The notes beneath the pieces were generated by a model. It did no database searches. It was not told where the DNA came from and saw only the letters and a list, made by a program, of their open reading frames with translations. A program made the translations under genes and the position numbers. A DNA stretch of 64,000 nt from an uncultured bacterium (lineage in GTDB: Bacteria > Cyanobacteriota > Vampirovibrionia > Gastranaerophilales > Gastranaerophilaceae): NCBI GenBank assembly GCA_902791985.1, contig CADAYD010000008.1, forward strand, positions 1 through 64,000. Direction: 5' to 3'. Positions 1 to 64,000 of the stretch are shown here, piece after piece. The first letter of the stretch is position 1; the number at the start of each line of letters is the position of its first letter.

Positions 1-123
1 CAGGCAAAAACTCATATTACCGCGTAGCGGTCTTATGCTGCCGTAGGCAGTATTGTACCCTAGCGTGTTTTTCTTTTCGGTTCACTTTTCTTTTTGCGTC
101 GCAATCAAAAAGAAAAGTGAACA
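1..123. repeat. Dispersed multi-hairpin intergenic repeat, copy 1 (cut by window edge)
   Basis: This stretch matches 56378-56500 at 120 of 123 positions by eye, differing at 44, 56 and 60. It contains small hairpins (ACCGC-GTA-GCGGT; CTGCC-GTA-GGCAG) and a 17-bp perfect inverted repeat, GTTCACTTTTCTTTTTG at 80-96 pairing with 106-122. No ORF is apparent. The other copy has further palindromic sequence to its left, so this copy probably continues beyond the window edge. Confidence 0.9.
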
Positions 124-156
124 TTGAGAAATCTTATACCTATAACAAATATTATG

Positions 157-183
157 TAAAAAAAAGGCATCATTGCTGATGCC
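157..183 (-). terminator. Rho-independent terminator of the yggS-sepF pair
   Basis: On the minus strand GGCATCA pairs with TGATGCC around a 4-nt loop and is followed by a run of eight T. It lies about 35 bp past the sepF stop codon. Confidence 0.8.
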
Positions 184-219
184 CGAATTTACAAACTATC
201 TCTTCTCATACCAAGATTA

Positions 220-714
220 TTACTGCAAAGATGTTCTCCAAGCAGTATCATATTTGCTTTGAACCATCGGAGTATCTGTTGATAAAGTGACATTATGAGG
301 AGCAAATACAAATACACCATCTCCGACTTTCTTTGGCTGACCGCCCAATGCTTGAGATGCACCACATAAATAATCGATTGTTCTCTGTGATTGATGATTA
401 TCTAAAAGATGCAAATCTAACATAACAATTTTTCTATCTTTCAAATTTTCAACGATTGTAGCCACATCATCAAATGAATGAGGTTCCATAACAACTATTT
501 CATTCCCACCTTGATTAAATCTGGGGTCACGAACAACTTTGCTTTCCTGTTTTCTTTCCGCTTTAAAAATCGGGTCTGCAACTTTTACCGCATTTGAACC
601 GGGTTCAGTGTATTCGCCCATATCTTCATCAATAATCTCATCAAACGGATCTTCGTCTCTAAACCCATCCATAACAAAATCTACTGCTTTTCTTAAACTT
701 TCTACAATCGCCAC
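220..714 (-). CDS. sepF: Cell division protein SepF
   Basis: This 164-residue protein matches SepF, which links FtsZ to the membrane and organises the Z-ring. An N-terminal amphipathic-type segment (about 1-18) is followed by an acidic linker. The conserved SepF core spans about 70-150 and includes the stretches VVMEPHSFDD, IVMLDLHLLD and RTIDYLCG. The start is GTG at 714, chosen because GGAGG sits 8 nt upstream. It lies 19 bp after the YggS gene, so the two are probably co-transcribed, as is common for yggS and sepF. SepF in an organism that also has diderm envelope genes fits a cyanobacterial-type lineage. Confidence 0.93.
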   Translation of the reverse strand: MAIVESLRKAVDFVMDGFRDEDPFDEIIDEDMGEYTEPGSNAVKVADPIFKAERKQESKVVRDPRFNQGGNEIVVMEPHSFDDVATIVENLKDRKIVMLDLHLLDNHQSQRTIDYLCGASQALGGQPKKVGDGVFVFAPHNVTLSTDTPMVQSKYDTAWRTSLQ

Positions 715-733
715 TTTATCTTCCTCCGTATAA

Positions 734-1396
734 TTATGTAAATAACTTTCTACCTATTCTAAGCATTGTTGAACCCTGCTGTGCTGCAATTTTATAATCC
801 TGACTCATTCCCATTGAAATTTCTTTTAAATTACAGCCGAACATCGAGTTGAGTTCTTCTTTGATATGTCTTATTTCCGAGAACAACCTGATTAACTCAG
901 CTTCATCCTCCCCCAAAGGTGCCATGTTCATAACACCGATTACCTCTATGTTATCCAACTTTTGTATCAGTTGGAATACTTCAAATAGAGTATTTTTTGA
1001 AAACCCGAATTTTTGTTCTTCATTAGCGTTATTGATCTGAAGCAAAATCTTTTGGGTTTTACCAACCTCTTTTGCGTGCTGCGAAATACATTGTGCAAGC
1101 TTTAAAGAATCAACGGAATGAATATAATCAAATGTTTTTATAACCAACTTCACCTTATTTGTCTGTAAATGACCTATAAAATGAAAAGTAGAATTTTGTC
1201 TTATTTCCATCGGTAAAAGACTTATTTTTTCACAAGCCTCAACCGCTCTTGATTCCCCAAAATCGCGAATACCAGCCTCATAAGCCCTGATTATCGCATC
1301 TTGCCCAAAATACTTCGTCACTGCAATTATTCTTGGTTTACAAGGTTCAATTTCTTCCCGTATCCGTAAAAGATTATCCCTAATTGTCTCAAACAT
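734..1396 (-). CDS. YggS-family PLP homeostasis protein
   Basis: This 220-residue protein is a PLPBP/YggS family member, a single-domain alanine-racemase-fold protein that binds pyridoxal phosphate and affects B6 and amino-acid balance. The PLP lysine is K28 in AVTKYF. The family motifs HFIGHLQTNK, GVMNMAPL and ISMGMSQDYKIA are present, followed by the phosphate-binding end GSTMLRIGRKLF. Length is close to the family's usual 220-230. It precedes sepF, a frequent pairing. No catalytic activity is known for the family. Confidence 0.93.
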   Translation of the reverse strand: MFETIRDNLLRIREEIEPCKPRIIAVTKYFGQDAIIRAYEAGIRDFGESRAVEACEKISLLPMEIRQNSTFHFIGHLQTNKVKLVIKTFDYIHSVDSLKLAQCISQHAKEVGKTQKILLQINNANEEQKFGFSKNTLFEVFQLIQKLDNIEVIGVMNMAPLGEDEAELIRLFSEIRHIKEELNSMFGCNLKEISMGMSQDYKIAAQQGSTMLRIGRKLFT

Positions 1397-1510
1397 TTAA
1401 TCATTACCTCTACAAGAAAGACACTCAAATAATGAGCATATTTTTATTTTACAAAAATTTTTCATGATGTCCAAAATATTTATCTAATAAGTGTTTCAAG
1501 AATTTTGAAC

Positions 1511-1547
1511 ATGGCTGAAACCATGTCGCTGACATGATTTCAGCCAT
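1511..1547. repeat. Long near-perfect hairpin
   Basis: ATGGCTGAAA (1511-1520) pairs with TTTCAGCCAT (1538-1547). Inside it CATGTC pairs with GACATG around a GCT loop, leaving only single-base bulges. No T-run follows on either strand, so it is not an ordinary terminator. It lies between divergently transcribed genes. Confidence 0.7.
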
Positions 1548-1640
1548 TTGCCGTAATCCTTGCAATACTTAACATTCCTTAATAATTAATTGGCTCATAT
1601 ATACGGAAATGCATACCACAATTGAAAGTCATGGCATTTT

Positions 1641-1697
1641 AAATATTTTTCAATCAATCAGGAGGTTGAATATTGAAAAATATTTTCGTGCTATAAT
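1641..1697 (+). promoter_or_regulatory. zupT promoter region with 14-bp inverted repeat
   Basis: AAATATTTTTCAAT (1641-1654) is perfectly inverted at 1672-1685, and a TATAAT -10 box follows at 1692-1697. The right arm occupies the expected -35 region, so a regulator bound there could block or activate zupT. An AGGAGG lies in the loop without an obvious gene. A metal-responsive operator is possible but is only an inference. Confidence 0.5.
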
Positions 1698-1721
1698 AAA
1701 TACACAAAGGATTTACACTAA

Positions 1722-2531
1722 ATGATTATACCAAATAATTTTGCAATGGCTTTCAGTCTTACGATGCTGGCAGGTCTAACTACCGCAATCGGGGGCGTCG
1801 TAGCATTTGTTACGAAAAAAAATAACCTCAAAACCTTGTCTTTGGGGCTCGGATTCAGTGCAGGGGTTATGATATTTATATCATTTATGGATATTTTGCC
1901 CGAGGCAAAAAACCTTTTAAAATTAAACTTCCCTCGCAGCTTTGAGTGGCTCGTATTTGCCGGATTTATTGTCGGTTTATTTATTTCTATTGCGATTGAC
2001 TATTTTTTACCTGACCACGTTGATACCAAAGAGCTTTTAGATCCCGATGCGCCGGAAGAAAATGACGGATTTAAGCACTATAAACTACAAAGGGCAGGAG
2101 TTTTAACTGCAGTTGCAATATGTGTTCACAATTTTCCTGAAGGTCTAGCCACATTTTTAACAACAACGCAAAATATCACTTTGGGTGTTTCGGTTGCACT
2201 TGCAATTGCAATTCATAATATCCCTGAGGGAATAGCCGTTGCACTTCCGATTTACCACGCAACTGGTAAAAAACGTTATGCAATGCTCTATGCGGCACTA
2301 TCAGGAATAACCGAGCCTATCGGGGCTCTTGTCGGCATGTTTATTTTCGGACTATTTTTGCCGCAGGTGCTTGTGGGAATTTTAATGGCCGGAGTTGCGG
2401 GGATAATGACATATATTTCATTTGATACCCTCTTACCACTTGCAAAAGAATACGGGAACTGGCACTTGTCTATTGTCGGTATTATGTCGGGAATTTTATT
2501 TATCTGGCTAAGTTTAATTCTTGTGGGGTAA
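1722..2531 (+). CDS. zupT: ZIP-family zinc/divalent metal transporter (ZupT-like)
   Basis: This 269-residue integral membrane protein with about eight predicted helices probably imports zinc and other divalent metals across the inner membrane. The two ZIP signature helices carry HNFPEG (136-141) and HNIPEG (165-170). In ZIP transporters these His/Glu residues form the intramembrane metal site. A short acidic loop (about 100-115) sits between helices 3 and 4. The ATG start has AAAGGA upstream. It is monocistronic, with the promoter described just before it. The following minus-strand gene is convergent and unrelated. Confidence 0.9.
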   Translation: MIIPNNFAMAFSLTMLAGLTTAIGGVVAFVTKKNNLKTLSLGLGFSAGVMIFISFMDILPEAKNLLKLNFPRSFEWLVFAGFIVGLFISIAIDYFLPDHVDTKELLDPDAPEENDGFKHYKLQRAGVLTAVAICVHNFPEGLATFLTTTQNITLGVSVALAIAIHNIPEGIAVALPIYHATGKKRYAMLYAALSGITEPIGALVGMFIFGLFLPQVLVGILMAGVAGIMTYISFDTLLPLAKEYGNWHLSIVGIMSGILFIWLSLILVG

Positions 2532-2605
2532 AAAAAGTGAATAGGGGAAAGTGAATTGTATACAGACCTTTACGAAGAATTTTAGGTGCAATTTGTGCAG
2601 CGATT

Positions 2606-3775
2606 TTATACCCTCACCCGTAGTTTGTGTATAAACCTTTCAAGTCGTTCCATTGCGATTTGAAGTTTTTCAAGAGAATATGCATAAGATATTCTCAAAT
2701 AGCCCTCTCCGCTGTCACCAAACGCAGTTCCGGGGACTGCAGCAACTTTTTCCTCCTGTAAGAATTTTGTCGCAAATTCCTCACTTGTCATCCCGAATTC
2801 TTTTATACAGGGAAACACATAAAACGCACCGTAAGGCTCAAAACATTCTAATCCCATCTTTTTAAACACATCAATCAAAAATCTTCTGCGTTGATTATAG
2901 GATTCTCTCATCATATTAACATCATCTTCACCGTTTTTGAGAGCCTCAACCGCCGCATACTGGCTGATTGTCGGAGCGCACATAATTGCGTACTGATGAA
3001 TTTTTGTCATTTGTTTAATTAGCCATTCAGGGCCGCAACAGTACCCAAGACGCCACCCTGTCATTGCATAGCTCTTTGAAAACCCATTAATCAATAACGT
3101 GCGTTCCCTCATATCGTTGAGACTGATTATTGAAACATGTTTCCCTTTGTAAGTTAATTCCGAATAAATTTCATCCGAAATCACAAAGATATCGTGTTCT
3201 TTAATAATTTTAGCAATTCTTTCAAGGTCAGATTTTTCCATAATCGCACCCGTCGGATTATTCGGATATGGCAGAATTAAAACCTTAGTTTTTCCTGTAA
3301 TTGCGCTTTCAAGTTCTTCCGGAGTCAGCCGAAATTCATTCTCAGCCTTAAGGTTAATAAAAACATTTTTCCCTCCTGTGAGGTATGAACAGGGCGCATA
3401 GGAAACATAAGACGGCTGTGGAATAATGACCTCATCCCCGTTATTTAAAAGCGCTCTTAAGCCGATATCAATGGCTTCAGAACCTCCGACTGTAACAAGA
3501 ATTTCGTTTTTCGGATTATAATTTACCCCTTGAGTTTTTTGTATGTAGTTTGAAATTTCCTGTCTAAGAGGCAAAAGTCCTGAATTTGAGGTGTAAAAAG
3601 TTTTGCCTTTTTCAAATGCATAAATCCCTTCATCTCTGATATGCCATGGGGTCTCAAAATCAGGTTCACCAACACCAAGCGATATCGCATCTTTCATTTC
3701 GCTTACGATGTCGAAAAACTTTCTTATACCTGACGGCTTTATGTTTTGAACTCTATCTGATAAAAAATTCCTCAC
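2606..3775 (-). CDS. Class I/II PLP-dependent aminotransferase
   Basis: This 389-residue fold-type I aminotransferase is of the AspC/PatA-like group. It would transfer an amino group between an amino acid and a 2-oxo acid in the cytoplasm. Visible features are the substrate-arm motif YTSNSGLLPLR (about 61-71), PNNPTG (171-176), ISDEIYSEL with the PLP-ring aspartate D201, and SKSYAMTGWRLG with the Schiff-base lysine K234. The GTG start overlaps the stop of the upstream Lrp/AsnC gene by GTGA, so the pair is translationally coupled. The regulator probably responds to the same amino acid. The exact substrate cannot be read from the sequence. Confidence 0.9.
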   Translation of the reverse strand: MRNFLSDRVQNIKPSGIRKFFDIVSEMKDAISLGVGEPDFETPWHIRDEGIYAFEKGKTFYTSNSGLLPLRQEISNYIQKTQGVNYNPKNEILVTVGGSEAIDIGLRALLNNGDEVIIPQPSYVSYAPCSYLTGGKNVFINLKAENEFRLTPEELESAITGKTKVLILPYPNNPTGAIMEKSDLERIAKIIKEHDIFVISDEIYSELTYKGKHVSIISLNDMRERTLLINGFSKSYAMTGWRLGYCCGPEWLIKQMTKIHQYAIMCAPTISQYAAVEALKNGEDDVNMMRESYNQRRRFLIDVFKKMGLECFEPYGAFYVFPCIKEFGMTSEEFATKFLQEEKVAAVPGTAFGDSGEGYLRISYAYSLEKLQIAMERLERFIHKLRVRV

Positions 3776-4254
3776 GGAGTGACAACCTCTCTTGTATCTT
3801 CATTTACCTCATCTAATATTGTACCGTGAACCTTGTATCTCTTAAGGACAAAATGAGTACCTGTACTCAAAACATTGTCAAGTGTAGAAAGCTTATCTGA
3901 TACAAAAGCAGCAATTTCTTTTAAAGATTTTTCTTCCAATGTAACCATAAGGTCAAATCCGCCGGAAATGAGATAAACCGATTTGACTTCAGGATAGTTA
4001 TAAATTCTTTGAGCTATTTTATCAAAACCCTGTCCGCGCTGTAGTGTCACGCGAACTTCAATAATTGCCGAAACTTTTTCTATTGAAGTTTTTTCCCAGT
4101 CAATGAGCGTATGATAACCGCAAATTACATGTTCTTCTTCAAGTTTTTTAATCTCATTTGCAATTTCAATTTCTTCTTTGCCTAATAAAACCGCAAGTTC
4201 GCTGATTCCTATTCTGCTGTTTTTTTCGATTATAGATAACAACTGTTCTCTCAT
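3772..4254 (-). CDS. Lrp/AsnC-family transcriptional regulator
   Basis: This 160-residue regulator has an N-terminal winged-HTH region (about 1-55, with ISELAVLLGKEEIEIANEIK). A C-terminal RAM ligand-binding domain (about 60-145) includes VYLISGGFDLMVTLEEKSL. Family members oligomerise and sense amino acids. It is the first gene of a two-gene unit whose second gene is an aminotransferase overlapping by 4 nt. That strongly suggests local control of amino-acid metabolism, including itself. The start is ATG at 4254 with AAGGAG upstream. Confidence 0.9.
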   Translation of the reverse strand: MREQLLSIIEKNSRIGISELAVLLGKEEIEIANEIKKLEEEHVICGYHTLIDWEKTSIEKVSAIIEVRVTLQRGQGFDKIAQRIYNYPEVKSVYLISGGFDLMVTLEEKSLKEIAAFVSDKLSTLDNVLSTGTHFVLKRYKVHGTILDEVNEDTREVVTP

Positions 4255-4359
4255 TTCATACTCCTTATTTGCAACTATTGTAACATATTATCCTTCAATT
4301 GTGAAATGTGACGTATAAAATATTATTTCATTTATATATATGACGAAAAATGAGACCGA

Positions 4360-5085
4360 ATGAATTATACTTTTACCATGAATATTTTCAGAAGAATAAT
4401 AAGAATTTGCGCACTTTATATAAAAAAACGCCGACTAAAAAAAATTTTAAGGCTTTACAGTAATACAAAAAACGACAACGGGCTTTCAAAAACAATCATA
4501 TCAGACGGTGCAAATGTAACGATAAATTCAAAATCAAAAGATTTGATTGAACAGGTAAGAAAAAATATTAAAGTTATTGTGGCCCAAACAAACTGCGACG
4601 GGAACAAACTCTTAGGCTATATCAAAGCCTCGAATACAAAAGTTTACACTGTAATGAATGCAAATAAGCTTCTAAAAAATATAGGAGAAGAAGAAGGTTT
4701 AATTTGTGAAAAACAAGGTTTTGATGCGCTATATTTGTCGTTTATAACTTTAAGCGGTTTGAAATTAAAAACTGAGCCCATGTTTGTATTTGAAAAAAAA
4801 GAGCCTGAGAGGTATTTGGTATTATATAACTTTTACAAATGGTATTCAATGAAATCAGGATTAGCGGGATTTGAGTACAAGATACAAAAAAAATACAATA
4901 AATATTTAAAAAACATTAAAAATGCGCGCATGGAAAATTTGCCGTTAGAGGATATAATAGGATTGCAAGAAGCAATTGAAAGAGATAGAGAAGCAACAGA
5001 TTTTGTCTTAGGCTATGAAAAGGAAAACGAAGTTTCTAAAAAAGTTTCCAAAAAAATAACTCAAGACGGCGGAGCCAACGTTTAA
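4360..5085 (+). CDS. Hypothetical protein, basic, unknown function
   Basis: I do not recognise this 241-residue protein. It begins with a basic, weakly hydrophobic stretch (residues about 7-30, rich in Arg/Lys and Ile) that could be an amphipathic membrane anchor. A mixed alpha/beta body follows and the C-terminal tail is charged. No catalytic motif is evident. An alternative ATG lies at 4378. It is followed directly by the tRNA-Lys promoter, and no terminator is visible between them. Confidence 0.6.
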   Translation: MNYTFTMNIFRRIIRICALYIKKRRLKKILRLYSNTKNDNGLSKTIISDGANVTINSKSKDLIEQVRKNIKVIVAQTNCDGNKLLGYIKASNTKVYTVMNANKLLKNIGEEEGLICEKQGFDALYLSFITLSGLKLKTEPMFVFEKKEPERYLVLYNFYKWYSMKSGLAGFEYKIQKKYNKYLKNIKNARMENLPLEDIIGLQEAIERDREATDFVLGYEKENEVSKKVSKKITQDGGANV

Positions 5086-5093
5086 AAAAAGAG

Positions 5094-5122
5094 TTGACAA
5101 TAAAATATGTTCTTGCTAGGAT
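5094..5122 (+). promoter_or_regulatory. Strong sigma-70-type promoter for tRNA-Lys
   Basis: TTGACA at 5094-5099, a 17-bp spacer, and TAGGAT at 5117-5122. The tRNA starts 41 bp downstream. A 12-nt sequence, ATTGAATAGCAC, occurs twice between promoter and tRNA (near 5122 and 5149). Confidence 0.85.
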
Positions 5123-5163
5123 TGAATAGCACGGATTAGCCGAGATAATTGAATAGCACATAA

Positions 5164-5236
5164 GCGCTTGTAGCTCAGCAGGTAGAGCACTCCCCTTTTA
5201 AGGGATAGGTCGCGCGTTCGAATCGCGCCAAGCGCA
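5164..5236 (+). tRNA. tRNA-Lys(UUU), att site of the integrated element
   Basis: A full cloverleaf can be drawn. The acceptor stem is GCGCTTG/CAAGCGC, the D arm GCTC/GAGC, and the T stem GCGCG/CGCGC around TTCGAAT. The anticodon loop is CTTTTAA with anticodon TTT. The anticodon stem has four good pairs plus a C-U mismatch at 27-43. Discriminator is A and CCA is not encoded. The portion from the anticodon loop to the 3' end (5195-5236) is repeated exactly at 10101-10142. Confidence 0.95.
5195..5236 (+). repeat. attL core (42-bp direct repeat)
   Basis: Identical to 10101-10142. Identity begins at the first base of the tRNA anticodon loop and ends at the discriminator base. Crossover occurred somewhere within these 42 bp, leaving an intact tRNA on this side. 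Confidence 0.93.
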
Positions 5237-5256
5237 TTTTTTAATGACAAATAATA

Positions 5257-5287
5257 GCAAGGGTTTTAAGCCCTTGCGTTTTTATTT
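5257..5287 (+). terminator. Element-borne terminator for tRNA-Lys
   Basis: GCAAGGG pairs with CCCTTGC across a 7-nt loop, followed by GTTTTTATTT. It lies about 20 bp past the tRNA, inside the element. It apparently replaces the host terminator that insertion moved to 10142-10176. Confidence 0.8.
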
Positions 5288-5309
5288 CTGAAAAATAATT
5301 TTTATAAAA

Positions 5310-5360
5310 TGTCGTAATAATGTCGTAGCAATTTATTAAAAATTATAAAAAATTACGACA
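5310..5360. promoter_or_regulatory. Putative integrase arm-type sites, left end
   Basis: TGTCGTA occurs at 5310-5316 and 5321-5327 in direct orientation, and TTACGACA at 5353-5360 in inverse orientation. The same heptamer occurs three times beside the integrase at the other end. This arrangement is typical of arm sites of lambda-type tyrosine recombinases; binding here is inferred. Confidence 0.6.
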
Positions 5361-5363
5361 AAA

Positions 5364-5798
5364 TTATTTTAAATTATCTTTAAAATACCCCTCTAAAAAT
5401 TCGTTTGTGTCGTTTTCATAAGTCGATTGAAAAGCCATTTCCGACTTTTTAAATATATTTTTACCAAGTGCAAACCCTTTTTCTTTGCCGTCGCGTCCTT
5501 TTATAATATGCCCGTTCTCTATTAAATGGTTATGCGGGGCAATCTTTGAATCTGAATAAACCTTTGTATATACGTCTTTTGATTTCTTGTTATAACGCGT
5601 TTTCCCCGCTTTTAAACTCTTGTAATAATTACCCGTTTTCTTGCCTACGTTCGTTTTTGCGGTCTTTTTTACTTCTTTAAGAAATTTGCGCTTTTCTTTA
5701 TCAAGAAATTTTTGCGCGTCTTTTGGTAAATTCTCGACAATTTCCCCCATAAGTTCCTTTTTAAATTCTGTTAATTCTGAAAAATCGAATCCGTCCAT
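5364..5798 (-). CDS. HK97 gp10-like phage head-tail/tail-completion protein
   Basis: This 144-residue protein has a charged helical N-terminus (about 15-50). A TGNYYKSLKAG stretch (about 55-65) resembles the family's TGxLRxSI. APHNHLIENGHII (about 92-104) resembles the conserved aromatic/His, V/I-E-x-G segment, and a C-terminal helical region follows. In phages such proteins complete the head-tail connection. Here it is the last gene of the minus-strand cluster, 1 bp after its neighbour, with no other virion gene beside it. In a satellite it could modify a helper's virion, but that is speculation. Confidence 0.6.
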   Translation of the reverse strand: MDGFDFSELTEFKKELMGEIVENLPKDAQKFLDKEKRKFLKEVKKTAKTNVGKKTGNYYKSLKAGKTRYNKKSKDVYTKVYSDSKIAPHNHLIENGHIIKGRDGKEKGFALGKNIFKKSEMAFQSTYENDTNEFLEGYFKDNLK

Positions 5799-5799
5799 T

Positions 5800-6114
5800 T
5801 TAATTACTCCTTATCTTTTCGTTTATTTCATATTTGTTTAAATCGTCTTGAAATTCTGATAAATTCTTAAATATAAGCGCGCGCCATTCTAATAATTCGG
5901 GGTTGTTTTCGTTCCTACGATAGTAATTTCTTAAAAGTTTTTGCCCCGTTAATAACGCAATTAAGCCGATTGTAAAATCGTTATACTTGTAATATCGAAT
6001 ACGCAACGCCCGCGCAAGTCTTTGAATCTTATAATAAACGTTCCTATCTGTTTTTGAATGTTCATTCATATAAATTTTATTCTTTTTTTTATTTATTTTT
6101 GAATATTCTTGCAT
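5800..6114 (-). CDS. Hypothetical protein of the integrated element
   Basis: This 104-residue protein is very basic and helical, with many Arg, Lys, Tyr and Asn. It has no recognised motif. The ATG at 6114 is preceded by AAAGGA at good spacing. It ends 1 bp before the gp10-like gene, so the two are very likely translationally coupled and may act together. Candidates include a small head-tail or DNA-binding protein; nothing in the sequence decides between them. Confidence 0.55.
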   Translation of the reverse strand: MQEYSKINKKKNKIYMNEHSKTDRNVYYKIQRLARALRIRYYKYNDFTIGLIALLTGQKLLRNYYRRNENNPELLEWRALIFKNLSEFQDDLNKYEINEKIRSN

Positions 6115-6652
6115 TTTGTTTCCTTTACGCCTTTTTACTGATATTTATTGATTTATAAACAAATATTTTATATTTCCCCCTTATACCACACCCCCCATGC
6201 AAATTGATTTATGTTATATGTATCTGGGCATGCGGTCTTTTGGGGTAGCCCCTTATTTTTTAATATGGGGGGGATATGTTCGGGAAATATGACGCGCCAT
6301 AATCCCCGTTAAGCCCTGTTAATTTATTTTTATATGTGTTCATACCCGCAAATATAAAATAATGTCGCATTGTTTTACTCACCTATTTATTTTTGAAAAT
6401 TATTTTCTTTTTGATAACGAAAATTTTTGAAAAAAATTTTCAACAATATTTCTTTTATATTCTTTATTCTTATTATTCTTTATTATTCTTTATAGTTGTT
6501 ACTCATAAGTTGATTAAAAGTTGATGTATAAGTTATTCATAAGTTGATTTTATTTTTCTTATATGTCTTTTATCCTTATGTACTGCGCAATATAACAAAT
6601 AACAAATTAAGTTGATTTTTAGAAATTTTGATTTTTTATTAAGTTGATTTTA
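6115..6652. other. Long non-coding region of the element with iterons
   Basis: 538 bp without a convincing gene on either strand. It contains C-rich and G-rich patches (around 6175-6290), a short GGGG-TAG-CCCC hairpin followed by T's on the plus strand (about 6243-6260), and long AT-rich tracts. The right side carries the iteron-like array. This is a good candidate for a replication origin. Confidence 0.6.
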
Positions 6653-6654
6653 TT
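6504..6654. repeat. Iteron-like direct repeat array (putative replication origin)
   Basis: Six copies of a core close to TAAGTTGATT occur near 6504-6515, 6517-6525, 6526-6537 (AAGTTATT variant), 6538-6550, 6606-6620 and 6638-6654. All are in the same orientation. The last overlaps the stop codon of the adjacent replication-type gene. Directly repeated, AT-rich motifs next to an initiator-like gene are typical of iteron origins of plasmids and phages. Confidence 0.65.
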
Positions 6655-7018
6655 AAATTTCGTCGTCGTCATTCTGATAATTGCACCAATTCAATATTGT
6701 TACCTTTACCCCGTCCGTTCGGGACTTGCCCGCGTCCCACGTCAAGAAATCTAATTTCTTAAATCGGATAAAAGCGTCGCGCACCATTTGCACCGTTATA
6801 CCTTTTCCGCAATCCTTTGCAATATTTCCATAACTACTAATAAATTCACCCGCCTTACATTGATAAGGTCGCCCGTTCCATTCCCATGCATTACTGCGCC
6901 ATTGTGCATTCGCCAATAATGCAAGCAATATGACTTTGTGTTCGGGTTTCGATTTTAGCCATATAGGATTAAGGAATAATTTGCGCCATATTTTGAAAAA
7001 GCCCTCATAACTTCGCAT
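6653..7018 (-). CDS. Phage replisome-organiser / DnaD N-terminal-like protein
   Basis: This protein is about 121 residues from ATG 7018. That start is chosen because AAAGGGG sits just upstream and overlaps the preceding stop. The sequence has the characteristic replisome-organiser N-terminal pattern: GFFKIWRKLFLNPIWL, PEHKVILLALLANAQW, GEFISSYGNIAKDCG, and MVRDAFIRFKKLDFLTW with a winged-helix layout, ending in an ILNWCNYQ strand. Phage relatives usually have a further C-terminal DnaD/DnaB-like domain that is missing here. It adjoins the iteron array and follows another HTH gene, which suggests a role in replication initiation. Confidence 0.7.
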   Translation of the reverse strand: MRSYEGFFKIWRKLFLNPIWLKSKPEHKVILLALLANAQWRSNAWEWNGRPYQCKAGEFISSYGNIAKDCGKGITVQMVRDAFIRFKKLDFLTWDAGKSRTDGVKVTILNWCNYQNDDDEI

Positions 7019-7020
7019 AT

Positions 7021-7362
7021 TTACCCCTTTATATCGTCCGTTATAATTTGGCAACAATCAGAATCATTTATATTTATTAAAATATGTTGTTGTTTCCCGA
7101 GAAATAATGTTTCCCGCGTTATGTAACATTTATCACTTAAAAAAGATAATATTTTTGTAACTGTTGTTTTTGAACACGATAAAAATTTTGCAAGGTCTAA
7201 TATATTGACTAAAATGTCGCCCGCCTTGAAATTATATCCTTTATAAATGACGTTTTTACTAAAACAATTTATCAATAAATATATGTATAATGCTTGCACC
7301 TTTGCACTATCAACACTTTTTATTTTTAGATTTGGTAATTGTTCATTGAATAATATTTTCAT
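7021..7362 (-). CDS. Winged-HTH replication/regulatory protein of the element
   Basis: This protein is about 113 residues from ATG 7362, preceded by GAGG 7 nt upstream. A longer TTG start at 7377 would contain that ribosome binding site. The central part, AGDILVNILDLAKFLSCSKTTVTKILSFLSD (about 46-78), reads as a helix-turn-helix followed by a beta wing. This is the layout seen in replication-protein N-termini and phage DnaD-like proteins. Its stop codon lies 2 bp before the start of the replisome-organiser-like gene, so the two are coupled. It may be a paralogue that recognises the iterons; that is inference. Confidence 0.55.
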   Translation of the reverse strand: MKILFNEQLPNLKIKSVDSAKVQALYIYLLINCFSKNVIYKGYNFKAGDILVNILDLAKFLSCSKTTVTKILSFLSDKCYITRETLFLGKQQHILININDSDCCQIITDDIKG

Positions 7363-7412
7363 ATTAAATCCTCTCAAAATATAATTTTGAGCAATTTATG
7401 TTATAATGTAGG

Positions 7413-7430
7413 CATAGATTTTATTATTTC
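7413..7430. promoter_or_regulatory. Element-specific 18-bp motif, copy A
   Basis: CATAGATTTTATTATTTC is identical to 8331-8348, and its first 15 bases recur at 9916-9930. Here it lies about 50 bp upstream of the HTH gene starting at 7362, next to a GCGCATTATTCATGCGC palindrome (7432-7448). Each copy sits before a minus-strand gene start. Confidence 0.6.
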
Positions 7431-7478
7431 GGCGCATGAATAATGCGCTTTTATTTTATCTATTCCCGCAAAATAACA

Positions 7479-7712
7479 CTAAACCGCTAACCTACAATTA
7501 GAATCAACCCAAGCGAAATAATCTTTTTCGCAAATATACAAGCGCCCGCCGACCTTACGCAACACTTTATCAAAGCCGTTTTTATTTCTTCGAAAAATAA
7601 TTTGTCTTAACGACTTAACTGTCGGATAAGGGTGAAATTCATTCCATTTTGAAACGGGTATAAGCCCGTAATTTTCCGCTTGTAAATTGTTGTTTTCAGT
7701 TTCTTTTTGCAT
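7479..7712 (-). CDS. Excisionase / AlpA-like HTH protein
   Basis: This 77-residue protein has a MerR-like HTH of the helix_turn_helix_17 / excisionase type. It reads LIPVSKWNEFHPYPTVKSLR (about 17-36), then a recognition segment rich in Arg/Lys, and VGGRLYICEKDYFAWVD (about 53-69), the usual wing and final helix. Such proteins bind near att sites to favour excision or act as small activators. It stands alone with AAGGAG upstream of its ATG, between the LuxR-type gene and the replication genes. It is probably the directionality factor for the integrase. Confidence 0.75.
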   Translation of the reverse strand: MQKETENNNLQAENYGLIPVSKWNEFHPYPTVKSLRQIIFRRNKNGFDKVLRKVGGRLYICEKDYFAWVDSNCRLAV

Positions 7713-7820
7713 TTTTCTTACTCCTTTATATTTGTTTTAATTTGTTTGTAACAATTACAAATATATAAGGATTAGAAATTTTATAATATCCGTACTTTTA
7801 TATAAAAAAATACGTATATT

Positions 7821-8333
7821 TTAACTACTAACAATTTCATATAAAAATTTTAGTAATTTTTCGGGTTTTCTTAATATAGTATCCCCTTTTTTATTTTCAA
7901 ATTCTTTAAATTGTTTGCTATTCCTTATAGTATCTGCAAACATTTTATCCTCACTTATTTTAATAAGCATATTTTTAAAATGCGTTTCAACTGTTCTTTT
8001 TGATATAAACAATTTATCCGCAATATATTGCGCCGTATGTCCTTTTATAAGCAATTTAAAAATTTCGGTTTCCTTTTTTGTGAAATTGCCCGTAATAATA
8101 GAACATGCAACAACCTTTTTTTCTTTTTCGACATTAAAATTACAAATAGTTTGTTTTATAGCGTCAACTTCACGAATAGCGATATATAGTTCATTTATAT
8201 TAAAATTATCATCTTTTGGCGCATTTTCATAAGATTGCACAATTTCGCTTTCAAGTTCGGATAAATCACTTATAAATTTATCTTTTAAGTGTTTAAATTT
8301 TATTCTTAAATCTGCGCCCCGTTTATATTTCAT
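7821..8333 (-). CDS. LuxR-type HTH regulator of the element
   Basis: This 170-residue protein has a coiled helical N-terminal half (about 1-75) without a recognised sensor domain. A clear LuxR/GerE HTH follows (about 85-125), with FTKKETEIFKLL, IADKLFISKRTVETHFKNML. A short helical C-terminus follows. LuxR-type regulators are unusual in very small integrative elements, which normally carry CI- or Cro-like repressors. The ATG lies inside copy B of the 18-bp motif, so the gene may be autoregulated. It is a candidate sensor that triggers excision or replication. Confidence 0.75.
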   Translation of the reverse strand: MKYKRGADLRIKFKHLKDKFISDLSELESEIVQSYENAPKDDNFNINELYIAIREVDAIKQTICNFNVEKEKKVVACSIITGNFTKKETEIFKLLIKGHTAQYIADKLFISKRTVETHFKNMLIKISEDKMFADTIRNSKQFKEFENKKGDTILRKPEKLLKFLYEIVSS

Positions 8334-8348
8334 AGATTTTATTATTTC
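8331..8348. promoter_or_regulatory. Element-specific 18-bp motif, copy B
   Basis: Same CATAGATTTTATTATTTC as copy A. On the minus strand the motif ends in the ATG of the LuxR-type gene, so it covers the leader and start codon. Confidence 0.6.
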
Positions 8349-8387
8349 CTTTAACTAACTCACTAACTAATTATTTTTTTAGTCCCC

Positions 8388-8414
8388 ATGCCTGTTATTG
8401 CTTGCATGCCTGTT
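8388..8414. promoter_or_regulatory. Direct repeat near the LuxR-type gene promoter
   Basis: CATGCCTGTT occurs at 8388-8397 and 8405-8414, 17 bp apart start to start. On the minus strand a TATAAT lies just upstream (about 8426-8431). The repeats therefore fall between promoter and gene, as operator sites would. Confidence 0.5.
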
Positions 8415-8437
8415 TCCTACTCTCAATTATAGTATAA

Positions 8438-8470
8438 GCAAACAAGGCGACCCCCCACGCCCTTGTTTGC
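8438..8470 (-). terminator. Hairpin between the integrase operon and the LuxR-type gene
   Basis: GCAAACAAGG pairs perfectly with CCTTGTTTGC across a C-rich 13-nt loop. It lies 30 bp past the stop of the 82-residue gene. The T-run is poor on the minus strand, so termination may be weak. Confidence 0.45.
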
Positions 8471-8501
8471 GTCATTTTTCTAATCGCAAAATGACAAAAG
8501 T

Positions 8502-8750
8502 TTAAGTCGATTGCTGGCATGGTAACAATTTGTCAATTTCGGATTGTATTAAATTCGCTTTTTCGTCAATAATATGCGCAAAAAATACCGTTCTATATGC
8601 TTTTTCTTTTAATAACATAACGTCTGTATCAGTTTTCATGTCTTGCACTTCGTTAATAAAATTTGTTATTTCATAATTCAACGCTTTAATTGATTCAAGA
8701 TAGCCGTTAAAATCCTCTAATTTGTTTTCATACATTTCTACATCAATCAT
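8502..8750 (-). CDS. Small helical hypothetical protein of the element
   Basis: This 82-residue acidic, almost entirely helical protein (for example MYENKLEDFNGYLESIKALN) has probable coiled-coil character and no recognised motif. It starts 23 bp after the integrase stop with AAAGGAG upstream, so it is co-transcribed with the integrase. Small acidic helical proteins in such positions sometimes antagonise or modulate neighbouring enzymes, but I cannot assign a role. Confidence 0.55.
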   Translation of the reverse strand: MIDVEMYENKLEDFNGYLESIKALNYEITNFINEVQDMKTDTDVMLLKEKAYRTVFFAHIIDEKANLIQSEIDKLLPCQQST

Positions 8751-8773
8751 TTTAAATACTCCTTTTTACTTTG

Positions 8774-9907
8774 TTATTGCGCTTTTAAAAATTCCGTCAA
8801 TATTTTGTCGCCTACTTGATTTATTGCGGGTCTTAAACTGTCGTCCCTTAAATGTGAATATCTATTAGTCATTGCGGAACTTTTATGTCCTAAAATCTTT
8901 TGCGTTATAGGTTGCGAAATTCCGTCCATTGCTTGCCAACTTGCGCCCGTATGCCTTAAATCGTGAAATCTGAAATCTTTAATCCCGCATTGTTTAACAA
9001 TTTTCGGGAATAATTTGCCTATTAAACTTTCTTTTGGTTTTCCGTCGGGCGTTTTAAATATATAGTCATTGTTTAAACTACGGATTTTATTTTGCGCCTT
9101 AAATGTAACAAGTTCCTTATATACAAAATCGTGCATAGGTGTCCCCCTGTCCGTTCCGTTTTTGGTATCAAGGAAATAAAACATTTTGTTTTCAAGGTCA
9201 ACCGTTCCCCAAGTTAAATGCAATATTTCACCTTTTCTTGCGTCTGCTAAAAGTGCAATCAATACGCATAAATACAATTCATAATCGGCGTTTTTGCAAG
9301 CATTCAATAATTTTGCAATTTCTTTTAATTCAAGATAGCGTTTTCGGGCGTTCTTTTCTGATAATTTCTTTACTTTTGCCATAGGGTTTAAATCTAAAAT
9401 ATCAAGGTCGTTTACGCAATAGGCAAAAACTACGCGCATATAAGTCATATATTTGTTTATTGTTGCGGGCGATAATGTATTTTCTGACATTCGCGGGGCA
9501 AGATGTTTCAATTCTTTGTTACGAATCGGGATTTCTTTACGCTTGCGCGCAAGTTTATTTCGACAATCGACAAGCGTTTCGGTCGTCAAACTTGATAAAT
9601 AATATTCGCCGATTTCGTTTTTGTACCAATCAAGCACCATTTTAAACTCTGTTTGTGCTTTTGGTTTACGTTTTGGCAATTCATTTTCTATAAATTTGTC
9701 GATAATTTCGCCAACTGTATATTTTTGCGCTTTACGTTTAGGGAAATTTATATTTTCGCGGATTTCGGTTTCGGTTTTATTTGCCCATTCTTTTGCGTCC
9801 GTTTTAAGTTTAAATGTTTTTGTTACGGGTTTATAGCCCTTAATTCTTATGCTTGCCGTATAACTCGGCTCGCCGTTCTTTTTAATGCGCTTTTTGATTT
9901 CTGCCAT
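8774..9907 (-). CDS. int: Tyrosine recombinase integrase
   Basis: This 377-residue phage-type integrase has an N-terminal arm-binding domain (about 1-60, with YTASIRIKGYKPVTKTF), a SAM-like core-binding domain (about 62-165) and a catalytic domain (about 185-370). The active-site residues are all visible: R224 (ADARKGE), K249, H315 and R318 (HDLRHT), H341 (LGHKS) and Y350 (TNRYSHL). It should catalyse recombination at the tRNA-Lys site that brackets the element. The ATG at 9907 has GAGG upstream. It reads away from the adjacent right att end, and arm-type repeats lie immediately upstream. Confidence 0.95.
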   Translation of the reverse strand: MAEIKKRIKKNGEPSYTASIRIKGYKPVTKTFKLKTDAKEWANKTETEIRENINFPKRKAQKYTVGEIIDKFIENELPKRKPKAQTEFKMVLDWYKNEIGEYYLSSLTTETLVDCRNKLARKRKEIPIRNKELKHLAPRMSENTLSPATINKYMTYMRVVFAYCVNDLDILDLNPMAKVKKLSEKNARKRYLELKEIAKLLNACKNADYELYLCVLIALLADARKGEILHLTWGTVDLENKMFYFLDTKNGTDRGTPMHDFVYKELVTFKAQNKIRSLNNDYIFKTPDGKPKESLIGKLFPKIVKQCGIKDFRFHDLRHTGASWQAMDGISQPITQKILGHKSSAMTNRYSHLRDDSLRPAINQVGDKILTEFLKAQ

Positions 9908-9915
9908 ATTTACCT

Positions 9916-9930
9916 CATAGATTTTATTAT
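9916..9930. promoter_or_regulatory. Element-specific motif, copy C (upstream of integrase)
   Basis: CATAGATTTTATTAT matches the first 15 bases of copies A and B. On the minus strand the sequence reads TATAATAAAATCTATG just before the integrase ribosome binding site. It could itself supply a -10 box. Confidence 0.55.
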
Positions 9931-9945
9931 AAAAAAATAATTTTT

Positions 9946-9971
9946 TGTCGTAATGTCGTAAAAATGTCGTA
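9946..9971. promoter_or_regulatory. Putative integrase arm-type sites, right end
   Basis: TGTCGTA occurs three times in direct orientation at 9946-9952, 9954-9960 and 9965-9971. It lies upstream of int and 130 bp from the right core repeat. The last two copies are spaced 11 bp, like the two copies at the left end. Confidence 0.6.
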
Positions 9972-10100
9972 GCAAATATTTAAAATTTACGAAAAATTAT
10001 AAAACAATATTATCAAATAAAAAATATAAAGTCAATAATAATGCGCATTTTAAGATTTTTAATTTTTTATGATTTTTCTACGTTTTTATATTCCTACCCA

Positions 10101-10142
10101 CTTTTAAGGGATAGGTCGCGCGTTCGAATCGCGCCAAGCGCA
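10101..10142 (+). repeat. attR core (42-bp direct repeat)
   Basis: Exact copy of tRNA-Lys from the anticodon loop to the discriminator base, without a 5' half. It is directly followed by the host's original tRNA terminator. This marks the right end of the element. Confidence 0.93.
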
Positions 10143-10176
10143 AAATAAAAGAGGCTGTAACGGCCTCTTTTATTTT
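10142..10176 (+). terminator. Displaced original tRNA-Lys terminator
   Basis: AAAATAAAAGAGGC pairs perfectly with GCCTCTTTTATTTT around TGTAACG, an ideal bidirectional-type terminator. It begins at the base following the att repeat, where the tRNA-Lys terminator would have been before insertion. Confidence 0.8.
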
Positions 10177-10335
10177 GTTGTATAGCCAAGATTTGAACGC
10201 ATTTTAGCGTTCGAGCGAAATGCGAGCAGAGGCTGAAACAAACGGGTTAGCTTGTGATAAACAAGACAAGCAGGTTTGCGGAATGCCGTTTATTGCGAAC
10301 ATTTCAAGACAATTGCGCCAAGCGCAAAATAAGAA
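10177..10335. other. Non-coding remnant between attR and the HTH gene
   Basis: Contains a GAACGC/GCGTTC hairpin (about 10196-10213) and an 11-base word, GCGAGCAGAGG, that recurs near 58846. At 10315-10332 there is an 18-base copy of the tRNA 3' end plus its downstream flank (GCGCCAAGCGCAAAATAA), also found at 10131-10148. It looks like the scar of an older event at the same site. Confidence 0.5.
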
Positions 10336-10893
10336 CTAAATTTCAATATACTTTTTGGCACATTCAAGCATTGAGTTGACCAGCGCTGAATTCACGCTTA
10401 TATTCATCCCGTTTATCTCTAGCACCTGTTTCATTCGTTCTTCCCATAGGTTATAAATGTCAGACTTATCTAAATCCAAAGTTTCCCCTATCATTAAAAT
10501 CTCTTTAAAATCAATCGGCAGCGGGTATGCTCCTCTTAACATATCAACAATATGCACCCGTTTTTTACGCGGAAATGATTTCAAAAAATTTACCATACTC
10601 ATCTTTTTTTGTTTGAGTACGCTTTTTAAAAATTCTATAGATTCATCCTGCAATATTGGTTCTTGGGGAATTTTGTATTCCTCAAATTCTTCCGGTTTAA
10701 TATCCATTACTGTTGCTATACGCTCCAATGTAGTCGAACGAGTCGAAAACGGGATTGTTTCGTCAATTAAGTTGTAAACATAAGAAAGCGTAACCCCTAT
10801 CATTTCAGCAAAATCTTTTTTATGCAACGAGTTTTTTTCTAAAAAATCTATAACTTTTTGAGAACTTTTTCCTTTTGTTGTTGAACTTTTCAT
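10336..10893 (-). CDS. XRE-type HTH transcriptional regulator
   Basis: This 185-residue protein has an N-terminal Cro/CI-type HTH (about 12-66, with KKDFAEMIGVTLSYVYNLID followed by a helix ending TVMDIKPEEFEEY). A second helical half (about 80-185) weakly resembles another HTH repeat (SMVNFLKSFPRKKRVHIVDML). There is no catalytic motif. It lies just outside the att-bounded element, with its stop 3 bp after the 18-base tRNA-like scar. It may therefore belong to an older integrated element or be chromosomal. AAGGAG precedes the ATG. Confidence 0.7.
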   Translation of the reverse strand: MKSSTTKGKSSQKVIDFLEKNSLHKKDFAEMIGVTLSYVYNLIDETIPFSTRSTTLERIATVMDIKPEEFEEYKIPQEPILQDESIEFLKSVLKQKKMSMVNFLKSFPRKKRVHIVDMLRGAYPLPIDFKEILMIGETLDLDKSDIYNLWEERMKQVLEINGMNISVNSALVNSMLECAKKYIEI

Positions 10894-11022
10894 TTTGTCT
10901 CCTTAAATATTTTTTAATAATTTCTTTCAATGTATTTTTAAATTGCCATTTTTTTAACCTTAAACTTTCTATATCATTGTGGTAATATTTATTTAGGTTA
11001 AAATCATAAAAACGAGGATAAA

Positions 11023-11580
11023 ATGAAATTAGTTGCAGGACTCGGTAATATCGGGGAAAAATATACTTGGACAAGGCATAATGTCGGTTTCATGGTTGTT
11101 GATAAATGGGCAATAAATAACAATATTCAGTTCAAAGAAAACAAAAAACTTCTGTGCTATTTGACAAAATTCAAGCGAGGTGCGGATGATATAATTTTAA
11201 TCAAACCGACAACTTACATGAATTTATCCGGAAATGCTATTTCTGCAGTTATGAATTATTATAAAATTGCAATCGAAGATTTGCTCGTAGTTTATGATGA
11301 TTTATCGATTGAACTCGATAGAATAAGATTTCGCCCGAACGGCTCTGACGGCGGACACAACGGAATAAAATCGATTATTAAAAGTTTAGGAACTCAAGAC
11401 TTTGCAAGACTCAAAATCGGTATTGGACCTCAGCCGCCAATTCCGGCTGAAGAATTTGTGTTGCAAAATTTTTATAAATATCAATTGGATAAATTAAAGC
11501 CGGTACTAAAAACTGCTGTCGAAGGGATAGAATTTTATCTCGACGAAGGTATGGAAAAAGCCCAAAATTTTTATAACTAA
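11023..11580 (+). CDS. pth: Peptidyl-tRNA hydrolase
   Basis: This 185-residue enzyme cleaves peptidyl-tRNA released from stalled ribosomes and recycles tRNA. Family motifs are GLGNIGEKYTWTRHNVGFM near the N-terminus with the catalytic histidine in TRHNVG (about H20), the asparagine in KPTTYMNLSG (about 61-70), and the catalytic aspartate in VVYDDLSIELDRIR. GSDGGHNGIKSI and FARLKIGIGPQP complete the core. The usual length is about 185-195. It is divergent from the XRE-type gene and appears monocistronic. Confidence 0.95.
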   Translation: MKLVAGLGNIGEKYTWTRHNVGFMVVDKWAINNNIQFKENKKLLCYLTKFKRGADDIILIKPTTYMNLSGNAISAVMNYYKIAIEDLLVVYDDLSIELDRIRFRPNGSDGGHNGIKSIIKSLGTQDFARLKIGIGPQPPIPAEEFVLQNFYKYQLDKLKPVLKTAVEGIEFYLDEGMEKAQNFYN

Positions 11581-11728
11581 GCATGCTACAGATTTTTTAG
11601 TGATTATTTTCACTTCCAGTTTTTTTATTTACCGCTAGCAAATTTTATTCCTTACTATACCTATTTTACAAATTCGGTATTGATGTTATAATAGATATGC
11701 ATATATTTTAAATAAGGAGTGTTGATAA

Positions 11729-13129
11729 ATGAGTTTGCCGCTCGCAGAACAATTTGAAGCAAATGAGCAATACGAAGAAGCATATCGTGAGTACAAAAAA
11801 GAGTACGAGTCAAACCCTGATAATATGGGAATATTAGAACGACTCGGACACTTAGCTTTAATTCTTGATAAACTTGATGAAGCCGCAAAATACTATCACG
11901 AAATCCTAAAGCGTGATGTGACTAATCCGCTTGCTTATGAGCAATTGATGACAATATACGAAGATACGGATGCTTACAAATATTATGTGTATCGTGGCAA
12001 TAAGCACTCTATTGAAGGCAAATTGGATTTTGCAATAAACGATTTTAAAAAAGCGCTTTCGATGTGTACTGAAGGTGCACAAACCGCAATGACCCGCTTC
12101 ACATTGGCAAATTTATATAAACAAGCCGGCAAGGACATGAAAGCCATTGATGAATTTAATCTTTTGCTTGAAGGCAGTGATGTTCATGAAGAAATGTTTC
12201 TGCAACTTGCTGATATGTATTTAAAAGACGAAGCTTATTCAAGTGCAATAGACACATTGATGCGAGCAAAACAAAAAGGGTTTGATTCTGCCAAAATCAA
12301 CGAGGGTATTGCAGCTGTATACTTAAAAAGCGGCGAGCCACAAAAAGCGATTGAATACACACAGGATGAACTTTTAAAAATTCAGTGTATGCTTGAAATC
12401 GGACAGATTGAGGAAGCATATGAAAAGTTAAATGCATTGCCGGAAGAACTTAAAAAGGTTCCGCGATATTTCACTTTAAAAGCGCAATATTATTATTCTG
12501 CGAAGAAATTTGATCAAGCACTTGAATGTATAAACGAATATAATTCACTTGCTCCGAATTCTCCTCTCACATACCAAATGCGTGCGCTTGTATACGATGA
12601 AAAAGGAGATGAATACAATTCACACCTAAATTGGGGCCGATATAATATTTTAAGACAAAATTATGATATAGCAATAAATGAATATCTTAACGCAGTTCAA
12701 ATCAATGACGATGATGTTGATTTATTGTTTGAACTGGCAGCATTACTTGAAGATAACAAAGAAATTGACCACGCAAGTGAGTATTATGTTAAAATCGTAA
12801 AAAAAGACCCTAAAAATAAAGAAGCACTTAGAAAATTGGCGTCTTACCGCGAAAGTATAGGAGACTATCAAGGGCAAATCTCTTACTTGCAAAAACTTGT
12901 TGAAGTTGACGGAAACGATTCAGATGCATTAAAAAATCTTGGACGCGCTTACGAAAAAGCAAGAGCCAACTCAAAAGCACTCGAAATTTATCAACACTAT
13001 ATTGAGATTGTAAAAAGTCCGGCTGAATATAAGATTATCAAAGACAAAATTGAAAAACTTCAAAATAGCGCAAGTGCAGAAGAATCTGAAGGCTTGCTTG
13101 ATAAAATTATGAAAATTTTTGGGAAATAA
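11729..13129 (+). CDS. Tetratricopeptide repeat protein
   Basis: This 466-residue protein consists almost wholly of TPR units of about 34 residues. At least ten can be discerned from residue 8 to 440, with typical W/L-G-Y-A-A-F-P spacing (for example AIDEFNLLLEG, AIEYTQDELL, AINEYLNAVQIN, KALEIYQHYIE). No signal peptide or membrane segment is visible, so it is probably a cytoplasmic scaffold. The ATG has AAGGAG at ideal spacing. It is the first of two long TPR proteins in the window; the other is at 45.8 kb. Partners are unknown. Confidence 0.85.
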   Translation: MSLPLAEQFEANEQYEEAYREYKKEYESNPDNMGILERLGHLALILDKLDEAAKYYHEILKRDVTNPLAYEQLMTIYEDTDAYKYYVYRGNKHSIEGKLDFAINDFKKALSMCTEGAQTAMTRFTLANLYKQAGKDMKAIDEFNLLLEGSDVHEEMFLQLADMYLKDEAYSSAIDTLMRAKQKGFDSAKINEGIAAVYLKSGEPQKAIEYTQDELLKIQCMLEIGQIEEAYEKLNALPEELKKVPRYFTLKAQYYYSAKKFDQALECINEYNSLAPNSPLTYQMRALVYDEKGDEYNSHLNWGRYNILRQNYDIAINEYLNAVQINDDDVDLLFELAALLEDNKEIDHASEYYVKIVKKDPKNKEALRKLASYRESIGDYQGQISYLQKLVEVDGNDSDALKNLGRAYEKARANSKALEIYQHYIEIVKSPAEYKIIKDKIEKLQNSASAEESEGLLDKIMKIFGK

Positions 13130-13253
13130 TATTTAAGGCAATTAAACCTTAATAAAATTATTAATATTTGTTAACAAATCCCAATAATTTTTAAAGTTTT
13201 TATAAATAGGTGTCGATATCTTATTTGTAATTAGTTTAAAGGAGTAAACAGTT

Positions 13254-13406
13254 ATGAAGAAGATAACAACACCATCCTATAATAGATGCGAAAGTGTTGA
13301 ATTAATATTAAGAGGAGCAAAAAAACGCAGAGCGCTTGCTTATTCCATCGCTGCAGAAGTAAATTCTAATGCAGGAGTAAAAGCAAATTTGCGCGCAGTG
13401 AAGTAA
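13254..13406 (+). CDS. 50-residue basic hypothetical protein
   Basis: A short reading frame starts at ATG 13254, 7 nt after AAAGGAG, and ends at TAA 13404-13406. The product, starting MKKITTPSYNRCESVELI, is basic (RGAKKRRALAYSIAAEVN) and probably helical. A rho-independent terminator follows about 50 bp later, so it forms a complete transcription unit. Function is unknown. A nucleic-acid-binding peptide is plausible from the Arg/Lys cluster, but this is only a guess. Confidence 0.6.
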   Translation: MKKITTPSYNRCESVELILRGAKKRRALAYSIAAEVNSNAGVKANLRAVK

Positions 13407-13456
13407 TTTATGCTACGAGAGTATTAAACTAAAAATAAGAAGAGAGCATTTATAAC

Positions 13457-13484
13457 ACCGGTTCAAAAGAACCGGCTTTTTATT
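13457..13484 (+). terminator. Rho-independent terminator after the 50-residue gene
   Basis: CCGGTTC pairs with GAACCGG around AAAA, followed by CTTTTTATTATTTTTT. Confidence 0.85.
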
Positions 13485-13551
13485 ATTTTTTGCAATATAT
13501 AAAAAAATTTGCTACAATCAAATTTGTCAGATTTAATATGGAGTTATAGAA

Positions 13552-13872
13552 ATGGTTGGGAAATCAAATAAAACAGCTGCAAAACACGGAACTACAATTG
13601 CTTATGATATATGTGCATTAGTTTTTTGCCTCTGCCCTTTGTTAACAACAATTTTTGGTATTGATTACCATAATGCCAATAATATTGTTCAAACCGCAGG
13701 AAAAATGTTTGCATTATCGCTATTTCCGCTTGCAATAGCACTGATTGGAATTTTTAACAAAAAAGCAAGTAATGAAACAAGTCATATTGCATTAGCAACC
13801 GTATTTATACTTGAAATAATTTACCTAATGATATTACTAATAGGCTTTTTAGACGGCGGGAAATTATTTTAA
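13552..13872 (+). CDS. Small membrane protein, unknown function
   Basis: This 106-residue protein has three predicted membrane helices: about 18-37 (YDICALVFCLCPLLTTIFG), 50-68 (MFALSLFPLAIALIGIF) and 80-100 (IALATVFILEIIYLMILLIG). The N-terminus is short and basic and the C-terminus short. No family is recognised. It converges with the 1450-residue gene, 20 bp apart, with no terminator visible between them. Confidence 0.6.
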   Translation: MVGKSNKTAAKHGTTIAYDICALVFCLCPLLTTIFGIDYHNANNIVQTAGKMFALSLFPLAIALIGIFNKKASNETSHIALATVFILEIIYLMILLIGFLDGGKLF

Positions 13873-13892
13873 TCAACTGAAAATTCAATATA

Positions 13893-16800
13893 CTATTTCT
13901 TGTTTCTGCCTGTATGAGCAGGAGAAGTTTTGTTAACCCTTCTAATTTTCTTCTTAGAATGAATTGCACCGTCTTTATTAAATCTGGCCAATTTTACATC
14001 GGCTTTATCGGTTGTATCAGCTTTTGATGCGGTATTAATGTTTGCACTTGCAGATGCATCTTTTGTTCTTTCGTCAGCATTATCGACCTGATTATCATAC
14101 ATACGAGCATAATCATTAGCCTTTGAAACATCATTCGGATTATTTCTATCGAGCTCTGAATTGAGTGATGAACCATCAAATCCGACAGTTTTATCTTTTT
14201 CTTTCCTTGCATAAGCAGGAGAATTATTATTAGGATTTGAATCTTGTGGCTCTTTATCATTCTTATTAGTCGTATCAGATTGTTGTTGAGGAACTTTTGG
14301 AGTCTCTTGTTCCGGAGGGAGATAATCCATTCTGTCTAATCCTGCTTTAGCCATCATTTTTCTTGTATCTGCCCATTTTTTGTTATTATCATTTAAGGAT
14401 TTTTCCATATCAGAAGCGTTTTGAGAATTAGCATCAATTTTGTCTTCAACATTGTCACTAACAAGCTTTGCTCCAACTCCTGTTGATGCAACCAGTGCAT
14501 TTTGGACTAAACAAACTGCCCACATTGCAGCAAGTCCCCAGTTCCAAGGTCCTGTAGACATAAGCATTGCGATTAATGCCGTAATTAGAGCCTGAGCGAC
14601 TATTGATTGAGTTATAATAACATCGCCAACCTTGTCATTATCATTATTTCTATCGGTTAATTTATCATTTAAAGATTCAAAGCCGTTTACAGATTTGAAA
14701 GAATTATTTGTTACTTTTTCTGCTTTCTTTAAAGGAGAATCTACAGAGGCCAAAAGTTTTGAATCTTTACTTGAAATTCCGGAAACTGCTGCACGAATAG
14801 CAGTTTTTGCACCTAAATTCGGATCATCAATTTGAGCAGCCTGCTCTGGAGATATTTTACCGGATTCGACTGATTTCTGTTGATTATTCATCATTTCAAA
14901 TTGATAATTTATTGACTGAGCATCCAAAGCCTTAAACTCATTCCCATAAGCTTTTGCTAATGCAACATTTTGATCATGTTGTATTTTTACCTGATTGGCT
15001 TTTGCAACTAACGCTTTAGTTGTTTCATTGGAAATTTGAGCATCTTTTTCTGCGACTTCTGCACCCTTATCAACGACACCCTTTTTGGCATACAAATCAA
15101 GAATAGATAATCCTACCAAAGCCGCCCACTCAATTAGTTCAAGTGAAAAACCTATAGGTCCAAGTCCTAACATCGTTATTACACTATATGCAAGTGCTAT
15201 ATTTGCAAAATTGATATTACTTCCATAAGCAGATTTTTGTGCTGCTTGCGGGTCAACATTTTTTTCTTTTTGTTCGTTATTATATTTATCAGTTTCATTT
15301 ACTGATGTATCTTCAGACACATTTTCTGTTTTTTGCGTTTTTTCGATATTTGATTGATTAGCAGCCTCCGTCTTTTTACCGGAATTATTTGCCGGAATAG
15401 TTTGTGATGTAGCATTACTTGAATTATCTGTCTGAACTGTTTTTTCATTGGCATTATCCGGATTATTTGTAGGGACTGCCGGAGAAGCAGTCACAGGAAC
15501 ACCATTACCTGAATTGTCCGAAGGAGATGTCCCCCTTGTTGCGGCTCTCCTTCTATTCGGACTGTTTGAAGGAACATTCAGAGAAATCGTAGTATTGTCT
15601 GCATTTTCTGAATTATTTGAAGAAGCCTGAGAAGGTGCTGCTGAATAACTCTTTCTTCTTGCCGGACTTGAAGTTGTAGCAGAATATACTGTTGTATTGC
15701 CCGGATTATCGGAATTATTTGAATTCAAAGATGGTGCTGCTGAAGCGGCTCTTCTTCTCGGAGAATTTGAAGGCGCAACAGGAGATGCAGCCTGAGTTTC
15801 TGTGTTCCCTGAATTCTTTGGAGATACTTCGTTAGAAACCGCTAAATCTAAATCATTTGCAATAGCAGCAGGGGCTGCAGAAGGAACCGTTATATCAGGA
15901 TTATCAGAAAGATTTGTATCTTGTTGTACTCCTCTTGTTATATCATTACTATTATCAACATCATTTTCAACATTTTGGCCTTCGGAATTTTGCGGTTGAT
16001 TATTGTTTTCCGCTTCCTGAGGTGCCTCACCACCCAATGCTTTAGTCGTTTCGTTTATGAGCTGTTGAGTTTCTTTTACTTTAGGTTTAGATTCTTTGAC
16101 CAGTGCATTCGCTACATTAAATTCTGTTTTTGAAACAGCCGCACCTGCAGCACCGACAGCACCTGCGGCTAGCGCAATTGGAGATGCTGCAATTTGTTTT
16201 GCCGAAATATCAAACCATAGCGCTGCAACCGCACACAAATAAGCACCATATGGATTGAAATGTGCAAGCATTGCGGCACCCGTTGCCATAAGTCCTGCAG
16301 CAATTATTCCATTGACTACCCCGGCTTCAGCATTTTTCACCCCGATATTAGCAGTGTTTCCTGCCAGTTTTTGTAATTCTTTTGTATCTGCATCCATAAC
16401 TTGCGCTTGTTTATCAACATTAGTTACAGATTTTTTATTATCACCTAATAATTTTGCACTCTTATCAATAGTTTTTGGGGTTTTATCTTTTAAACTATTA
16501 TTTTGAGCCTCTATTCCGTCATTTTCTGCAACAATTTGAGCAATTGCAGAAGCATTAGGATTTACATTTTCACCTTGACTTTCATCCTGAACCTCAGTTT
16601 CAGAATCTGATAGTTGACCTTCTTCCGTAAGAGCTTGTATTTTCTCATCATTTTCTTGTTTAGCTTCATTATTGTTTCCAACCTGAGCTGCAGCTTTGCT
16701 TCCTTCTTTTTCAAGATTTTTGTCTTCTTTATCAGATTTTTTAACACCTTTACCTAATAAAACTCTTTCCGTACTAAGAACCGATGCTTCTGCCAAATTT

Positions 16801-18245
16801 ACACCTGTAGCAGCAACTGTTCCTGCAGCAGCAAGTATCGCAACCGTAGGCATTGCAAAGACAGAGAATATAAACCCGAACGGATTTGATGATAAATTAT
16901 CAAATCCTCCAAGTAAATTATTCATTCCTTTTGCAATTAAGTTATTACCTTTAACTTCTTCATCTTGTGCCTCAGAACCCTGTTCTTCAGAATCCTGTGT
17001 TTTAGAATCTCTTGTTTCAAAATTTTCTTCTTCATCATCTTCTTCTATAATTTCTGATGCTTGTTCAATAGATGCAGCCCTTGTTACATAATTATTAGAG
17101 AATTCTACTATATCTTGGGTATCACTGCTTTTTATATCTTCATATGTAGAATTAGCTGAATTCTGCAAATCTTGCCCGATTTTTTCAGCTACAACAGATA
17201 ACTGAGTATCATTTATATTATTTAACGCATCTTCTATACATGTACTGTTGGTAGCCGCAACTCTATAAGCGTGTACTCTTGTAAAAATATTTAATTTCTC
17301 ATCTATATTAGAAAAATTTAACGCAGAATTTATGGTATCTTGTGCTATTTGAAAGCCTTCCGTTGCTACATTATTTAAGTTGTCTATTGAATTGAGAAAA
17401 TCATCTAATTCTACGGAATTTGTTTGAATTTCTTGTATAACATTATTATTTTTTGATAATTTTTCAGATAATTGTTTAAATTTAACTTTTTCTTCCCCTT
17501 CTAATTTGCCCTTTTCTTTCTTTTTACGTCCAAGAGCCTTAAATTCTTTTGCCATAGACTCAGTTTTATCTATAGAATTCTTATTGAAAAGATTATTTTG
17601 TTTTCTTTCAATATCGGCAGCCTTATTGGTTATATCATCTGTTTTATTTTTATATTTTGTTATATCTTCCTGAACTTTTTTGGATTTTATTGCATAATCT
17701 TTTACTTCTGCACGCAAATTACTAACTTCTGTTTCTTCAGCACTTCCGTCAGAAGCTAAGTTCTCATCATTTTCAACATTATCAGAAACTACTACATAAT
17801 CAACAATATCTGCTTCTTGCTGACCTTGAGCCCAAGCGATAACTTCTTTTGGTATATTCACACCATTATTTGCCATTGCAAGAATTTCTTCATAAGAATA
17901 TTCGGCATATGCAGGATCCGGCGCAACATCAACCGCTTGAATAACATTCAGATATCGCGCCTCAAAATCCATATTATGCAATTTTAGTGCATACTGGAGA
18001 TAAAATTCATCCGTAAATTTTTGAGGGCAAGAGCCATCTTCATGTTGACCCTTTAATTGCTCTGCTATTCGAATAACTTCTTGACTATATCCCTCTGACT
18101 TTGAAGGATCAATCGGCAATGTTCTGTTTGGATCATCCAATTTGGCAAATCCGGTATGATTCTTTCTATTCGTTTTTAATGATTTTGAAACATTTGCTCT
18201 ATCTGCTTCAGGAGTAGCAGCAACTGTTTTTGTGTATTTTGTCAT
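13893..18245 (-). CDS. Giant low-complexity protein with repeated hydrophobic hairpins
   Basis: I do not recognise this 1450-residue protein. The N-terminal 1-400 is charged and helical, with coiled-coil-like Lys/Glu/Asn stretches at 165-275. Hydrophobic segments lie at about 456-483, 642-705, 1010-1055 and 1208-1262. The last three look like related double-pass hairpins (AAMLAHFNPYGAYLCAVAALW, truncated here: TMLGLGPIGFSL, AMLMSTGPWNWGLAAMW), and two are followed by the identical NETTKAL (731-737, 1073-1079). Residues 740-1005 are Asn/Ser/Pro-rich with three S-P-x-R-R units (about 828, 860, 895). The C-terminus is basic. There is no signal peptide. The gene stands alone. A surface, secreted pore-forming or membrane-organising protein is possible. 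Confidence 0.7.
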   Translation of the reverse strand: MTKYTKTVAATPEADRANVSKSLKTNRKNHTGFAKLDDPNRTLPIDPSKSEGYSQEVIRIAEQLKGQHEDGSCPQKFTDEFYLQYALKLHNMDFEARYLNVIQAVDVAPDPAYAEYSYEEILAMANNGVNIPKEVIAWAQGQQEADIVDYVVVSDNVENDENLASDGSAEETEVSNLRAEVKDYAIKSKKVQEDITKYKNKTDDITNKAADIERKQNNLFNKNSIDKTESMAKEFKALGRKKKEKGKLEGEEKVKFKQLSEKLSKNNNVIQEIQTNSVELDDFLNSIDNLNNVATEGFQIAQDTINSALNFSNIDEKLNIFTRVHAYRVAATNSTCIEDALNNINDTQLSVVAEKIGQDLQNSANSTYEDIKSSDTQDIVEFSNNYVTRAASIEQASEIIEEDDEEENFETRDSKTQDSEEQGSEAQDEEVKGNNLIAKGMNNLLGGFDNLSSNPFGFIFSVFAMPTVAILAAAGTVAATGVNLAEASVLSTERVLLGKGVKKSDKEDKNLEKEGSKAAAQVGNNNEAKQENDEKIQALTEEGQLSDSETEVQDESQGENVNPNASAIAQIVAENDGIEAQNNSLKDKTPKTIDKSAKLLGDNKKSVTNVDKQAQVMDADTKELQKLAGNTANIGVKNAEAGVVNGIIAAGLMATGAAMLAHFNPYGAYLCAVAALWFDISAKQIAASPIALAAGAVGAAGAAVSKTEFNVANALVKESKPKVKETQQLINETTKALGGEAPQEAENNNQPQNSEGQNVENDVDNSNDITRGVQQDTNLSDNPDITVPSAAPAAIANDLDLAVSNEVSPKNSGNTETQAASPVAPSNSPRRRAASAAPSLNSNNSDNPGNTTVYSATTSSPARRKSYSAAPSQASSNNSENADNTTISLNVPSNSPNRRRAATRGTSPSDNSGNGVPVTASPAVPTNNPDNANEKTVQTDNSSNATSQTIPANNSGKKTEAANQSNIEKTQKTENVSEDTSVNETDKYNNEQKEKNVDPQAAQKSAYGSNINFANIALAYSVITMLGLGPIGFSLELIEWAALVGLSILDLYAKKGVVDKGAEVAEKDAQISNETTKALVAKANQVKIQHDQNVALAKAYGNEFKALDAQSINYQFEMMNNQQKSVESGKISPEQAAQIDDPNLGAKTAIRAAVSGISSKDSKLLASVDSPLKKAEKVTNNSFKSVNGFESLNDKLTDRNNDNDKVGDVIITQSIVAQALITALIAMLMSTGPWNWGLAAMWAVCLVQNALVASTGVGAKLVSDNVEDKIDANSQNASDMEKSLNDNNKKWADTRKMMAKAGLDRMDYLPPEQETPKVPQQQSDTTNKNDKEPQDSNPNNNSPAYARKEKDKTVGFDGSSLNSELDRNNPNDVSKANDYARMYDNQVDNADERTKDASASANINTASKADTTDKADVKLARFNKDGAIHSKKKIRRVNKTSPAHTGRNKK

Positions 18246-18371
18246 TTTTGCGCGCCTATTGATATTTAATACGTTATATTTATATAAAATATCGGCACAA
18301 ACGCATACAAACTTTAGATTAATAGGGGATAAAAATATAACGCTGTTACAAAATTTTACATTTCAAATAAT

Positions 18372-18402
18372 AAGGCACTAAGATTATTTTTCTTAGCGCC
18401 TT
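18372..18402 (-). terminator. Hairpin downstream of trxA
   Basis: AAGGCGCTAAGA pairs with TCTTAGTGCCTT on the minus strand with one wobble pair. It is followed by ATTATTT, a modest T-run. It lies 28 bp past the trxA stop. Confidence 0.55.
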
Positions 18403-18429
18403 AATAACTTAATACCCTATTACTTCAAA

Positions 18430-18753
18430 TTAAATATGTTTTTCAATATTAGAAATAATAGTTGATTTGGGCATCAAACCTACCATTCTTTCAACCGGTT
18501 GTCCTTTATCAAATACCAAAAGACATGGGATGCCACTAATTGAATATTTTTTTGCAATCTCTTTGCTTTGTTCAACATTGACTTTTGCAAATTTTACTTT
18601 ACCATCATAATCCTGAGCAATTTCATCAAGAACAGGTCCTAATTTTCTGCACGGACCGCACCAAGTAGCCCAAAAATCAACTACTGTAGGCATTGTTGAT
18701 TGTTCAACTTCCTGCTCAAATATTTCATCAGTTAATTCTAAAATTTCTGCCAT
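18430..18753 (-). CDS. trxA: Thioredoxin
   Basis: This 107-residue classic thioredoxin is a cytoplasmic disulfide reductant for ribonucleotide reductase and other proteins. The active site is WCGPC with C32 and C35. The cis-proline loop SGIPCLLVF is unusual in having a cysteine after the proline, where most thioredoxins have Thr. The fold-conserved VDFWATWCGPC and GLMPKSTI stretches are present. It is a single gene with a hairpin downstream. Confidence 0.95.
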   Translation of the reverse strand: MAEILELTDEIFEQEVEQSTMPTVVDFWATWCGPCRKLGPVLDEIAQDYDGKVKFAKVNVEQSKEIAKKYSISGIPCLLVFDKGQPVERMVGLMPKSTIISNIEKHI

Positions 18754-18843
18754 AATTTCACTCCATAATTTATTACATGCACCATTCTAACATAGAAAAA
18801 TTTTTTGTGCTATTATCTATGATAGGAATATTAGGATATAGAA

Positions 18844-19764
18844 ATGGCTAGAAAAAAAATAATTGAGATAGTTTTAGATACTGAGACCACAGGATTAGAC
18901 TATACAAAAGAAAAAATGGTTGAATTTGCCGCAGTGAGATTAGAAAACGGCAAAATTAAAGATGAATTTCAAACTTTAATAAATCCACAACAACATATCA
19001 GAAAATCAAGTATAGCGATTCACGGAATTACTCCGGAAATGGTTAAAGATGCTCCGACAGAAGAAGAAGCACTTCCAAAAATATTGGAATTTATGGGGGA
19101 TTATCCAATTGTTGCACATAATGCAATTTTTGATTATTCATTTATAAACGAAGCCTCAAAAAGAGTTACCGGAAGAGAAATTACAAATGAAAGAATTGAT
19201 ACTCAGCAAATGTTTAAAGAAATTTATCCTGAATTAGAAGCTCATGGATTAAATGCTTTGACAGAAAAATTTAATGTTAATTTGGTCAATCACCATCGTG
19301 CAATGGGCGATACCATGGGACTTGCACTTGCTTATCCTAAACTAAAAAAACTCTATATACAGCGTTATGATTGGGCTCAAAAAGAACTTGATAATGTTGA
19401 ATATCTTTTCGAGAGATTTTTACGTATACAAAACACCGTCACTACTTTGCAATCAGAATTGCAGGATTTGAAATCGGTTTTCAAACTGTATTTTGATTTG
19501 GGAGGTAAACCGCTAGTATCAGAAGAAGGTGACTTGCTGGTATACAACTCTAAACAAACATTCGGTTATGATTTCGATTCGATAAAACCTGTACTGGAAG
19601 AAATTGGAGCATTATCAAAAGCAGCAAGACTTAATACAGGATTTGTTGACAGACTTGCAAACGGTCACAGTCTTGATGACGATAAAAGAGAAATTTTAAA
19701 AAATGCAAGAACCGAATTGTCGGAAACAAGAAATGTTCAGGTTGTAAAAAGTAATAAACAATAA
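18844..19764 (+). CDS. DnaQ-like 3'-5' exonuclease
   Basis: This 306-residue protein has an N-terminal DEDDh exonuclease domain (about 6-170). Exo I is VLDTETTGLD, Exo II VAHNAIFDYSFI, and Exo III HHRAMGDTMGLA with the catalytic His and Asp. Domains like this proofread as the epsilon subunit of DNA polymerase III or the exonuclease part of PolC. The C-terminal 130 residues are helical, with no recognised polymerase or GIY-YIG domain. It could be the epsilon proofreading subunit or a separate repair exonuclease; the extra C-terminal domain leaves this open. The transporter gene follows 60 bp later. Confidence 0.85.
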   Translation: MARKKIIEIVLDTETTGLDYTKEKMVEFAAVRLENGKIKDEFQTLINPQQHIRKSSIAIHGITPEMVKDAPTEEEALPKILEFMGDYPIVAHNAIFDYSFINEASKRVTGREITNERIDTQQMFKEIYPELEAHGLNALTEKFNVNLVNHHRAMGDTMGLALAYPKLKKLYIQRYDWAQKELDNVEYLFERFLRIQNTVTTLQSELQDLKSVFKLYFDLGGKPLVSEEGDLLVYNSKQTFGYDFDSIKPVLEEIGALSKAARLNTGFVDRLANGHSLDDDKREILKNARTELSETRNVQVVKSNKQ

Positions 19765-19810
19765 CCCCTTTCCGCTTTGCGGACTTTCTCTTAAAAGGGA
19801 CAGAAAGGGT
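19764..19810. repeat. Palindromic intergenic hairpin
   Basis: ACCCCTTTC at the left is inverted as GAAAGGGT at the right, enclosing CCGC-TTT-GCGG. It starts at the stop codon of the exonuclease gene and ends just before the ribosome binding site of the transporter. It may attenuate or stabilise the message. Confidence 0.5.
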
Positions 19811-19824
19811 AAAAGGAGAAATAA

Positions 19825-21234
19825 ATGTTAAAAAAAATAGGGGCTTTCTTTGCAGAACCGCCTGCACAAGAACCGATTAAGGATAGTGAAAAAGTAGCAT
19901 CGATGTATAAACATTGGCGCTGGAGAATATTTTATTCAAGCTTTATTGCTTATGTTGTATTTCACCTTTGCCGTAAAAATATGGCAGTAGCACTTCCTGT
20001 AATGTCAACAGATTTAGGACTTTCAAACACTCAACTCGGAATATTGGGTTCAACTTTGTATATAACATACGGAATTGGGAAATTTATAAACGGCGTAATA
20101 GCAGATAAATCAAATGTAAGAACTTTCCTGCCGACAGCATTAATTTTATCGGCTATCTGTAATATTTGTTTCGTTTTAAGTGCAGTATTTGTCACTCCTG
20201 GGGAAGTAAGTTTCTTTGGTTTGCCATCAGCAACAATTTTACTGTGGCTTATGGCATTTTTCTGGGGGGCAAACGGATGGTTTCAGTCTTGCGGATTCCC
20301 TCCGGTAGCAAAGAGCCTTTCATATTGGTTTTCTAACTCCGAACGCGGAACAAAATGGTCAATTTGGTCAACTTCACACCAAATTGGGGTATTTTCATCA
20401 GTTGCGTTGTCCGGTTTGATTATAGGAAAACTCGGCTGGATGGGAGCGTTTTATGTACCGGCAGTAATCTGTATTATCACAGGTATTTGGTTATTTGACA
20501 GATTAAGAGATAAACCGGAAACATTAGGACTTCCTGATATCGAAAAATATAATAATGAACCGGCTAAACAAGAAGTTGCGGATGAACAGGCAAACGTTTC
20601 TTATATTCAGATATTCAAAAAACACATCCTTTGCAATCCGATTATCTGGATGCTTGCCATAGCATACACTTTTGTTTATATTATCAGATTCGGGACAGAG
20701 GATTGGCTTGTTAAATATTTAGTAGAAGTTAAACATAATACCTTGCCCATTGCCAGCGCAAAACTTTCTACATTAGCACTCGTAGGCTCGGCAGGTGCAA
20801 TTATGGCGGGTGTTATTTCCGATAAATTATGCAAAGGAAACAGAACCCCTGTTAATATAGTATTTTTGATTTTGCTTGTTGCGAGTTTATATGCGTTTGC
20901 CATCAACCCTGCAAACAACGTATTTTTAGAAATTTTAGACTATGTATTTGCAGCACTAATCGGAATTTTCACAGCAGGACCGCAAATGTTAATAGGTGGA
21001 CTTTGTGCGGTTGAAAGCAGCTCAAAACGTGTAGCATCAGCATCGATAGGTTTCACAGGGATATTTGGGTATATCGGAGCAGCCTTATCTGCCAGCGGAA
21101 CAGGATTCTTTGTTGATAAATTCGGCTGGAATGGAGCGATTTCATTCTGGATGATTTCAACAGTAATATGTGTAGGAATTTGCATAGTTTTATACATTTT
21201 TGAAAAAATCAGAAAAAGAAAATCCCAAGCATAA
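19825..21234 (+). CDS. OPA-family MFS transporter (GlpT/UhpT-like)
   Basis: This 469-residue twelve-helix major facilitator belongs to the organophosphate:phosphate antiporter family. Signature features are WRWRIFYSSFIAYVVFHLCRKN near the N-terminus (here cut: FIAYVVFHLCRKNMAVALP), LGSTLYITYGIGKFINGVIADK, and the PxRTFLP-like loop. FWGANGWFQSCGFPPVAKSL matches the OPA segment that lines the path. Such proteins take up glycerol-3-phosphate or hexose-phosphate in exchange for phosphate, or act as sensors. The substrate cannot be told from sequence alone. The next gene begins 13 bp later. Confidence 0.85.
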   Translation: MLKKIGAFFAEPPAQEPIKDSEKVASMYKHWRWRIFYSSFIAYVVFHLCRKNMAVALPVMSTDLGLSNTQLGILGSTLYITYGIGKFINGVIADKSNVRTFLPTALILSAICNICFVLSAVFVTPGEVSFFGLPSATILLWLMAFFWGANGWFQSCGFPPVAKSLSYWFSNSERGTKWSIWSTSHQIGVFSSVALSGLIIGKLGWMGAFYVPAVICIITGIWLFDRLRDKPETLGLPDIEKYNNEPAKQEVADEQANVSYIQIFKKHILCNPIIWMLAIAYTFVYIIRFGTEDWLVKYLVEVKHNTLPIASAKLSTLALVGSAGAIMAGVISDKLCKGNRTPVNIVFLILLVASLYAFAINPANNVFLEILDYVFAALIGIFTAGPQMLIGGLCAVESSSKRVASASIGFTGIFGYIGAALSASGTGFFVDKFGWNGAISFWMISTVICVGICIVLYIFEKIRKRKSQA

Positions 21235-21247
21235 TAGGAATTGTATA

Positions 21248-21709
21248 ATGAGTGACAAATCAGAAAAAGCAAAAGAACTTTTTAAATCGGGTTACAACTG
21301 CGCGCAATCTGTTTTAGGTGTATTTTGTGAAGAACTTGGCTTGGATTTTAAAACTGCAATGAAAATATCTTCATCCTTTGGTGGCGGTATGGGCAGAATG
21401 AGAGAGGTTTGCGGAACGGTAAGCGGAATGTTTATGGCTGCAGGGCTGGCGTTTGCAGGTGTAAACGATTCTCCGCTTGAAAAAGGAGAGCATTATAAGC
21501 GCATACAAGAACTTGCGAAAAGATTTAAAGATAAAAATGGCAGCATTATCTGTCGTGAACTCTTGCAGGGAGTAGAAACAACTGCAGGCACAAACCCTGA
21601 ACCACGAACTGAAAACTATTACAAAAAACGTCCTTGCGTTGAACTTGTCAGCGACAGTGTAGAAATTTTTGAACAGTTTTTAAAAGAATCAAAATCCAAA
21701 GTTCAATAA
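21248..21709 (+). CDS. C_GCAxxG_C_C family protein
   Basis: This 153-residue protein has the family's cysteine pattern: YNCAQSVLGVF, then GGGMGRMREVCGTVSGMFM, then a later cysteine (IICRELL) and the C-terminal RPCVELV. Members are putative redox or metal-binding proteins often found beside transporters or oxidoreductases; no reaction is established. The start is ATG 21248. An upstream in-frame ATG at 21200 would overlap the transporter gene and lacks a ribosome binding site. Confidence 0.85.
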   Translation: MSDKSEKAKELFKSGYNCAQSVLGVFCEELGLDFKTAMKISSSFGGGMGRMREVCGTVSGMFMAAGLAFAGVNDSPLEKGEHYKRIQELAKRFKDKNGSIICRELLQGVETTAGTNPEPRTENYYKKRPCVELVSDSVEIFEQFLKESKSKVQ

Positions 21710-21798
21710 TAAAAAAAATAATATTACCCAGATAATTGGTAATTATGCTGATAATTAAGGTAAAAATTTCTTTTAACATCTTGTTAAAAGGAAAAGTT

Positions 21799-22395
21799 AT
21801 GCCTGAAATTACTAATTATAAAAAAATGAATCGGGAACAACTTGTTGAAATGGCACAACAAGAAGATTTTAAGGCGCTTGAAGAACTAATAAGAAAAGTT
21901 CAAAAAGATATTTTTGCCACTCTTTCTTACATGCTTAAAAGTAACGAAAATCTATATGATTTAACTCAAGAAGTTTTACTAAAACTTGCCCGAAACATTA
22001 GCAATTTACAAAATCCAAAATGCTTTAACGGTTGGTTAAATCATATCACTACAAATACATATTATGATTATTTACGAAAAATAAAAAATAAACCTGAAAC
22101 TATCCCGCTTGAATATTCATGTCCTAATACAGATACAAAAATAAATATAGAAATTCCCGATAAACACAGCAAGCCTATGGAAAAATGTATAAGCTCTGAA
22201 TGTGAACGTCAGGTCAAAAAAGCCATAAGAGGATTACCCGAAACTTTCAGAATCGCAATAATTTTAAGAGAATTTCAAGGTTTGAGTTACGAAGAAATTG
22301 CCAATACAACCAATTCAAGTATAGGAACAGTAAAATCAAGAATCTCAAGAGCGCGAATGAAGCTGCACGAAGATCTTAAAAGTTACACAGTCTAA
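21799..22395 (+). CDS. ECF-type RNA polymerase sigma factor
   Basis: This protein is 198 residues from ATG 21799, chosen because AAAAGGA lies just upstream; an earlier ATG at 21736 has none. Region 2 (about 35-100) contains LYDLTQEVLLKLAR and FNGWLNHITTNTYYDYLR. Region 4 (about 140-192) contains LPETFRIAIILREFQGLSYE and TVKSRISRARMKL. Such factors redirect RNA polymerase to stress or envelope regulons. The gene 9 bp downstream is a zinc-type membrane anti-sigma factor, so this is a sigma/anti-sigma pair. Confidence 0.93.
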   Translation: MPEITNYKKMNREQLVEMAQQEDFKALEELIRKVQKDIFATLSYMLKSNENLYDLTQEVLLKLARNISNLQNPKCFNGWLNHITTNTYYDYLRKIKNKPETIPLEYSCPNTDTKINIEIPDKHSKPMEKCISSECERQVKKAIRGLPETFRIAIILREFQGLSYEEIANTTNSSIGTVKSRISRARMKLHEDLKSYTV

Positions 22396-22404
22396 GGAGA
22401 TTTT

Positions 22405-22911
22405 ATGGACATTAATTTTACATGCAACCAAGTTGAAACATTGTTGGGATACTACATTGAAGGTACTCTTGCTCCATCTTTATCCGAAATTGTAAAAGAA
22501 CATATAAAAAATTGCTCTAAATGCCGAAAAAAATTCGAGCGGCTACAATCTTTTATGCCAAAATATGACGCAAAACAAAATGAACGTCAACCGGACAAAG
22601 AACTGATAGGGAGTCTATCAGCTTACATGGACAATGAACTCGACACCACCGAAAATGTCAAAATTAAAAAAATGACTATTTCTAACCCTTCAGCGCGTCA
22701 AAAACTTGAGTCAATGTATAAATTTCAAAAACTTTTACACTCTGCATACGAAAAAACAAAGAACGATACAAAATTTGATTATTCAAAAAATATAATGGCT
22801 ATGATTAACCAATCGCCTGACTATTCAACAACCTATTTCCGCAATCTTATCATAATGTTTATTTTAATAATGATTGCAATAATCAGCGGATTTGCTTACT
22901 TATACTTTTAG
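22405..22911 (+). CDS. Zinc-binding membrane anti-sigma factor
   Basis: This 168-residue partner of the ECF sigma factor has an N-terminal anti-sigma zinc finger with H-x3-C-x2-C (HIKNCSKC, about residues 31-38). A second RseA-like segment follows (LSAYMDNELDTTE, about 71-83). One C-terminal transmembrane helix (about 147-167, IIMFILIMIAIISGFAYLY) sits at the very end with almost no extracytoplasmic domain. Signal sensing is therefore probably within the membrane or cytoplasm. Its last 12 bp overlap the convergent gene. Confidence 0.88.
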   Translation: MDINFTCNQVETLLGYYIEGTLAPSLSEIVKEHIKNCSKCRKKFERLQSFMPKYDAKQNERQPDKELIGSLSAYMDNELDTTENVKIKKMTISNPSARQKLESMYKFQKLLHSAYEKTKNDTKFDYSKNIMAMINQSPDYSTTYFRNLIIMFILIMIAIISGFAYLYF

Positions 22912-23547
22912 GTTCCCTCGGTTCATAAATGTCTGCATGTAAGTATGGTGAATTGCGGCTCTTGCCATTTCTCTTGGAGTTTGAGGATTTTGCCAAGCCG
23001 GATTCGGGTTATTTAATTTTTCAATATTTTTCTGCTGACGATGAGCGGCATACTTATTTCTCAAAAGCGGAGTAATTATATTACACGAAATGACTGAACC
23101 TATTGTCATTGCAATTACACCTATACCTATTTTTAATCCTTTAAATGTTTTTTGCGGATTACCGGTAAGTTTAGCATGTTTTGAGATATCAAAGTCAAAT
23201 TTTCCTATTCTATCTGCCAAACCTTGCTTAACAAGAACTTTCTTTACGCTTTCCGGAATTATTTTCCCCGTCGTTACAAGTTTATTCGCAAAACTGGCCA
23301 ATGTTTGGGTAACAGTATAGAAAGCCAGAATATTTACACAAGCATCTGCAAATTCCTGAGGAATAAGAAACATTTTTTGCTCCTTAGGAATTTTGTCATT
23401 AATTACAATACCAAAAATTTGAGCAGCAGAAGATAATGCCCATCCGATTGTTCCGGTATGAATAAGCATTTTGTCTGCCTCTTTATGACATGCATATTTA
23501 TCATATATGTAATTAAGTATTGAAAATGGAGCTTTTTGTTTAGACAT
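22900..23547 (-). CDS. Membrane protein, unknown function (pair, second gene)
   Basis: This 215-residue protein has two or three hydrophobic segments (about 30-50, 66-88 and 138-160, the last GVIAMTIGSVISCNIITPLL). The C-terminal tail is polar and rich in Asn, Pro and His. No known domain is recognised. Its ATG overlaps the stop of the upstream gene by one base (TAATG), so the two are co-translated. Similar layout (hydrophobic hairpins, polar Asn-rich tail) suggests the two are distant paralogues or partners. It converges on the anti-sigma gene. Confidence 0.6.
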   Translation of the reverse strand: MSKQKAPFSILNYIYDKYACHKEADKMLIHTGTIGWALSSAAQIFGIVINDKIPKEQKMFLIPQEFADACVNILAFYTVTQTLASFANKLVTTGKIIPESVKKVLVKQGLADRIGKFDFDISKHAKLTGNPQKTFKGLKIGIGVIAMTIGSVISCNIITPLLRNKYAAHRQQKNIEKLNNPNPAWQNPQTPREMARAAIHHTYMQTFMNRGNLKV

Positions 23548-24233
23548 TATTCAGCCTCCTTTCTCATTGTAAAGGAGTCTATTGACGGTCTTGGAATGAA
23601 TGTATTATTGTTATTTATTTTTTTAACCTCATTATTAACTACGACAGGTTGATGAGGTTTCATAATCTCTTTGTCAATTTTATTTTTTTCATGCTCATTC
23701 ACTTTTTTGACAAAAATATTAGTCAGAAATTTAGTCAAAGGTGCATCAATTGCAAAATTGGTAAACATCATCACGCCGATTGATATAAAAGTTCCTATAG
23801 CAAATCGATAATGCTTTATACCTTTGATAGTTTTAACCAGAGGTTTTTTGAATTTAGGGGGAATTAGTAATATATCTGAAGCCTTTTTAATATTTTCAGT
23901 TTTAGTTAATGCATCAACAGCTTTTATTGAGTAATATCTAACCAAAAATCCTGTAGTAGTGCCTGCAATAATTTTGGCAACAGTCCTTGCTGCTGATACT
24001 TTTCTGGTTTCTTCGTCTACGTTTCTATTGTGTAAGTCTATAAACGGCTGGCTCATTAATGCCGTTACACCTAATATAACTCTGTTTTGGGGTGACGAAA
24101 TATGTTGTCCCGCCCATTTTATTCCGTCAATAATCTTGCCATCTTTAAGTGTTAAAGGCGGCAACTTATCAAAGACCCATTTTGTAGCTCTTTGACCATA
24201 ATTAAAAATCGGTTTTACGCCAAGGTTAGACAT
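23547..24233 (-). CDS. Membrane protein, unknown function (pair, first gene)
   Basis: This protein is 228 residues from ATG 24233; GTG at 24245 is possible and neither has a clear ribosome binding site. Hydrophobic stretches are VILGVTALMSQPF (about 52-64), TVAKIIAGTTTGFLV (about 84-98) and FAIGTFISIGVMMFTNFAID (about 144-163). The C-terminal 50 residues are polar, with an Asn run. No known family is recognised. It is coupled to the following membrane gene by a TAATG overlap. The function is unknown; a lineage-specific inner-membrane complex is possible. Confidence 0.6.
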   Translation of the reverse strand: MSNLGVKPIFNYGQRATKWVFDKLPPLTLKDGKIIDGIKWAGQHISSPQNRVILGVTALMSQPFIDLHNRNVDEETRKVSAARTVAKIIAGTTTGFLVRYYSIKAVDALTKTENIKKASDILLIPPKFKKPLVKTIKGIKHYRFAIGTFISIGVMMFTNFAIDAPLTKFLTNIFVKKVNEHEKNKIDKEIMKPHQPVVVNNEVKKINNNNTFIPRPSIDSFTMRKEAE

Positions 24234-24343
24234 ACACACATTCACCCACTATATAAACAAATTTGTTTGCAAAATGTTGCTAGATATTGTGCAGGGCATT
24301 AACAAAAATTTACAATATTGTGACTTTTTTAAAATTCTAAGAC

Positions 24344-25579
24344 TTATAATATAGCGCCTTTGGGCACAACAGTCACACCGCCTTCTGAGACGTGAAAGCC
24401 GCGTCTTAAATCATCTTCTTTATTGAACCCGATTTTTGTATGCGGGGGGATTACAACATTTTTATCAATAATAGCTTTTTTAATTTGTGAATATCTGCCG
24501 ACTTCAACATTTTCCATCAATATACTGTCAACAACGTTAGAATAACTATTAATTCTGACTTTAGGAGACAATACGCAGTGAGAAAGTCCACCTCCTGAAA
24601 TGATACAACCTTCTGATACCATAGAATTTGTAGCCATACCAACTCTGCCGTCTTCTTCCCAAACAAATTTTGCAGGAGGATAATTGTAATTAAATGTTCT
24701 TAATGGCCACTCTTTTGAATATAAATTTAGTTCAGGATTATATGAAAGCAAATCCATATTAGCCTGCCAATAAGCATCGATACTTCCGACATCTTTCCAA
24801 TAACCTTGCTCAGCTTTTGTCATTCCGGGAAAAGAGTTTTTAGCGAAATTATAAACATATATATTTTTACCCTCCCCTAAAAGCATAGGTATAACATTTT
24901 TCCCAAAATCGTGAGAGGAATTTTCATTAACCGCATCCCGATTTAATGCATCCAATAAAATTTCTTTATCAAAAATATAATTCCCCATAGAAGCCAGACA
25001 CATATTGGGATTCCCAGGGATGGATTTTGGTCTGTATTGAGGCTTTTCGACAAAATTAATTAAGCGCCAATTATCATCAACTTCCATAATCCCAAATTCT
25101 GACGCTTCTTCAATGGGAATAGGTATACCGGAAATTGATAAATCCGCATTCTTATCTTTGTGGAAATCAAGCATTTGATCAACATGCATTTTATAAATAT
25201 GATCTCCACCAAAAATACATACATAACGAGGGTCCTCATCTGTTATATGAAAAATATTTTGATAAATCGCATCCGCAGTACCTTTATACCAATCATTCCC
25301 TGTTCTCATTTGTGCCGGACAAAGATCAACATATTGGTTTAAAAACGGAGATAGAGTCCAACCTCTTGTTATATGTTTATTTAATGAGTCTGATTTATAT
25401 TGGGTCAAGACTTTAATCTTAAAAAATCCTGAATTGATAAAATTGTTTAGAACAAAATCAATGATTCTGTAACGTCCCCCAAAAGGAACTGCCGGCTTTG
25501 CTCTATCCTTTGTTAACGGATAAAGTCTTTTACCCTCACCGCCTGCCAAAATCATAACCAATGCATTGTCAATAGCCAT
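24344..25579 (-). CDS. glgC: Glucose-1-phosphate adenylyltransferase
   Basis: This 411-residue enzyme makes ADP-glucose for glycogen or starch-like polymer synthesis. The nucleotidyltransferase domain (about 1-270) begins with [16 protein letters not shown] and [17 protein letters not shown]. The catalytic and glucose-phosphate-binding segments FGGDHIYKM and NFVEKP are present. The C-terminal left-handed beta-helix (about 300-411) has hexapeptide-like repeats ([16 protein letters not shown]). No other glycogen gene is in the window. Confidence 0.93.
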
Positions 25580-25711
25580 ATAAAACCCTCATTCAAATAC
25601 CATTTTATTCTATAATAAAATATTTAAAACGTCATTAGCCCAAAATAATTAATTTTTGAAACTGTATAAATTTATCAAGAAGAGTTTCTGTCATTAACAT
25701 AGAGAAAAGTT

Positions 25712-25736
25712 AATTATCAAATAATATGACGATAAT
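25712..25736. repeat. 25-bp inverted-repeat motif, copy 1
   Basis: Matches 56508-56532 with one mismatch. ATTATC and GATAAT form inverted ends around a 12-nt core. It lies upstream of the GNAT gene promoter, and the second copy lies upstream of the OmpH-like gene. Confidence 0.6.
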
Positions 25737-25795
25737 TCAGAATATGCATATATTGACTATTACAAAATTTAGCAACTGCAAAACATAAACCAACC

Positions 25796-25824
25796 TTGCA
25801 ACAAATAAAAAATAAGTCTATAAT
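25796..25824 (+). promoter_or_regulatory. Promoter of the GNAT gene (probably leaderless)
   Basis: TTGCAA (25796-25801), a 17-bp spacer and a perfect TATAAT (25819-25824). Only six bases separate the -10 box from the ATG at 25831, so transcription should start at or next to the start codon. Confidence 0.8.
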
Positions 25825-25830
25825 GTGGAT

Positions 25831-26805
25831 ATGGTTGCGATAAGAAGATTAAATTGTTTTGATTATCCTAAATTAAAAAAACTCATTTCATATCTTTGTA
25901 ATGATGATAGTGATATTTTGGCAAAAAATCTTATAAGTGAATCTTTGGAAATAATAAATGCAATGCTGCCTCTATCGCTAAAGTTTCGCTCAGAGTCTTT
26001 TATATTAATCGAAAATAAAGAAATTCTCGGATTAATTACTGCGGTTTGTACATCCGGAAACCCATATAAGATAAATATAACAAGATTAATTTTTAAAGAA
26101 AATCGTTACGAAATCGGTAAACAACTTGTCGATTTTCTTATTCAAAAATTGGGGTCAAAAGGAGCAAATACATTCACTGTTTTAATCGATGAATGTCACA
26201 ATGAACTTTTCGATTTATTTATAAATGGTTGCGGTTTCAGACAATGTTCATCTGAAACACTTTGGAAAATTGAAAGACCTAAACCGGAAAAAAATAATTT
26301 AAGTTTCCGATATGCACAAAATTCAGATTCTCAAAATATTGCTCAATTATTTAATTCTGAATTGATAAATATTTATCAACCATCACTTCTAAGAAATCCA
26401 AAAGAATTTTGCACGCCATTTTTTGAGGGATTTACAAAGTTCTACAAAACAAGATACGTTTTTGAAGAAGCAAATAAAATTTTAGGGTATTTTTCAATTA
26501 CAACTGAAGACAATCTTAATTACATTCTGGACATAACAACAAATAGCGCATATGAACTTGAATACGAAAAAATTATAAATTACTTGCTTTGTGATATTGC
26601 AAGAAAAAAGCATGCTTTTTATCCGATAATTAAACAAAAAAAATACACAAAAAATTCCCAACGACTGGAAAATTATTTAAAATCAAAAAATTATGAACCT
26701 ATACAAACTCGACATATTTTAGTAAAAGATTTTTACAGACCAATTAAAGAAGAATCCCCAAATTGGAATGTATTTATACTTGGAGAAAGCCAAATATCCA
26801 GATAA
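25831..26805 (+). CDS. GNAT-family N-acetyltransferase-like protein
   Basis: This protein is about 324 residues. The N-terminal half looks like a GNAT fold (SFILIENKEILGLITAV, then LIFKENRYEIGKQLVDFLI, then CGFRQCSSETLWKI). The second half (about 155-320) may be another degenerate GNAT repeat (RYAQNSDSQNIAQLF, ILGYFSITTEDNLNYIL). The acetyl-CoA-binding Q/RxxGxG/A loop is poorly conserved, so activity is uncertain. No Shine-Dalgarno is present, consistent with leaderless translation from the promoter just upstream. A GTG at 25825 is an alternative start. Confidence 0.6.
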   Translation: MVAIRRLNCFDYPKLKKLISYLCNDDSDILAKNLISESLEIINAMLPLSLKFRSESFILIENKEILGLITAVCTSGNPYKINITRLIFKENRYEIGKQLVDFLIQKLGSKGANTFTVLIDECHNELFDLFINGCGFRQCSSETLWKIERPKPEKNNLSFRYAQNSDSQNIAQLFNSELINIYQPSLLRNPKEFCTPFFEGFTKFYKTRYVFEEANKILGYFSITTEDNLNYILDITTNSAYELEYEKIINYLLCDIARKKHAFYPIIKQKKYTKNSQRLENYLKSKNYEPIQTRHILVKDFYRPIKEESPNWNVFILGESQISR

Positions 26806-26896
26806 ATTCACAACAAACTTCTGCGTTTTGAACAAACGTAGAAATTACACTAAATATCTCACAGACTAACCTTCTAACAAAAAACCATTAATTTCT
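26806..26896. other. Short intergenic segment
   Basis: Holds a hairpin (TTCTGCGTTT/AAACGTAGAA around TGAAC, about 26818-26842) just past the GNAT gene, without a T-run. Nothing else is visible. Confidence 0.4.
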
Positions 26897-26989
26897 TTAT
26901 CCTTCTGCTGTCAATTCATCCCATATACTTGGCACTACAATCAATGCAGTATAAACAATGAATCCAAACAGAATCAAGTTGATAGCCAT
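26897..26989 (-). CDS. 30-residue membrane peptide
   Basis: An ATG at 26989 is preceded by AAAGGAGG at ideal spacing, the strongest ribosome binding site in the window. The product (starting MAINLILFGFIVYTAL) is one hydrophobic helix, residues 4-20, ending in acidic DELTAEG and a TAA stop. Single-helix peptides of this size include small subunits of membrane complexes. There is a vague resemblance to small photosystem peptides such as PsbZ ends, but it is too short to claim. It lies alone between the GNAT gene and clpB. Confidence 0.6.
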   Translation of the reverse strand: MAINLILFGFIVYTALIVVPSIWDELTAEG

Positions 26990-27101
26990 GATAACCTCCT
27001 TTGGTTTATCGCCATCATTTGAATAATTTTTCAATCATCCATGCATATTAATCCCAAAATTTGAATAAAAATAACAACAAATTTTGAAATTTTGCATATA
27101 C

Positions 27102-29699
27102 CTATTTATTGAACACTAATTTATCATTATTTAATTCGATTTTTATGGTATCACCTTTTGAAAATTCTTGCGCTAAGATTTTTTTAGATAAAGGATTTTC
27201 AACTAATTGACGAATAACACGTTTCAACGGTCTTGCCCCATAAACAGGATTAAATCCTTGAGTAGCCAAAAATTCTTTTGCGTCAGCACTAATTTCAAAA
27301 GTTAATTCCTGATCTTTTAAGAGTTTTCTCAAATAATCCATTTGAATATCTACAATTGCACTCAATTGTTCCAAATTCAGGGCTTTGAAGAATATCGTTT
27401 CATCGATTCTGTTTAAAAACTCCGGTTTAAATTTTTGTCTTAAAACTTCAAGAACCTTATCTTTGGTATCATTAAATTTATCCGCTGAAATCATTGAATT
27501 AAGTGTATTTTCAAGGATAATATCACTACCAATGTTACTTGTCATAATAATCAGCGTATTTTTAAAGTCAATCGTTCTGCCTTTTGAATCAGTCAAACGC
27601 CCGTCATCAAAGATTTGGAGCATAATATTAAAGACATCAGGATGTGCTTTTTCAATTTCATCAAAAAGAACAACCGAATATGGTTTACGTCTTACTGCTT
27701 CTGTTAATTGCCCGCCTTCTTCATAACCAACGTATCCCGGAGGCGCACCTACCAAGCGTGCGACATTGTGTTTTTCCATATATTCGGACATATCAATACG
27801 AATAAGAGCATCTTCATCATTGAACATGAATTCTGCAAGAGATTTTGCAAGTTCGGTCTTACCAACACCCGTCGGGCCAAGAAATAGAAAAGTTCCTATA
27901 GGACGTTTTGGATCTTTTAACCCGGAACGAGCACGACGTATGGCATCAGACACCGTATCAACAGCCTCATCCTGACCAACAAGTCGTTTGTGCAAAACAT
28001 CTTCCATATGCAAAAGTTTTTCCATTTCGGACTCAACAAGTTTATTAACCGGAATACCGGTCCATTTTGAAACAACTTCATCAATGTCTGAAGCTTCAAC
28101 TTCTTCTTTAAGGAGTTTATTTTCAACTCTTTCTTTATTTTCGTAAGCATTTAACTGCTTTTGGAGCTCAAGAAGTTTGCCGTATTTGAGTTCTGCGGCA
28201 CGTTGCAAATCCATATTGCGTTCTGCTTCTTCAATTTGGTTATTAACCTGATTTATTTGGTCTTTAATATCGGTTTCGGAAGTAATTGAAGATTTTTCTT
28301 TTTCCCACTGAGTTTGTAAAACGTCAATTTTACTTTGCAAATCAGCAACTTTTTTATTTATTTCTTCAATTTTTGCTCTTGATTCGTCGCTCTCTTCTTT
28401 TTTTAATGCTTCACGTTCGATTTCTAATTGCATTTTCTGACGTGTCATAGAATCAATTTCTTCCGGCATTGAATCAATTTGAATACGCAAAGAACTTGCC
28501 GCTTCATCGATTAAATCAATGGCTTTATCCGGCAGAAATCTGTCTGTGATATATCTGTCAGAAAGTTTCGCTGCCTCAACAATTGCGCTATCTAATATTC
28601 TGATACCATGATGAACTTCATATTTTTCTTTCAGTCCTCTTAAAATACTTATGGTATCTTCAACAGAAGGTTCATCAACCATTACGGGTTGAAAACGTCT
28701 TTCAAGCGCAGGATCTTTCTCGATATATTTTCTGTATTCATTAATAGTAGTTGCACCAATTGTTCTTAAAACTCCTCTGGCAAGCATTGGTTTTAAAAGG
28801 TTCCCTGCATCCATTGAACCTTCAGTTGCACCTGCACCAACTACAGTGTGAAGTTCGTCGATAAACATAACAATTTCACCGTTGGAATCTTCAACTTCTT
28901 TGAGTACGGCTTTTAAACGTTCTTCAAATTCTCCTCTGTATTTTGCACCTGCAACGAGCGCGCCCAAATCAAGGGAAATGAGTTTAACATCTTTTAGACT
29001 TTCAGGAACATCCCCGCGAACAATTCTTTGTGCAAGTCCTTCAATAATAGCGGTTTTACCAACCCCCGGTTCACCAATTAAAACAGGGTTATTTTTTGTT
29101 CTGCGGTTTAATACCTGCATAATTCTACGCACTTCTTCATCTCTCCCAATGACAGGATCTAATTTCCCTTTGCGAGCCATTTCTGTCAAATCGGTTGAAT
29201 ATTTTTCAAGTGCCTTCATATTTTCTTCTGCATTTTTACTATCCACTTTTTTATTACCTCTTATTTTTTTCATAGCATTTAAAATTTTTGATGAATTTAC
29301 CCCGAAATTTTCAAGTAAATTCTTAATATTTGAGTTTTCAAGATTTGCCATAGCAAGCAAAATTGCTTCTATCCCGACAAATTGATCTTTAATCTTTTCG
29401 CTCTCGGAAATAGCAAGCTCTAATAATCGGCCTGTATCTGTTGATAAGTATATTCCTTGCGGATTAACTGGAGTTGAAAGCTTCGGTAAGGATTCAACCC
29501 GCTCAACAACCTTATTAATAAAATTTTGGTTTAATAATTTCAATTCCGTAAGGTAATCTTTAATTATTCCGTTATCCTTTATCATGGCAAGCATAATGTG
29601 CTCCGGCTCAATTTGAGAATTTTTGTGAGCACTCATCAACGCACTTGCCGATGATAAAATTTCCTGAGAATAGTTCGTAAACTTATCAAAATCTAACAT
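27102..29699 (-). CDS. clpB: ATP-dependent disaggregase ClpB
   Basis: This protein is about 865 residues. Hsp100 disaggregase works with DnaK to rescue aggregated proteins. An N-terminal Clp repeat domain (about 1-145) precedes AAA-1 with Walker A GEPGVGKT (about 205) and Walker B MFIDELHT. The long coiled-coil M-domain (about 395-520) separates it from AAA-2 with GPTGVGKT (about 605) and a C-terminal D2 domain. The presence of the M-domain separates it from ClpC. ATG 29699 is preferred because GGAG precedes it at good spacing. The ATG 15 bp further upstream has none. Confidence 0.95.
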
Positions 29700-29812
29700 A
29701 TTAATAAACTCCATTTGTAAGATTATTTTATACTTAATCTATATTATCAGTTTAACGTTATTTTTTGAAAAGTCATATTTTTTTAACTTTTTTTTAAGAT
29801 TTGAAATTTTTA

Positions 29813-30883
29813 TTAAAACAAGCACTGCTGATTTGAATTTATCATTTTATAACCAAGATGCCTGTATGTTTCAGGGGTAACCTTTCTACCTCTGGGGGTA
29901 CGTTGCAAAAGTCCGCACTGCAAAAGATAAGGTTCGCACACATCCTCAAGCGTTCTTGAATCCTCCCCTATCGCTGCACTGATAGTTTCTATACCGACTG
30001 GGCCGCCGTCATATTTTTCGATAATAAGTTTTAACAGATTTCTGTCAGTATTATCAAGCCCAAACTCATCAATTTCAAGAATATCAAGCGAACTGTTTGC
30101 GATATCTTCATTAATTTTGCCGTTATTTTTAACTATCGCATAATCACTAACTCTTTTTATAAGCCTGTTTGCAATACGTGGGGTACCGCGTGAGCGCTTA
30201 GCAATAGCGTAAGCAGATTTTTCATCAATTTCAATATCTAAAAGTTTTGCAGTTCTTTTAATAACCTTGGAAAGTTCTTCAGGAGTATAAAATTCAAGCC
30301 TGTGGACTATCCCGAATCTGTCCCGCAATGGACCTGAAAGCTCCCCTGCCTTTGTAGTCGCACCAATAAGTGTAAATTTTGGCAAAGGTATACGCAAAGT
30401 TTTGACTGTCTGCGACTTTCCTGTTGTCATATCAAGATAAAAATCCTCCATCGCAGGATATAATATTTCTTCTGCGACCTTATTGAGCCGATGGATTTCG
30501 TCGATAAATAAAATTTGATTTTCTTCTAACGACATCAAAATTCCTATAATATCACGCGGTCTTTCAAGTGCAGGTGCAGAAGTAATTTTGACAGGCACTC
30601 CCATTTCGTTGCCGATAACCCCTGCAAGAGTAGTTTTACCAAGCCCGGGAGGCCCATAAAACAAAATATGGTCAAGCGCCTTTTCTCTTTTCTTTGATGC
30701 TTCAATAGTGATTTTTAAATGCTTTAACAAATTACTCTGCCCGATATAAGATTTAAAATCTTTAGGGCGGATACTGTTTTCAAACGCTCTGTCGTTATCA
30801 TTTGCATCTGTCTTTACAACAGGATTTTTCTTTTCCTGAGTTTTTACATTAATAAAATCATTATCATCAGAAATTATACTCAA
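29813..30883 (-). CDS. ruvB: Holliday junction branch-migration ATPase RuvB
   Basis: This 356-residue hexameric motor pairs with RuvA to move Holliday junctions. Walker A is GPPGLGKT (77-84), Walker B FIDEIHRL (127-134), and sensor I GATTKAGELSGPLRDRFG. The C-terminal winged-helix (about 275-350) has GGPVGIETISAAIGEDSRTL. A non-conserved N-terminal extension of about 30 residues precedes the core. No ruvA or ruvC is adjacent. Confidence 0.96.
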   Translation of the reverse strand: MSIISDDNDFINVKTQEKKNPVVKTDANDNDRAFENSIRPKDFKSYIGQSNLLKHLKITIEASKKREKALDHILFYGPPGLGKTTLAGVIGNEMGVPVKITSAPALERPRDIIGILMSLEENQILFIDEIHRLNKVAEEILYPAMEDFYLDMTTGKSQTVKTLRIPLPKFTLIGATTKAGELSGPLRDRFGIVHRLEFYTPEELSKVIKRTAKLLDIEIDEKSAYAIAKRSRGTPRIANRLIKRVSDYAIVKNNGKINEDIANSSLDILEIDEFGLDNTDRNLLKLIIEKYDGGPVGIETISAAIGEDSRTLEDVCEPYLLQCGLLQRTPRGRKVTPETYRHLGYKMINSNQQCLF

Positions 30884-30985
30884 AATTGTACTCCCTTAAA
30901 ACAATAATAGCACAAGTTTTAAGATACATCAAATTGACAAAAAACAGAAAATAATATAAATTTATAAGGTAATTAGGAGGTATAT

Positions 30986-31243
30986 ATGGAAGAAAAACAA
31001 TTTAATACGGAATGGCTCGCAACATTTCTGTTTTGTTTATTACTCGGAGTGTTCGGGGCACACAGATTTTATACAGGAAAGACAGGTTCTGCATGCGCAA
31101 TGCTTTTAATAACTTTACTTCTTGGATGGGTATTTGGTCTTGGAGTTTTTATATCAAGCACATGGGCATTAGTTGACTTGATTTTAATCGCTTGTGCAAA
31201 GTTCCCGGACAAAGATGGTAAACCTATTACTTGGACAGTGTAA
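30986..31243 (+). CDS. TM2-domain membrane protein
   Basis: This 85-residue protein has a TM2 domain: two membrane helices (about 9-26 and 35-62), with GVFGAHRFYTGKTGSACAML between the first helix and the turn. The DLILIA segment is the conserved end of the domain. TM2 proteins are common in bacteria and their role is unknown. The ATG has AGGAGG upstream. Confidence 0.85.
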   Translation: MEEKQFNTEWLATFLFCLLLGVFGAHRFYTGKTGSACAMLLITLLLGWVFGLGVFISSTWALVDLILIACAKFPDKDGKPITWTV

Positions 31244-31386
31244 TATTATAACAATTTATTATATGCTAGGCTCTTCATTTTAACTATTTTTATAAACAAA
31301 TATTACAAAATTAATCATGATTAAGCAATTTTGAGTAGATTATATATTTTATATATATAGTATATAAAAAGAAAGGAGTGCTTAAG

Positions 31387-31719
31387 ATGAGTGGAGGACC
31401 AAGACCTGCAAGAGCCGTTAGAAACAGGGCTATTAGAAGGGCAATGGAAAAAAGACAACAAACTAATAGCACACACAAAAAACCAACTCAAGCAGAACAA
31501 GCAAATGATTATATTCAACAATATTATCAGGACCTAGCAAAAGCGAGAGAGCAAAATCGTGCTTGGCTGGAAGAAGGAGTCGGGAATCAAACAGAAATTG
31601 AGGTTGAAGCAACTGAATGGATAAAGCGGCAAATCAAAGGAGAACGCCGGTCTTTTACTCAAGCAGAAATTGATGCTGTAATACGCGAAGCAAGAGAAAA
31701 TACACCCAGAGCTTGGTGA
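31387..31719 (+). CDS. Small basic/charged hypothetical protein
   Basis: This protein is 110 residues from ATG 31387, preceded by AAAGGAG; an upstream GTG at 31378 is less likely. The first 40 residues are very basic (RPARAVRNRAIRRAMEKR), and the rest is helical with charged residues (AREQNRAWLEEG, TEWIKRQIKGER). No domain is recognised. A strong terminator follows 12 bp after the stop. Nucleic-acid binding is plausible for the basic N-terminus but is not shown. Confidence 0.55.
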   Translation: MSGGPRPARAVRNRAIRRAMEKRQQTNSTHKKPTQAEQANDYIQQYYQDLAKAREQNRAWLEEGVGNQTEIEVEATEWIKRQIKGERRSFTQAEIDAVIREARENTPRAW

Positions 31720-31731
31720 AATTTTATATAG

Positions 31732-31763
31732 AAAAAGCGGTTCGCATTGCGAACCGCTTTTTT
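31732..31763 (+). terminator. Strong rho-independent terminator
   Basis: AAAAAGCGGTTCGC pairs with GCGAACCGCTTTTT around ATT, followed by T's. Confidence 0.9.
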
Positions 31764-31852
31764 ATTTTACATTCAAACTTTTAGTAAGATTATATATTAT
31801 TTCAAGTTTTTACGCTAAAATACGAAATTGGGACTTCCAAAAGTGTATCGAC

Positions 31853-31885
31853 AAAAAAGAACCGAGTAAATTCTCGGTTCTTTTT
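31853..31885 (-). terminator. Terminator of the ribosomal-protein operon
   Basis: AAAAAGAACCGAG pairs with CTCGGTTCTTTTT around a 6-nt loop, T-rich on both sides. It lies 18 bp past the rpsI stop. Confidence 0.9.
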
Positions 31886-31902
31886 GTATATATGTGAAAA
31901 GA

Positions 31903-32304
31903 TTAACGTTTAGAGAATTGGAATCTCTTACGTGCTCTTTTTCTACCGTATTTCTTACGTTCTTTTACGCGTGGGTCTCTTGTTAATAAACCTTCTGCCT
32001 TTAGAACGTTTCTGTATTCTTCATTTGCTTTAAGTAAAGCTCTTGAGATACCGTGCTTGATAGCACCGCACTGAGCAACAACACCGCCGCCTACTGCTTT
32101 TACTCTAACATCATATCTGTCTTGAGTTTCAGTTAAAACTAACGGGCGATAAACCAACATTTCAATAGCAGGTCTGTTGCCAATGTAGTTTTTCAATGTT
32201 TTGCCGTTTACAAAGATTCTGCCTGAACCTTTTACCAATTTAACAACAGCAATGGAGGTCTTTCTTCTGCCTGTAGCCATTATAATATCTTTATTATCTG
32301 CCAT
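31903..32304 (-). CDS. rpsI: 30S ribosomal protein S9
   Basis: This 133-residue S9 has a C-terminal basic tail ending [14 protein letters not shown], which reaches the decoding site. The core has [19 protein letters not shown] near the start and [22 protein letters not shown]. Its ATG overlaps the rplM stop by one base, so they are coupled. It is the last gene of the operon and is followed by a strong terminator. Confidence 0.97.
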
Positions 32305-32741
32305 TATTTAGCCTCCTTCGGTAATACAACCGGTTTTTGTGCCGCATGCGGATGTTCGGATCCTACATATACCTTTAATTTGTTAAACTGTTCAGCACCC
32401 AAAGTATTGTGTTGCAACATACCGCGAACAGCATGTTCAATAACAATTCTTGGGTCTTTTTCCATAACTTCTTTGAAAGAAGCAGTCTTTAAACCTCCCG
32501 GATAACCGGTGTGATGTAAATAAATTTTATCAGTTTCTTTTTTACCTGACACAACAACCTTATCAGCATTGATTACGATTACAAAATCGCCTGTATCAAC
32601 GTTTGGAGTGTATTCAGGTTTATTTTTACCTCTCAAAATGTCTGCAACACGAACTGCAAGACGACCTAGAATTTCGCCTTCAGCATCGATTACATACCAT
32701 TTTCTTTCGACTTCAAGAGGTTTTGCTGAATATGTTTTCAT
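32304..32741 (-). CDS. rplM: 50S ribosomal protein L13
   Basis: This 145-residue L13 contains [20 protein letters not shown] and [16 protein letters not shown]. The [20 protein letters not shown] stretch near the end completes the family pattern. It lies between truA and rpsI, the order commonly seen in cyanobacteria-like operons. The start is ATG at 32741 with GGAGAA upstream. Confidence 0.97.
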
Positions 32742-32763
32742 ATTGCATTTTCTCCATTATGTT

Positions 32764-33531
32764 TTAGTATGTTACTTCCATTAATGTCAATCCGTAAGGA
32801 CTGACTGTTTGACCTGCCTTACGGCGGTCACACGCCTCAAGAACCCTTAACATATGTTCGGGTTCAAGATTATGCCCTTCTATTTCAAGAAGTGTTCCGA
32901 CAATCGTTCTTACCATATTGTATAAAAACCTGTTTCCTACAATATCAATAATCACTCGGTCACCAAGTTTCTGAACCTTGGCTCTTTCTATAAAACAGAC
33001 TTTGCTTGGGTTTAGCGTTCCGGAACCTTTAAAACTTGAAAAATCATGTTCCCCGAGCAGATAATTCAAGGAGTTTTGCATCCTCTTTTCATCCGTTGGG
33101 TACTTCACCCGCATCAAAGCACCATCAAATGCGTTTTTACATTTTCTGTTTATAAACTCAAATCTGTAATGACGCCTTTTAGCACTTTTTTGAGCGTGAA
33201 AATTACTTTCCACTTGTCTTAAATCACTGACCGAGATATCATCAGGCAAAATTTCGTTTAATTGATAGACAAATTTTGAAGCAACAATATCTTTGTCTGT
33301 ATCAAAATGAACGACCTGCCCGAAAGAATTTACACCTCTGTCAGTTCTACCGGAAAAGATTGTTTTAAACTGTCGGTTATTATTTTCGGGATTCCCGAAT
33401 ATCAATGTACTGAGTGCCTTCTCAAGTTCTCCTTGTATAGTCGGTTCTTTTATCGGTTCACCGTTTTTGAATTGAATCTGGCTTCCCGCATAATTTTTGC
33501 CAATATACTGAACTTTTAAAGCGTATCGCAT
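32764..33531 (-). CDS. truA: tRNA pseudouridine(38-40) synthase TruA
   Basis: This 255-residue enzyme isomerises uridines 38-40 in the anticodon arm. The catalytic aspartate is in FSGRTDRGVNSFGQVVHF (about residue 64). RYALKVQYIGKNYAGSQ at the N-terminus and FLYNMVRTIVGTLLEIEG towards the C-terminus are family landmarks. It lies 7 bp after rplQ, so it is in the operon. Confidence 0.95.
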   Translation of the reverse strand: MRYALKVQYIGKNYAGSQIQFKNGEPIKEPTIQGELEKALSTLIFGNPENNNRQFKTIFSGRTDRGVNSFGQVVHFDTDKDIVASKFVYQLNEILPDDISVSDLRQVESNFHAQKSAKRRHYRFEFINRKCKNAFDGALMRVKYPTDEKRMQNSLNYLLGEHDFSSFKGSGTLNPSKVCFIERAKVQKLGDRVIIDIVGNRFLYNMVRTIVGTLLEIEGHNLEPEHMLRVLEACDRRKAGQTVSPYGLTLMEVTY

Positions 33532-33538
33532 TGTGAAA

Positions 33539-33988
33539 CTACACCAACTGAATTAGTGCCATTTCAGAAGCATCACCGCGACGTGGCGGTAAATGGTAAA
33601 TTCTTGTATATCCGCCTTTTTGATCAGCATATTTTTTACCGATTACAACAAACAATTTTCTTAGAACTGTTTGAGGAGTTTTCTTAACTTCATCGGTGAA
33701 TTTACCGTCAGCAGGAACTTCAACGTATGATTTTTTCTTAACATCATAAGCCATGAAGTCACCTGTTTCTTTGTTATAGATATACTTTGCAGCGTTGCGA
33801 ATTGAATTCAAATCGCCTTTTTTAGCAAGAGTGATAATTCTTTCCGCATACGGTTTCAATGCTTTCGCACGAGCCAATGTGGTTGTGATTTCACCATGAA
33901 CAAAAAGTTCAGTCGCTAAAGAACGAAGCAAAGCCTTTCTTTGATCCTGCGCTTTTCCAAGCGTATGTTTTTTAGTTTGGTGTCTCAT
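33539..33988 (-). CDS. rplQ: 50S ribosomal protein L17 with an internal insertion
   Basis: This 149-residue L17 is longer than the usual 115-130. The normal core is present: LGKAQDQRKALLRSLATELF at the N-terminus and RKLFVVIGKKYADQKGGYTRI plus SEMALIQLV near the end (first part cut: KYADQKGGYTRI). About 30 extra residues in the middle (about 72-104, with NKETGDFMAYDVKKKSYVE) separate the helices. It follows rpoA as in most bacteria. Confidence 0.95.
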   Translation of the reverse strand: MRHQTKKHTLGKAQDQRKALLRSLATELFVHGEITTTLARAKALKPYAERIITLAKKGDLNSIRNAAKYIYNKETGDFMAYDVKKKSYVEVPADGKFTDEVKKTPQTVLRKLFVVIGKKYADQKGGYTRIYHLPPRRGDASEMALIQLV

Positions 33989-34033
33989 TGTCTTTTTCCT
34001 TTATATTTCGTTGCCGGAATAACCGGCGTGCTG

Positions 34034-35005
34034 TTATCCGATTAAATCTTCTTCTTCAACAGGATTTGGTGCCAAATCCAATCCGAAGTGGTGTAATCTT
34101 TCGATTACTTCATCTGAAGATTTTTTGCCGAAGTTTTTGATATTTAATAAATCATGTTCTGATTTTTTCAAAAGTTCGGACATCGAATTGATACTTGCAC
34201 GTTTCAAGCAATTATATGCTCTGACAGAAAGTTCCAATTCTTCTATTGTCATTTTTGGTTCATCTTCATCTACTACAACTTCTTCTTCCTCAACAGGTGC
34301 AGCCGCAACAACAGGTTGACCTGTAATTGAAGCGATTTGCATGAAATGTTCAATAAGAAGATTTGCAGCTTGAGATAATGCATTTTGTACATCAACTGAA
34401 CCATTTGACCAAATTTCAAGAGTTAATTTATCATAGTCCAAAGAATCGCCTACACGAGTACTTTCTACATTGTAACTAACTCTTTTAATCGGCATAAATG
34501 TTGCATCAATAGGCAATACATCGATTGAATCGCCTTTAACATCTCTAGGAACATCGTGTGCAACATAGCCTTTGCCTGATTCAACAATAACATCAGCGTG
34601 GAATGATCCGCCATCTGCTACAGTACAAATCAACCAATCAGGGTTTACAACCTTTACACCTGATGGCAATTGAATATCACTTGCCAATACAGGTCCCGGT
34701 TTATCAACATCTATTCTAAGGTGTTGAGCCTCTTTGGAATCTGTTTTTACAACTAATCCTTTAAGATTCAATATTACGTCAATTACATCTTCCAATACAC
34801 CCGGAATAGCAGTGTATTCGTGAGTAATACTTTCAATTCTGGTGCTTGTAACTGCGGTTCCTTCAAGACTTGATAATAATACGCGTCTTAATGCATTACC
34901 GATTGTAGTACCAAATCCTCTTTCTAATGGTTCGATTACGAATTTACCGTATTGTGAACCGTCTGAATTTGTTGCTGTATCAACACATTTAATTTTTAAT
35001 TCCAT
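34034..35005 (-). CDS. rpoA: DNA-directed RNA polymerase alpha subunit
   Basis: This 323-residue alpha subunit assembles RNA polymerase and contacts upstream DNA and activators. The N-terminal assembly domain (about 1-230) has KFVIEPLERGFGTTIGNALR and LLSSLEGTAVTS. The acidic linker (about 236-250) leads to the alpha-CTD (about 255-315) with the helix-hairpin-helix LLKKSEHDLLNIKNFGKKSS. It sits between rpsD and rplQ. Confidence 0.97.
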   Translation of the reverse strand: MELKIKCVDTATNSDGSQYGKFVIEPLERGFGTTIGNALRRVLLSSLEGTAVTSTRIESITHEYTAIPGVLEDVIDVILNLKGLVVKTDSKEAQHLRIDVDKPGPVLASDIQLPSGVKVVNPDWLICTVADGGSFHADVIVESGKGYVAHDVPRDVKGDSIDVLPIDATFMPIKRVSYNVESTRVGDSLDYDKLTLEIWSNGSVDVQNALSQAANLLIEHFMQIASITGQPVVAAAPVEEEEVVVDEDEPKMTIEELELSVRAYNCLKRASINSMSELLKKSEHDLLNIKNFGKKSSDEVIERLHHFGLDLAPNPVEEEDLIG

Positions 35006-35069
35006 TATTTCAATCTCCTAGTTTTGTCTACTACGTGTTTTGTAAGATTTTCTTACTTTTCGCTATTTA

Positions 35070-35672
35070 TTATTTAGAGTAGTATTCGATTACGAGTTGT
35101 TCCTTAAGATCAGGATCTAACTCTTCTCTTTCAGGAATTCTGTCAAAAGTGATTTTGAATTCTGATTTATCAATAGTCATCCAAGCAGGAGCACACGCTA
35201 AATCGATTGATTCCATAACACTTTGAACAAATTTTGAACTTCTTGATTTTACGGTTATAACATCTCCTGCTTTAACTAAATAAGAAGGGATATCAACTTT
35301 TTTACCGTTTACAAGAACGTGACCGTGATTAACAATTTGTCTTGTTTGTTTACGAGTAATACCAAAGCCTGCTCTGAATAAGATGTTATCAAGTCTTGAT
35401 TCTAATAACTGCAAAAGAATCGTACCGGTAACGCCTTTTCTTCTTGTAGCTTCCTGATAGTATCTTGCAAATTGCTTTTCACTTACTAAGTATGTTAATC
35501 TGATTTTTTGCTTTTCTTTTAAGTGAAGCGCATATTCAGATAATTTCTTTCTAGCCGCACCATGTTGTCCTGATGCTGTTTGACGCATAGAAGATGTTAA
35601 TTTTCTGTTTGATAAATCTTTTACTCCGTAATTGCGGAATAATTTTTCACTTGGTCCTGTGTATCTAGACAT
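35070..35672 (-). CDS. rpsD: 30S ribosomal protein S4
   Basis: This 200-residue primary 16S-binding protein has an S4 RNA-binding domain (about 88-150: SRLDNILFRAGFGITRKQTR, VNHGHVLVNGKKVDIPSYLV). It lacks the N-terminal four-cysteine zinc motif. It lies between rpsK and rpoA. A 259-bp untranslated spacer precedes it, which could house S4 autoregulation. Confidence 0.96.
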   Translation of the reverse strand: MSRYTGPSEKLFRNYGVKDLSNRKLTSSMRQTASGQHGAARKKLSEYALHLKEKQKIRLTYLVSEKQFARYYQEATRRKGVTGTILLQLLESRLDNILFRAGFGITRKQTRQIVNHGHVLVNGKKVDIPSYLVKAGDVITVKSRSSKFVQSVMESIDLACAPAWMTIDKSEFKITFDRIPEREELDPDLKEQLVIEYYSK

Positions 35673-35931
35673 TTATTTTCTCCTTTACTTTTGTGCGGGG
35701 CATCTGTGGTTTACGATTGGACTATTATCGCAAGCCCCCGCTTGTTTTATACTTTTCCCGCCGAAACAATCAAAGATTGTTGTGTTCCTTTCGCTGTCTG
35801 CCACTTACAAATTAATACTCAATCATTTTGTTCGGCAGAGTAGCCTCAGGGGCGGTCATATAATGCTTAGCGCTCTGTTCACCTTACCATTTGGCAAGCT
35901 GACACCGGCGCTTCACACCGGCTCACGCACT
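35673..35931 (-). other. Long structured spacer upstream of rpsD
   Basis: 259 bp within the operon, less AT-rich than its surroundings, with no convincing minus-strand gene. On the minus strand GCCGGTG-type repeats (about 35905-35925) and AACAATC-TTT-GATTGTT (about 35766-35782) can fold. The position directly before rpsD fits an autoregulatory leader for S4, but I cannot see a known S4 target structure. Confidence 0.45.
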
Positions 35932-36318
35932 CTATACTCTGCGTTTCTTCGGCGGACGGCAACCGTTGTGAGGAATAGGTGTTACATCCTTAATCAATGT
36001 AATTTCCAATCCTGCAGCCTGAATAGCTCTGATTGCTGTTTCTCTGCCTGAACCCGGCCCTTTGATATGAACTTCGACTTTTTTCATACCTTGGTCGATT
36101 GATTTTTTTGCTACCATTTCTGCAGCAGATTGTGCTGCAAACGGTGTTCCTTTTCTGGCACCTTTGAATCCTGATGCTCCGGCTGTTGCCCAAGCAATAG
36201 CATTACCTTGAGTGTCAGTAGAAGTTACGATTGTATTGTTGAAAGTTGATTGAATATGTACAACTCCCTGCAATACATTCTTCTTTTCTTTTTTCTTTGT
36301 TGTTCTTGGTCTTGCCAT
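35932..36318 (-). CDS. rpsK: 30S ribosomal protein S11
   Basis: This 128-residue S11 carries the hallmarks [37 protein letters not shown] and [16 protein letters not shown]. It ends in the conserved [16 protein letters not shown]. It lies 31 bp after rpsM. Confidence 0.97.
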
Positions 36319-36349
36319 TTTTAGTTTCCTTTATATTTATTTGTGTTTA

Positions 36350-36715
36350 TTACTTCTTACCTGCGATTGCAGCGCCTTTTTTGCCACGCTGTGTTCTTGC
36401 ATTTGTTTTTGTTCTTTGACCTCTGCAAGGAAGTTTACGTTTGTGACGAAGTCCTCTGTAAGAACCGATTTCTTGCAAACGCTTGATATTCATAGCAACA
36501 TCACGTCTTAAATCACCTTCAATATGATAATTTGAAAGTTCTTCACGTAATACTTTAATATCTTCTTCTGTTAAATCGTCTGTTCTTAAATCAGGTGAAA
36601 CACCTGTTGCTGCTAAGATTTTCTTAGCACGAGTAGGCCCAATACCGTAAATGTAGGTTAAGGCTACTTCCATTCTTTTGTTACGAGGTAAATCTACCCC
36701 TACTAATCTTGCCAT
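36350..36715 (-). CDS. rpsM: 30S ribosomal protein S13
   Basis: This S13 is 121 residues from ATG 36715, which has AAAGGAG just upstream. The frame stays open for another 69 codons upstream, but those do not resemble S13 and have no better start. Family segments are [37 protein letters not shown] and [20 protein letters not shown]. The C-terminal basic tail is intact. Confidence 0.96.
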
Positions 36716-36986
36716 GTTTTTCTCCTTTTCTTTGGCTTTGTGCGCCGGAACAACTCTGCATATGTAGCACGCTGCACCATTTTTCGCACCCGGTGTTAGA
36801 TTTTTTTGTGTATGAGGCTTAAATACTTCCTCACCGGCAACTGTTTTAATGCTCATCGCCTCTGCATTGTTTGTGAATACTTCTTTTTCCGTCCCCCTGA
36901 ATTTGTTTAAGGGTCTGTTCATTTAATTGATAGATTCCGAATCAAGTTCGGAATGACATACAAAAGCAGCTCACTATTTACACGAA
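36716..36986 (-). other. Spacer between rpmJ and rpsM, open in the rpsM frame
   Basis: 271 bp between two genes that are normally close. On the minus strand the rpsM frame is open back to 36922, but the sequence looks non-coding. A GATTCCGAA/TTCGGAATGAC hairpin lies at 36933-36957. I see no known ribosomal-protein leader structure. Confidence 0.4.
36933..36957. repeat. Small dispersed hairpin, copy 1
   Basis: GATTCCGAA-(5 nt)-TTCGGAATGAC. It is the same form as the inner part of the palindrome at 44761-44785 (there, on the other strand, GATTCTGAA-ATAAA-TTCAGAATGAC). Both stem positions that differ keep base pairing. Confidence 0.7.
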
Positions 36987-37082
36987 TTAACCCTGTCTTT
37001 GTTTGTGTTTAGGGTTTTCGCAAATTACGGCAATTCTGCCTTTTCTTTTGATACATTTGCATTTGTCGCAAATTTTCTTTAC
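36987..37082 (-). CDS. rpmJ: 50S ribosomal protein L36, start codon not visible
   Basis: The minus-strand frame ending at TAA 36987 encodes [20 protein letters not shown], then [11 protein letters not shown], an unmistakable zinc-ribbon L36. Upstream in frame come GTA, TCA, CAA, AAA, GGA, AAA, CAT, AAA, AAA and then a stop (TAA). No ATG, GTG or TTG is available. AAAGGA sits 9 nt before the GTA codon. The expected first codons (usually MKVR-S) appear to be missing. A small deletion, a sequencing or assembly error, or a non-canonical start are the possibilities. Confidence 0.85.
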
Positions 37083-37117
37083 TGATTGTTTTCCTTTATG
37101 TTTTTATTCGTGAGATT

Positions 37118-37333
37118 CTACTTTAATCTGAATGTAATACGTCCTTTTGTGAGATCGTAAGGAGTCATTTCAACTCTTACTTTATCTCCGGGAAGTATTC
37201 TGATAAAATTCTTTCTTATCTTGCCTGAAATATGAGCCAAAATTTCATGGTCATTTTCAAGTTTTACTTTGAACATCGCATTAGGCATGGATTCGATAAT
37301 CGTACCTACGAATTCTATTACGTCTTTTGCCAT
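37118..37333 (-). CDS. infA: Translation initiation factor IF-1
   Basis: This 71-residue S1/OB-fold protein contains [40 protein letters not shown] and [13 protein letters not shown], the standard IF-1 landmarks. It is the first gene of the operon in this window. About 35 bp separate its stop from the rpmJ coding region. No secY, adk or map gene precedes it here. Confidence 0.96.
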
Positions 37334-37599
37334 ATATACCTCTTTTTTCGGCTGTCAAATATGCACAATAATTGTGAGTATAACAATCATACTTGCTAAA
37401 CTTTTGATTGCAAGGGGTGAAATTCAACAATTTTAGATATTTTAACATGTTTTTCAAGTTGCGGTTAAATGAGTGTTTAATTAATCATAAAACACTTCTT
37501 GTATTTGTTGAATTACACCGATACATTTGCTAAATTTGGCTACGCAGAAATCATGTTAATTTTTGTAACGATTTTAATTATTTAATTTTTATAAAAACA

Positions 37600-38037
37600 T
37601 TAAGCATCATACCCGCATTGTTCCATATGGTACAGACAGTATGTGTTCCCCGATTTATTGAGCATATTTTCGCTGCATCCGCCGCGGAAAGAGTATTTAT
37701 GAGCACAAGTTGCACATATTGGGCAAAAGCATCTGTATCTGCCATGTATCAACACCCAAATCAAGCACCAATTTTAGCATATCATCAAGCTCATTATAAT
37801 TTGAGTTCATAAATGTAGAGCAAACATCGACATAAAACCCTACACCTGCAAGCATTTTTATTGCCCTGCAAGTTTTTTCAAACATCCCGTCAACCCCGCG
37901 AATATAATCGTGAGTTTTAGCGCTTGCCCCGTCAAGACTGATACCAAACTGGGTAGAAGGATATTCTTTTAAAATTTCAAATACTTTATCGTCGATTAAC
38001 ATACCGTTTGTCATAAATGCGGCAGCCATATCGCAAT
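37600..38037 (-). pseudogene. Decayed radical SAM/SPASM-domain gene
   Basis: On the minus strand the first part reads DMAAAFMTNGMLIDDKVFEI, then STQFGISLDGASAKTHDYIRG and CRAIKMLAGVGFYVDVCST, typical of the middle of a radical SAM barrel. It runs into a stop after IQMLLPNMCNLCS. In another frame it continues ATCAHKYSFRGGCSEN to LYHMEQCGYDA, the cysteine-rich end of a SPASM domain. The N-terminal CxxxCxxC cluster half and the segment between the two parts are absent. This indicates an N-terminal truncation plus an internal deletion with frameshift. Confidence 0.8.
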
Positions 38038-38076
38038 AATATATTTTATTTAAGTATAATGTCCAATTTTTATTTA

Positions 38077-38106
38077 AAAACGGTTCAAAATTTGAACCGT
38101 TTTTTT
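38077..38106 (+). terminator. Rho-independent terminator-like hairpin
   Basis: AAAACGGTTCAAA pairs with TTTGAACCGTTTT around one base and is followed by TTT. It has T-rich flanks on both strands. No plus-strand gene precedes it, so it may serve a lost gene. Confidence 0.7.
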
Positions 38107-38136
38107 GAGCCCTCACTATCGAAAGAAAAAAAATTT

Positions 38137-38235
38137 GATTCCCTCCCATATATAGGGGATGTTAGGAGGGGTTTGAATCGATAATTTTATATAAAAATCT
38201 GAAACCCATCCCCCTATTTAGGGAGGAGAATTATT
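38137..38235. repeat. Imperfect palindromic intergenic element
   Basis: The left part (TCCCTCCCATATATAGGGG) and the right part (ATCCCCCTATTTAGGGAGG) are imperfect inverted copies. Each part can also fold on itself. It lies between the radical-SAM remnant and rimI. A C/G-run palindrome at 58813-58917 has a similar look. Confidence 0.5.
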
Positions 38236-38304
38236 AATTCAATACAACCTCATCCTGATAGAATTATATTTGCAACATAAGGGGAAACGTGATACCATAA
38301 TTCT

Positions 38305-38841
38305 ATGAGTGCAAATGTTGAAACCGTTACAATCAAACGTATGTCAAAAGAAGATATTGACGGAGTCATAGCCATAGAAGAAAAAGCTTACGGTGCCCAT
38401 CACTGGTCAAAGGATTCGTTTATGCAAGAGCTCAGTAACGACCTTGCGTGGTATTATTCGCTGTTTAATTCAGACGGCAAACTTGTCGGATATGCAGGAA
38501 CATGGCACATTTTAGAAGAAGCACATATTACAAATATTGCTGTTGATATGGATAATAGGCGCAAAGGATACGGAGAAGCGCTTTTAAAACATATTCTCGA
38601 CGATTGTTACAAAGAAATGATTAAGTACATAACACTTGAAGTCAGAGCAAGCAACAAAGCCGCTATAGGACTCTATGAAAAATACGGTTTTACATCTTTT
38701 GGAATCCGAAAAAAATATTACCAAGATAACAACGAAGACGCTATCATTATGTGGACAAAAAATATTTTCTACGACGAATTCAAAATCCCGTTTGAAAGTA
38801 ATTGCCAAAAACTTGAAAAGAGGATACTTGTAAATGAGTGA
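38305..38841 (+). CDS. rimI: Ribosomal-protein-alanine N-acetyltransferase-like (RimI)
   Basis: This 178-residue GNAT protein matches RimI, which acetylates the N-terminus of S18 and related targets. The GNAT core is visible: AHITNIAVDMDNRRKGYGEALL with the acetyl-CoA loop RRKGYG (about 92-97), then LEVRASNKAAIGLYEKYGF and the YYQDNNEDAIIMW end. It opens a six-gene plus-strand operon and overlaps the next gene by 8 bp. A CATAAT box lies 3 bp before the ATG and there is no Shine-Dalgarno. Confidence 0.85.
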   Translation: MSANVETVTIKRMSKEDIDGVIAIEEKAYGAHHWSKDSFMQELSNDLAWYYSLFNSDGKLVGYAGTWHILEEAHITNIAVDMDNRRKGYGEALLKHILDDCYKEMIKYITLEVRASNKAAIGLYEKYGFTSFGIRKKYYQDNNEDAIIMWTKNIFYDEFKIPFESNCQKLEKRILVNE

Positions 38842-39499
38842 AGAAATCCTTATTCCCAAAATGAAAAGGCTGGATAAGAAGCAGAGAAAAATTAAAATCC
38901 CTATAAATAATTTTGTGCTGGTCATTTTATGTACGTTACTGATTATAGGGGCAACATTTATTAATATTGATATTAAACATTATATCATTCCACAAGGTTT
39001 TTCATTTGGCAAAACTTTTAATAGTGAAGATTTTGTATATGTATTCAGCATAATCCCGCAAATCCCGATTTTGATGTTTGTGACATCCGTTTTAGGTAAA
39101 AGATTGGCAATCACCTGCGCCTGCCTTTATGTATTTTTAGGATTATTTACCTTGCCGATTTTTGCACTCGGAGGAGGAATTTGCTATGTAGGAGAATACA
39201 GTTTCGGATTTATCGTGGCATTCATATTAGGAGCATACATTGCCGGCAGTTTTCTCAATAAAAAATATTCTTTTATTAACATGATACTGGCTGCCATTCT
39301 TGGCGTACTTGCAATACATTTATGCGGAATTTTATATATGCTTTTATTGTCATTGATAAAGGGTGAAGGTAAAATGTTTATTCAAACTTGGATCAGTGCG
39401 CAGAGCGGAATGAAAATTTTGTATGACATAGTTTTAAGCTTCATTACTATAATAATTGGGAAGTATATTCACGCCTTTTTGAAATTTTTAACAGATTAA
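38834..39499 (+). CDS. bioY: BioY-like biotin transporter substrate-binding subunit
   Basis: This 221-residue membrane protein has about six helices and looks like a BioY S-component of an energy-coupling-factor importer. The family stretch SIIPQIPILMFVTSVLGKRL is followed by LYVFLGLFTLPIFALGGGIC and YSFGFIVAFILGAYIAG. Biotin uptake is the known role of BioY. A charged N-terminal extension of about 25 residues is unusual. No ECF ATPase genes are adjacent, so shared modules elsewhere would be needed. Confidence 0.75.
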   Translation: MSEEILIPKMKRLDKKQRKIKIPINNFVLVILCTLLIIGATFINIDIKHYIIPQGFSFGKTFNSEDFVYVFSIIPQIPILMFVTSVLGKRLAITCACLYVFLGLFTLPIFALGGGICYVGEYSFGFIVAFILGAYIAGSFLNKKYSFINMILAAILGVLAIHLCGILYMLLLSLIKGEGKMFIQTWISAQSGMKILYDIVLSFITIIIGKYIHAFLKFLTD

Positions 39500-39556
39500 C
39501 ATTTGATAGATATAAAAAAATGTGCTAATATAAACGTAAGGATATTTGGAGGAAAT

Positions 39557-40462
39557 ATGGATTTTAAAGACATTTTTTTGGATATACCGGTTTTAATAGT
39601 AATATTTACTTTTTTAACCTCAATTATATACTGTATTGTTCAGTATTCAAAAGTAAATAAAAATTTGAAAATTATCATAAAATTTTTATCAACATTTAAG
39701 AAAAACGATTTGAATTTCAGATTCAAAGAGCTTGACGGATGGATGATGTCTAATCCATACTTATCAATAATATGGATAGAATTTAAAAATACACTTGTAT
39801 TCTCTGAATCTGTCGCATTAAAAGAAGGTGACGATTACCAATATCAAGATGTATCTTCTACTGTTCAAAATGTTCAGACCACATTTGATCCATTATATTT
39901 TTTCAATGAAGAAACTTTAGTTACTTCAAAATTCAATTATAAAATGGTTCAAACAATGCCGACAATTTTGACAGGTTTCGGTCCGTTATTTACATTTATG
40001 AAAATTGCTATCGCGTTCGGTATGATTGACTTTTCATCACCTGAAAAAACAATCAACTCCGTTGGTGCGTTCATGAACGGCATGCAAGCCGCAGCGTTTG
40101 TATCAGTTATCGCAGTTTCGTCATCATTGATATACTTACTTATAGAAAAATTTATGTTCCAACAACTTTGTAAAAGACCGTTAGCGCAAATTCAAAATAT
40201 GATTGGAGAACTTTTTGCAAGTATTTCATCAGAAAAATTCTTATATGAAATATTAAGAGAATCAAAAATTCAAAATAACTCTGCCGCAAATCTTATCGGA
40301 GTTATTCCAAAACAGTTTAAAAGCGCATTCAATGAAACAATGGCTGCCAATTTGGTGCCTTATTTAGAAAACCTTATATTTGGTTTAAACCAACTGAATA
40401 AACAAATGAAAGAAGTTGCTAAAGGTTCTAAAGGCGGCGATGAAGTTGACGGGTTGTTCTAG
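39557..40462 (+). CDS. ZorA/MotA/ExbB-like membrane motor subunit
   Basis: This protein is 301 residues from ATG 39557, preceded by GGAGG; an earlier start at 39503 has none. Helix 1 is about residues 7-28, helix 2 about 143-169 (MPTILTGFGPLFTFMKIAIA), and helix 3 about 176-203. A long cytoplasmic loop lies between helices 1 and 2, and the tail is helical. The PTILTGFGPLFTF segment matches the ZorA/MotA/TolQ-type pore helix, where the motif usually reads as G-x-LGTF. The next gene encodes its MotB/ZorB-like partner 10 bp downstream. It is probably an ion-driven stator unit; no flagellar genes are near. Confidence 0.7.
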   Translation: MDFKDIFLDIPVLIVIFTFLTSIIYCIVQYSKVNKNLKIIIKFLSTFKKNDLNFRFKELDGWMMSNPYLSIIWIEFKNTLVFSESVALKEGDDYQYQDVSSTVQNVQTTFDPLYFFNEETLVTSKFNYKMVQTMPTILTGFGPLFTFMKIAIAFGMIDFSSPEKTINSVGAFMNGMQAAAFVSVIAVSSSLIYLLIEKFMFQQLCKRPLAQIQNMIGELFASISSEKFLYEILRESKIQNNSAANLIGVIPKQFKSAFNETMAANLVPYLENLIFGLNQLNKQMKEVAKGSKGGDEVDGLF

Positions 40463-40472
40463 GAGTTAATAA

Positions 40473-41165
40473 ATGGCAATATTACATAGGAAACACAGTG
40501 TAGAAGACGATAACGGGAACATTTTCTGGGTAACAATGTCAGACTTAATGCTAGGTTTGGCGATTATCTTTATTACCCTATTCGTTCTTGCTATGACAGG
40601 CTTTAACCAAAAATCCGTACAACAACAACGTATAAAAATGGAAGTTGCAAAGAAAATTGAGAGCGAGCTCCAAAGACAAAATATTAATGCAAAAATCGAC
40701 AGAATGACAGGCGACTTAAAAATTCCGTCATCTGCTCTTTTTGAGGTAAACAGCTATGTATTAAAACCGGAAGGGAAAAAATTCCTTGATAAGTTAACCC
40801 CAATATATGTTAATACAATATTTTCAAGTCAAAAACTGGTTGATAATATTGATAGTATCATCATTCAAGGGCACACAGACTCTCAGGGATTTGCAGGGGC
40901 AAAAAATATTAATGAACAGTTTGTTTACAACATGGACCTGAGTACAAAAAGGGCAAATTCTGTTGCAATGTATATGTTAGGTGCAAAATACAAACCAGAA
41001 TATAATGAAGGATTTCGACACATGATTACGGTAGAAGGCAGAAGCTTTAACGATTTGATTCTTGATGATCAAGGTAATGAAGACATGACAAAAAGCCGTC
41101 GTGTAGAAATAAAGTTGAAGGTTGCCGATTGGAGTATTGCAACTTTCTTTGGACTAAAACATTAA
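40473..41165 (+). CDS. ZorB/MotB-like protein with OmpA peptidoglycan-binding domain
   Basis: This 230-residue protein has one N-terminal membrane helix (about 18-44) that begins [21 protein letters not shown]24 sits where MotB/ZorB have their ion-binding aspartate. After a linker helix, the OmpA-like domain (about 85-215) carries [12 protein letters not shown] (GHTD 133-136) and [11 protein letters not shown] with R160, the peptidoglycan-binding residues. Together with the preceding gene it should form an ion-driven complex that spans the envelope. Zorya defence partners ZorC and ZorD (or ZorE) are not adjacent. Confidence 0.75.
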
Positions 41166-41166
41166 T

Positions 41167-42528
41167 ATGATTGAAGAACAAAACATATTAGAAACAATAA
41201 ATATGATAAGACTTTACAATCTTGATATCAGGACTGTAACATTAGCTTTGAGTCTGAGAGATTGTATATCAGAAGACATAAACAAAGTTTGCGACAATAT
41301 ATATAACAAAATAAAAAAATATGCAAAAAATCTTGTTTCATATGCGGATGAATTAGCTGACGAATATTCAATACCGATAATCAATAAAAGAATTTCCGTC
41401 ACCCCAATCTCTCTTATAGGCGAATCCTGCACAAGCCCTGATTATGTAAAAATAGCCAAGACACTTGATGCAGCCGCAAAAGAAGTCGGAGTAAATTTTG
41501 TCGGCGGGTTCAGCGCTCTTGTTGAAAAAGGAATGACAAAAGGTGATGAACTCCTTATAGAAAGTATTCCTCAAGCACTTGCACAGACACAAAGGGTATG
41601 TTCCTCAGTTAATGTTGCCTCATCCAAAGCAGGAATTAATATGGATGCCGTTTTAAAAATGGCAAAAATTATAAAAGAAGCCTCTCTACTAACTAAAGAC
41701 CAAGACTGTATCGGAGCCGCAAAGCTGGTTGTATTTTGTAATGTCCCCAGTGACAATCCTTTTATGGCAGGAGCGTTTTGCGGAATAGGAGAGAGCGAAG
41801 CGGCACTCAATGTAGGAGTATCGGGACCCGGAGTTGTAAGAGCCGCAGTTTTGGCAATGGACAACAAAGCCGATATGAGTGAACTTGCAAATAAGATTAA
41901 GCAAACAGCATATAAAATTACCTCGACAGGGGAACTTATCGGCAGAAAACTATCAAAAAGATTAAATATTCCTTTTGGAGTGATTGATTTATCTCTGGCG
42001 CCAACACCGGCAGTAGGAGATAGCGTTGCCGGAATATTCCAAGCAATGGGACTTGAACATGCAGGCGCTCATGGTACAACAGCAGCACTTGCAATGCTTA
42101 ATGATGCGGTAAAAAAAGGCGGAATTATGGCAAGTTCCCACGTCGGCGGATTATCAGGAGCATTTATCCCTGTATCGGAAGATGCAGGAATGATTGAAGC
42201 AGCCCAAAAAAAATATATAAACATCAACAAACTTGAAGCAATGACATCCGTATGTTCTGTAGGACTTGATATGATTGCAATTCCCGGTGATACGAATGAA
42301 AGTACAATTGCCGGAATAATTGCTGATGAAATGGCTATAGGCATGATTAATAAAAAAACTACCGCAGTGAGAATAATACCGGCAATTGGTAAAAAAGCGG
42401 GAGAAATCGTGCATTTCGGAGGATTACTTGGGGAAGCACCAATAATGCCCGTTAGCAATTTATCGGCTGAAACATTTGTAAACAGAGGAGGCAGAATTCC
42501 TGCACCAATTCACAGTATGAATAATTAA
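41167..42528 (+). CDS. UPF0210 (DUF711) family protein
   Basis: This 453-residue protein belongs to the conserved PFL/DUF711 family (UPF0210). Landmarks are [20 protein letters not shown] near the N-terminus, the Gly-rich [18 protein letters not shown] and [11 protein letters not shown]. The C-terminal [20 protein letters not shown] closes the family pattern. The biochemical role is not established; in many bacteria the gene travels with an ACT-domain protein, which is not seen here. It starts 1 bp after the ZorB-like stop. Confidence 0.9.
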
Positions 42529-42544
42529 TCGGAGTAAATATATT

Positions 42545-43060
42545 ATGGTTTCAACATTAAATGAAATGGCAAACAAACTGCAATCTTTTATCATAGACAT
42601 TCAAAGTGACGCGCACAACTCAACTGCGGCAAACTTGAACGTCGCAAAATATAATAATTTGAAATTATCAATGGATGAAACAATACGTTATCCGCATATC
42701 AGTATCCGTATCGGAATTTCCGGAGCAACTTTCAGTTTAAAAGACGGAGTTAGAATGGAAGGCGGACTCGGTTCAGATGAAAAATATGTTCGTAAATGGC
42801 TTGGACATAATACCGTTTCACAAGAACTAACAGAAATATATGATGACTTTATAGAAAATCTTAATTATTCCGGTAAGATGATGACGGATGAATCCGACGA
42901 TTATGCACTTGAACAAGGTACAGACGGTAAAGTAAAAAGAGTATATGAAGCAAGAGCAGCAGTCGGAAGAAACAAAAAAAATATTTCTTATGAAAGAGAA
43001 TTAGAAATCAAAGAAGAAATTAAAGAATATCTTGATTCTTCATCACGCAAACTTATTTAG
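42545..43060 (+). CDS. Hypothetical protein, last gene of the rimI operon
   Basis: This 171-residue protein has mixed helical and beta content. A stretch ETIRYPHISIRIGISGATFS (about 49-68) reads as beta-strands, and the C-terminal 60 residues are charged and helical with a coiled-coil tendency (ELEIKEEIKEYLDSSS). No known family is recognised. It lies 16 bp after the UPF0210 gene. Its last 8 bp overlap the end of the convergent uvrC. It may assist the ZorAB-like complex by context only. Confidence 0.6.
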   Translation: MVSTLNEMANKLQSFIIDIQSDAHNSTAANLNVAKYNNLKLSMDETIRYPHISIRIGISGATFSLKDGVRMEGGLGSDEKYVRKWLGHNTVSQELTEIYDDFIENLNYSGKMMTDESDDYALEQGTDGKVKRVYEARAAVGRNKKNISYERELEIKEEIKEYLDSSSRKLI

Positions 43061-44720
43061 CTCCGGCATTTAAGCTATTTTTCCCTCTCAGTTTTCTATG
43101 ATATGTAATAGCAAACCTGTGAGCTTCATCCCTTATCCTTTGAATTAAAAACAAAGCACTTGATTCTCTGGGTAAAATTATGGATTTTGATTTGTGAGGT
43201 AAAAATACTTCTTCTTGACGTTTAGCAAGAGAAACAAAATCAATTCCACTTATTCCCATATCTTCAACAACTTTCATAACACTTGAGAGTTGGCCTTTTC
43301 CGCCATCAATAATAATTAAATCCGGCCTATCCCAACCTTTTTCTCCGAGACGAGAAAGGCGACGAGTCAAAACTTCTTTCATTGATAAAAAGTCGTCAGG
43401 TTTACCCTCAGTTGACTTAATTTTAAATTTTCTATACTCTGTTTTTTTACTCAAACCATTGACAAAAGTCACCATCGATGCAACCGTATTTGTGCCCTGT
43501 ATATGTGAAATATCATAACATTCCATTCGATATGGAAAATTGTTTAATTTTAATTTCTCTTTCAAAAATGCTCCGATTTGGTTAAAATCTTCATTAATTT
43601 TTGACATTTTTGAAAGTTTTGCATTATTTAAAATTACTTGCGCATTCTTATCGGCAAGTTTTTGAAGTTCCTTACCCTGTACCGATTTGCCGTAACTGAT
43701 TTTTACATTTTTACCGGAAATTATATTAAGCCATTTTTCGTACAAAGTCTTACTTCCTACCTGCTCTAAGACATCTGAAACAATTCGGTCAGGAAATTCA
43801 AGAGACAAAGTATTATAATATTCCTTAAAAAACGTTTCAAAATATTCGATTTTATCTTCTGCCTCGACATCAAAAGTAAAATCTTTTTTATCTATTAATC
43901 TGCCTTCCCTTATCATCATTATTACAATGACCAAAATCCCGTCTTCGTGCGCAAGTGAAATGACATCTTCATTTAGTTTGGTATTTTCGTAGACAACTTT
44001 TTGTTTCTCAAGTGTTTTTTGCAAATCAAAATAACTATCTCTTAGTCTTGCTGCTTTTTCATATTGCTGAGAATCGGAGTATTTTTGAATTTGTGCCATA
44101 AGTTGTTTCAGGAGTTCAGATTGTTTGCCCGACAAAAACAACTCAGCCTGATGAATAATCGCTTTATATTCCTCACTTGAAACAAGCCCCTGACATGGAG
44201 CAAGACATTTGCCTATTGAATAATAAAGACAAGGTCTTGATTTGAAACGAGGAGTATTACATTGTTTCAGGGGAAAAATTTTTTTTAGGAAATCCAAAGT
44301 TGAGTGCATAGCGCCAATATTTGTGTAAGGTCCGTAATATCTGCCTTTTAATTTGTTAATATTACGTTTTCGTACAATCTGAATACGGGGAAAATCCTCA
44401 TCTGTTATAAGAAAATACGGGTATTTTTTATCATCTTTTAATAAAATATTGTATTTAGGTTTGTGTTTTTTGATTAAATGACTTTCTAATATCAGAGCTT
44501 CTACTTCTGAATTGGTTATGATATATTCCAAATGGTCAATTTGAGAAACCAAAACATTAACCTTTACGCTATCGTGTTTACGGTTAAAGTATGATTTCAC
44601 TCTGCGTTTCAAAATTTTTGCTTTTCCGACATATATTATTTCATTATCCGAATTGTAATAAATATAACACCCCGGAAGTTCGGGCAGCATTTTTAAACTT
44701 TCTTTTAGTTTTTCGTTCAT
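43053..44720 (-). CDS. uvrC: Excinuclease ABC subunit C, lacking the C-terminal HhH domain
   Basis: This protein is 555 residues from ATG 44720, with a TATAAT six bases upstream and no Shine-Dalgarno. UvrC makes both incisions in nucleotide excision repair. The GIY-YIG nuclease (about 8-90: GCYIYYNSDNEIIYVGKA), the UVR domain (about 190-230) and the RNase-H-like nuclease (about 360-545, with YDISHIQG, IIIDGGKGQL and EAHRFAITYH) are all there. It ends at LRGKNSLNAGAK. The usual helix-hairpin-helix domain of about 60 residues is absent. Confidence 0.93.
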   Translation of the reverse strand: MNEKLKESLKMLPELPGCYIYYNSDNEIIYVGKAKILKRRVKSYFNRKHDSVKVNVLVSQIDHLEYIITNSEVEALILESHLIKKHKPKYNILLKDDKKYPYFLITDEDFPRIQIVRKRNINKLKGRYYGPYTNIGAMHSTLDFLKKIFPLKQCNTPRFKSRPCLYYSIGKCLAPCQGLVSSEEYKAIIHQAELFLSGKQSELLKQLMAQIQKYSDSQQYEKAARLRDSYFDLQKTLEKQKVVYENTKLNEDVISLAHEDGILVIVIMMIREGRLIDKKDFTFDVEAEDKIEYFETFFKEYYNTLSLEFPDRIVSDVLEQVGSKTLYEKWLNIISGKNVKISYGKSVQGKELQKLADKNAQVILNNAKLSKMSKINEDFNQIGAFLKEKLKLNNFPYRMECYDISHIQGTNTVASMVTFVNGLSKKTEYRKFKIKSTEGKPDDFLSMKEVLTRRLSRLGEKGWDRPDLIIIDGGKGQLSSVMKVVEDMGISGIDFVSLAKRQEEVFLPHKSKSIILPRESSALFLIQRIRDEAHRFAITYHRKLRGKNSLNAGAK

Positions 44721-44750
44721 AAGGGTATTATAGCATATTTTAAAAACAAA

Positions 44751-44797
44751 CGGGAATTTTGTCATTCTGAATTTATTTCAGAATCTTAAAATTCCCG
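44751..44797. repeat. Two-step palindrome between fabI and uvrC
   Basis: CGGGAATTTT (44751-44760) pairs with AAAATTCCCG (44788-44797). Inside, ATTCTGAA pairs with TTCAGAAT. The inner part is the second copy of the GATTCYGAA hairpin family. It lies just upstream of the uvrC -10 box and past the fabI stop, so it could end fabI transcription or affect uvrC. Confidence 0.75.
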
Positions 44798-44824
44798 CTA
44801 TGTCAATTAATTTTTAATCAGTAA

Positions 44825-45634
44825 TTATAATTCCAGATTATTTGAAAGAATATCCATTTCTTCTGCTGAAGCGTAAGCGCTGTGGCAACCGCAATCAGCA
44901 TAGATAACTTCACCTGTCATGCCTGAAGATAAATCAGAAGCTAAGAACAAACCTGCTTTGCCAACATCTTCCAACGCAACATTTCTTCCTAAAGGCGCTC
45001 TTGCTACTGCTGCTTTCAACATTTTTGAAAATCCGCAGATACCCATTGCTGCAAGGGTTTTAACAGGGCCTGCAGACAAGCAGTTTACTCTTACACCTTT
45101 TTTACCCAAATCAACCGACAAAAATCTCATTGAAGATTCTAATGCCGCTTTTGCAACACCCATTACATTATAGCCCGGCACTGACAATATTGAACCCAAA
45201 TATGTCATTGCAAATATTGATCCGCCTTCGTTCATGACATTTTCTGCATATTTACAAACAGTTACAAGTGAATAAGCACTTATACCAAGTGCCAAATCCC
45301 AGCCTGCTTTTGTTGTATCAATAAATCTTCCTGTTAAATCTTCTTTATTTGCAAATGCAACCGCGTGAACAACAAAATCCAATTTGCCGTATACTTTTTC
45401 ACATTCGTCAAAAACTTTTTTAACGTCTTCTTCTTTAGTTACGTCACATTCCATTATAATTTTTGCGCCAAAACTTTCAGCAATAGGTCTTACACGTTTT
45501 TCCATCGCTTCGTTTGCATAAGTAAAAGCAATTTCACCACCTGCTTCATAAATTTCTTTTGCAATTCCGTAAGCAATACCATGAGTATTACTTACTCCAA
45601 AAATTAAACCTTTTTTACCTTTCATTAAATCCAT
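44825..45634 (-). CDS. fabI: Enoyl-[acyl-carrier-protein] reductase (NADH) FabI
   Basis: This 269-residue SDR-family enzyme catalyses the last step of fatty-acid elongation. The nucleotide-binding start is GKKGLIFGVSNTHGIAYGIA, and AVAFANKEDL lies in the substrate region. The catalytic pair is Y145/Y155 with K162 in YNVMGVAKAALESS, matching FabI numbering closely. SAGPVKTLAAMGICGF is the substrate-loop hallmark. The ATG has GGGAGAA upstream. Confidence 0.96.
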   Translation of the reverse strand: MDLMKGKKGLIFGVSNTHGIAYGIAKEIYEAGGEIAFTYANEAMEKRVRPIAESFGAKIIMECDVTKEEDVKKVFDECEKVYGKLDFVVHAVAFANKEDLTGRFIDTTKAGWDLALGISAYSLVTVCKYAENVMNEGGSIFAMTYLGSILSVPGYNVMGVAKAALESSMRFLSVDLGKKGVRVNCLSAGPVKTLAAMGICGFSKMLKAAVARAPLGRNVALEDVGKAGLFLASDLSSGMTGEVIYADCGCHSAYASAEEMDILSNNLEL

Positions 45635-45794
45635 AATTAAGTTCTCCCTAAATTTTAATACCCGACAATTCTAACAAAAAGAAAAAACGAAATCAAATAA
45701 TATGCATTTTTATTAAACAGTTTCAATAGACTAAATAATCTTAATTAACTTGATTTTTTACTTATAATTAATTAAAATATTGGCAAGAGAAGTT

Positions 45795-47387
45795 ATGAAA
45801 AACGATACAAGTATACTTGATAAAAAAATATCCAGAGAAATTAAAATCGGCAATGTAAAATCCGCTATTGAATTGTGCCAAATAGGACTCCAAAAGGATC
45901 CGACAAACGCACAATTACACTTGCGGCTTGGAGATTTATATTTGGCTTGGCATCTTGATATTTATTCGTCAAGCCAATACATTGATGAAGCTATAACCGA
46001 GTATCAAATGGCTCTCGAATCTATTGATACTCCGGAATTATATTATAAAATAGGTATCGCACAATATCATAAGGGAGATTTAGACAAGGCTGTTAATTAT
46101 TTCCAAACTGCGATAAAGCGAAATCCTAAATATGCAAAAGCCTATTATATGCTTGCAGAAACATTTACAAAAAAAGCAAGATTTACGGATGCTATGGATA
46201 ATGCAAAACTCGCAGTTAAATATTCTCCGTTTGCAAGCTCTTGTGCTCATACATTGCTAAAAAGCCTTTACCAAGTTTCATCATTTAGAGTTTTAAAAAA
46301 TAAAATCTTGTCAATATACGAAAATATAATGTCAATACTCACTTTGCCATTTGATATCGATGCAATCAAGCGAGTTAAAGAATCATTATCTTATGCAAAA
46401 TTTATACCCGTTTTATTAAAAGGATTTATTGCCGTTCAAACTCAAGGAATTGATCAAGCATTAGATATATATGTCGATGCCATTGAAAAAGCGCCGGGAT
46501 TTGTTCCGTTGTATTGCCTTTTAGGAGATATTTATTCTTCTCTGGGCAGATTTGAAGATGCGATAACTGAGTACAAAATGGCAATTTGGCTTGACAGCTT
46601 AAATATTCCTGCATACCGTCATTTATGCAGTGCATATGAAGATTTAGGTGATTATGATAACGCGATAGAAATTTATAATAAACTTATCAAAATAATGCCT
46701 AACATGCCGGAATACCATTCTAATTTGGCAAATATTCTCTATATAAAAGGTGATATAGATGGTGCCGTATCGCATTTTCAAACTGCAATAACACTTAACC
46801 CCAGTAAAGAATGGACAAGCGTTGTTAATCAAACTCTGGGATTTGTTTTCCAAGAGTCAAAAAAAGATTTGGATGCGGCTATTACATCATACCAAAGTGC
46901 GTATCTGTTGACACCTGAAGATATTGATATTTATGTAAATTTGGGCAGTGCGTTTTATGATAAAGAAGATTTTGAAAATGCTTTAACCGTTTACCGCAAC
47001 GCACTTGAGCTTGACCCTAAAAATGCCAAAATTCACTGCAATCTCGGATTTTTATACTGGGGAAAAGGAGATACCCAAGAAGCAATAAGAGAATACGAGC
47101 ATGCTATTGAATATGATACGACTTATGCTATTGCTTACAACAATTTGGGAGTAATTTACCTTGATGATTTAGGACGTGTCCAGAAGGCAATAGAAATGTT
47201 CAAAAAAGCAGTTGAAAATAACCCTAATTATGCCCTCGCACATTTTAATTTAGCACGTTCTATCGCTATTACAGGGGACAAAATTGAAGCCGCAAAACTT
47301 TATCAAATTGCCCAAGATGTAAATAAAATTACAAACGAAATCGACCCGCAAGATATTACGGATAAAATCAACGGCTTATTTGATTAG
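45795..47387 (+). CDS. Large tetratricopeptide repeat protein
   Basis: This protein is 530 residues from ATG 45795; a TTG at 45780 is a possible earlier start. At least twelve TPR units of 34 residues fill the protein (for example AITEYQMALESIDTPELYYK, AVNYFQTAIKRNPKYAKAYY, ALTVYRNALELDPKNAKIHC). No signal peptide or other domain is seen. Its repeats are closer to the TPR consensus than those of the 11.7-kb protein. A TATAAT lies about 25 bp upstream. It is probably a scaffold, with unknown partners. Confidence 0.85.
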   Translation: MKNDTSILDKKISREIKIGNVKSAIELCQIGLQKDPTNAQLHLRLGDLYLAWHLDIYSSSQYIDEAITEYQMALESIDTPELYYKIGIAQYHKGDLDKAVNYFQTAIKRNPKYAKAYYMLAETFTKKARFTDAMDNAKLAVKYSPFASSCAHTLLKSLYQVSSFRVLKNKILSIYENIMSILTLPFDIDAIKRVKESLSYAKFIPVLLKGFIAVQTQGIDQALDIYVDAIEKAPGFVPLYCLLGDIYSSLGRFEDAITEYKMAIWLDSLNIPAYRHLCSAYEDLGDYDNAIEIYNKLIKIMPNMPEYHSNLANILYIKGDIDGAVSHFQTAITLNPSKEWTSVVNQTLGFVFQESKKDLDAAITSYQSAYLLTPEDIDIYVNLGSAFYDKEDFENALTVYRNALELDPKNAKIHCNLGFLYWGKGDTQEAIREYEHAIEYDTTYAIAYNNLGVIYLDDLGRVQKAIEMFKKAVENNPNYALAHFNLARSIAITGDKIEAAKLYQIAQDVNKITNEIDPQDITDKINGLFD

Positions 47388-47422
47388 TCTTAGACACAGG
47401 AATATCAACATTTTATTGCTAC

Positions 47423-47450
47423 AAAAAAAGACCTCATTTCTGAGATCTTT
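47423..47450 (-). terminator. Terminator of tRNA-Leu
   Basis: On the minus strand AAAGATCTCA pairs with TGAGGTCTTT (one wobble) around GAAA and is followed by a T-run. It lies 9 bp past the tRNA. Confidence 0.8.
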
Positions 47451-47458
47451 GTAATATT

Positions 47459-47545
47459 TGCTCCAGGCCAGACTTGAACTGGCACCGAGGTTGAGCCCCG
47501 ATTGGATTTTAAGTCCAACGCGTCTACCGATTCCGCCACTGGAGC
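47459..47545 (-). tRNA. tRNA-Leu(UAA)
   Basis: The acceptor stem is GCTCCAG/CTGGAGC with discriminator A, and the anticodon stem is TTGGA/TCCAA around CTTAAAA, giving anticodon TAA. A long variable arm (class II) and a normal T arm (GCCAG-TTCAAGT-CTGGC) complete it. CCA is not encoded. TTGACA lies upstream at about 47565-47570. Confidence 0.95.
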
Positions 47546-47574
47546 ACGGTTTATGATATTTAATTGTCAAATGT
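47541..47574. repeat. 34-bp direct repeat at the 5' end of tRNA-Leu, copy 1
   Basis: Identical to 47658-47691. It covers the first bases of the tRNA and its upstream promoter region, including TTGACA on the minus strand. Confidence 0.9.
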
Positions 47575-47586
47575 GTTCTGCTTGAG

Positions 47587-47662
47587 CGCGTCTACCGACC
47601 TCTCGAAAAACTTGACATTTAGTCAACTTTTTCACTTTTTCTCGGCAGAGTGCCACCGGAGC
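47587..47662 (-). pseudogene. Broken partial copy of tRNA-Leu with an inserted hairpin
   Basis: On the minus strand GCTCCGGTGGC resembles the tRNA start and GGTCGGTAGACGCG its D-arm region. About 50 bp lie between them, including AAAAAGTTGAC facing GTCAAGTTTTT, a near-perfect hairpin. The 3' half of the tRNA is missing. It must have arisen by duplication of the tRNA 5' region followed by an insertion or rearrangement. Confidence 0.7.
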
Positions 47663-47691
47663 ACGGTTTATGATATTTAATTGTCAAATGT
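47658..47691. repeat. 34-bp direct repeat, copy 2
   Basis: Second copy of 47541-47574, located 117 bp upstream with respect to tRNA-Leu transcription. Confidence 0.9.
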
Positions 47692-47740
47692 CAGTCACCA
47701 AACAGTGACAAATAGATAGTATTATAAACATCTGATATTG

Positions 47741-48940
47741 TCAAACAGAAAATTCCTTAAAATATTCATCAAATTCTTTGATTTTATCATTTAATAAATC
47801 GATAAGATACAATAATTGTCCTTTTACTGTAGATAAATTTTCACATTTTTGACCTAATAAGCCTGATTTTACGTTAGAAAATAATAAATTTTGGAATATT
47901 TTTATTTGTTTATAAATATTATCATCAATAAATGATTTACTATCTGCCAAAAGAATAAACAATTCACCTAAAATTTCTTTAGATTTTAAATATTTTTTAT
48001 TCAACATTTTTTCTTGAATTTTTCTCAAATAATTTAAAATATTTTCATATATTGAGTATATTTTTTGTTTTTTTTCGGGTAATTGCTTGCTTAAATACTC
48101 CATTGTTGCTTTGTAACCGGCATCAATAATTTCGCGCCTTTTTTCTTCTGTACAATTGAAATCAAATACAATTGCATCTCCTGTATTTATAACAATATAA
48201 TCATATTTATCATTGTTGCCATATATTTCTTTTATAAACGAAGTTTCACTGTAAGTCATACATGAATAAATTCCGTTTACATAATTTAGCGGATTTGTAT
48301 CGTCCCCGCTAAATTCACCTTCAAGACGTATTTCACAAATTCGGCTTTTTAACTCTCTCAGGTGCTTTGACAGATACCACATGGGTTTACCTTTCATCAA
48401 ATCCCCGTCAACAAGCAGCTCATCATCAAGATTTACAGCCCTCATCAACCCGGGTGCACAGCAAGATATCCGAACAGCCATGGCAACTTCAAATTCAGGA
48501 GTTGAACAGGTCGAAAATTCATGACACGAAAAATCTTTCATATTTGTCGAAATTATATATAAATCTTTGCTTAAATCTTTGAAGCGCACAGGCTCATTTT
48601 CACCTTTTTGGTATTTGTCACCGTAGAATTTCTTTTCAATAAGTTCTCTAATCCAATCGAGGAAAACTTCACCCTTACTCAACGCAAATTTTACATTAAA
48701 GCCTAATGAAATATCTCTAAAAAGCTCAAAATTTACTCCTAAAAAAATATCTTCAATTTCTTTTGACCTGTAACCAACAGCAAGCAACGCCGCAACCATT
48801 GACCCGACAGACGAACCGCCAAAACTATCACATTCAACACCACATTTTTCAAAAGCCTTTAGCGCACCCACATGTCCTGCACCTCTGATTGCTCCGCCCC
48901 CGAATAAACATGTATATTTTAAACTCTCTAAATTCTTCAT
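47741..48940 (-). CDS. Patatin-like phospholipase
   Basis: This protein is about 399 residues from ATG 48940; TTG 48946 is an alternative. The patatin domain (about 8-215) shows the oxyanion-hole GGGAIRG (14-20), the nucleophile elbow GSSVG with S44, and the catalytic aspartate in LLVDGDLMKGKPM. Patatin proteins hydrolyse membrane lipids through a Ser-Asp dyad. The C-terminal 130 residues are Lys/Leu-rich helices (about 265-395), not typical of the family. No signal peptide is present. A defence or lipid-turnover role is open. Confidence 0.85.
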   Translation of the reverse strand: MKNLESLKYTCLFGGGAIRGAGHVGALKAFEKCGVECDSFGGSSVGSMVAALLAVGYRSKEIEDIFLGVNFELFRDISLGFNVKFALSKGEVFLDWIRELIEKKFYGDKYQKGENEPVRFKDLSKDLYIISTNMKDFSCHEFSTCSTPEFEVAMAVRISCCAPGLMRAVNLDDELLVDGDLMKGKPMWYLSKHLRELKSRICEIRLEGEFSGDDTNPLNYVNGIYSCMTYSETSFIKEIYGNNDKYDYIVINTGDAIVFDFNCTEEKRREIIDAGYKATMEYLSKQLPEKKQKIYSIYENILNYLRKIQEKMLNKKYLKSKEILGELFILLADSKSFIDDNIYKQIKIFQNLLFSNVKSGLLGQKCENLSTVKGQLLYLIDLLNDKIKEFDEYFKEFSV

Positions 48941-49006
48941 ATTCAAATGATACCATAAAAAAAGATTGGCTCATCACCAATCTTTCTTGTTTTTCATATT
49001 TTATAA

Positions 49007-49291
49007 CTAGGCAGCTTTTGAACCTTTGATTTCTCTGATTAAATATTGAGCAACCCATTCGAAATCTTTGTTATCTTCTGCTGCTTTTTTTAGATATTCA
49101 ATTGATGCATCGCCGATTCTGATTAATGTCATCGCAACAACGCCTCTTTTGATACCTCTTACAATTTGTAATCTGTCAACAAGACTTGGAACTGCATCAG
49201 TGCCGATGCTTACAAGTTCATTTTCAACTTTATTTTTTGTTGTGTTATCTACGTTATCTAATTCGATTAATGCTTCTTTTAATGTACACAT
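49007..49291 (-). CDS. Small HEAT-repeat-like protein
   Basis: This protein is 94 residues from ATG 49291, chosen because GGAGAAG precedes it at good spacing. Two HEAT-like helical pairs can be seen: NKVENELVSIGTDAVPSLVD and VVAMTLIRIGDASIEYLKKA. HEAT units usually act as protein-interaction surfaces. It lies between the patatin-like gene and mnmG, 65 bp before the former on the same strand. Confidence 0.65.
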   Translation of the reverse strand: MCTLKEALIELDNVDNTTKNKVENELVSIGTDAVPSLVDRLQIVRGIKRGVVAMTLIRIGDASIEYLKKAAEDNKDFEWVAQYLIREIKGSKAA

Positions 49292-49410
49292 ATTTATCTT
49301 CTCCATATAAATCTCATTTACATTATTATTATAAATTAAACTTTAACGATATTAAGATTTCATTACATAATCTTTATATCTTGGAGAAAATATTAATATC
49401 TTCTTTATAT

Positions 49411-51291
49411 CTATATTCTGTGTTTATCCAAAAGCACCATTAAAACAGAAATATCTGCCGGTTTAATTCCACCGATACGTGAAGCCTGAGCCAAATCCTT
49501 CGGGCGTATTTTTGAAAGTTTGTCTTTTGTTTCCGAAGATATATGCTCAATTTTTGAATAATCAATATCATCTGGAATTCTGAATTTTTCAAGTTTTCCT
49601 GCGTTATTAACCTGTTCTTCCTGTCTTTTTATATAGCCGTCATATTTAATAATAACTTCTATCTGCTCATAAACATCTCTTGGAATTCCCAATTCCGCAG
49701 TAGTTTTGTCAAGTTCCTGTAAAATTTTGTAATTAATATTAGGGCGTTTTAAAAGTTCCGTGGCTCGCATACCACGTTCAATATGCTCACCGTATTTAGA
49801 TAATATATTATTTACTTCTTCATTTGCCGGAATTTTTACATTTTCAAGCCGTTTGCTTTCTTCTTTAATTAGTCGTTGCTTTTCTTCAAAACGGAAGAAC
49901 TGCTCGTCGTCGATAAGACCTAATTTATGCCCGATTGGGGTTAAACGTTCATCGGCGTTATCCTGTCTTAATAAAAGTCTGTACTCAGAACGTGAAGTCA
50001 ACATCCTGTAAGGATCTTGTATGTCTTTTGTGACTAAATCATCTATCAGAGTTCCCGTATAAGATGAACTTCTTGGGAGCACAAGCATTTCTGAGCCGTT
50101 TATGTAATTAAAAGCATTAATCCCTGCTATTAATCCCTGTGCTGCCGCTTCTTCATAACCGCTTGTACCGTTAATCTGACCGCCAAAGAAAAGACCTTTG
50201 ATTTTTTTTGACATCAGAGAATGTGTAGTCTGAATGGCAGGTACATAATCGTATTCTACAGCATATGCAGGTTTTATTATGTGCGCATTCTCTAAACCCG
50301 GCAAAGTGCGCAGCATACGGACCTGAACATCATAAGGCAAACTCGTTGAAAATCCCTGAATATAAGTCTCGTAAGTGCCTAAACCTTCCGGCTCAATAAA
50401 TATATGGTGCGAAGGATTAGAAGCAAAGCGTACTACTTTATCTTCAATCGAAGGGCAGTATCTTGGACCAACACCTTGAATTAACCCTTGATACATAGGC
50501 GATTTGTCAAGATTTTCTTTAATAATTCTGTGAGTTTCTTCATTCGTCTTTGTAAGATAACATGGATAAGTTTTTCTTATCGGGCGGTTTGGCTTAAATG
50601 AAAAGAAATTGAGTTCTTCATCTCCGGACTGAACAATCATTTTAGAATAATCAATTGTCCGTTTATCAACTCTTGCAGGAGTTCCGGTTTTTAATTTTTT
50701 TGTTTCAATCCCAAGTTTATGCAGACAATCTGATAAACCTATAGCAGCTTTCTCTCCAAGCCTGCCGGCACTAAATGATTTTAATCCTACAAAAATACGG
50801 CCTTCAAGTGAGGTACCGGTTGTCAAAACAACAGCCTTTGCACTGTATTCTGCGCCAAATTCATCAATTGCACCTGTTATTTCACCATTTTCAACTTTCA
50901 ATTCGGTTATACAGCACTGCTTTATAAAAACATTTTCATTGCTTTCAAGCAAATTACGCATATATCGAGAATATTCGGCTTTATCAGATTGTGCGCGAAG
51001 TGCTCTTACTGCCGGTCCTTTTGAGGAATTAAGAATTTTTAATTGCAAATATGTTGCGTCGGTTACTTCACCCATAACACCGCCCAATGCGTCAATTTCA
51101 CGCACCAGCGTCGATTTTGCAGGACCTCCGACTGCAGGATTACAGGGCTGTAATGCTATATTTTCAACATTTAGGGTTGCAAGCAGAACTTTCAGTCCTA
51201 ATTTTGCGCACGCTAACACAGCTTCGCAGCCTGCGTGCCCCCCGCCAACAACTATTACGTCATATTTATTATTCAAATATCCGTTGTACAT
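49411..51291 (-). CDS. mnmG: tRNA uridine 5-carboxymethylaminomethyl modification enzyme MnmG
   Basis: This 626-residue FAD protein acts with MnmE to modify U34 of certain tRNAs. The N-terminal dinucleotide-binding motif is VIVVGGGHAGCEAVLACAKL. NPAVGGPAKSTLVREIDALG and KTGTPARVDKRTIDYSKM are family hallmarks. The C-terminal helical domain ends with ASRIGGIKPADISVLMVLLD. Full length. It is divergent from the HD-hydrolase gene. Confidence 0.97.
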   Translation of the reverse strand: MYNGYLNNKYDVIVVGGGHAGCEAVLACAKLGLKVLLATLNVENIALQPCNPAVGGPAKSTLVREIDALGGVMGEVTDATYLQLKILNSSKGPAVRALRAQSDKAEYSRYMRNLLESNENVFIKQCCITELKVENGEITGAIDEFGAEYSAKAVVLTTGTSLEGRIFVGLKSFSAGRLGEKAAIGLSDCLHKLGIETKKLKTGTPARVDKRTIDYSKMIVQSGDEELNFFSFKPNRPIRKTYPCYLTKTNEETHRIIKENLDKSPMYQGLIQGVGPRYCPSIEDKVVRFASNPSHHIFIEPEGLGTYETYIQGFSTSLPYDVQVRMLRTLPGLENAHIIKPAYAVEYDYVPAIQTTHSLMSKKIKGLFFGGQINGTSGYEEAAAQGLIAGINAFNYINGSEMLVLPRSSSYTGTLIDDLVTKDIQDPYRMLTSRSEYRLLLRQDNADERLTPIGHKLGLIDDEQFFRFEEKQRLIKEESKRLENVKIPANEEVNNILSKYGEHIERGMRATELLKRPNINYKILQELDKTTAELGIPRDVYEQIEVIIKYDGYIKRQEEQVNNAGKLEKFRIPDDIDYSKIEHISSETKDKLSKIRPKDLAQASRIGGIKPADISVLMVLLDKHRI

Positions 51292-51431
51292 AAAAATATT
51301 ATAAGATAAACATGTTTAACGTAAATCCGGTGCTCAATTAAAGGAATGAACTATACTTTAAATACTTGAATTTTTTCATAAAGATTATAAAATATATATA
51401 TCAATTAAAATATAATAGGAATTGTTTATAT

Positions 51432-53660
51432 ATGAAAAAAATTGAATATTTAGAAGCAGCAAGAGAGTTTTTCACTTCTTCAAGGTTTATCAAATTCTTT
51501 TATTTGGTATGTTTTACGTTTGTAATTACGGCAATTATTTCATCTCAAAATTTCTTTTTTCAAAATGTAATTGAAAACGGGATGAGCAAAAGAGAAATTA
51601 TTGCTCAAAAAACATTAACTGTTGAAGATGTCAAAAGAACGGAAGCTCACAAACGTGAAGTTGCCAAAAAAGTTGAACCGAAACTCGTTCCTGCTGAAGA
51701 CGATTTTATAATAACAAATCTTGAAACATTGCAAAATGCAGTTTTTCAAATAAGAAAAAAAGAGATTTCAAAAGAAGAAAAAATTGCGGAAATTAACGTT
51801 TTGTTCGATTTAACCGATAATCCAAAACGGGATTTTATTGTAAATTTTCTGCTTAATGTCGATGAACCGAGCCTTAGAGAAGCATTTGATAAAGCATCTT
51901 TATCACTTGTAAATGTTCTTAACCAAGGTATAACAGAAAGCGATTATGACAGAGGACATATCAAGCAAATAATTATAGAAAATTTGGTTTCAAATGTTTC
52001 AAAACGCCAAGTTGCAGTTATTTGCGCATTATTAGAACAAGTTATAGTTCCGAATTTAGTCGTAGATGATGCAGCAACAGAACTGGCAAAACTTAATGCA
52101 CAGCAATCGGTAAAGCCATATATGGTCACTTTCGAAAAAGGAGAGCAGATTGTATTCAAAGGAGAACCGATTACAAGGTTAAAAAGAGATGCCCTGAGAG
52201 AAGCCGGCTACAATGTTTACGAACTTAACTGGCAAGGCGTTTTTTCAATTTATATCCTTGTATTTATTATAAGTATCATATATCTGGCATACCTAAAATT
52301 CTTTGAAAAAACTTATAGCGAACCTCGCTATCTGTCATTATCTGCGGCATTAGCAATTATTGCATGCTCGATTGGGGTTATTTTGCCAACAGGATTTTCT
52401 CCTTATGTAATTCCTATTCCTGCCGTTGTAATACTTGCATCAATATTTTTAAACCCCAGAATTGCATTTCTGTTATCAACATTAGTTTTATCAGTTATGA
52501 CTGTAGGGATTCAGTATAAAGCACAATTTATTATCGTATTTATTCTGCTGTCACTAATTGCAATGATAGCAACATCAAAAATAAAATATACAAGACGCTT
52601 TGACTTAATAAAATTGGGATTTCATCTTGGCATCGCAGGATTATTCATTATGCTGAGTTTGTATATGATAGATAAATGCTTAATAGAAGTGGATAATTAC
52701 CTTATTCTAAGAGATTGCGCTTATATATTTCTAAATACAATGATAAGCTCTATTTTAGCTTTGGGATTATCTCCCTTGTTAGAAAGCACCTTCCATATTA
52801 TAACCCCATACGGACTTGCAGAATTGGGAGATCATAATCAAGCCCTGTTAAAGCGTTTACAAATGGAAGCACCGGGGACATACCATCACAGTTTGATGGT
52901 ATCAACACTATGTGAAGCAGCAGCAGAAGCAATAGGTGCGAACCCCATATTAGCAAGAGTCGGAGCATTTTACCATGATATAGGAAAGTTAAAACGTCCG
53001 CTATTTTTTGTTGAAAATCAATCATATTTCAGTATAGAAAACCCTCACAACAATCTTACTCCGCGACTTAGTAAAATGGTTATAACTGCACACCCTAAAG
53101 ATGGTGTTGAGCTTGCAAAAGAATACGGATTGCCGAATGTTATTAATGATTTTATATTGCAGCATCACGGAGAAGGAATTGCAAAATATTTCTATAATCA
53201 AGCAGTTGCAGAAGAAGGGAGTGAAAACGTTAAAGAAGAACAATTCCGCTACACAGGTCCTAAACCTAACTCTAAAGAAACCGCCATTTTAATGATTGCA
53301 GATGCGGTTGAATCTGCTGTTCGCGCAATGAAGGGCGCAACTCCTGAAGAAATAGAAAATATTATAGAAAAAATAATCGTTGAAAGATTAAATGATGGTC
53401 AATTGGAAGACAGCCCACTAACACTAAAAGACTTAAAAGTAATTGCAACTACTTTTAGCAGAGTTTTGCGAGGGATGCAACATGATAGAATCAAATATCA
53501 AGAAGATATTGCAAGAGAACTTAAGAAAAGCAAAATTGAAATACCTGCAAAGGCACTTGATGCCGATTTAGAAAACAAAATAAAAGAACTTGAAGCATCC
53601 AAAACTATTGCTCCTACTGATAAACCCGATGAAAGAAAGGACGATTTTCATACAATCTGA
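51432..53660 (+). CDS. 7TM-HD family phosphohydrolase (PgpH-like)
   Basis: This protein is about 742 residues from ATG 51432. One N-terminal helix (about 16-38) is followed by an extracytoplasmic 7TMR-HDED domain (about 45-270) and six or seven helices (about 278-475). A cytoplasmic HD domain (about 490-690) follows with YHHSLMVSTLCEAAAE, FYHDIGK, and FILQHHGEG. PgpH enzymes of this type hydrolyse cyclic di-AMP. It heads a unit with ybeY and dgkA, as in many bacteria. Confidence 0.9.
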   Translation: MKKIEYLEAAREFFTSSRFIKFFYLVCFTFVITAIISSQNFFFQNVIENGMSKREIIAQKTLTVEDVKRTEAHKREVAKKVEPKLVPAEDDFIITNLETLQNAVFQIRKKEISKEEKIAEINVLFDLTDNPKRDFIVNFLLNVDEPSLREAFDKASLSLVNVLNQGITESDYDRGHIKQIIIENLVSNVSKRQVAVICALLEQVIVPNLVVDDAATELAKLNAQQSVKPYMVTFEKGEQIVFKGEPITRLKRDALREAGYNVYELNWQGVFSIYILVFIISIIYLAYLKFFEKTYSEPRYLSLSAALAIIACSIGVILPTGFSPYVIPIPAVVILASIFLNPRIAFLLSTLVLSVMTVGIQYKAQFIIVFILLSLIAMIATSKIKYTRRFDLIKLGFHLGIAGLFIMLSLYMIDKCLIEVDNYLILRDCAYIFLNTMISSILALGLSPLLESTFHIITPYGLAELGDHNQALLKRLQMEAPGTYHHSLMVSTLCEAAAEAIGANPILARVGAFYHDIGKLKRPLFFVENQSYFSIENPHNNLTPRLSKMVITAHPKDGVELAKEYGLPNVINDFILQHHGEGIAKYFYNQAVAEEGSENVKEEQFRYTGPKPNSKETAILMIADAVESAVRAMKGATPEEIENIIEKIIVERLNDGQLEDSPLTLKDLKVIATTFSRVLRGMQHDRIKYQEDIARELKKSKIEIPAKALDADLENKIKELEASKTIAPTDKPDERKDDFHTI

Positions 53661-53662
53661 TT

Positions 53663-54178
53663 ATGAATATAAATATTGAATGTACAAATGAATTTGATGG
53701 CTGGAATGTTGATTTCGATTGGATTAAGAATACAGCAAAAACAATATTTAATTACCTTTTATCACAGAATGAAATAAGCCAAAATTGCTGCTTGAAAAAG
53801 TATGATTACTCCGGAATTTCTTTTGATTTTTTATTTTGTGATAGCGGTCAAACTCACTCAATAAATCTTGAGTATCGCAGTAAAAATTATCCTGCTGATA
53901 TTATCACTTTTGCGGTTTTTGCTGATAGCACCGAGAATGAACGCTTTATACTTGACGGGAACATAAACCTTGGCGAAATTATAATCGCATTGGATAAAAT
54001 GATTGAAGGCGCAAATGAAAAAGGGATTTCAAAAGAAGATGAATTAGCATTTTTTATAAGTCACGGAATTATGCATCTTTTGGGATTTGACCATATGACA
54101 CTGCACGATTATAATTTTGTTGTAGAATGGCAGAAAAAAGCGTTAGAAAGTATGAATATAAATTATGACAAAATATAA
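53663..54178 (+). CDS. ybeY: Endoribonuclease YbeY
   Basis: This 171-residue metallo-endoribonuclease is involved in 16S rRNA 3'-end maturation and ribosome quality control. The zinc site is SHGIMHLLGFDH with H134, H138 and H144. The EYRSKNYPADIITFAVFAD segment matches the conserved core preceding it. It starts 2 bp after the PgpH-like stop and overlaps dgkA by 14 bp. Confidence 0.93.
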   Translation: MNINIECTNEFDGWNVDFDWIKNTAKTIFNYLLSQNEISQNCCLKKYDYSGISFDFLFCDSGQTHSINLEYRSKNYPADIITFAVFADSTENERFILDGNINLGEIIIALDKMIEGANEKGISKEDELAFFISHGIMHLLGFDHMTLHDYNFVVEWQKKALESMNINYDKI

Positions 54179-54545
54179 ATCACAAGGATTTGCAAATACT
54201 TTTAAAAATGCCCGAAAGGGTATGCGCCTGTCGCTCAAAAGCGAACGCAATATACGAATACATCTTTTTGCTGCTGTTCTGGCTCTTACAACAGGTTTTT
54301 TCTTCCATTTTTCAACAGTAAAATTTTGCATATTGTTATTAACTATTGTTATGGTAATTTCTGCAGAAATGATGAATTCGGCAATAGAATTTGCACTTGA
54401 TTCTGTTTATCACAACAAATATTCCCGCATGGTCGGAATGGCAAAAGACATTGCAGCAGGAGCCGTTATGGTTGTAACTATTGTTGCTGTCATGATAGGA
54501 GCACTTCTTTTTGTTCCGCCATTTTACAGGATGTTTTTCGGATAA
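54165..54545 (+). CDS. dgkA: Diacylglycerol/undecaprenol kinase
   Basis: This 126-residue DgkA-type membrane kinase has three helices (about 33-51, 55-75 and 98-120). Active-site stretches are FKNARKGMRLSLKSERNIRIH near the start (cut: ARKGMRLSLKSERNIRIH) and VVISAEMMNSAIEFALD with the Glu/Asn residues that hold Mg-ATP. Relatives in this operon position are usually undecaprenol kinases that recycle the cell-wall lipid carrier. The overlap with ybeY indicates translational coupling. Confidence 0.92.
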   Translation: MTKYKSQGFANTFKNARKGMRLSLKSERNIRIHLFAAVLALTTGFFFHFSTVKFCILLLTIVMVISAEMMNSAIEFALDSVYHNKYSRMVGMAKDIAAGAVMVVTIVAVMIGALLFVPPFYRMFFG

Positions 54546-54723
54546 AGACAGTATAATATTTGTATTTTGAGTCAGATCATTTTTAAGAATGTTTATATAA
54601 ATTTTCTTCTTTTTGTAAATCTATATTAATTTATACTGTTATATCATATTAATATTGTGATATAACAATATAAACGTCAAGAATAACTTAATAAAATATT
54701 TTGTATAAAAGAAGGAGAAATAA

Positions 54724-55458
54724 ATGAGAGTTGCAGTTTTATCGGACATACACGCAAATGTTCAAGCATTGGAAGCGGTTATGACAGATGTTGTTGAACA
54801 GAATTGCGAACATGTATTTTGTTTGGGAGACTTGGCACTTGCCGGCCCTCAACCAAAGGAAGTTATGGATTATGTAATGGCGCAGGACACATGGACAGTT
54901 ATTCAAGGAAATACGGATAAAATGATAGCGACATTTGGACCGGAAGTCGTTGATTTTCTTGATGCTCAATATCCCGTTATGGCAAATGCAATCGAAAGTG
55001 ATGTCGAAATTCTGGATGATTCTTATAAAGCATACCTTGCTAATCTCCCGCCTCAATTGAGTCAAGATATTGAAGGATGCAGTGTACTTTTTGTACATGG
55101 TTCTCCTAGAGCAAATAACGAAGATATTTTACCTAATATGCCACTTGAGCAGATTGAAGAAATAATTGCCGGAACAACAGAAAAATTAATTCTTTGCGGT
55201 CATACACATATTCCTTGCGGGTACCAAACAAATTCAGGACAAACTGTTGTAAATGTCGGTTCTATTGGGCGACCGATGACACAAGAACCTAAAGCATGCT
55301 ATTGCATCATTGATTTTAATGATGGTTCTTTTGAGATTAGACACAGATTTGTACCTTATGACAATCACCTTGCGGCAAGACTTATGTCAAAAAGAGATTT
55401 TGTAGGTTCTGACAGACTTTCAGACCTATTATTAACTCCGGGACAAAGACATATTTAA
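54724..55458 (+). CDS. Metallophosphoesterase (YfcE/MJ0936-like)
   Basis: This 244-residue calcineurin-like phosphoesterase has the metal-binding motifs in order: VLSDIHANVQALE (about 5-17), CLGDLALAGPQP (about 37-48), VIQGNTDKMI, LFVHGSPRANN (about 121-131) and LCGHTHIP (about 159-166), then VVNVGSIGRP. Substrate is unknown; family members hydrolyse phosphodiesters. The ATG has AAGGAG upstream. It is monocistronic. Confidence 0.88.
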   Translation: MRVAVLSDIHANVQALEAVMTDVVEQNCEHVFCLGDLALAGPQPKEVMDYVMAQDTWTVIQGNTDKMIATFGPEVVDFLDAQYPVMANAIESDVEILDDSYKAYLANLPPQLSQDIEGCSVLFVHGSPRANNEDILPNMPLEQIEEIIAGTTEKLILCGHTHIPCGYQTNSGQTVVNVGSIGRPMTQEPKACYCIIDFNDGSFEIRHRFVPYDNHLAARLMSKRDFVGSDRLSDLLLTPGQRHI

Positions 55459-55549
55459 TTGTTACAAATTCTTAACAATTGACCATAAAAACCTAAAGTT
55501 TCTTTCAAAAATACCGATTATATATTTGAAAGGAAACAAGGGATAAGCT

Positions 55550-56083
55550 ATGGGTCTTAATGTAAACTATACAGCATTATATCAGCACGGCATCGACAGA
55601 TCGATGTTAAAAGAGGTTTCAAAAGAAATTCTCAATCGCGCTGCTCAAAAAAGTGCTAACTATACCAATAATGCTGCTAATGTTCAATTAAATAACATCG
55701 CAAGACCTGCAGAATTAGGGGTTGATTTATATAACGGGAAAGTTGACACACAAGTTCAAAAGCAAATTGCAATGAATAACACATTCCAATTTCAATTGAA
55801 CACAGAAACATTAAAATCTATTCAATTTTTAAATTCCCAAGCAGCAATTTCTTCAAAAATTGACGGCAAATATATGCCAAATGTCAATGCAAATGCTATT
55901 GCACCGGAAGTACAAAAAACAGCTGAAAGTAACAAGTCACAATTCATGAGCATCATTACATCAGAAGTTGCCAAAGATAAAAATGGTTCTAACCCTTTTT
56001 ACGGCGGGGAATTACTTATGAACAACAACAATCCTTCTAAGAAAGAAGAAACTAAAAACGAATTAAAAAGCATTTTTGCTTAA
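55550..56083 (+). CDS. Hypothetical polar protein
   Basis: This 177-residue protein is rich in Asn, Gln and Ala, with no hydrophobic segment or signal peptide. The sequence (for example NYTNNAANVQLNNIARPAEL, QSKYM-like repeats absent) shows no recognised domain. It has AAAGGAAACAAGG upstream of the ATG. The 59.6-kb protein has a similar polar N-terminus (GIEAVNGVSK); a relation is only a suspicion. A terminator follows the gene. Confidence 0.55.
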   Translation: MGLNVNYTALYQHGIDRSMLKEVSKEILNRAAQKSANYTNNAANVQLNNIARPAELGVDLYNGKVDTQVQKQIAMNNTFQFQLNTETLKSIQFLNSQAAISSKIDGKYMPNVNANAIAPEVQKTAESNKSQFMSIITSEVAKDKNGSNPFYGGELLMNNNNPSKKEETKNELKSIFA

Positions 56084-56140
56084 TTATAAATCCTCGAACT
56101 AGAGGCATCTAAAGTGTTTACAAAGTAAGTGTATAATTTG

Positions 56141-56172
56141 ATATCTTCTCAAAAATGAGAGGATATTTTTTT
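56141..56172 (+). terminator. Rho-independent terminator
   Basis: ATATCTTCTCA pairs with TGAGAGGATAT (one wobble) around AAAA and is followed by a run of seven T. Confidence 0.85.
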
Positions 56173-56377
56173 ATCCAATTGGTGAATTATTATTTTTTAT
56201 AAGGCAGGTAATCATGAATACATAACACATATTATCGGGATATTGTATTTTAAAAAATTTGCCATGACTGCTTTCTTTGTTCTAAGAAAGAAAGCTGTCA
56301 GAAAGAAACCCGCGATCTGAACTTTGTTCATCAAGCGCGCGGCGTTGTCCTTAGCCGCGCTAAGAGATTTTTGCCGA

Positions 56378-56500
56378 CAGGCAAAAACTCATATTACCGC
56401 GTAGCGGTCTTATGCTGCCGAAGGCAGTATTGCACCTTAGCGTGTTTTTCTTTTCGGTTCACTTTTCTTTTTGCGTCGCAATCAAAAAGAAAAGTGAACA
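56378..56500. repeat. Dispersed multi-hairpin intergenic repeat, copy 2
   Basis: Matches 1-123 with three substitutions. Its CTGCC-GAA-GGCAG loop differs from the CTGCC-GTA-GGCAG of copy 1 only inside the loop. The 17-bp perfect stem is at 56457-56473 and 56483-56499. Further palindromic sequence extends left to about 56262, probably part of the full unit. Confidence 0.9.
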
Positions 56501-56507
56501 AAGAAAA

Positions 56508-56532
56508 AATTATCAAATAATATAACGATAAT
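56508..56532. repeat. 25-bp inverted-repeat motif, copy 2
   Basis: Matches 25712-25736 with one mismatch. It lies 36 bp upstream of the OmpH-like gene start, immediately after the dispersed repeat. Confidence 0.6.
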
Positions 56533-56568
56533 ATGTATTATGTCTAGATTTTATATGAGGATTTGAAA

Positions 56569-57033
56569 ATGAAAAAAGAAAACATATGGTTAATCGGCGC
56601 ATGCGCCTTATTCTTTATCGGGGGCTATACTATGAATGATGTGGCAATTTCGCTTCCACGCTATAAAGTCGCCATTGTAGATATTACAAAAGTTATGGAG
56701 CAATCTAAAGACATTAAAGCTTTAAAGGTGTCTCAAGATAAACAGCTTAAAGAACTTGAAACTTTGATATCTAAAGCACAGAACGAAATTGCCAATACAT
56801 CAGATCAACATAAAGCTATGGAATTGCAAATCAATTACGGAAGAGAAATTGAATCAAAAAGAAATGCAATCGATGAAGAATACAGCAAAAAAATTGTTCA
56901 AATAACTTCAAATATAAAAAATCTGATTTCAACTCAAGCAAAAAAGACCGACTATAATCTGGTCCTGCCGACAGGAATGGTAATATCCGGCGGGGAAGAC
57001 ATAACAGAAAACGTTATTAATGAAATGCAATAA
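56569..57033 (+). CDS. OmpH/Skp-like periplasmic chaperone
   Basis: This 154-residue protein has one N-terminal hydrophobic segment (about 6-22, WLIGACALFFIGGY) serving as signal peptide or anchor, without a clear cleavage site. It then has the OmpH/Skp layout: a short strand KVAIVDITKVMEQSK, a long coiled coil (about 45-115) and a closing strand YNLVLPTGMVISGG. Skp-type proteins hold outer-membrane proteins in the periplasm, which points to a two-membrane envelope. ATG 56569 has GAGG upstream. Confidence 0.8.
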   Translation: MKKENIWLIGACALFFIGGYTMNDVAISLPRYKVAIVDITKVMEQSKDIKALKVSQDKQLKELETLISKAQNEIANTSDQHKAMELQINYGREIESKRNAIDEEYSKKIVQITSNIKNLISTQAKKTDYNLVLPTGMVISGGEDITENVINEMQ

Positions 57034-57064
57034 AAAAAGACGGAGTCGTTACTCCGTCTTTTTT
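57033..57064. terminator. Bidirectional terminator
   Basis: AAAAAAGACGGAGT pairs perfectly with ACTCCGTCTTTTTT around CGTT. It serves both the OmpH-like gene and the convergent SIMPL gene. Confidence 0.92.
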
Positions 57065-57074
57065 ATCAAGAAAT

Positions 57075-57800
57075 TTATTTAATTCTAAACGTTACATTAG
57101 CAACAGATGTAACCTTCTTTTTAATAGAAGATGAATCGCTTATCCCCATATCAGATACATCATTTGAATCTTCCGGAGTAATCTGGAATACTCCCATCTG
57201 AAGCGATTGAATCTTGCCGACTGAATTATGAGTAGCCTTCAACATTGCCTTTGCACGTTGTTTTGCATCATTTGAAGCCTTTTCAAGCATCTCTATCTTC
57301 AAATCGGAAAGTTTTGAATAAAAATAAGAAGGCTCATATCCGCTTATATCAACACCTTGTTCGGTCAATGTGTTTATATCGATTGAAACTTTTTTTATCT
57401 TTTCAACATCATCTGATTTAACGCTGTATCTCTGGTCAGCATTAAACCCGATAATTTCATTTGTTGAATTACCGTTGTAATTTGTTCTGTATAAGTTATA
57501 GCCGTTTATGTATTTTGCCTCTATTTGATCATCAGTAAATCCTTGTTCTTTAAGGAATTTTATAACAATCGGTTTTTGTTTTTTCAAAATAGCATAAGCA
57601 TCCGCTCTTGATGAACCCCTTGCGATAACCTCAAACTCATACACACCCTTATCTGAAGTAACAGTCTGAGAGTATGAACCCGTAACAGTAATGACATCTT
57701 TTGACATTGTTTTTGTGACAATAAATGTTGCAATAATACCTGAAATTCCTAAAATTAAAGCCAATAATAACAACTGAAATTTTTCAATTTTCTCTAACAT
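57075..57800 (-). CDS. SIMPL-domain (DUF541) protein
   Basis: This 241-residue protein has an N-terminal membrane segment (about 9-30, LLLLALILGISGIIATFIV) and a SIMPL/DUF541 domain (about 35-240). Family stretches are ITVTGSYSQTVTSDKGVYEF, QRAKAMLKATHNSVGKIQSL and a closing VTSVANVTFRIK strand. SIMPL proteins are periplasmic or membrane-anchored and of uncertain function. Full length, single gene. Confidence 0.88.
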   Translation of the reverse strand: MLEKIEKFQLLLLALILGISGIIATFIVTKTMSKDVITVTGSYSQTVTSDKGVYEFEVIARGSSRADAYAILKKQKPIVIKFLKEQGFTDDQIEAKYINGYNLYRTNYNGNSTNEIIGFNADQRYSVKSDDVEKIKKVSIDINTLTEQGVDISGYEPSYFYSKLSDLKIEMLEKASNDAKQRAKAMLKATHNSVGKIQSLQMGVFQITPEDSNDVSDMGISDSSSIKKKVTSVANVTFRIK

Positions 57801-57889
57801 TCCAAACTCCTTTTCCTAATATTAAACATGATAAAATAAAAAAATAAAAATGCAATACATAGAGCAAAATTTTATGCTAATATTATTTT

Positions 57890-58807
57890 ATGTTCGGATT
57901 TCTTAGGGAAAAAATAGATAATTTTAAACAAACCGTTTCAAATACTGCAAAATCGCTTGTCGGAAACGTGCTTGAAAGTATCGATTCTTCAGAAGCAGAA
58001 TACAGCGAATTTGCACTGGATGATATTGAAGATACACTTATTAGCGCAGATTTGGGTGTAAACTATGCGGCTGAACTTGTCGATAATCTTCGTTCAAAAA
58101 AAGACGCTAGGCCATCGGAATTAAAAAATTATCTTAAAAACGAATTTAAAAATACACTCGCACAGACCGGTTCTACAGAATTAAACTATAAAGACGGGGA
58201 GTTGAATATATATTTTATAACCGGCGTAAATGGGGCAGGAAAAACGACTTTAATCGCAAAACTTGCATATAAATTCAAACAAGAAGGCAAGAAAGTGCTT
58301 GTAGCAGCAGGAGATACTTTTAGAGCCGCAGCAGAAGAACAGTTAAATATTTGGTCTGTGCGCGCAGGAGCAGACATAGTAAGACGGGACAAGGCTGACC
58401 CTGCTTCTGTTGTTTACGAAGCAATACAAAAAGCAAAAACAGAAAATTATGATGTTATTCTTGTTGATACAGCAGGTCGGCTGCAAAACAAATTCAACCT
58501 AATGGAAGAACTTAAAAAAATTAAAACAGTTATCGATAAACAGGCTCCGGAAGCATTACGTGAAAGTATTTTAGTCTTAGATGCTAATACAGGGCAAAAT
58601 GGACTCCAGCAAGCAAAAGTTTTTGGCGAATGTGTAAATTTAACCTGTGCAGCGTTAACAAAACTTGACGGAAGTGCTAAAGGCGCAATAATTCTTGCTA
58701 TCGCGAAAGAAATGAAGCTGCCTGTTAAACTAATCGGAGTCGGAGAAAAAATGGAAGACGTAAAACCATTCAATGCGGATGATTTTATAGACGCATTGTT
58801 TTCTTAA
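57890..58807 (+). CDS. ftsY: Signal recognition particle receptor FtsY
   Basis: This 305-residue SRP GTPase receptor targets membrane proteins to the translocon. The short N domain (about 1-95) precedes the G domain with ITGVNGAGKTTLIAKLAY (G1), GDTFRAAAEEQL, DTAGRLQNKFNL (G3) and TKLDGSAKG (G4). Only a minimal acidic A region is present, as in many non-proteobacterial FtsYs. A TAATAT box lies about six bases before the ATG, so the message may be leaderless. Confidence 0.96.
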   Translation: MFGFLREKIDNFKQTVSNTAKSLVGNVLESIDSSEAEYSEFALDDIEDTLISADLGVNYAAELVDNLRSKKDARPSELKNYLKNEFKNTLAQTGSTELNYKDGELNIYFITGVNGAGKTTLIAKLAYKFKQEGKKVLVAAGDTFRAAAEEQLNIWSVRAGADIVRRDKADPASVVYEAIQKAKTENYDVILVDTAGRLQNKFNLMEELKKIKTVIDKQAPEALRESILVLDANTGQNGLQQAKVFGECVNLTCAALTKLDGSAKGAIILAIAKEMKLPVKLIGVGEKMEDVKPFNADDFIDALFS

Positions 58808-58812
58808 AATTA

Positions 58813-58917
58813 CCCTCCTCAAGAGGGAGGGTCGAAATCGCACGAGCGAGCAGAGGATGAAATCGTAAGTTATATTCGTATATGACGAGCAAAGCAAAAG
58901 ATTTCGGGGAGGGGTAT
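58813..58917. repeat. Palindromic element between ftsY and the MpaA-like gene
   Basis: Arms TACCCTCCTC/GGGGAGGGGTA and CGAAATC/GATTTCG, with GAGCGAGC facing GACGAGC-like sequence, form an imperfect inverted repeat. It contains GCGAGCAGAGG, also found at 10225. The element includes the most upstream ATG of the following gene and its G-rich Shine-Dalgarno-like end. Confidence 0.6.
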
Positions 58918-59583
58918 TTGAATATTTTAAAATCTGCAACCACAAAACTCGGGAATAAAATTGAACTTATCGGAACACCGTCAGAGAATAATGTTTTGAT
59001 AATCGGAGTTTTTCACGGCGACGAACCGCAAGGAAAATATTTGATTGAAAAGTATTTGGAATTATATTCCCCTACCTCGAAATCTGTGATTTCAACTTGG
59101 GGGATGTTATTCATCCCATGCCTAAATCCTGACGGTCTTCAAAACGGTACACGCACAAATGCAAACGAAGTCGATTTAAACCGTAATTTCCCGACCAAAA
59201 ATTGGGGTGATGATACAAGCGGAGCAGGGAAAAACCCCAAAGACTATTATGCAGGAGAAAAAGCAGGAAGTGAAATTGAGACCCAATTTGTGATTGATGT
59301 AATTGAAAAATACCAACCAAAATTAATTTTGACGATTCACGCTCCATATAAAATTGTAAATTATGATGGTCCTGCCGGAGATATTGCGCAAAAAATCTCA
59401 GATATTATCGGTTATCCGATTGAACCGAGCATTGGCTATCCGACTCCTGGGAGCTTTGGCACATATTGCGGGGTAGAACGCAATATCCCGACAATTACTC
59501 TGGAACTGGACGAAAAAATACCGGTCGCCCAACTTGAACAACCGGTATTTGAAATCTTTGATATGATTATTCATAATATCTGA
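58882..59583 (+). CDS. M14-type zinc carboxypeptidase, MpaA-like
   Basis: This 233-residue protein resembles murein-peptide amidase MpaA. That enzyme cleaves the gamma-D-glutamyl-diaminopimelate bond of recycled cell-wall peptides. Zinc ligands are H and E in GVFHGDEPQGK and the later His in LTIHAPYK. Substrate residues lie in CLNPDGLQNGTRTNANEVDL and ETQF. The ITLELDEK strand carries the catalytic Glu. ATG 58882 lies inside a palindromic repeat. TTG 58918, directly after GGGGAGGGG, may be the real start. Confidence 0.85.
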   Translation: MTSKAKDFGEGYLNILKSATTKLGNKIELIGTPSENNVLIIGVFHGDEPQGKYLIEKYLELYSPTSKSVISTWGMLFIPCLNPDGLQNGTRTNANEVDLNRNFPTKNWGDDTSGAGKNPKDYYAGEKAGSEIETQFVIDVIEKYQPKLILTIHAPYKIVNYDGPAGDIAQKISDIIGYPIEPSIGYPTPGSFGTYCGVERNIPTITLELDEKIPVAQLEQPVFEIFDMIIHNI

Positions 59584-60214
59584 AGAAATTTCTACCAAAT
59601 GGAGGAAGATTCTCCGTATCATATGGCCCAAAACTCATATTTCTGTAATCCGGAGAGTCATACAACCCAAAACCGAAAAATCTGTGAGCCTGCTTCTTTT
59701 CCGAATATCCGTCAGTATAAGTTATTGTAGTTCCAGCACCACCCATATTATATATAGCGCGCTGTTCAGCATCTGTTTGTGCCCCATCTGTATAAATTGC
59801 ATGTACTTTACCTTTTTTTACATCCTCATTATGCCTATTCTTTAAATATCCAATCAGATTACCGTCTGAAATTCCGAAAGCTTTTTTAAAATCTTCAACA
59901 TTAACATTTTTCTTAAAAGTAAATTTGGCAGAACCATCATCAAAAATTTCAAAATCTACATTATTAATAACGTAGTTCATTTTTTCCCATTCTTCATATT
60001 TAGCCTTTTCTTCCGGCGTAGCATCCGGACCAAAATTCCCGACGAAACCACGCCATCTTTCTTGGCAATTACGCAAATAAGATTCGGTTTCTATATACTC
60101 TTCAGTTTTTTGCCGTCTAATCGGTCCGCTACTTTGATTTCCGGTTTGATTAACATTTCTGGAATTTTCAGCTCTGGTTGCTTTGCTTACTCCATTTACA
60201 GCTTCTATACCCAT
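59567..60214 (-). CDS. Hypothetical protein, lineage-type
   Basis: This protein is 215 residues from ATG 60214, preceded by AGAGGAG; the frame is open to 60286 without a ribosome binding site. The N-terminal 45 residues are polar and disordered-looking (VNQTGNQSSGPIRRQKTEE). The C-terminal 160 residues look globular with aromatic clusters, ending GPYDTENLPPFGRNFFRYYE. No known domain and no signal peptide. It overlaps the MpaA-like gene end by 17 bp (convergent). Confidence 0.6.
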   Translation of the reverse strand: MGIEAVNGVSKATRAENSRNVNQTGNQSSGPIRRQKTEEYIETESYLRNCQERWRGFVGNFGPDATPEEKAKYEEWEKMNYVINNVDFEIFDDGSAKFTFKKNVNVEDFKKAFGISDGNLIGYLKNRHNEDVKKGKVHAIYTDGAQTDAEQRAIYNMGGAGTTITYTDGYSEKKQAHRFFGFGLYDSPDYRNMSFGPYDTENLPPFGRNFFRYYE

Positions 60215-60360
60215 GTTTATACTCCTCTTTTTTGCATACACTTCGTATATACTTATTAAGTATTTTTGATATTTAAAATTGCACAAAGGTTTAAATTTGT
60301 TAACAATTATTTACATTTATTTGTGATAACATAAAGGAGTATTTTGATAAAGGAGTAAAA

Positions 60361-61734
60361 ATGCAATTATTTAACACATATTCAGGAAAATTAGAAGAAT
60401 TTAAACCAATCGAAGAAAATAAAGTCAAAATGTATGTTTGCGGACCAACAGTGTATGATTATGCGCACCTCGGACACGCAAGATGCTACATCACGTGGGA
60501 TGTTTTATACCGTTATCTCAAATTCAGAGGGTATGATGTTACATATTGCAGAAACGTCACCGACGTCGACGATAAAATCTTAAAAAAAGCAGAAAAAGAA
60601 AATAAAACACCTGAAGAAATTTCACAGTATTGGTATAAACAGTTTACAAACTCTATGCAAAAACTCAATAATTTACCTCCTGATATTGAACCGTTTGCAA
60701 CAAAAACATTGGGCGAAATAATTAAGATGGTAAAAGATTTGATTGAAAAAGGCTACGCTTACGAATCAAATGGCGATGTTTATTTCAGGGTTAAAAAGTT
60801 CGGCGGATACGGAAAACTTTCAGGTCAGCCGATTGACCAGCTTGAAAGCGGAGCAAGAATCGCTGTCGGGGAACAAAAAGAAGATCCGCTTGATTTTGCT
60901 CTCTGGAAAAAAGACGAGAAATTTGGATATAATTCGCCGTGGGGTGTAGGGCGTCCGGGGTGGCACATTGAATGTTCTGCTATGAACCGCAAGCATTTGG
61001 GCAACACCATTGATATCCACGCAGGGGGCGCTGATTTGATTTTCCCGCATCACGAAAACGAAATCGCACAATCAGAATGTGCTAACGGCTGCAAATTTGT
61101 CAATTACTGGCTTCACAACGGATTTGTAACAATTAATAAAGAAAAAATGTCAAAATCTTTGGGTAATTTCTTAACCATTGACGATATGCTAAAAAATTAC
61201 GACGCAAACACTTTACGACTGTTTATTTTGACAAATCATTACCGCATGCCTGTTGAGTTTTCTGATGATGCATTATCATCCGCTCAAGCTGGTGCAAAAC
61301 GTTTGACAAACGCGAAACAGACACCGATTAATGAAAATTTGGATATTACGCAGACACCTGAGTATAAAGCGTTTTGCGAAGCTATGGATGAAGATTTAAA
61401 CACATCTAAAGCTCTTGCCGTATTGTTTGACTTGACTACACGTGCAAATAAAGATGAAAAAGATGCTTACACAATTCTTTATAAGCTCGGCACTACGCTT
61501 GGTTTTACTTTTGAAAAAGCAGGATTGAGCCACGAGGATTTATCTAAAGCCATAACTGAAGTATCGCACGCTCTGGGGCAAACTTTTACCTCAATCGATG
61601 AAATTCTTGACTTGCGCAAAAAAGCAAGAGCAGAAAAAAACTGGGATGTCGCAGACAAGATTAGAGTTTCGCTTGATAATATCGGAATTGTATTAAAGGA
61701 TACTCCTGAAGGTACAAAAGTTGAACTGAAGTAA
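60361..61734 (+). CDS. cysS: Cysteinyl-tRNA synthetase
   Basis: This 457-residue class I synthetase charges tRNA-Cys. The zinc and HIGH regions are MYVCGPTVYDYAHLGHARC (HLGH 36-39) and WHIECSAMNRKHLG, with HHENEIAQSECA. The KMSKS loop is KEKMSKSLGNFLT around residue 260. The anticodon-binding domain occupies the C-terminal third. Full length, with AAAGGAG before the ATG. Confidence 0.97.
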   Translation: MQLFNTYSGKLEEFKPIEENKVKMYVCGPTVYDYAHLGHARCYITWDVLYRYLKFRGYDVTYCRNVTDVDDKILKKAEKENKTPEEISQYWYKQFTNSMQKLNNLPPDIEPFATKTLGEIIKMVKDLIEKGYAYESNGDVYFRVKKFGGYGKLSGQPIDQLESGARIAVGEQKEDPLDFALWKKDEKFGYNSPWGVGRPGWHIECSAMNRKHLGNTIDIHAGGADLIFPHHENEIAQSECANGCKFVNYWLHNGFVTINKEKMSKSLGNFLTIDDMLKNYDANTLRLFILTNHYRMPVEFSDDALSSAQAGAKRLTNAKQTPINENLDITQTPEYKAFCEAMDEDLNTSKALAVLFDLTTRANKDEKDAYTILYKLGTTLGFTFEKAGLSHEDLSKAITEVSHALGQTFTSIDEILDLRKKARAEKNWDVADKIRVSLDNIGIVLKDTPEGTKVELK

Positions 61735-61778
61735 ATATTTGTTTAGCAAAAAAGATTTTGTCAGAACTTTATATCAAT

Positions 61779-62093
61779 ATGAAGATTAATACTGATTATA
61801 ACAATGTAAATTTCGGACAAAAATTCCCAACAGAACCTCTTTTAAAAATGGCTCTGGAAATATGGGATTTTGATGCTGCAAAAGCGATTTATTTGGCTTC
61901 AAGCAATAAATTCCCGGGGCATATCAGTTATTATAAACGTGCGGTTAATATTGCAAAGCAAGTTCAGGCAAATAACCCCGAATTTGCAAATATTGTAAAT
62001 AAATTAAAGAATTTTTCCTCTAAAAATGAAAAATTGGAACAAATTCGCAAAATATCTTCTGAGTTAGGAGCCATTATTGATGTAAATATTTAA
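61779..62093 (+). CDS. Small hypothetical protein
   Basis: This protein is 104 residues from ATG 61779; a TTG at 61758 extends it by seven. The product begins MKINTDYNNVNFGQKFPTEP, followed by a helical body (ALEIWDFDAAKAIYLASSN). The V-N-F-G-Q-K-type opening followed by short helices is reminiscent of small proteins common in this lineage, but I do not know their role. No clear ribosome binding site. It lies 44 bp after cysS. Confidence 0.5.
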   Translation: MKINTDYNNVNFGQKFPTEPLLKMALEIWDFDAAKAIYLASSNKFPGHISYYKRAVNIAKQVQANNPEFANIVNKLKNFSSKNEKLEQIRKISSELGAIIDVNI

Positions 62094-62194
62094 TAAAGTT
62101 TACAAAATTATGGCAAATTTATTTTTGTTTGGATTTATGGTATAATATAATTATAATAAGAAACGTAATATAAAATGAATAACAGGAGTAAGAA

Positions 62195-62587
62195 ATGAAA
62201 AAAACAGCATTATTAGCATTGGCAGTTATGATTTTAGCGCCATCATTCGCAATGGGCGAGAATTTATTGCCATTGAAGACAGTTTTGTCTGTATCCCCTT
62301 CAGGATCATCATCTGCAATTTCAAGTGAAGCATCTGAATATGCAACATCTGCATCTAATACAGCAGCAACAAATGCTTCAGGCGTAAATAACGGTATTTA
62401 CGAAGCAACATATGTTCCTGTAAGTCAAATAGAAACAGATCCTAATATGGTTCCGCAAAATGCAGCAGCAAAAGGTGAACCGGTTCCTGTACAAAGACAA
62501 CCTCGTGTTAGAATAAGAACTAAACAGAGAAGTCAAGGTAATTCGTACTGGAATGCCGGCGGAAAAGGTTGGAGATCATACTACTAA
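62195..62587 (+). CDS. Secreted hypothetical protein
   Basis: This 130-residue protein has a clear signal peptide (residues 1-21, MKKTALLALAVMILAPSFAM, cleavage probably after AMG or nearby). The mature part is Ser/Ala/Thr-rich (about 28-75), then carries a basic Arg/Gln stretch (about 95-117) and a Gly/Tyr end (GGKGWRSYY). No known family. It has its own TATAAT (62141-62146) and AGGAG. A periplasmic or surface role is likely but not defined. Confidence 0.65.
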   Translation: MKKTALLALAVMILAPSFAMGENLLPLKTVLSVSPSGSSSAISSEASEYATSASNTAATNASGVNNGIYEATYVPVSQIETDPNMVPQNAAAKGEPVPVQRQPRVRIRTKQRSQGNSYWNAGGKGWRSYY

Positions 62588-62622
62588 AAAGAATTTTTGG
62601 GTTGTAATACCCATAGATTTAT

Positions 62623-62656
62623 AAAAAAAAGGGCATAAACATCTTGTTTATGCCCT
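62623..62656. terminator. Bidirectional terminator
   Basis: GGGCATAAACA pairs perfectly with TGTTTATGCCC around TCT. An A-run on the left makes a T-run on the minus strand, serving the convergent small genes. Confidence 0.9.
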
Positions 62657-62685
62657 ATTAATTTGTAGATTTTGTCTGGTAGTCG

Positions 62686-62925
62686 TTATTCTGCGGCAAG
62701 ACCATTGTTATGAAATTCAATCAGCCTTGCCAGATGCCATTGTCTTTGACGAACATCCTCAATGTGTTGTTTGATATCTTCTAATTCCGCAAGTAAAGTG
62801 TTTAAATCCTTATCTTGCAATTTGGATATCGATTCAATAGGAGTTTCTTTCTTTTGCGGAACAATATCATCATTCCAGCAACCTAAAAAGCATCCTTTTT
62901 CAAATAACCATCTTTCTTCGTTCAT
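62686..62925 (-). CDS. Small hypothetical protein
   Basis: This protein is 79 residues from ATG 62925, preceded by GGAG; a longer frame to 62979 overlaps the neighbouring gene. The N-terminus has two cysteines in GCFLGCWND. The C-terminal half is a predicted coiled coil (LNTLLAELEDIKQHIEDVRQ). No recognised family. It follows the 69-residue gene closely, so they may be a pair. Confidence 0.5.
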   Translation of the reverse strand: MNEERWLFEKGCFLGCWNDDIVPQKKETPIESISKLQDKDLNTLLAELEDIKQHIEDVRQRQWHLARLIEFHNNGLAAE

Positions 62926-62953
62926 CACACATATCTCCAAAATCTTGCAGCTA

Positions 62954-63163
62954 TTAACCTTTATCTGACAAAAGTTCATGAAAGAAATCTGCCATTTTAA
63001 AGTTGCCGTATTTGAACGGAATAGGCTTTTTCATATACTCAGTATTAGTAATCCTGTTAAGAGTTTCCATTTCTTCATTTGATAAAGTACCAAAATCGAA
63101 GCTGGTCATCTCAGCGTAATCAATCATTAAATCTTCCACATTCATAATTTTTTTCTCAGACAT
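62954..63163 (-). CDS. Small hypothetical acidic protein
   Basis: This 69-residue acidic protein (MIDYAEMTSFDFGTLSNEEM; end KMADFFHELLSDKG) has no known motif. The ATG at 63163 has AAGGAG at good spacing, which supports expression. It lies 28 bp before the 79-residue gene on the same strand. Function unknown. Confidence 0.55.
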   Translation of the reverse strand: MSEKKIMNVEDLMIDYAEMTSFDFGTLSNEEMETLNRITNTEYMKKPIPFKYGNFKMADFFHELLSDKG

Positions 63164-63288
63164 TTCTACACTCCTTAAAATATGTATTAAACTCTACATA
63201 TTTTTAATCGGAGCGTTTATAGTAAATCTTTAAAAAAAATAGAACAATTGTAACATTTATTTACAATACAATAAACGATTTAATATTA

Positions 63289-64000
63289 TTATTTTACTTC
63301 TTTTTGATAAGCCCAAGCACTGTGATTGTGAATACTTTCAAATGCTTCGCAATCCACTTCAAATTCTTTAACTACCGGATGTTTACGCAATTTTACTACA
63401 ACATCTCTTAAAACATCCTCAACAAATTTTGGATTTTCCCAAGCCTTTTCGGTTACATATTTTTCATCTTGACGTTTTAGAAGTGAATACAACGGACAAG
63501 ATGCACAAGATTCAACAAGTTCAATTAAATCCTCAAGCCAAATGTGTTCCGATTCATCATATGAGACTTTGACGCTTATAACGGCTCTTTGATTATGCGC
63601 ACCATAATCAGATATCTCTTTTGAACATGGACAAAGTGTCGTAACAGGAACCTTTACACCCAAAATAAATTTGTAATTTTTATTTTCATTAATTATTCCC
63701 TGAAATGAACATTCATAACTCATTGGGGCCGCAAGCCTCGAAATTGGCGCTTTTTTATTTATAAAATACTTAAATTTAAATTTCAATTCACCACTTTGCG
63801 CATGAAGCTTTTTGATAATTTTTTCAAGACAGCCTTTAATATCGACTCCAAGCATATTTTTTGAGCGCCACTCATTTAAGACTTCAACAAATCGGCTCAT
63901 ATGAGTTCCCTTGTAATTTCGAGGAAGCGAAACTGCAGCCCTGGCGACTCCTGATACAACCTGATCCGTATTATTTTTCCTCTGAATAATTAAAGGAACA
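63289..64000 (-). CDS. folE2: GTP cyclohydrolase FolE2 (5' end beyond window)
   Basis: The minus-strand frame is open from TGA-free 64000 to the stop at 63289. It reads QVVSGVARAAVSLPRNYKGT then HMSRFVEVLNEW, and continues to HNHSAWAYQKEVK. This is type IB GTP cyclohydrolase, which makes 7,8-dihydroneopterin triphosphate for folate or queuosine. PVTTLCPCSKEISDYGAHNQ holds the metal-binding cysteine and His region. An internal ATG at 63900 is not the true start because the family sequence continues upstream. The N-terminus lies outside the window. Confidence 0.93.
   Translation of the reverse strand, partial: VPLIIQRKNNTDQVVSGVARAAVSLPRNYKGTHMSRFVEVLNEWRSKNMLGVDIKGCLEKIIKKLHAQSGELKFKFKYFINKKAPISRLAAPMSYECSFQGIINENKNYKFILGVKVPVTTLCPCSKEISDYGAHNQRAVISVKVSYDESEHIWLEDLIELVESCASCPLYSLLKRQDEKYVTEKAWENPKFVEDVLRDVVVKLRKHPVVKEFEVDCEAFESIHNHSAWAYQKEVK

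Follow-up and report, generated by a model that had tools for sequence, protein, structure and literature searches.

The 4,948-bp element integrated at a tRNA-Lys gene of a gut relative of the cyanobacteria (Gastranaerophilales) is probably a minimal phage satellite, which, judging from its gene content, would excise, replicate, hijack the particles of a helper myophage and add a neck protein of its own. It is a complete integrated element (GC 31%, coding about 73%) at 5195-10142 of the window, the whole 64-kb stretch of DNA analyzed. Its eight genes all lie on one strand, in the order integrase, small coiled-coil protein, LuxR-type regulator, Xis-like protein, two DnaD-type proteins, an orphan and gp10 (Table 1).

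Table 1. Features of the element and its integration site (positions in the window)
Feature	Position	Strand	Evidence
tRNA-Lys(TTT), intact; integration site, last 42 nt = left att core	5164..5236	+	ARAGORN, Rfam
attL core, 42 bp	5195..5236	+	exact repeat of 10101-10142
Hairpin and T-run, brought by the element	5257..5287	+	sequence reading
Left arm-type boxes: two TGTCGTA 11 bp apart (5310, 5321) and one inverted (5354)	5310..5360	.	box search
HK97-gp10/Neck1 (Ne1) protein, 144 aa	5364..5798	-	phrog_5 6e-9; conserved columns; structure model, viral fold library
Orphan protein, 104 aa, directly upstream of gp10	5800..6114	-	ORF
Iterons, four AAGTTGATT at 6507, 6541, 6609, 6641; candidate replication origin	6507..6649	+	repeat count
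DnaD-type winged-helix protein, 121 aa from ATG (134 aa from upstream TTG)	6653..7018	-	phrog_2514 1e-10; profile with sister DnaD proteins
Second DnaD-type winged-helix protein, 113 aa from ATG (118 aa from TTG at 7377)	7021..7362	-	phrog_186 8e-5; profile with sister DnaD proteins
Xis-like protein, 77 aa	7479..7712	-	conserved in nearly all sister elements
LuxR-type (GerE) HTH regulator, 170 aa	7821..8333	-	PF00196 1.5e-12
Small protein, probably coiled-coil, 82 aa	8502..8750	-	slot shared with L105, L106; profile
Tyrosine integrase, 377 aa	8774..9907	-	phrog_1 E=4e-70; PF00589 8e-28
Right arm-type boxes TGTCGTA at 9946, 9954, 9965	9946..9971	+	box search
attR core, copy of tRNA-Lys 3' end	10101..10142	+	exact 42-bp repeat; empty sites in congeners

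Element borders and integration module

The sequence-only reading had placed a 42-bp repeat on either side of 4.95 kb, and the two copies proved to be exact; extending the repeat to 45 nt brings in one mismatch. Empty integration sites are present in congeners. The hairpin and T-run just inside the left border likely act as a new terminator for the restored tRNA-Lys. Paired arm-type boxes lie at both ends, as in the sister element L086, in which the leftmost 154 bp of the element recur at 88% identity. Bounded by att sites and equipped with an integrase and a putative excision gene, the element shows the site-specific integration that is general among phage satellites.

The integrase, LuxR-type HTH protein, iterons and HK97-gp10-like protein read from the letters were each confirmed by a family match or by repeat count. 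A wide scan of genome contigs with the integrase returned mainly proteobacterial integrases (30-38% identity), and a scan of viral contigs gave no relatives. The assignment of a probable excisionase is supported by position and conservation, as 10 of the 11 sisters checked first have a homologue, but no Pfam or PHROG family model matched the protein. AlpA (PF05930, PF12728) was not matched by any protein of the element. The LuxR-type regulator is nothing unusual, as several sisters have one in the matching slot (L105, L106, L093, L098, L114, L115); a search with this protein over 147 genomes found mostly generic GerE domains. Proteins of similar size occupy the slot of the 82-aa protein in L105 and L106, their homology not being established. 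A profile does join the three small proteins upstream of int, but having been built from them it is circular evidence.

The iteron cluster adjoins the two DnaD-type genes. Five copies of AAGTTGATT occur in the 64-kb window, four of them in this cluster. The two replication-type proteins of the sequence-only reading turned out to be DnaD-type, albeit reduced to the N-terminal winged-helix domain. The C-terminal DnaD domain was sought downstream of the short DnaD gene and not found, and the element's proteins include no DnaC, DnaB or primase. Self-replication is therefore uncertain. A scan of viral contigs with the DnaD-type protein gave no relatives.

A lone neck gene

By sequence and predicted fold, gp10 falls within the HK97-gp10/Ne1 family. 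At full length, the protein preserves the HxHLIExGH motif and the residues conserved in functional neck proteins; its PF04883 score of 20.7 bits is slightly below the cut-off of 21.4. The structure model matches the HK97 gp10 fold in the viral fold library, and a Foldseek search against PDB gave no usable match. Clear relatives are located in head-neck-tail modules. In Fusobacterium phage phiHugo the homologue, 40% identical over the full length, lies between the adaptor and tail-completion genes. In the HK97-gp10 phages examined the gene sits inside a terL-portal-capsid-connector-tail module, whereas here it stands alone. The orphan and gp10 are likely carried on one transcript, judging from their arrangement; the orphan had no relatives in Pfam, PHROG, the sister elements or the viral-contig scan.

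Terminase, capsid, portal and lysis genes were all looked for in the element without success, and the earlier statement that it has no virion, terminase or lysis gene thus stands, gp10 apart. When 200 ORFs of gp10-bearing (pro)phage contigs were compared with the element, a convincing match was obtained at the gp10 gene alone. An incomplete virion gene set is general among phage satellites. It could also be the mark of a prophage reduced by decay to int, xis, replication stubs and a single neck gene, the alternative offered by the sequence-only reading; the short DnaD proteins, the sole structural gene and a long AT-rich non-coding gap (6115-6652) would fit such an origin. However, all genes of the element are intact, and remnants of other phage genes were not found. 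Among the integrase relatives whose ends were delimited, the closest belong to other small tRNA elements lacking TerL and capsid genes and not to full prophages, and L105 and L106 share the compact order Int, coiled-coil-slot protein, LuxR, Xis, DnaD in a different tRNA. Decay from a prophage is largely refuted by these results, and we regard it as very unlikely.

The host genome yielded no prophage with capsid genes, a point against the satellite reading. A TerL-like match there was considered as a helper prophage and rejected, since it adjoins alaS with no capsid genes alongside. A plasmid search found nothing.

Sister elements in Gastranaerophilales

The integrase defines a family in Gastranaerophilales, of which 34 further elements (4.6-18.7 kb) were delimited; together the 35 use seven tRNA types. 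The other 34 share one polarity, with an intact tRNA at one end and Int near a tRNA fragment at the other. The element fits this family by its related Int near the tRNA 3' fragment, its Xis-like gene and the intact tRNA at the opposite end. Two near-identical elements in two genera (98.4% over 8.9 kb) align only as far as the att sites; therefore, the family moves. Large-terminase (TerL-like) and HK97-type capsid genes occur in these genomes, yet every hit lies outside the delimited elements.

Sister cargo comprises Xis, replication and defence genes, the last typical of satellites. The DnaD/DnaC genes of L106 are related to those of the local prophage L037 (1e-84), and L096 encodes a DUF3987 primase-helicase with homologues in L100 and L110. 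Seven sisters carry a lone tape-measure (TMP) gene (L069, L080, L091, L104, L111 and the near-copies L112 and L109), representing five element lineages. L069 also encodes a small terminase subunit (TerS; phrog_57, 2e-20), and in L104 a tail-fibre-like gene adjoins TMP. The genes before TMP were not confirmed as tail-assembly chaperones, matching phrog_4648 (function unknown) or nothing. A second element with gp10 was not found; with one occurrence among the 35 delimited elements, the gene could be a passenger.

The proposal of a satellite is strengthened, because the sisters hold lone TMP genes, one TerS, phage-type replication genes and defence genes; the single gp10 element weakens it, as does the absence of terS or another packaging-redirecting gene, of a known pac/cos site and of a capsid-remodelling gene. 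The lack of a packaging gene would suit an autonomous small integrative island or plasmid, spread by transformation, generalised transduction or an unseen conjugative helper and holding a useless stray phage gene, as would the restriction of gp10 to one element and the many sisters with only non-phage cargo (membrane proteins, defence). We consider this quite unlikely, given that the element's proteins contain no relaxase domain, which also sets it apart from IMEs, and that random pick-up explains poorly the recurrence of lone TMP genes in five lineages, one with TerS.

Fairly unlikely, in our view, is that gp10 is interference cargo of a satellite or island, an excess neck protein that would block infecting phages from joining heads to tails and would be no part of the element's own particle. 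The gene does lie at the cargo end beside an orphan, where sisters hold defence genes, and satellites are known to restrict helpers via virion assembly, e.g. by Rta of PLE11 (PMC12987554). Nevertheless, gp10 keeps the residues of a working neck protein, and the TMP, TerS and tail-fibre-like genes of the sisters are no less consistent with particle hijacking.

Comparison with known satellites

In PLE of Vibrio cholerae, tape-measure substitution by a satellite was shown experimentally, a satellite-encoded TMP, chaperone and baseplate hub building chimeric tails (PMC12987554). The sisters likewise carry lone TMP genes, whereas the element has neither tmp nor tac and would act via a neck protein (HK97 gp10); its host belongs to a different phylum, and no related backbone gene was seen. 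PICMI of Vibrionaceae (PMC10803314) are very small, with an integrase, an excision factor and a replication gene but no packaging or capsid-remodelling genes; they are marked by an AlpA regulator, as in the model definition of that paper, by insertion beside fis and by a DUF3987/DUF5906 primase. The element is similarly small, with integrase, Xis-like and replication genes, and DUF3987 is found in L096; it differs in its tRNA-Lys site, in a Xis-like protein without AlpA match, in DnaD-type proteins in place of a primase and in its LuxR-type regulator. With PICI/SaPI it shares att borders, Int and a Xis-like protein and a replication module of its own, and L069 has terS, but it lacks terS, a divergent repressor module, a primase and a capsid-size gene. 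The cf-PICIs, some with predicted tmp genes (PMC12987554, Extended Data Fig. 10), are also small att-bounded satellites, but bring their own capsid, portal and terminase genes, none of which occur here.

Proposed mode of action and significance

The sequence shows integration that restores tRNA-Lys, Int with paired arm-type boxes, a backbone in common with sisters, an iteron cluster and an intact neck gene. In a satellite of this make-up, helper infection or induction would lead the LuxR-type regulator to turn on xis and the replication genes, and Int and Xis would release an excised circle. The DnaD-type proteins may then load a host or helper helicase at the iterons; the circle would replicate, and the terminase of the helper myophage would package it into helper particles. 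The product of the single neck gene could be built into these particles, where it would replace, or compete with, helper Ne1 at the head-tail junction. Such a swap may benefit the satellite's particles or spoil those of the helper, like PLE with its own TMP. More tentatively, and as a possibility that we would not call probable, the element replaces Ne1 of a helper myophage to form a chimeric neck, within a new satellite family in which one member or another usurps a single morphogenesis component of its own choice (neck, tape measure, tail fibre, TerS).

In the literature searched, no paper links phage satellites to Melainabacteria or to HK97 gp10. The survey delimits 35 small elements across seven tRNA types, some of which moved between genera recently; they form a widespread, apparently undescribed family that resembles phage parasites. 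If these are satellites, the smallest members (4.65-4.95 kb) would be among the smallest known. Lone tail or neck genes occur in six element lineages outside Vibrio (five TMP, one gp10), and hence the general question of whether satellites routinely swap single virion parts becomes testable, as does whether the neck is among the parts they exchange for chimeric particles.

An intact element at tRNA-Lys

Element W, the 4,948-bp tRNA-Lys insertion, is a real, intact element, and most likely a minimal phage satellite belonging to a family in Gastranaerophilales. The 42-bp repeat that the sequence-only reading had placed around W is an exact copy of the last 42 nt of tRNA-Lys(TTT). The joined outer flanks of W match congeneric genomes across the junction, in G040 over query positions 11-510 and in G002, G004 and G016 over approximately positions 1-360. 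These four genomes thus show empty sites. W supplies the hairpin and T-run behind the restored tRNA, as read from the sequence, and the tRNA's former chromosomal terminator hairpin has come to follow the right repeat.

TGTCGTA boxes with a spacing of 11 bp are found at both ends of W and, in the same arrangement, in the sister element L086; in L087 they adjoin int. Six of the eight copies in the window (both strands) fall within the ends of W, and the boxes look like integrase arm sites. Right behind attR lies a repeat whose last part duplicates the 3' end of tRNA-Lys (TTGCGCCAAGCGCA); similar sequence is present elsewhere in the host genome and in congeners. The repeat folds unusually well as RNA (z = -5.2 for 10140-10340, a region that takes in the tRNA terminator hairpin).

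Features of W, its surroundings and related loci
Feature	Position or locus	Strand	Description
Element W	5195-10142		tRNA-Lys(TTT) site
tRNA-Lys(TTT)	5164-5236		intact
Left repeat	5195-5236		42 bp
Right repeat	10101-10142		42 bp
Hairpin and T-run	5257-5287		behind restored tRNA
AAGTTGATT sites	6507-6649		4 of 5 in window
DnaD-type gene	6653-7018	-	short protein
W gene set (8 genes)		-	integrase, 82-aa protein, LuxR-type HTH, Xis-like, two DnaD-type winged-helix proteins, 104-aa orphan, HK97-gp10
RNA fold	10140-10340
Repeat behind attR	10196-10335
TerL-like gene (L120/L121)	G000:C14:80907-82196		phrog_2, 429 aa; outside window
Defence-type genes	L102, L086, L071, L088, L069		AriA-like ATPase, type IIG / type III restriction enzymes, candidate system PDC-M62, protein kinase

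Gene content and the neck protein

The integrase, LuxR-type HTH protein, two replication-type proteins and gp10-like protein listed earlier were all recovered in W. The AAGTTGATT sites lie just downstream of the DnaD genes. Both DnaD-type proteins are short; the tabulated one shares 58% identity with the N-terminal portion of a protein of 279 aa from L081, a phage-like contig, and a search downstream of this gene did not find the missing C-terminal part. A winged-helix-only protein also occurs in the sister L097.

The gp10 protein matches phrog_5 (tail completion or Neck1; 6e-9) and retains 17 of the 20 columns at least 80% conserved among 12 (pro)phage homologues, including HxHLIExGH; phage copies scored identically kept from 14/24 to 20/21. 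Its AlphaFold model (mean pLDDT 85.5) matched HK97 gp10 and type I neck proteins in a viral structure library (TM up to 0.71), and a PDB search gave no match. Besides W's, 12 of the 383 genomes of the order have a gp10 match. The clear matches that were read, leaving out weak or fragmentary ones in L122, L128 and G149, lie in modules like that of Fusobacterium phage phiHugo (TerL, portal, protease, capsid, connector, adaptor, gp10, tail completion, sheath, tube), whose gene-size succession is similar in Gastranaerophilales (pro)phage contigs. Among delimited elements, only W holds gp10.

A family of small elements

Strong relatives of the W integrase were found in 43 of the 383 genomes, W's included. 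Within up to 20 kb beside each, 34 further elements delimited by a tRNA repeat (4.65-18.7 kb) were recognized, at Met, Phe, Lys(TTT), Lys(CTT), Arg, Glu and Thr tRNAs; some were missed because an end was accepted only where an exact repeat of 24 nt or more lay close to int. A simple in-house ORF caller predicted the sister genes, and bins are possibly incomplete. The integrase tree largely tracks tRNA type, and W groups with both other tRNA-Lys(TTT) elements (support 98/95), which come from other genera. L080 (9941-18767) and L112 (9065-17856) belong to different genera yet share 98.4% identity along 8.9 kb, in an alignment that reaches no further than some 40 bp from the element ends; this indicates recent horizontal movement.

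Across the 35 genomes that bear a delimited element, searches for TerL (phrog_2) and HK97-capsid (PF05065) genes gave no hit inside any of the elements; both occur elsewhere in these genomes. A TerL-like gene stands alone in G000, the host genome of W, usually paired with a 76-aa partner and without capsid or portal genes beside it. Of eight relatives checked, six have copies (57-93% identity), in some cases among different neighbouring genes, and the gene may be domesticated.

Architecturally nearest to W are L106 (4.67 kb) and L105 (5.6 kb), ordered Int, small protein, LuxR-type regulator, Xis, DnaD. L106 adds a DnaC-type loader, and a local prophage has relatives of both this loader (1e-84) and the L106 DnaD (3e-38). 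Other sisters encode DnaB, a primase-helicase with DUF3987 or a part resembling NrS-1 polymerase, and elsewhere in the family the regulator slot holds differing, partly unrelated HTH proteins. A lone tape-measure protein (TMP) occurs in seven elements of five lineages (L069, L091, L080/L112, L104/L109, L111), joined by a small terminase subunit in L069 and a tail-fibre-like protein in L104. Sister cargo includes the tabulated restriction enzymes, ATPase and kinase. DUF5681-like small proteins recur (L079, L088, L096, L100, L109, L110, L111, L117); that of L088, the one scanned, falls in phrog_2412, where no function is assigned, and they are possibly packaging-related.

A proposed life cycle

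The integration and modular backbone of W are evident from sequence. Judging from gene families and context, the LuxR-type regulator would induce W, which would be excised, replicate from its iterons and be packaged by a helper phage. Most speculatively, its neck protein (Ne1) may replace the helper's Ne1, or jam it. No HK97-capsid prophage was detected in the host assembly.

V. cholerae PLE is a precedent for the neck step: it forms chimeric tails that incorporate its own TMP and baseplate hub, and tmp deletions lower transduction by 96-99.9% (PMC12987554). Putative satellites outside Vibrionaceae also have tmp genes (PMC12987554); the TMP-bearing sisters therefore have predecessors. The literature searched contained no example of a satellite with a lone neck gene. 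Membership tests for PICI, PICMI, PLE and cf-PICI placed W in none of the four. The family in Gastranaerophilales is apparently undescribed, and W probably behaves as a satellite of PICMI size that, as PLE does, contributes a virion part of its own.
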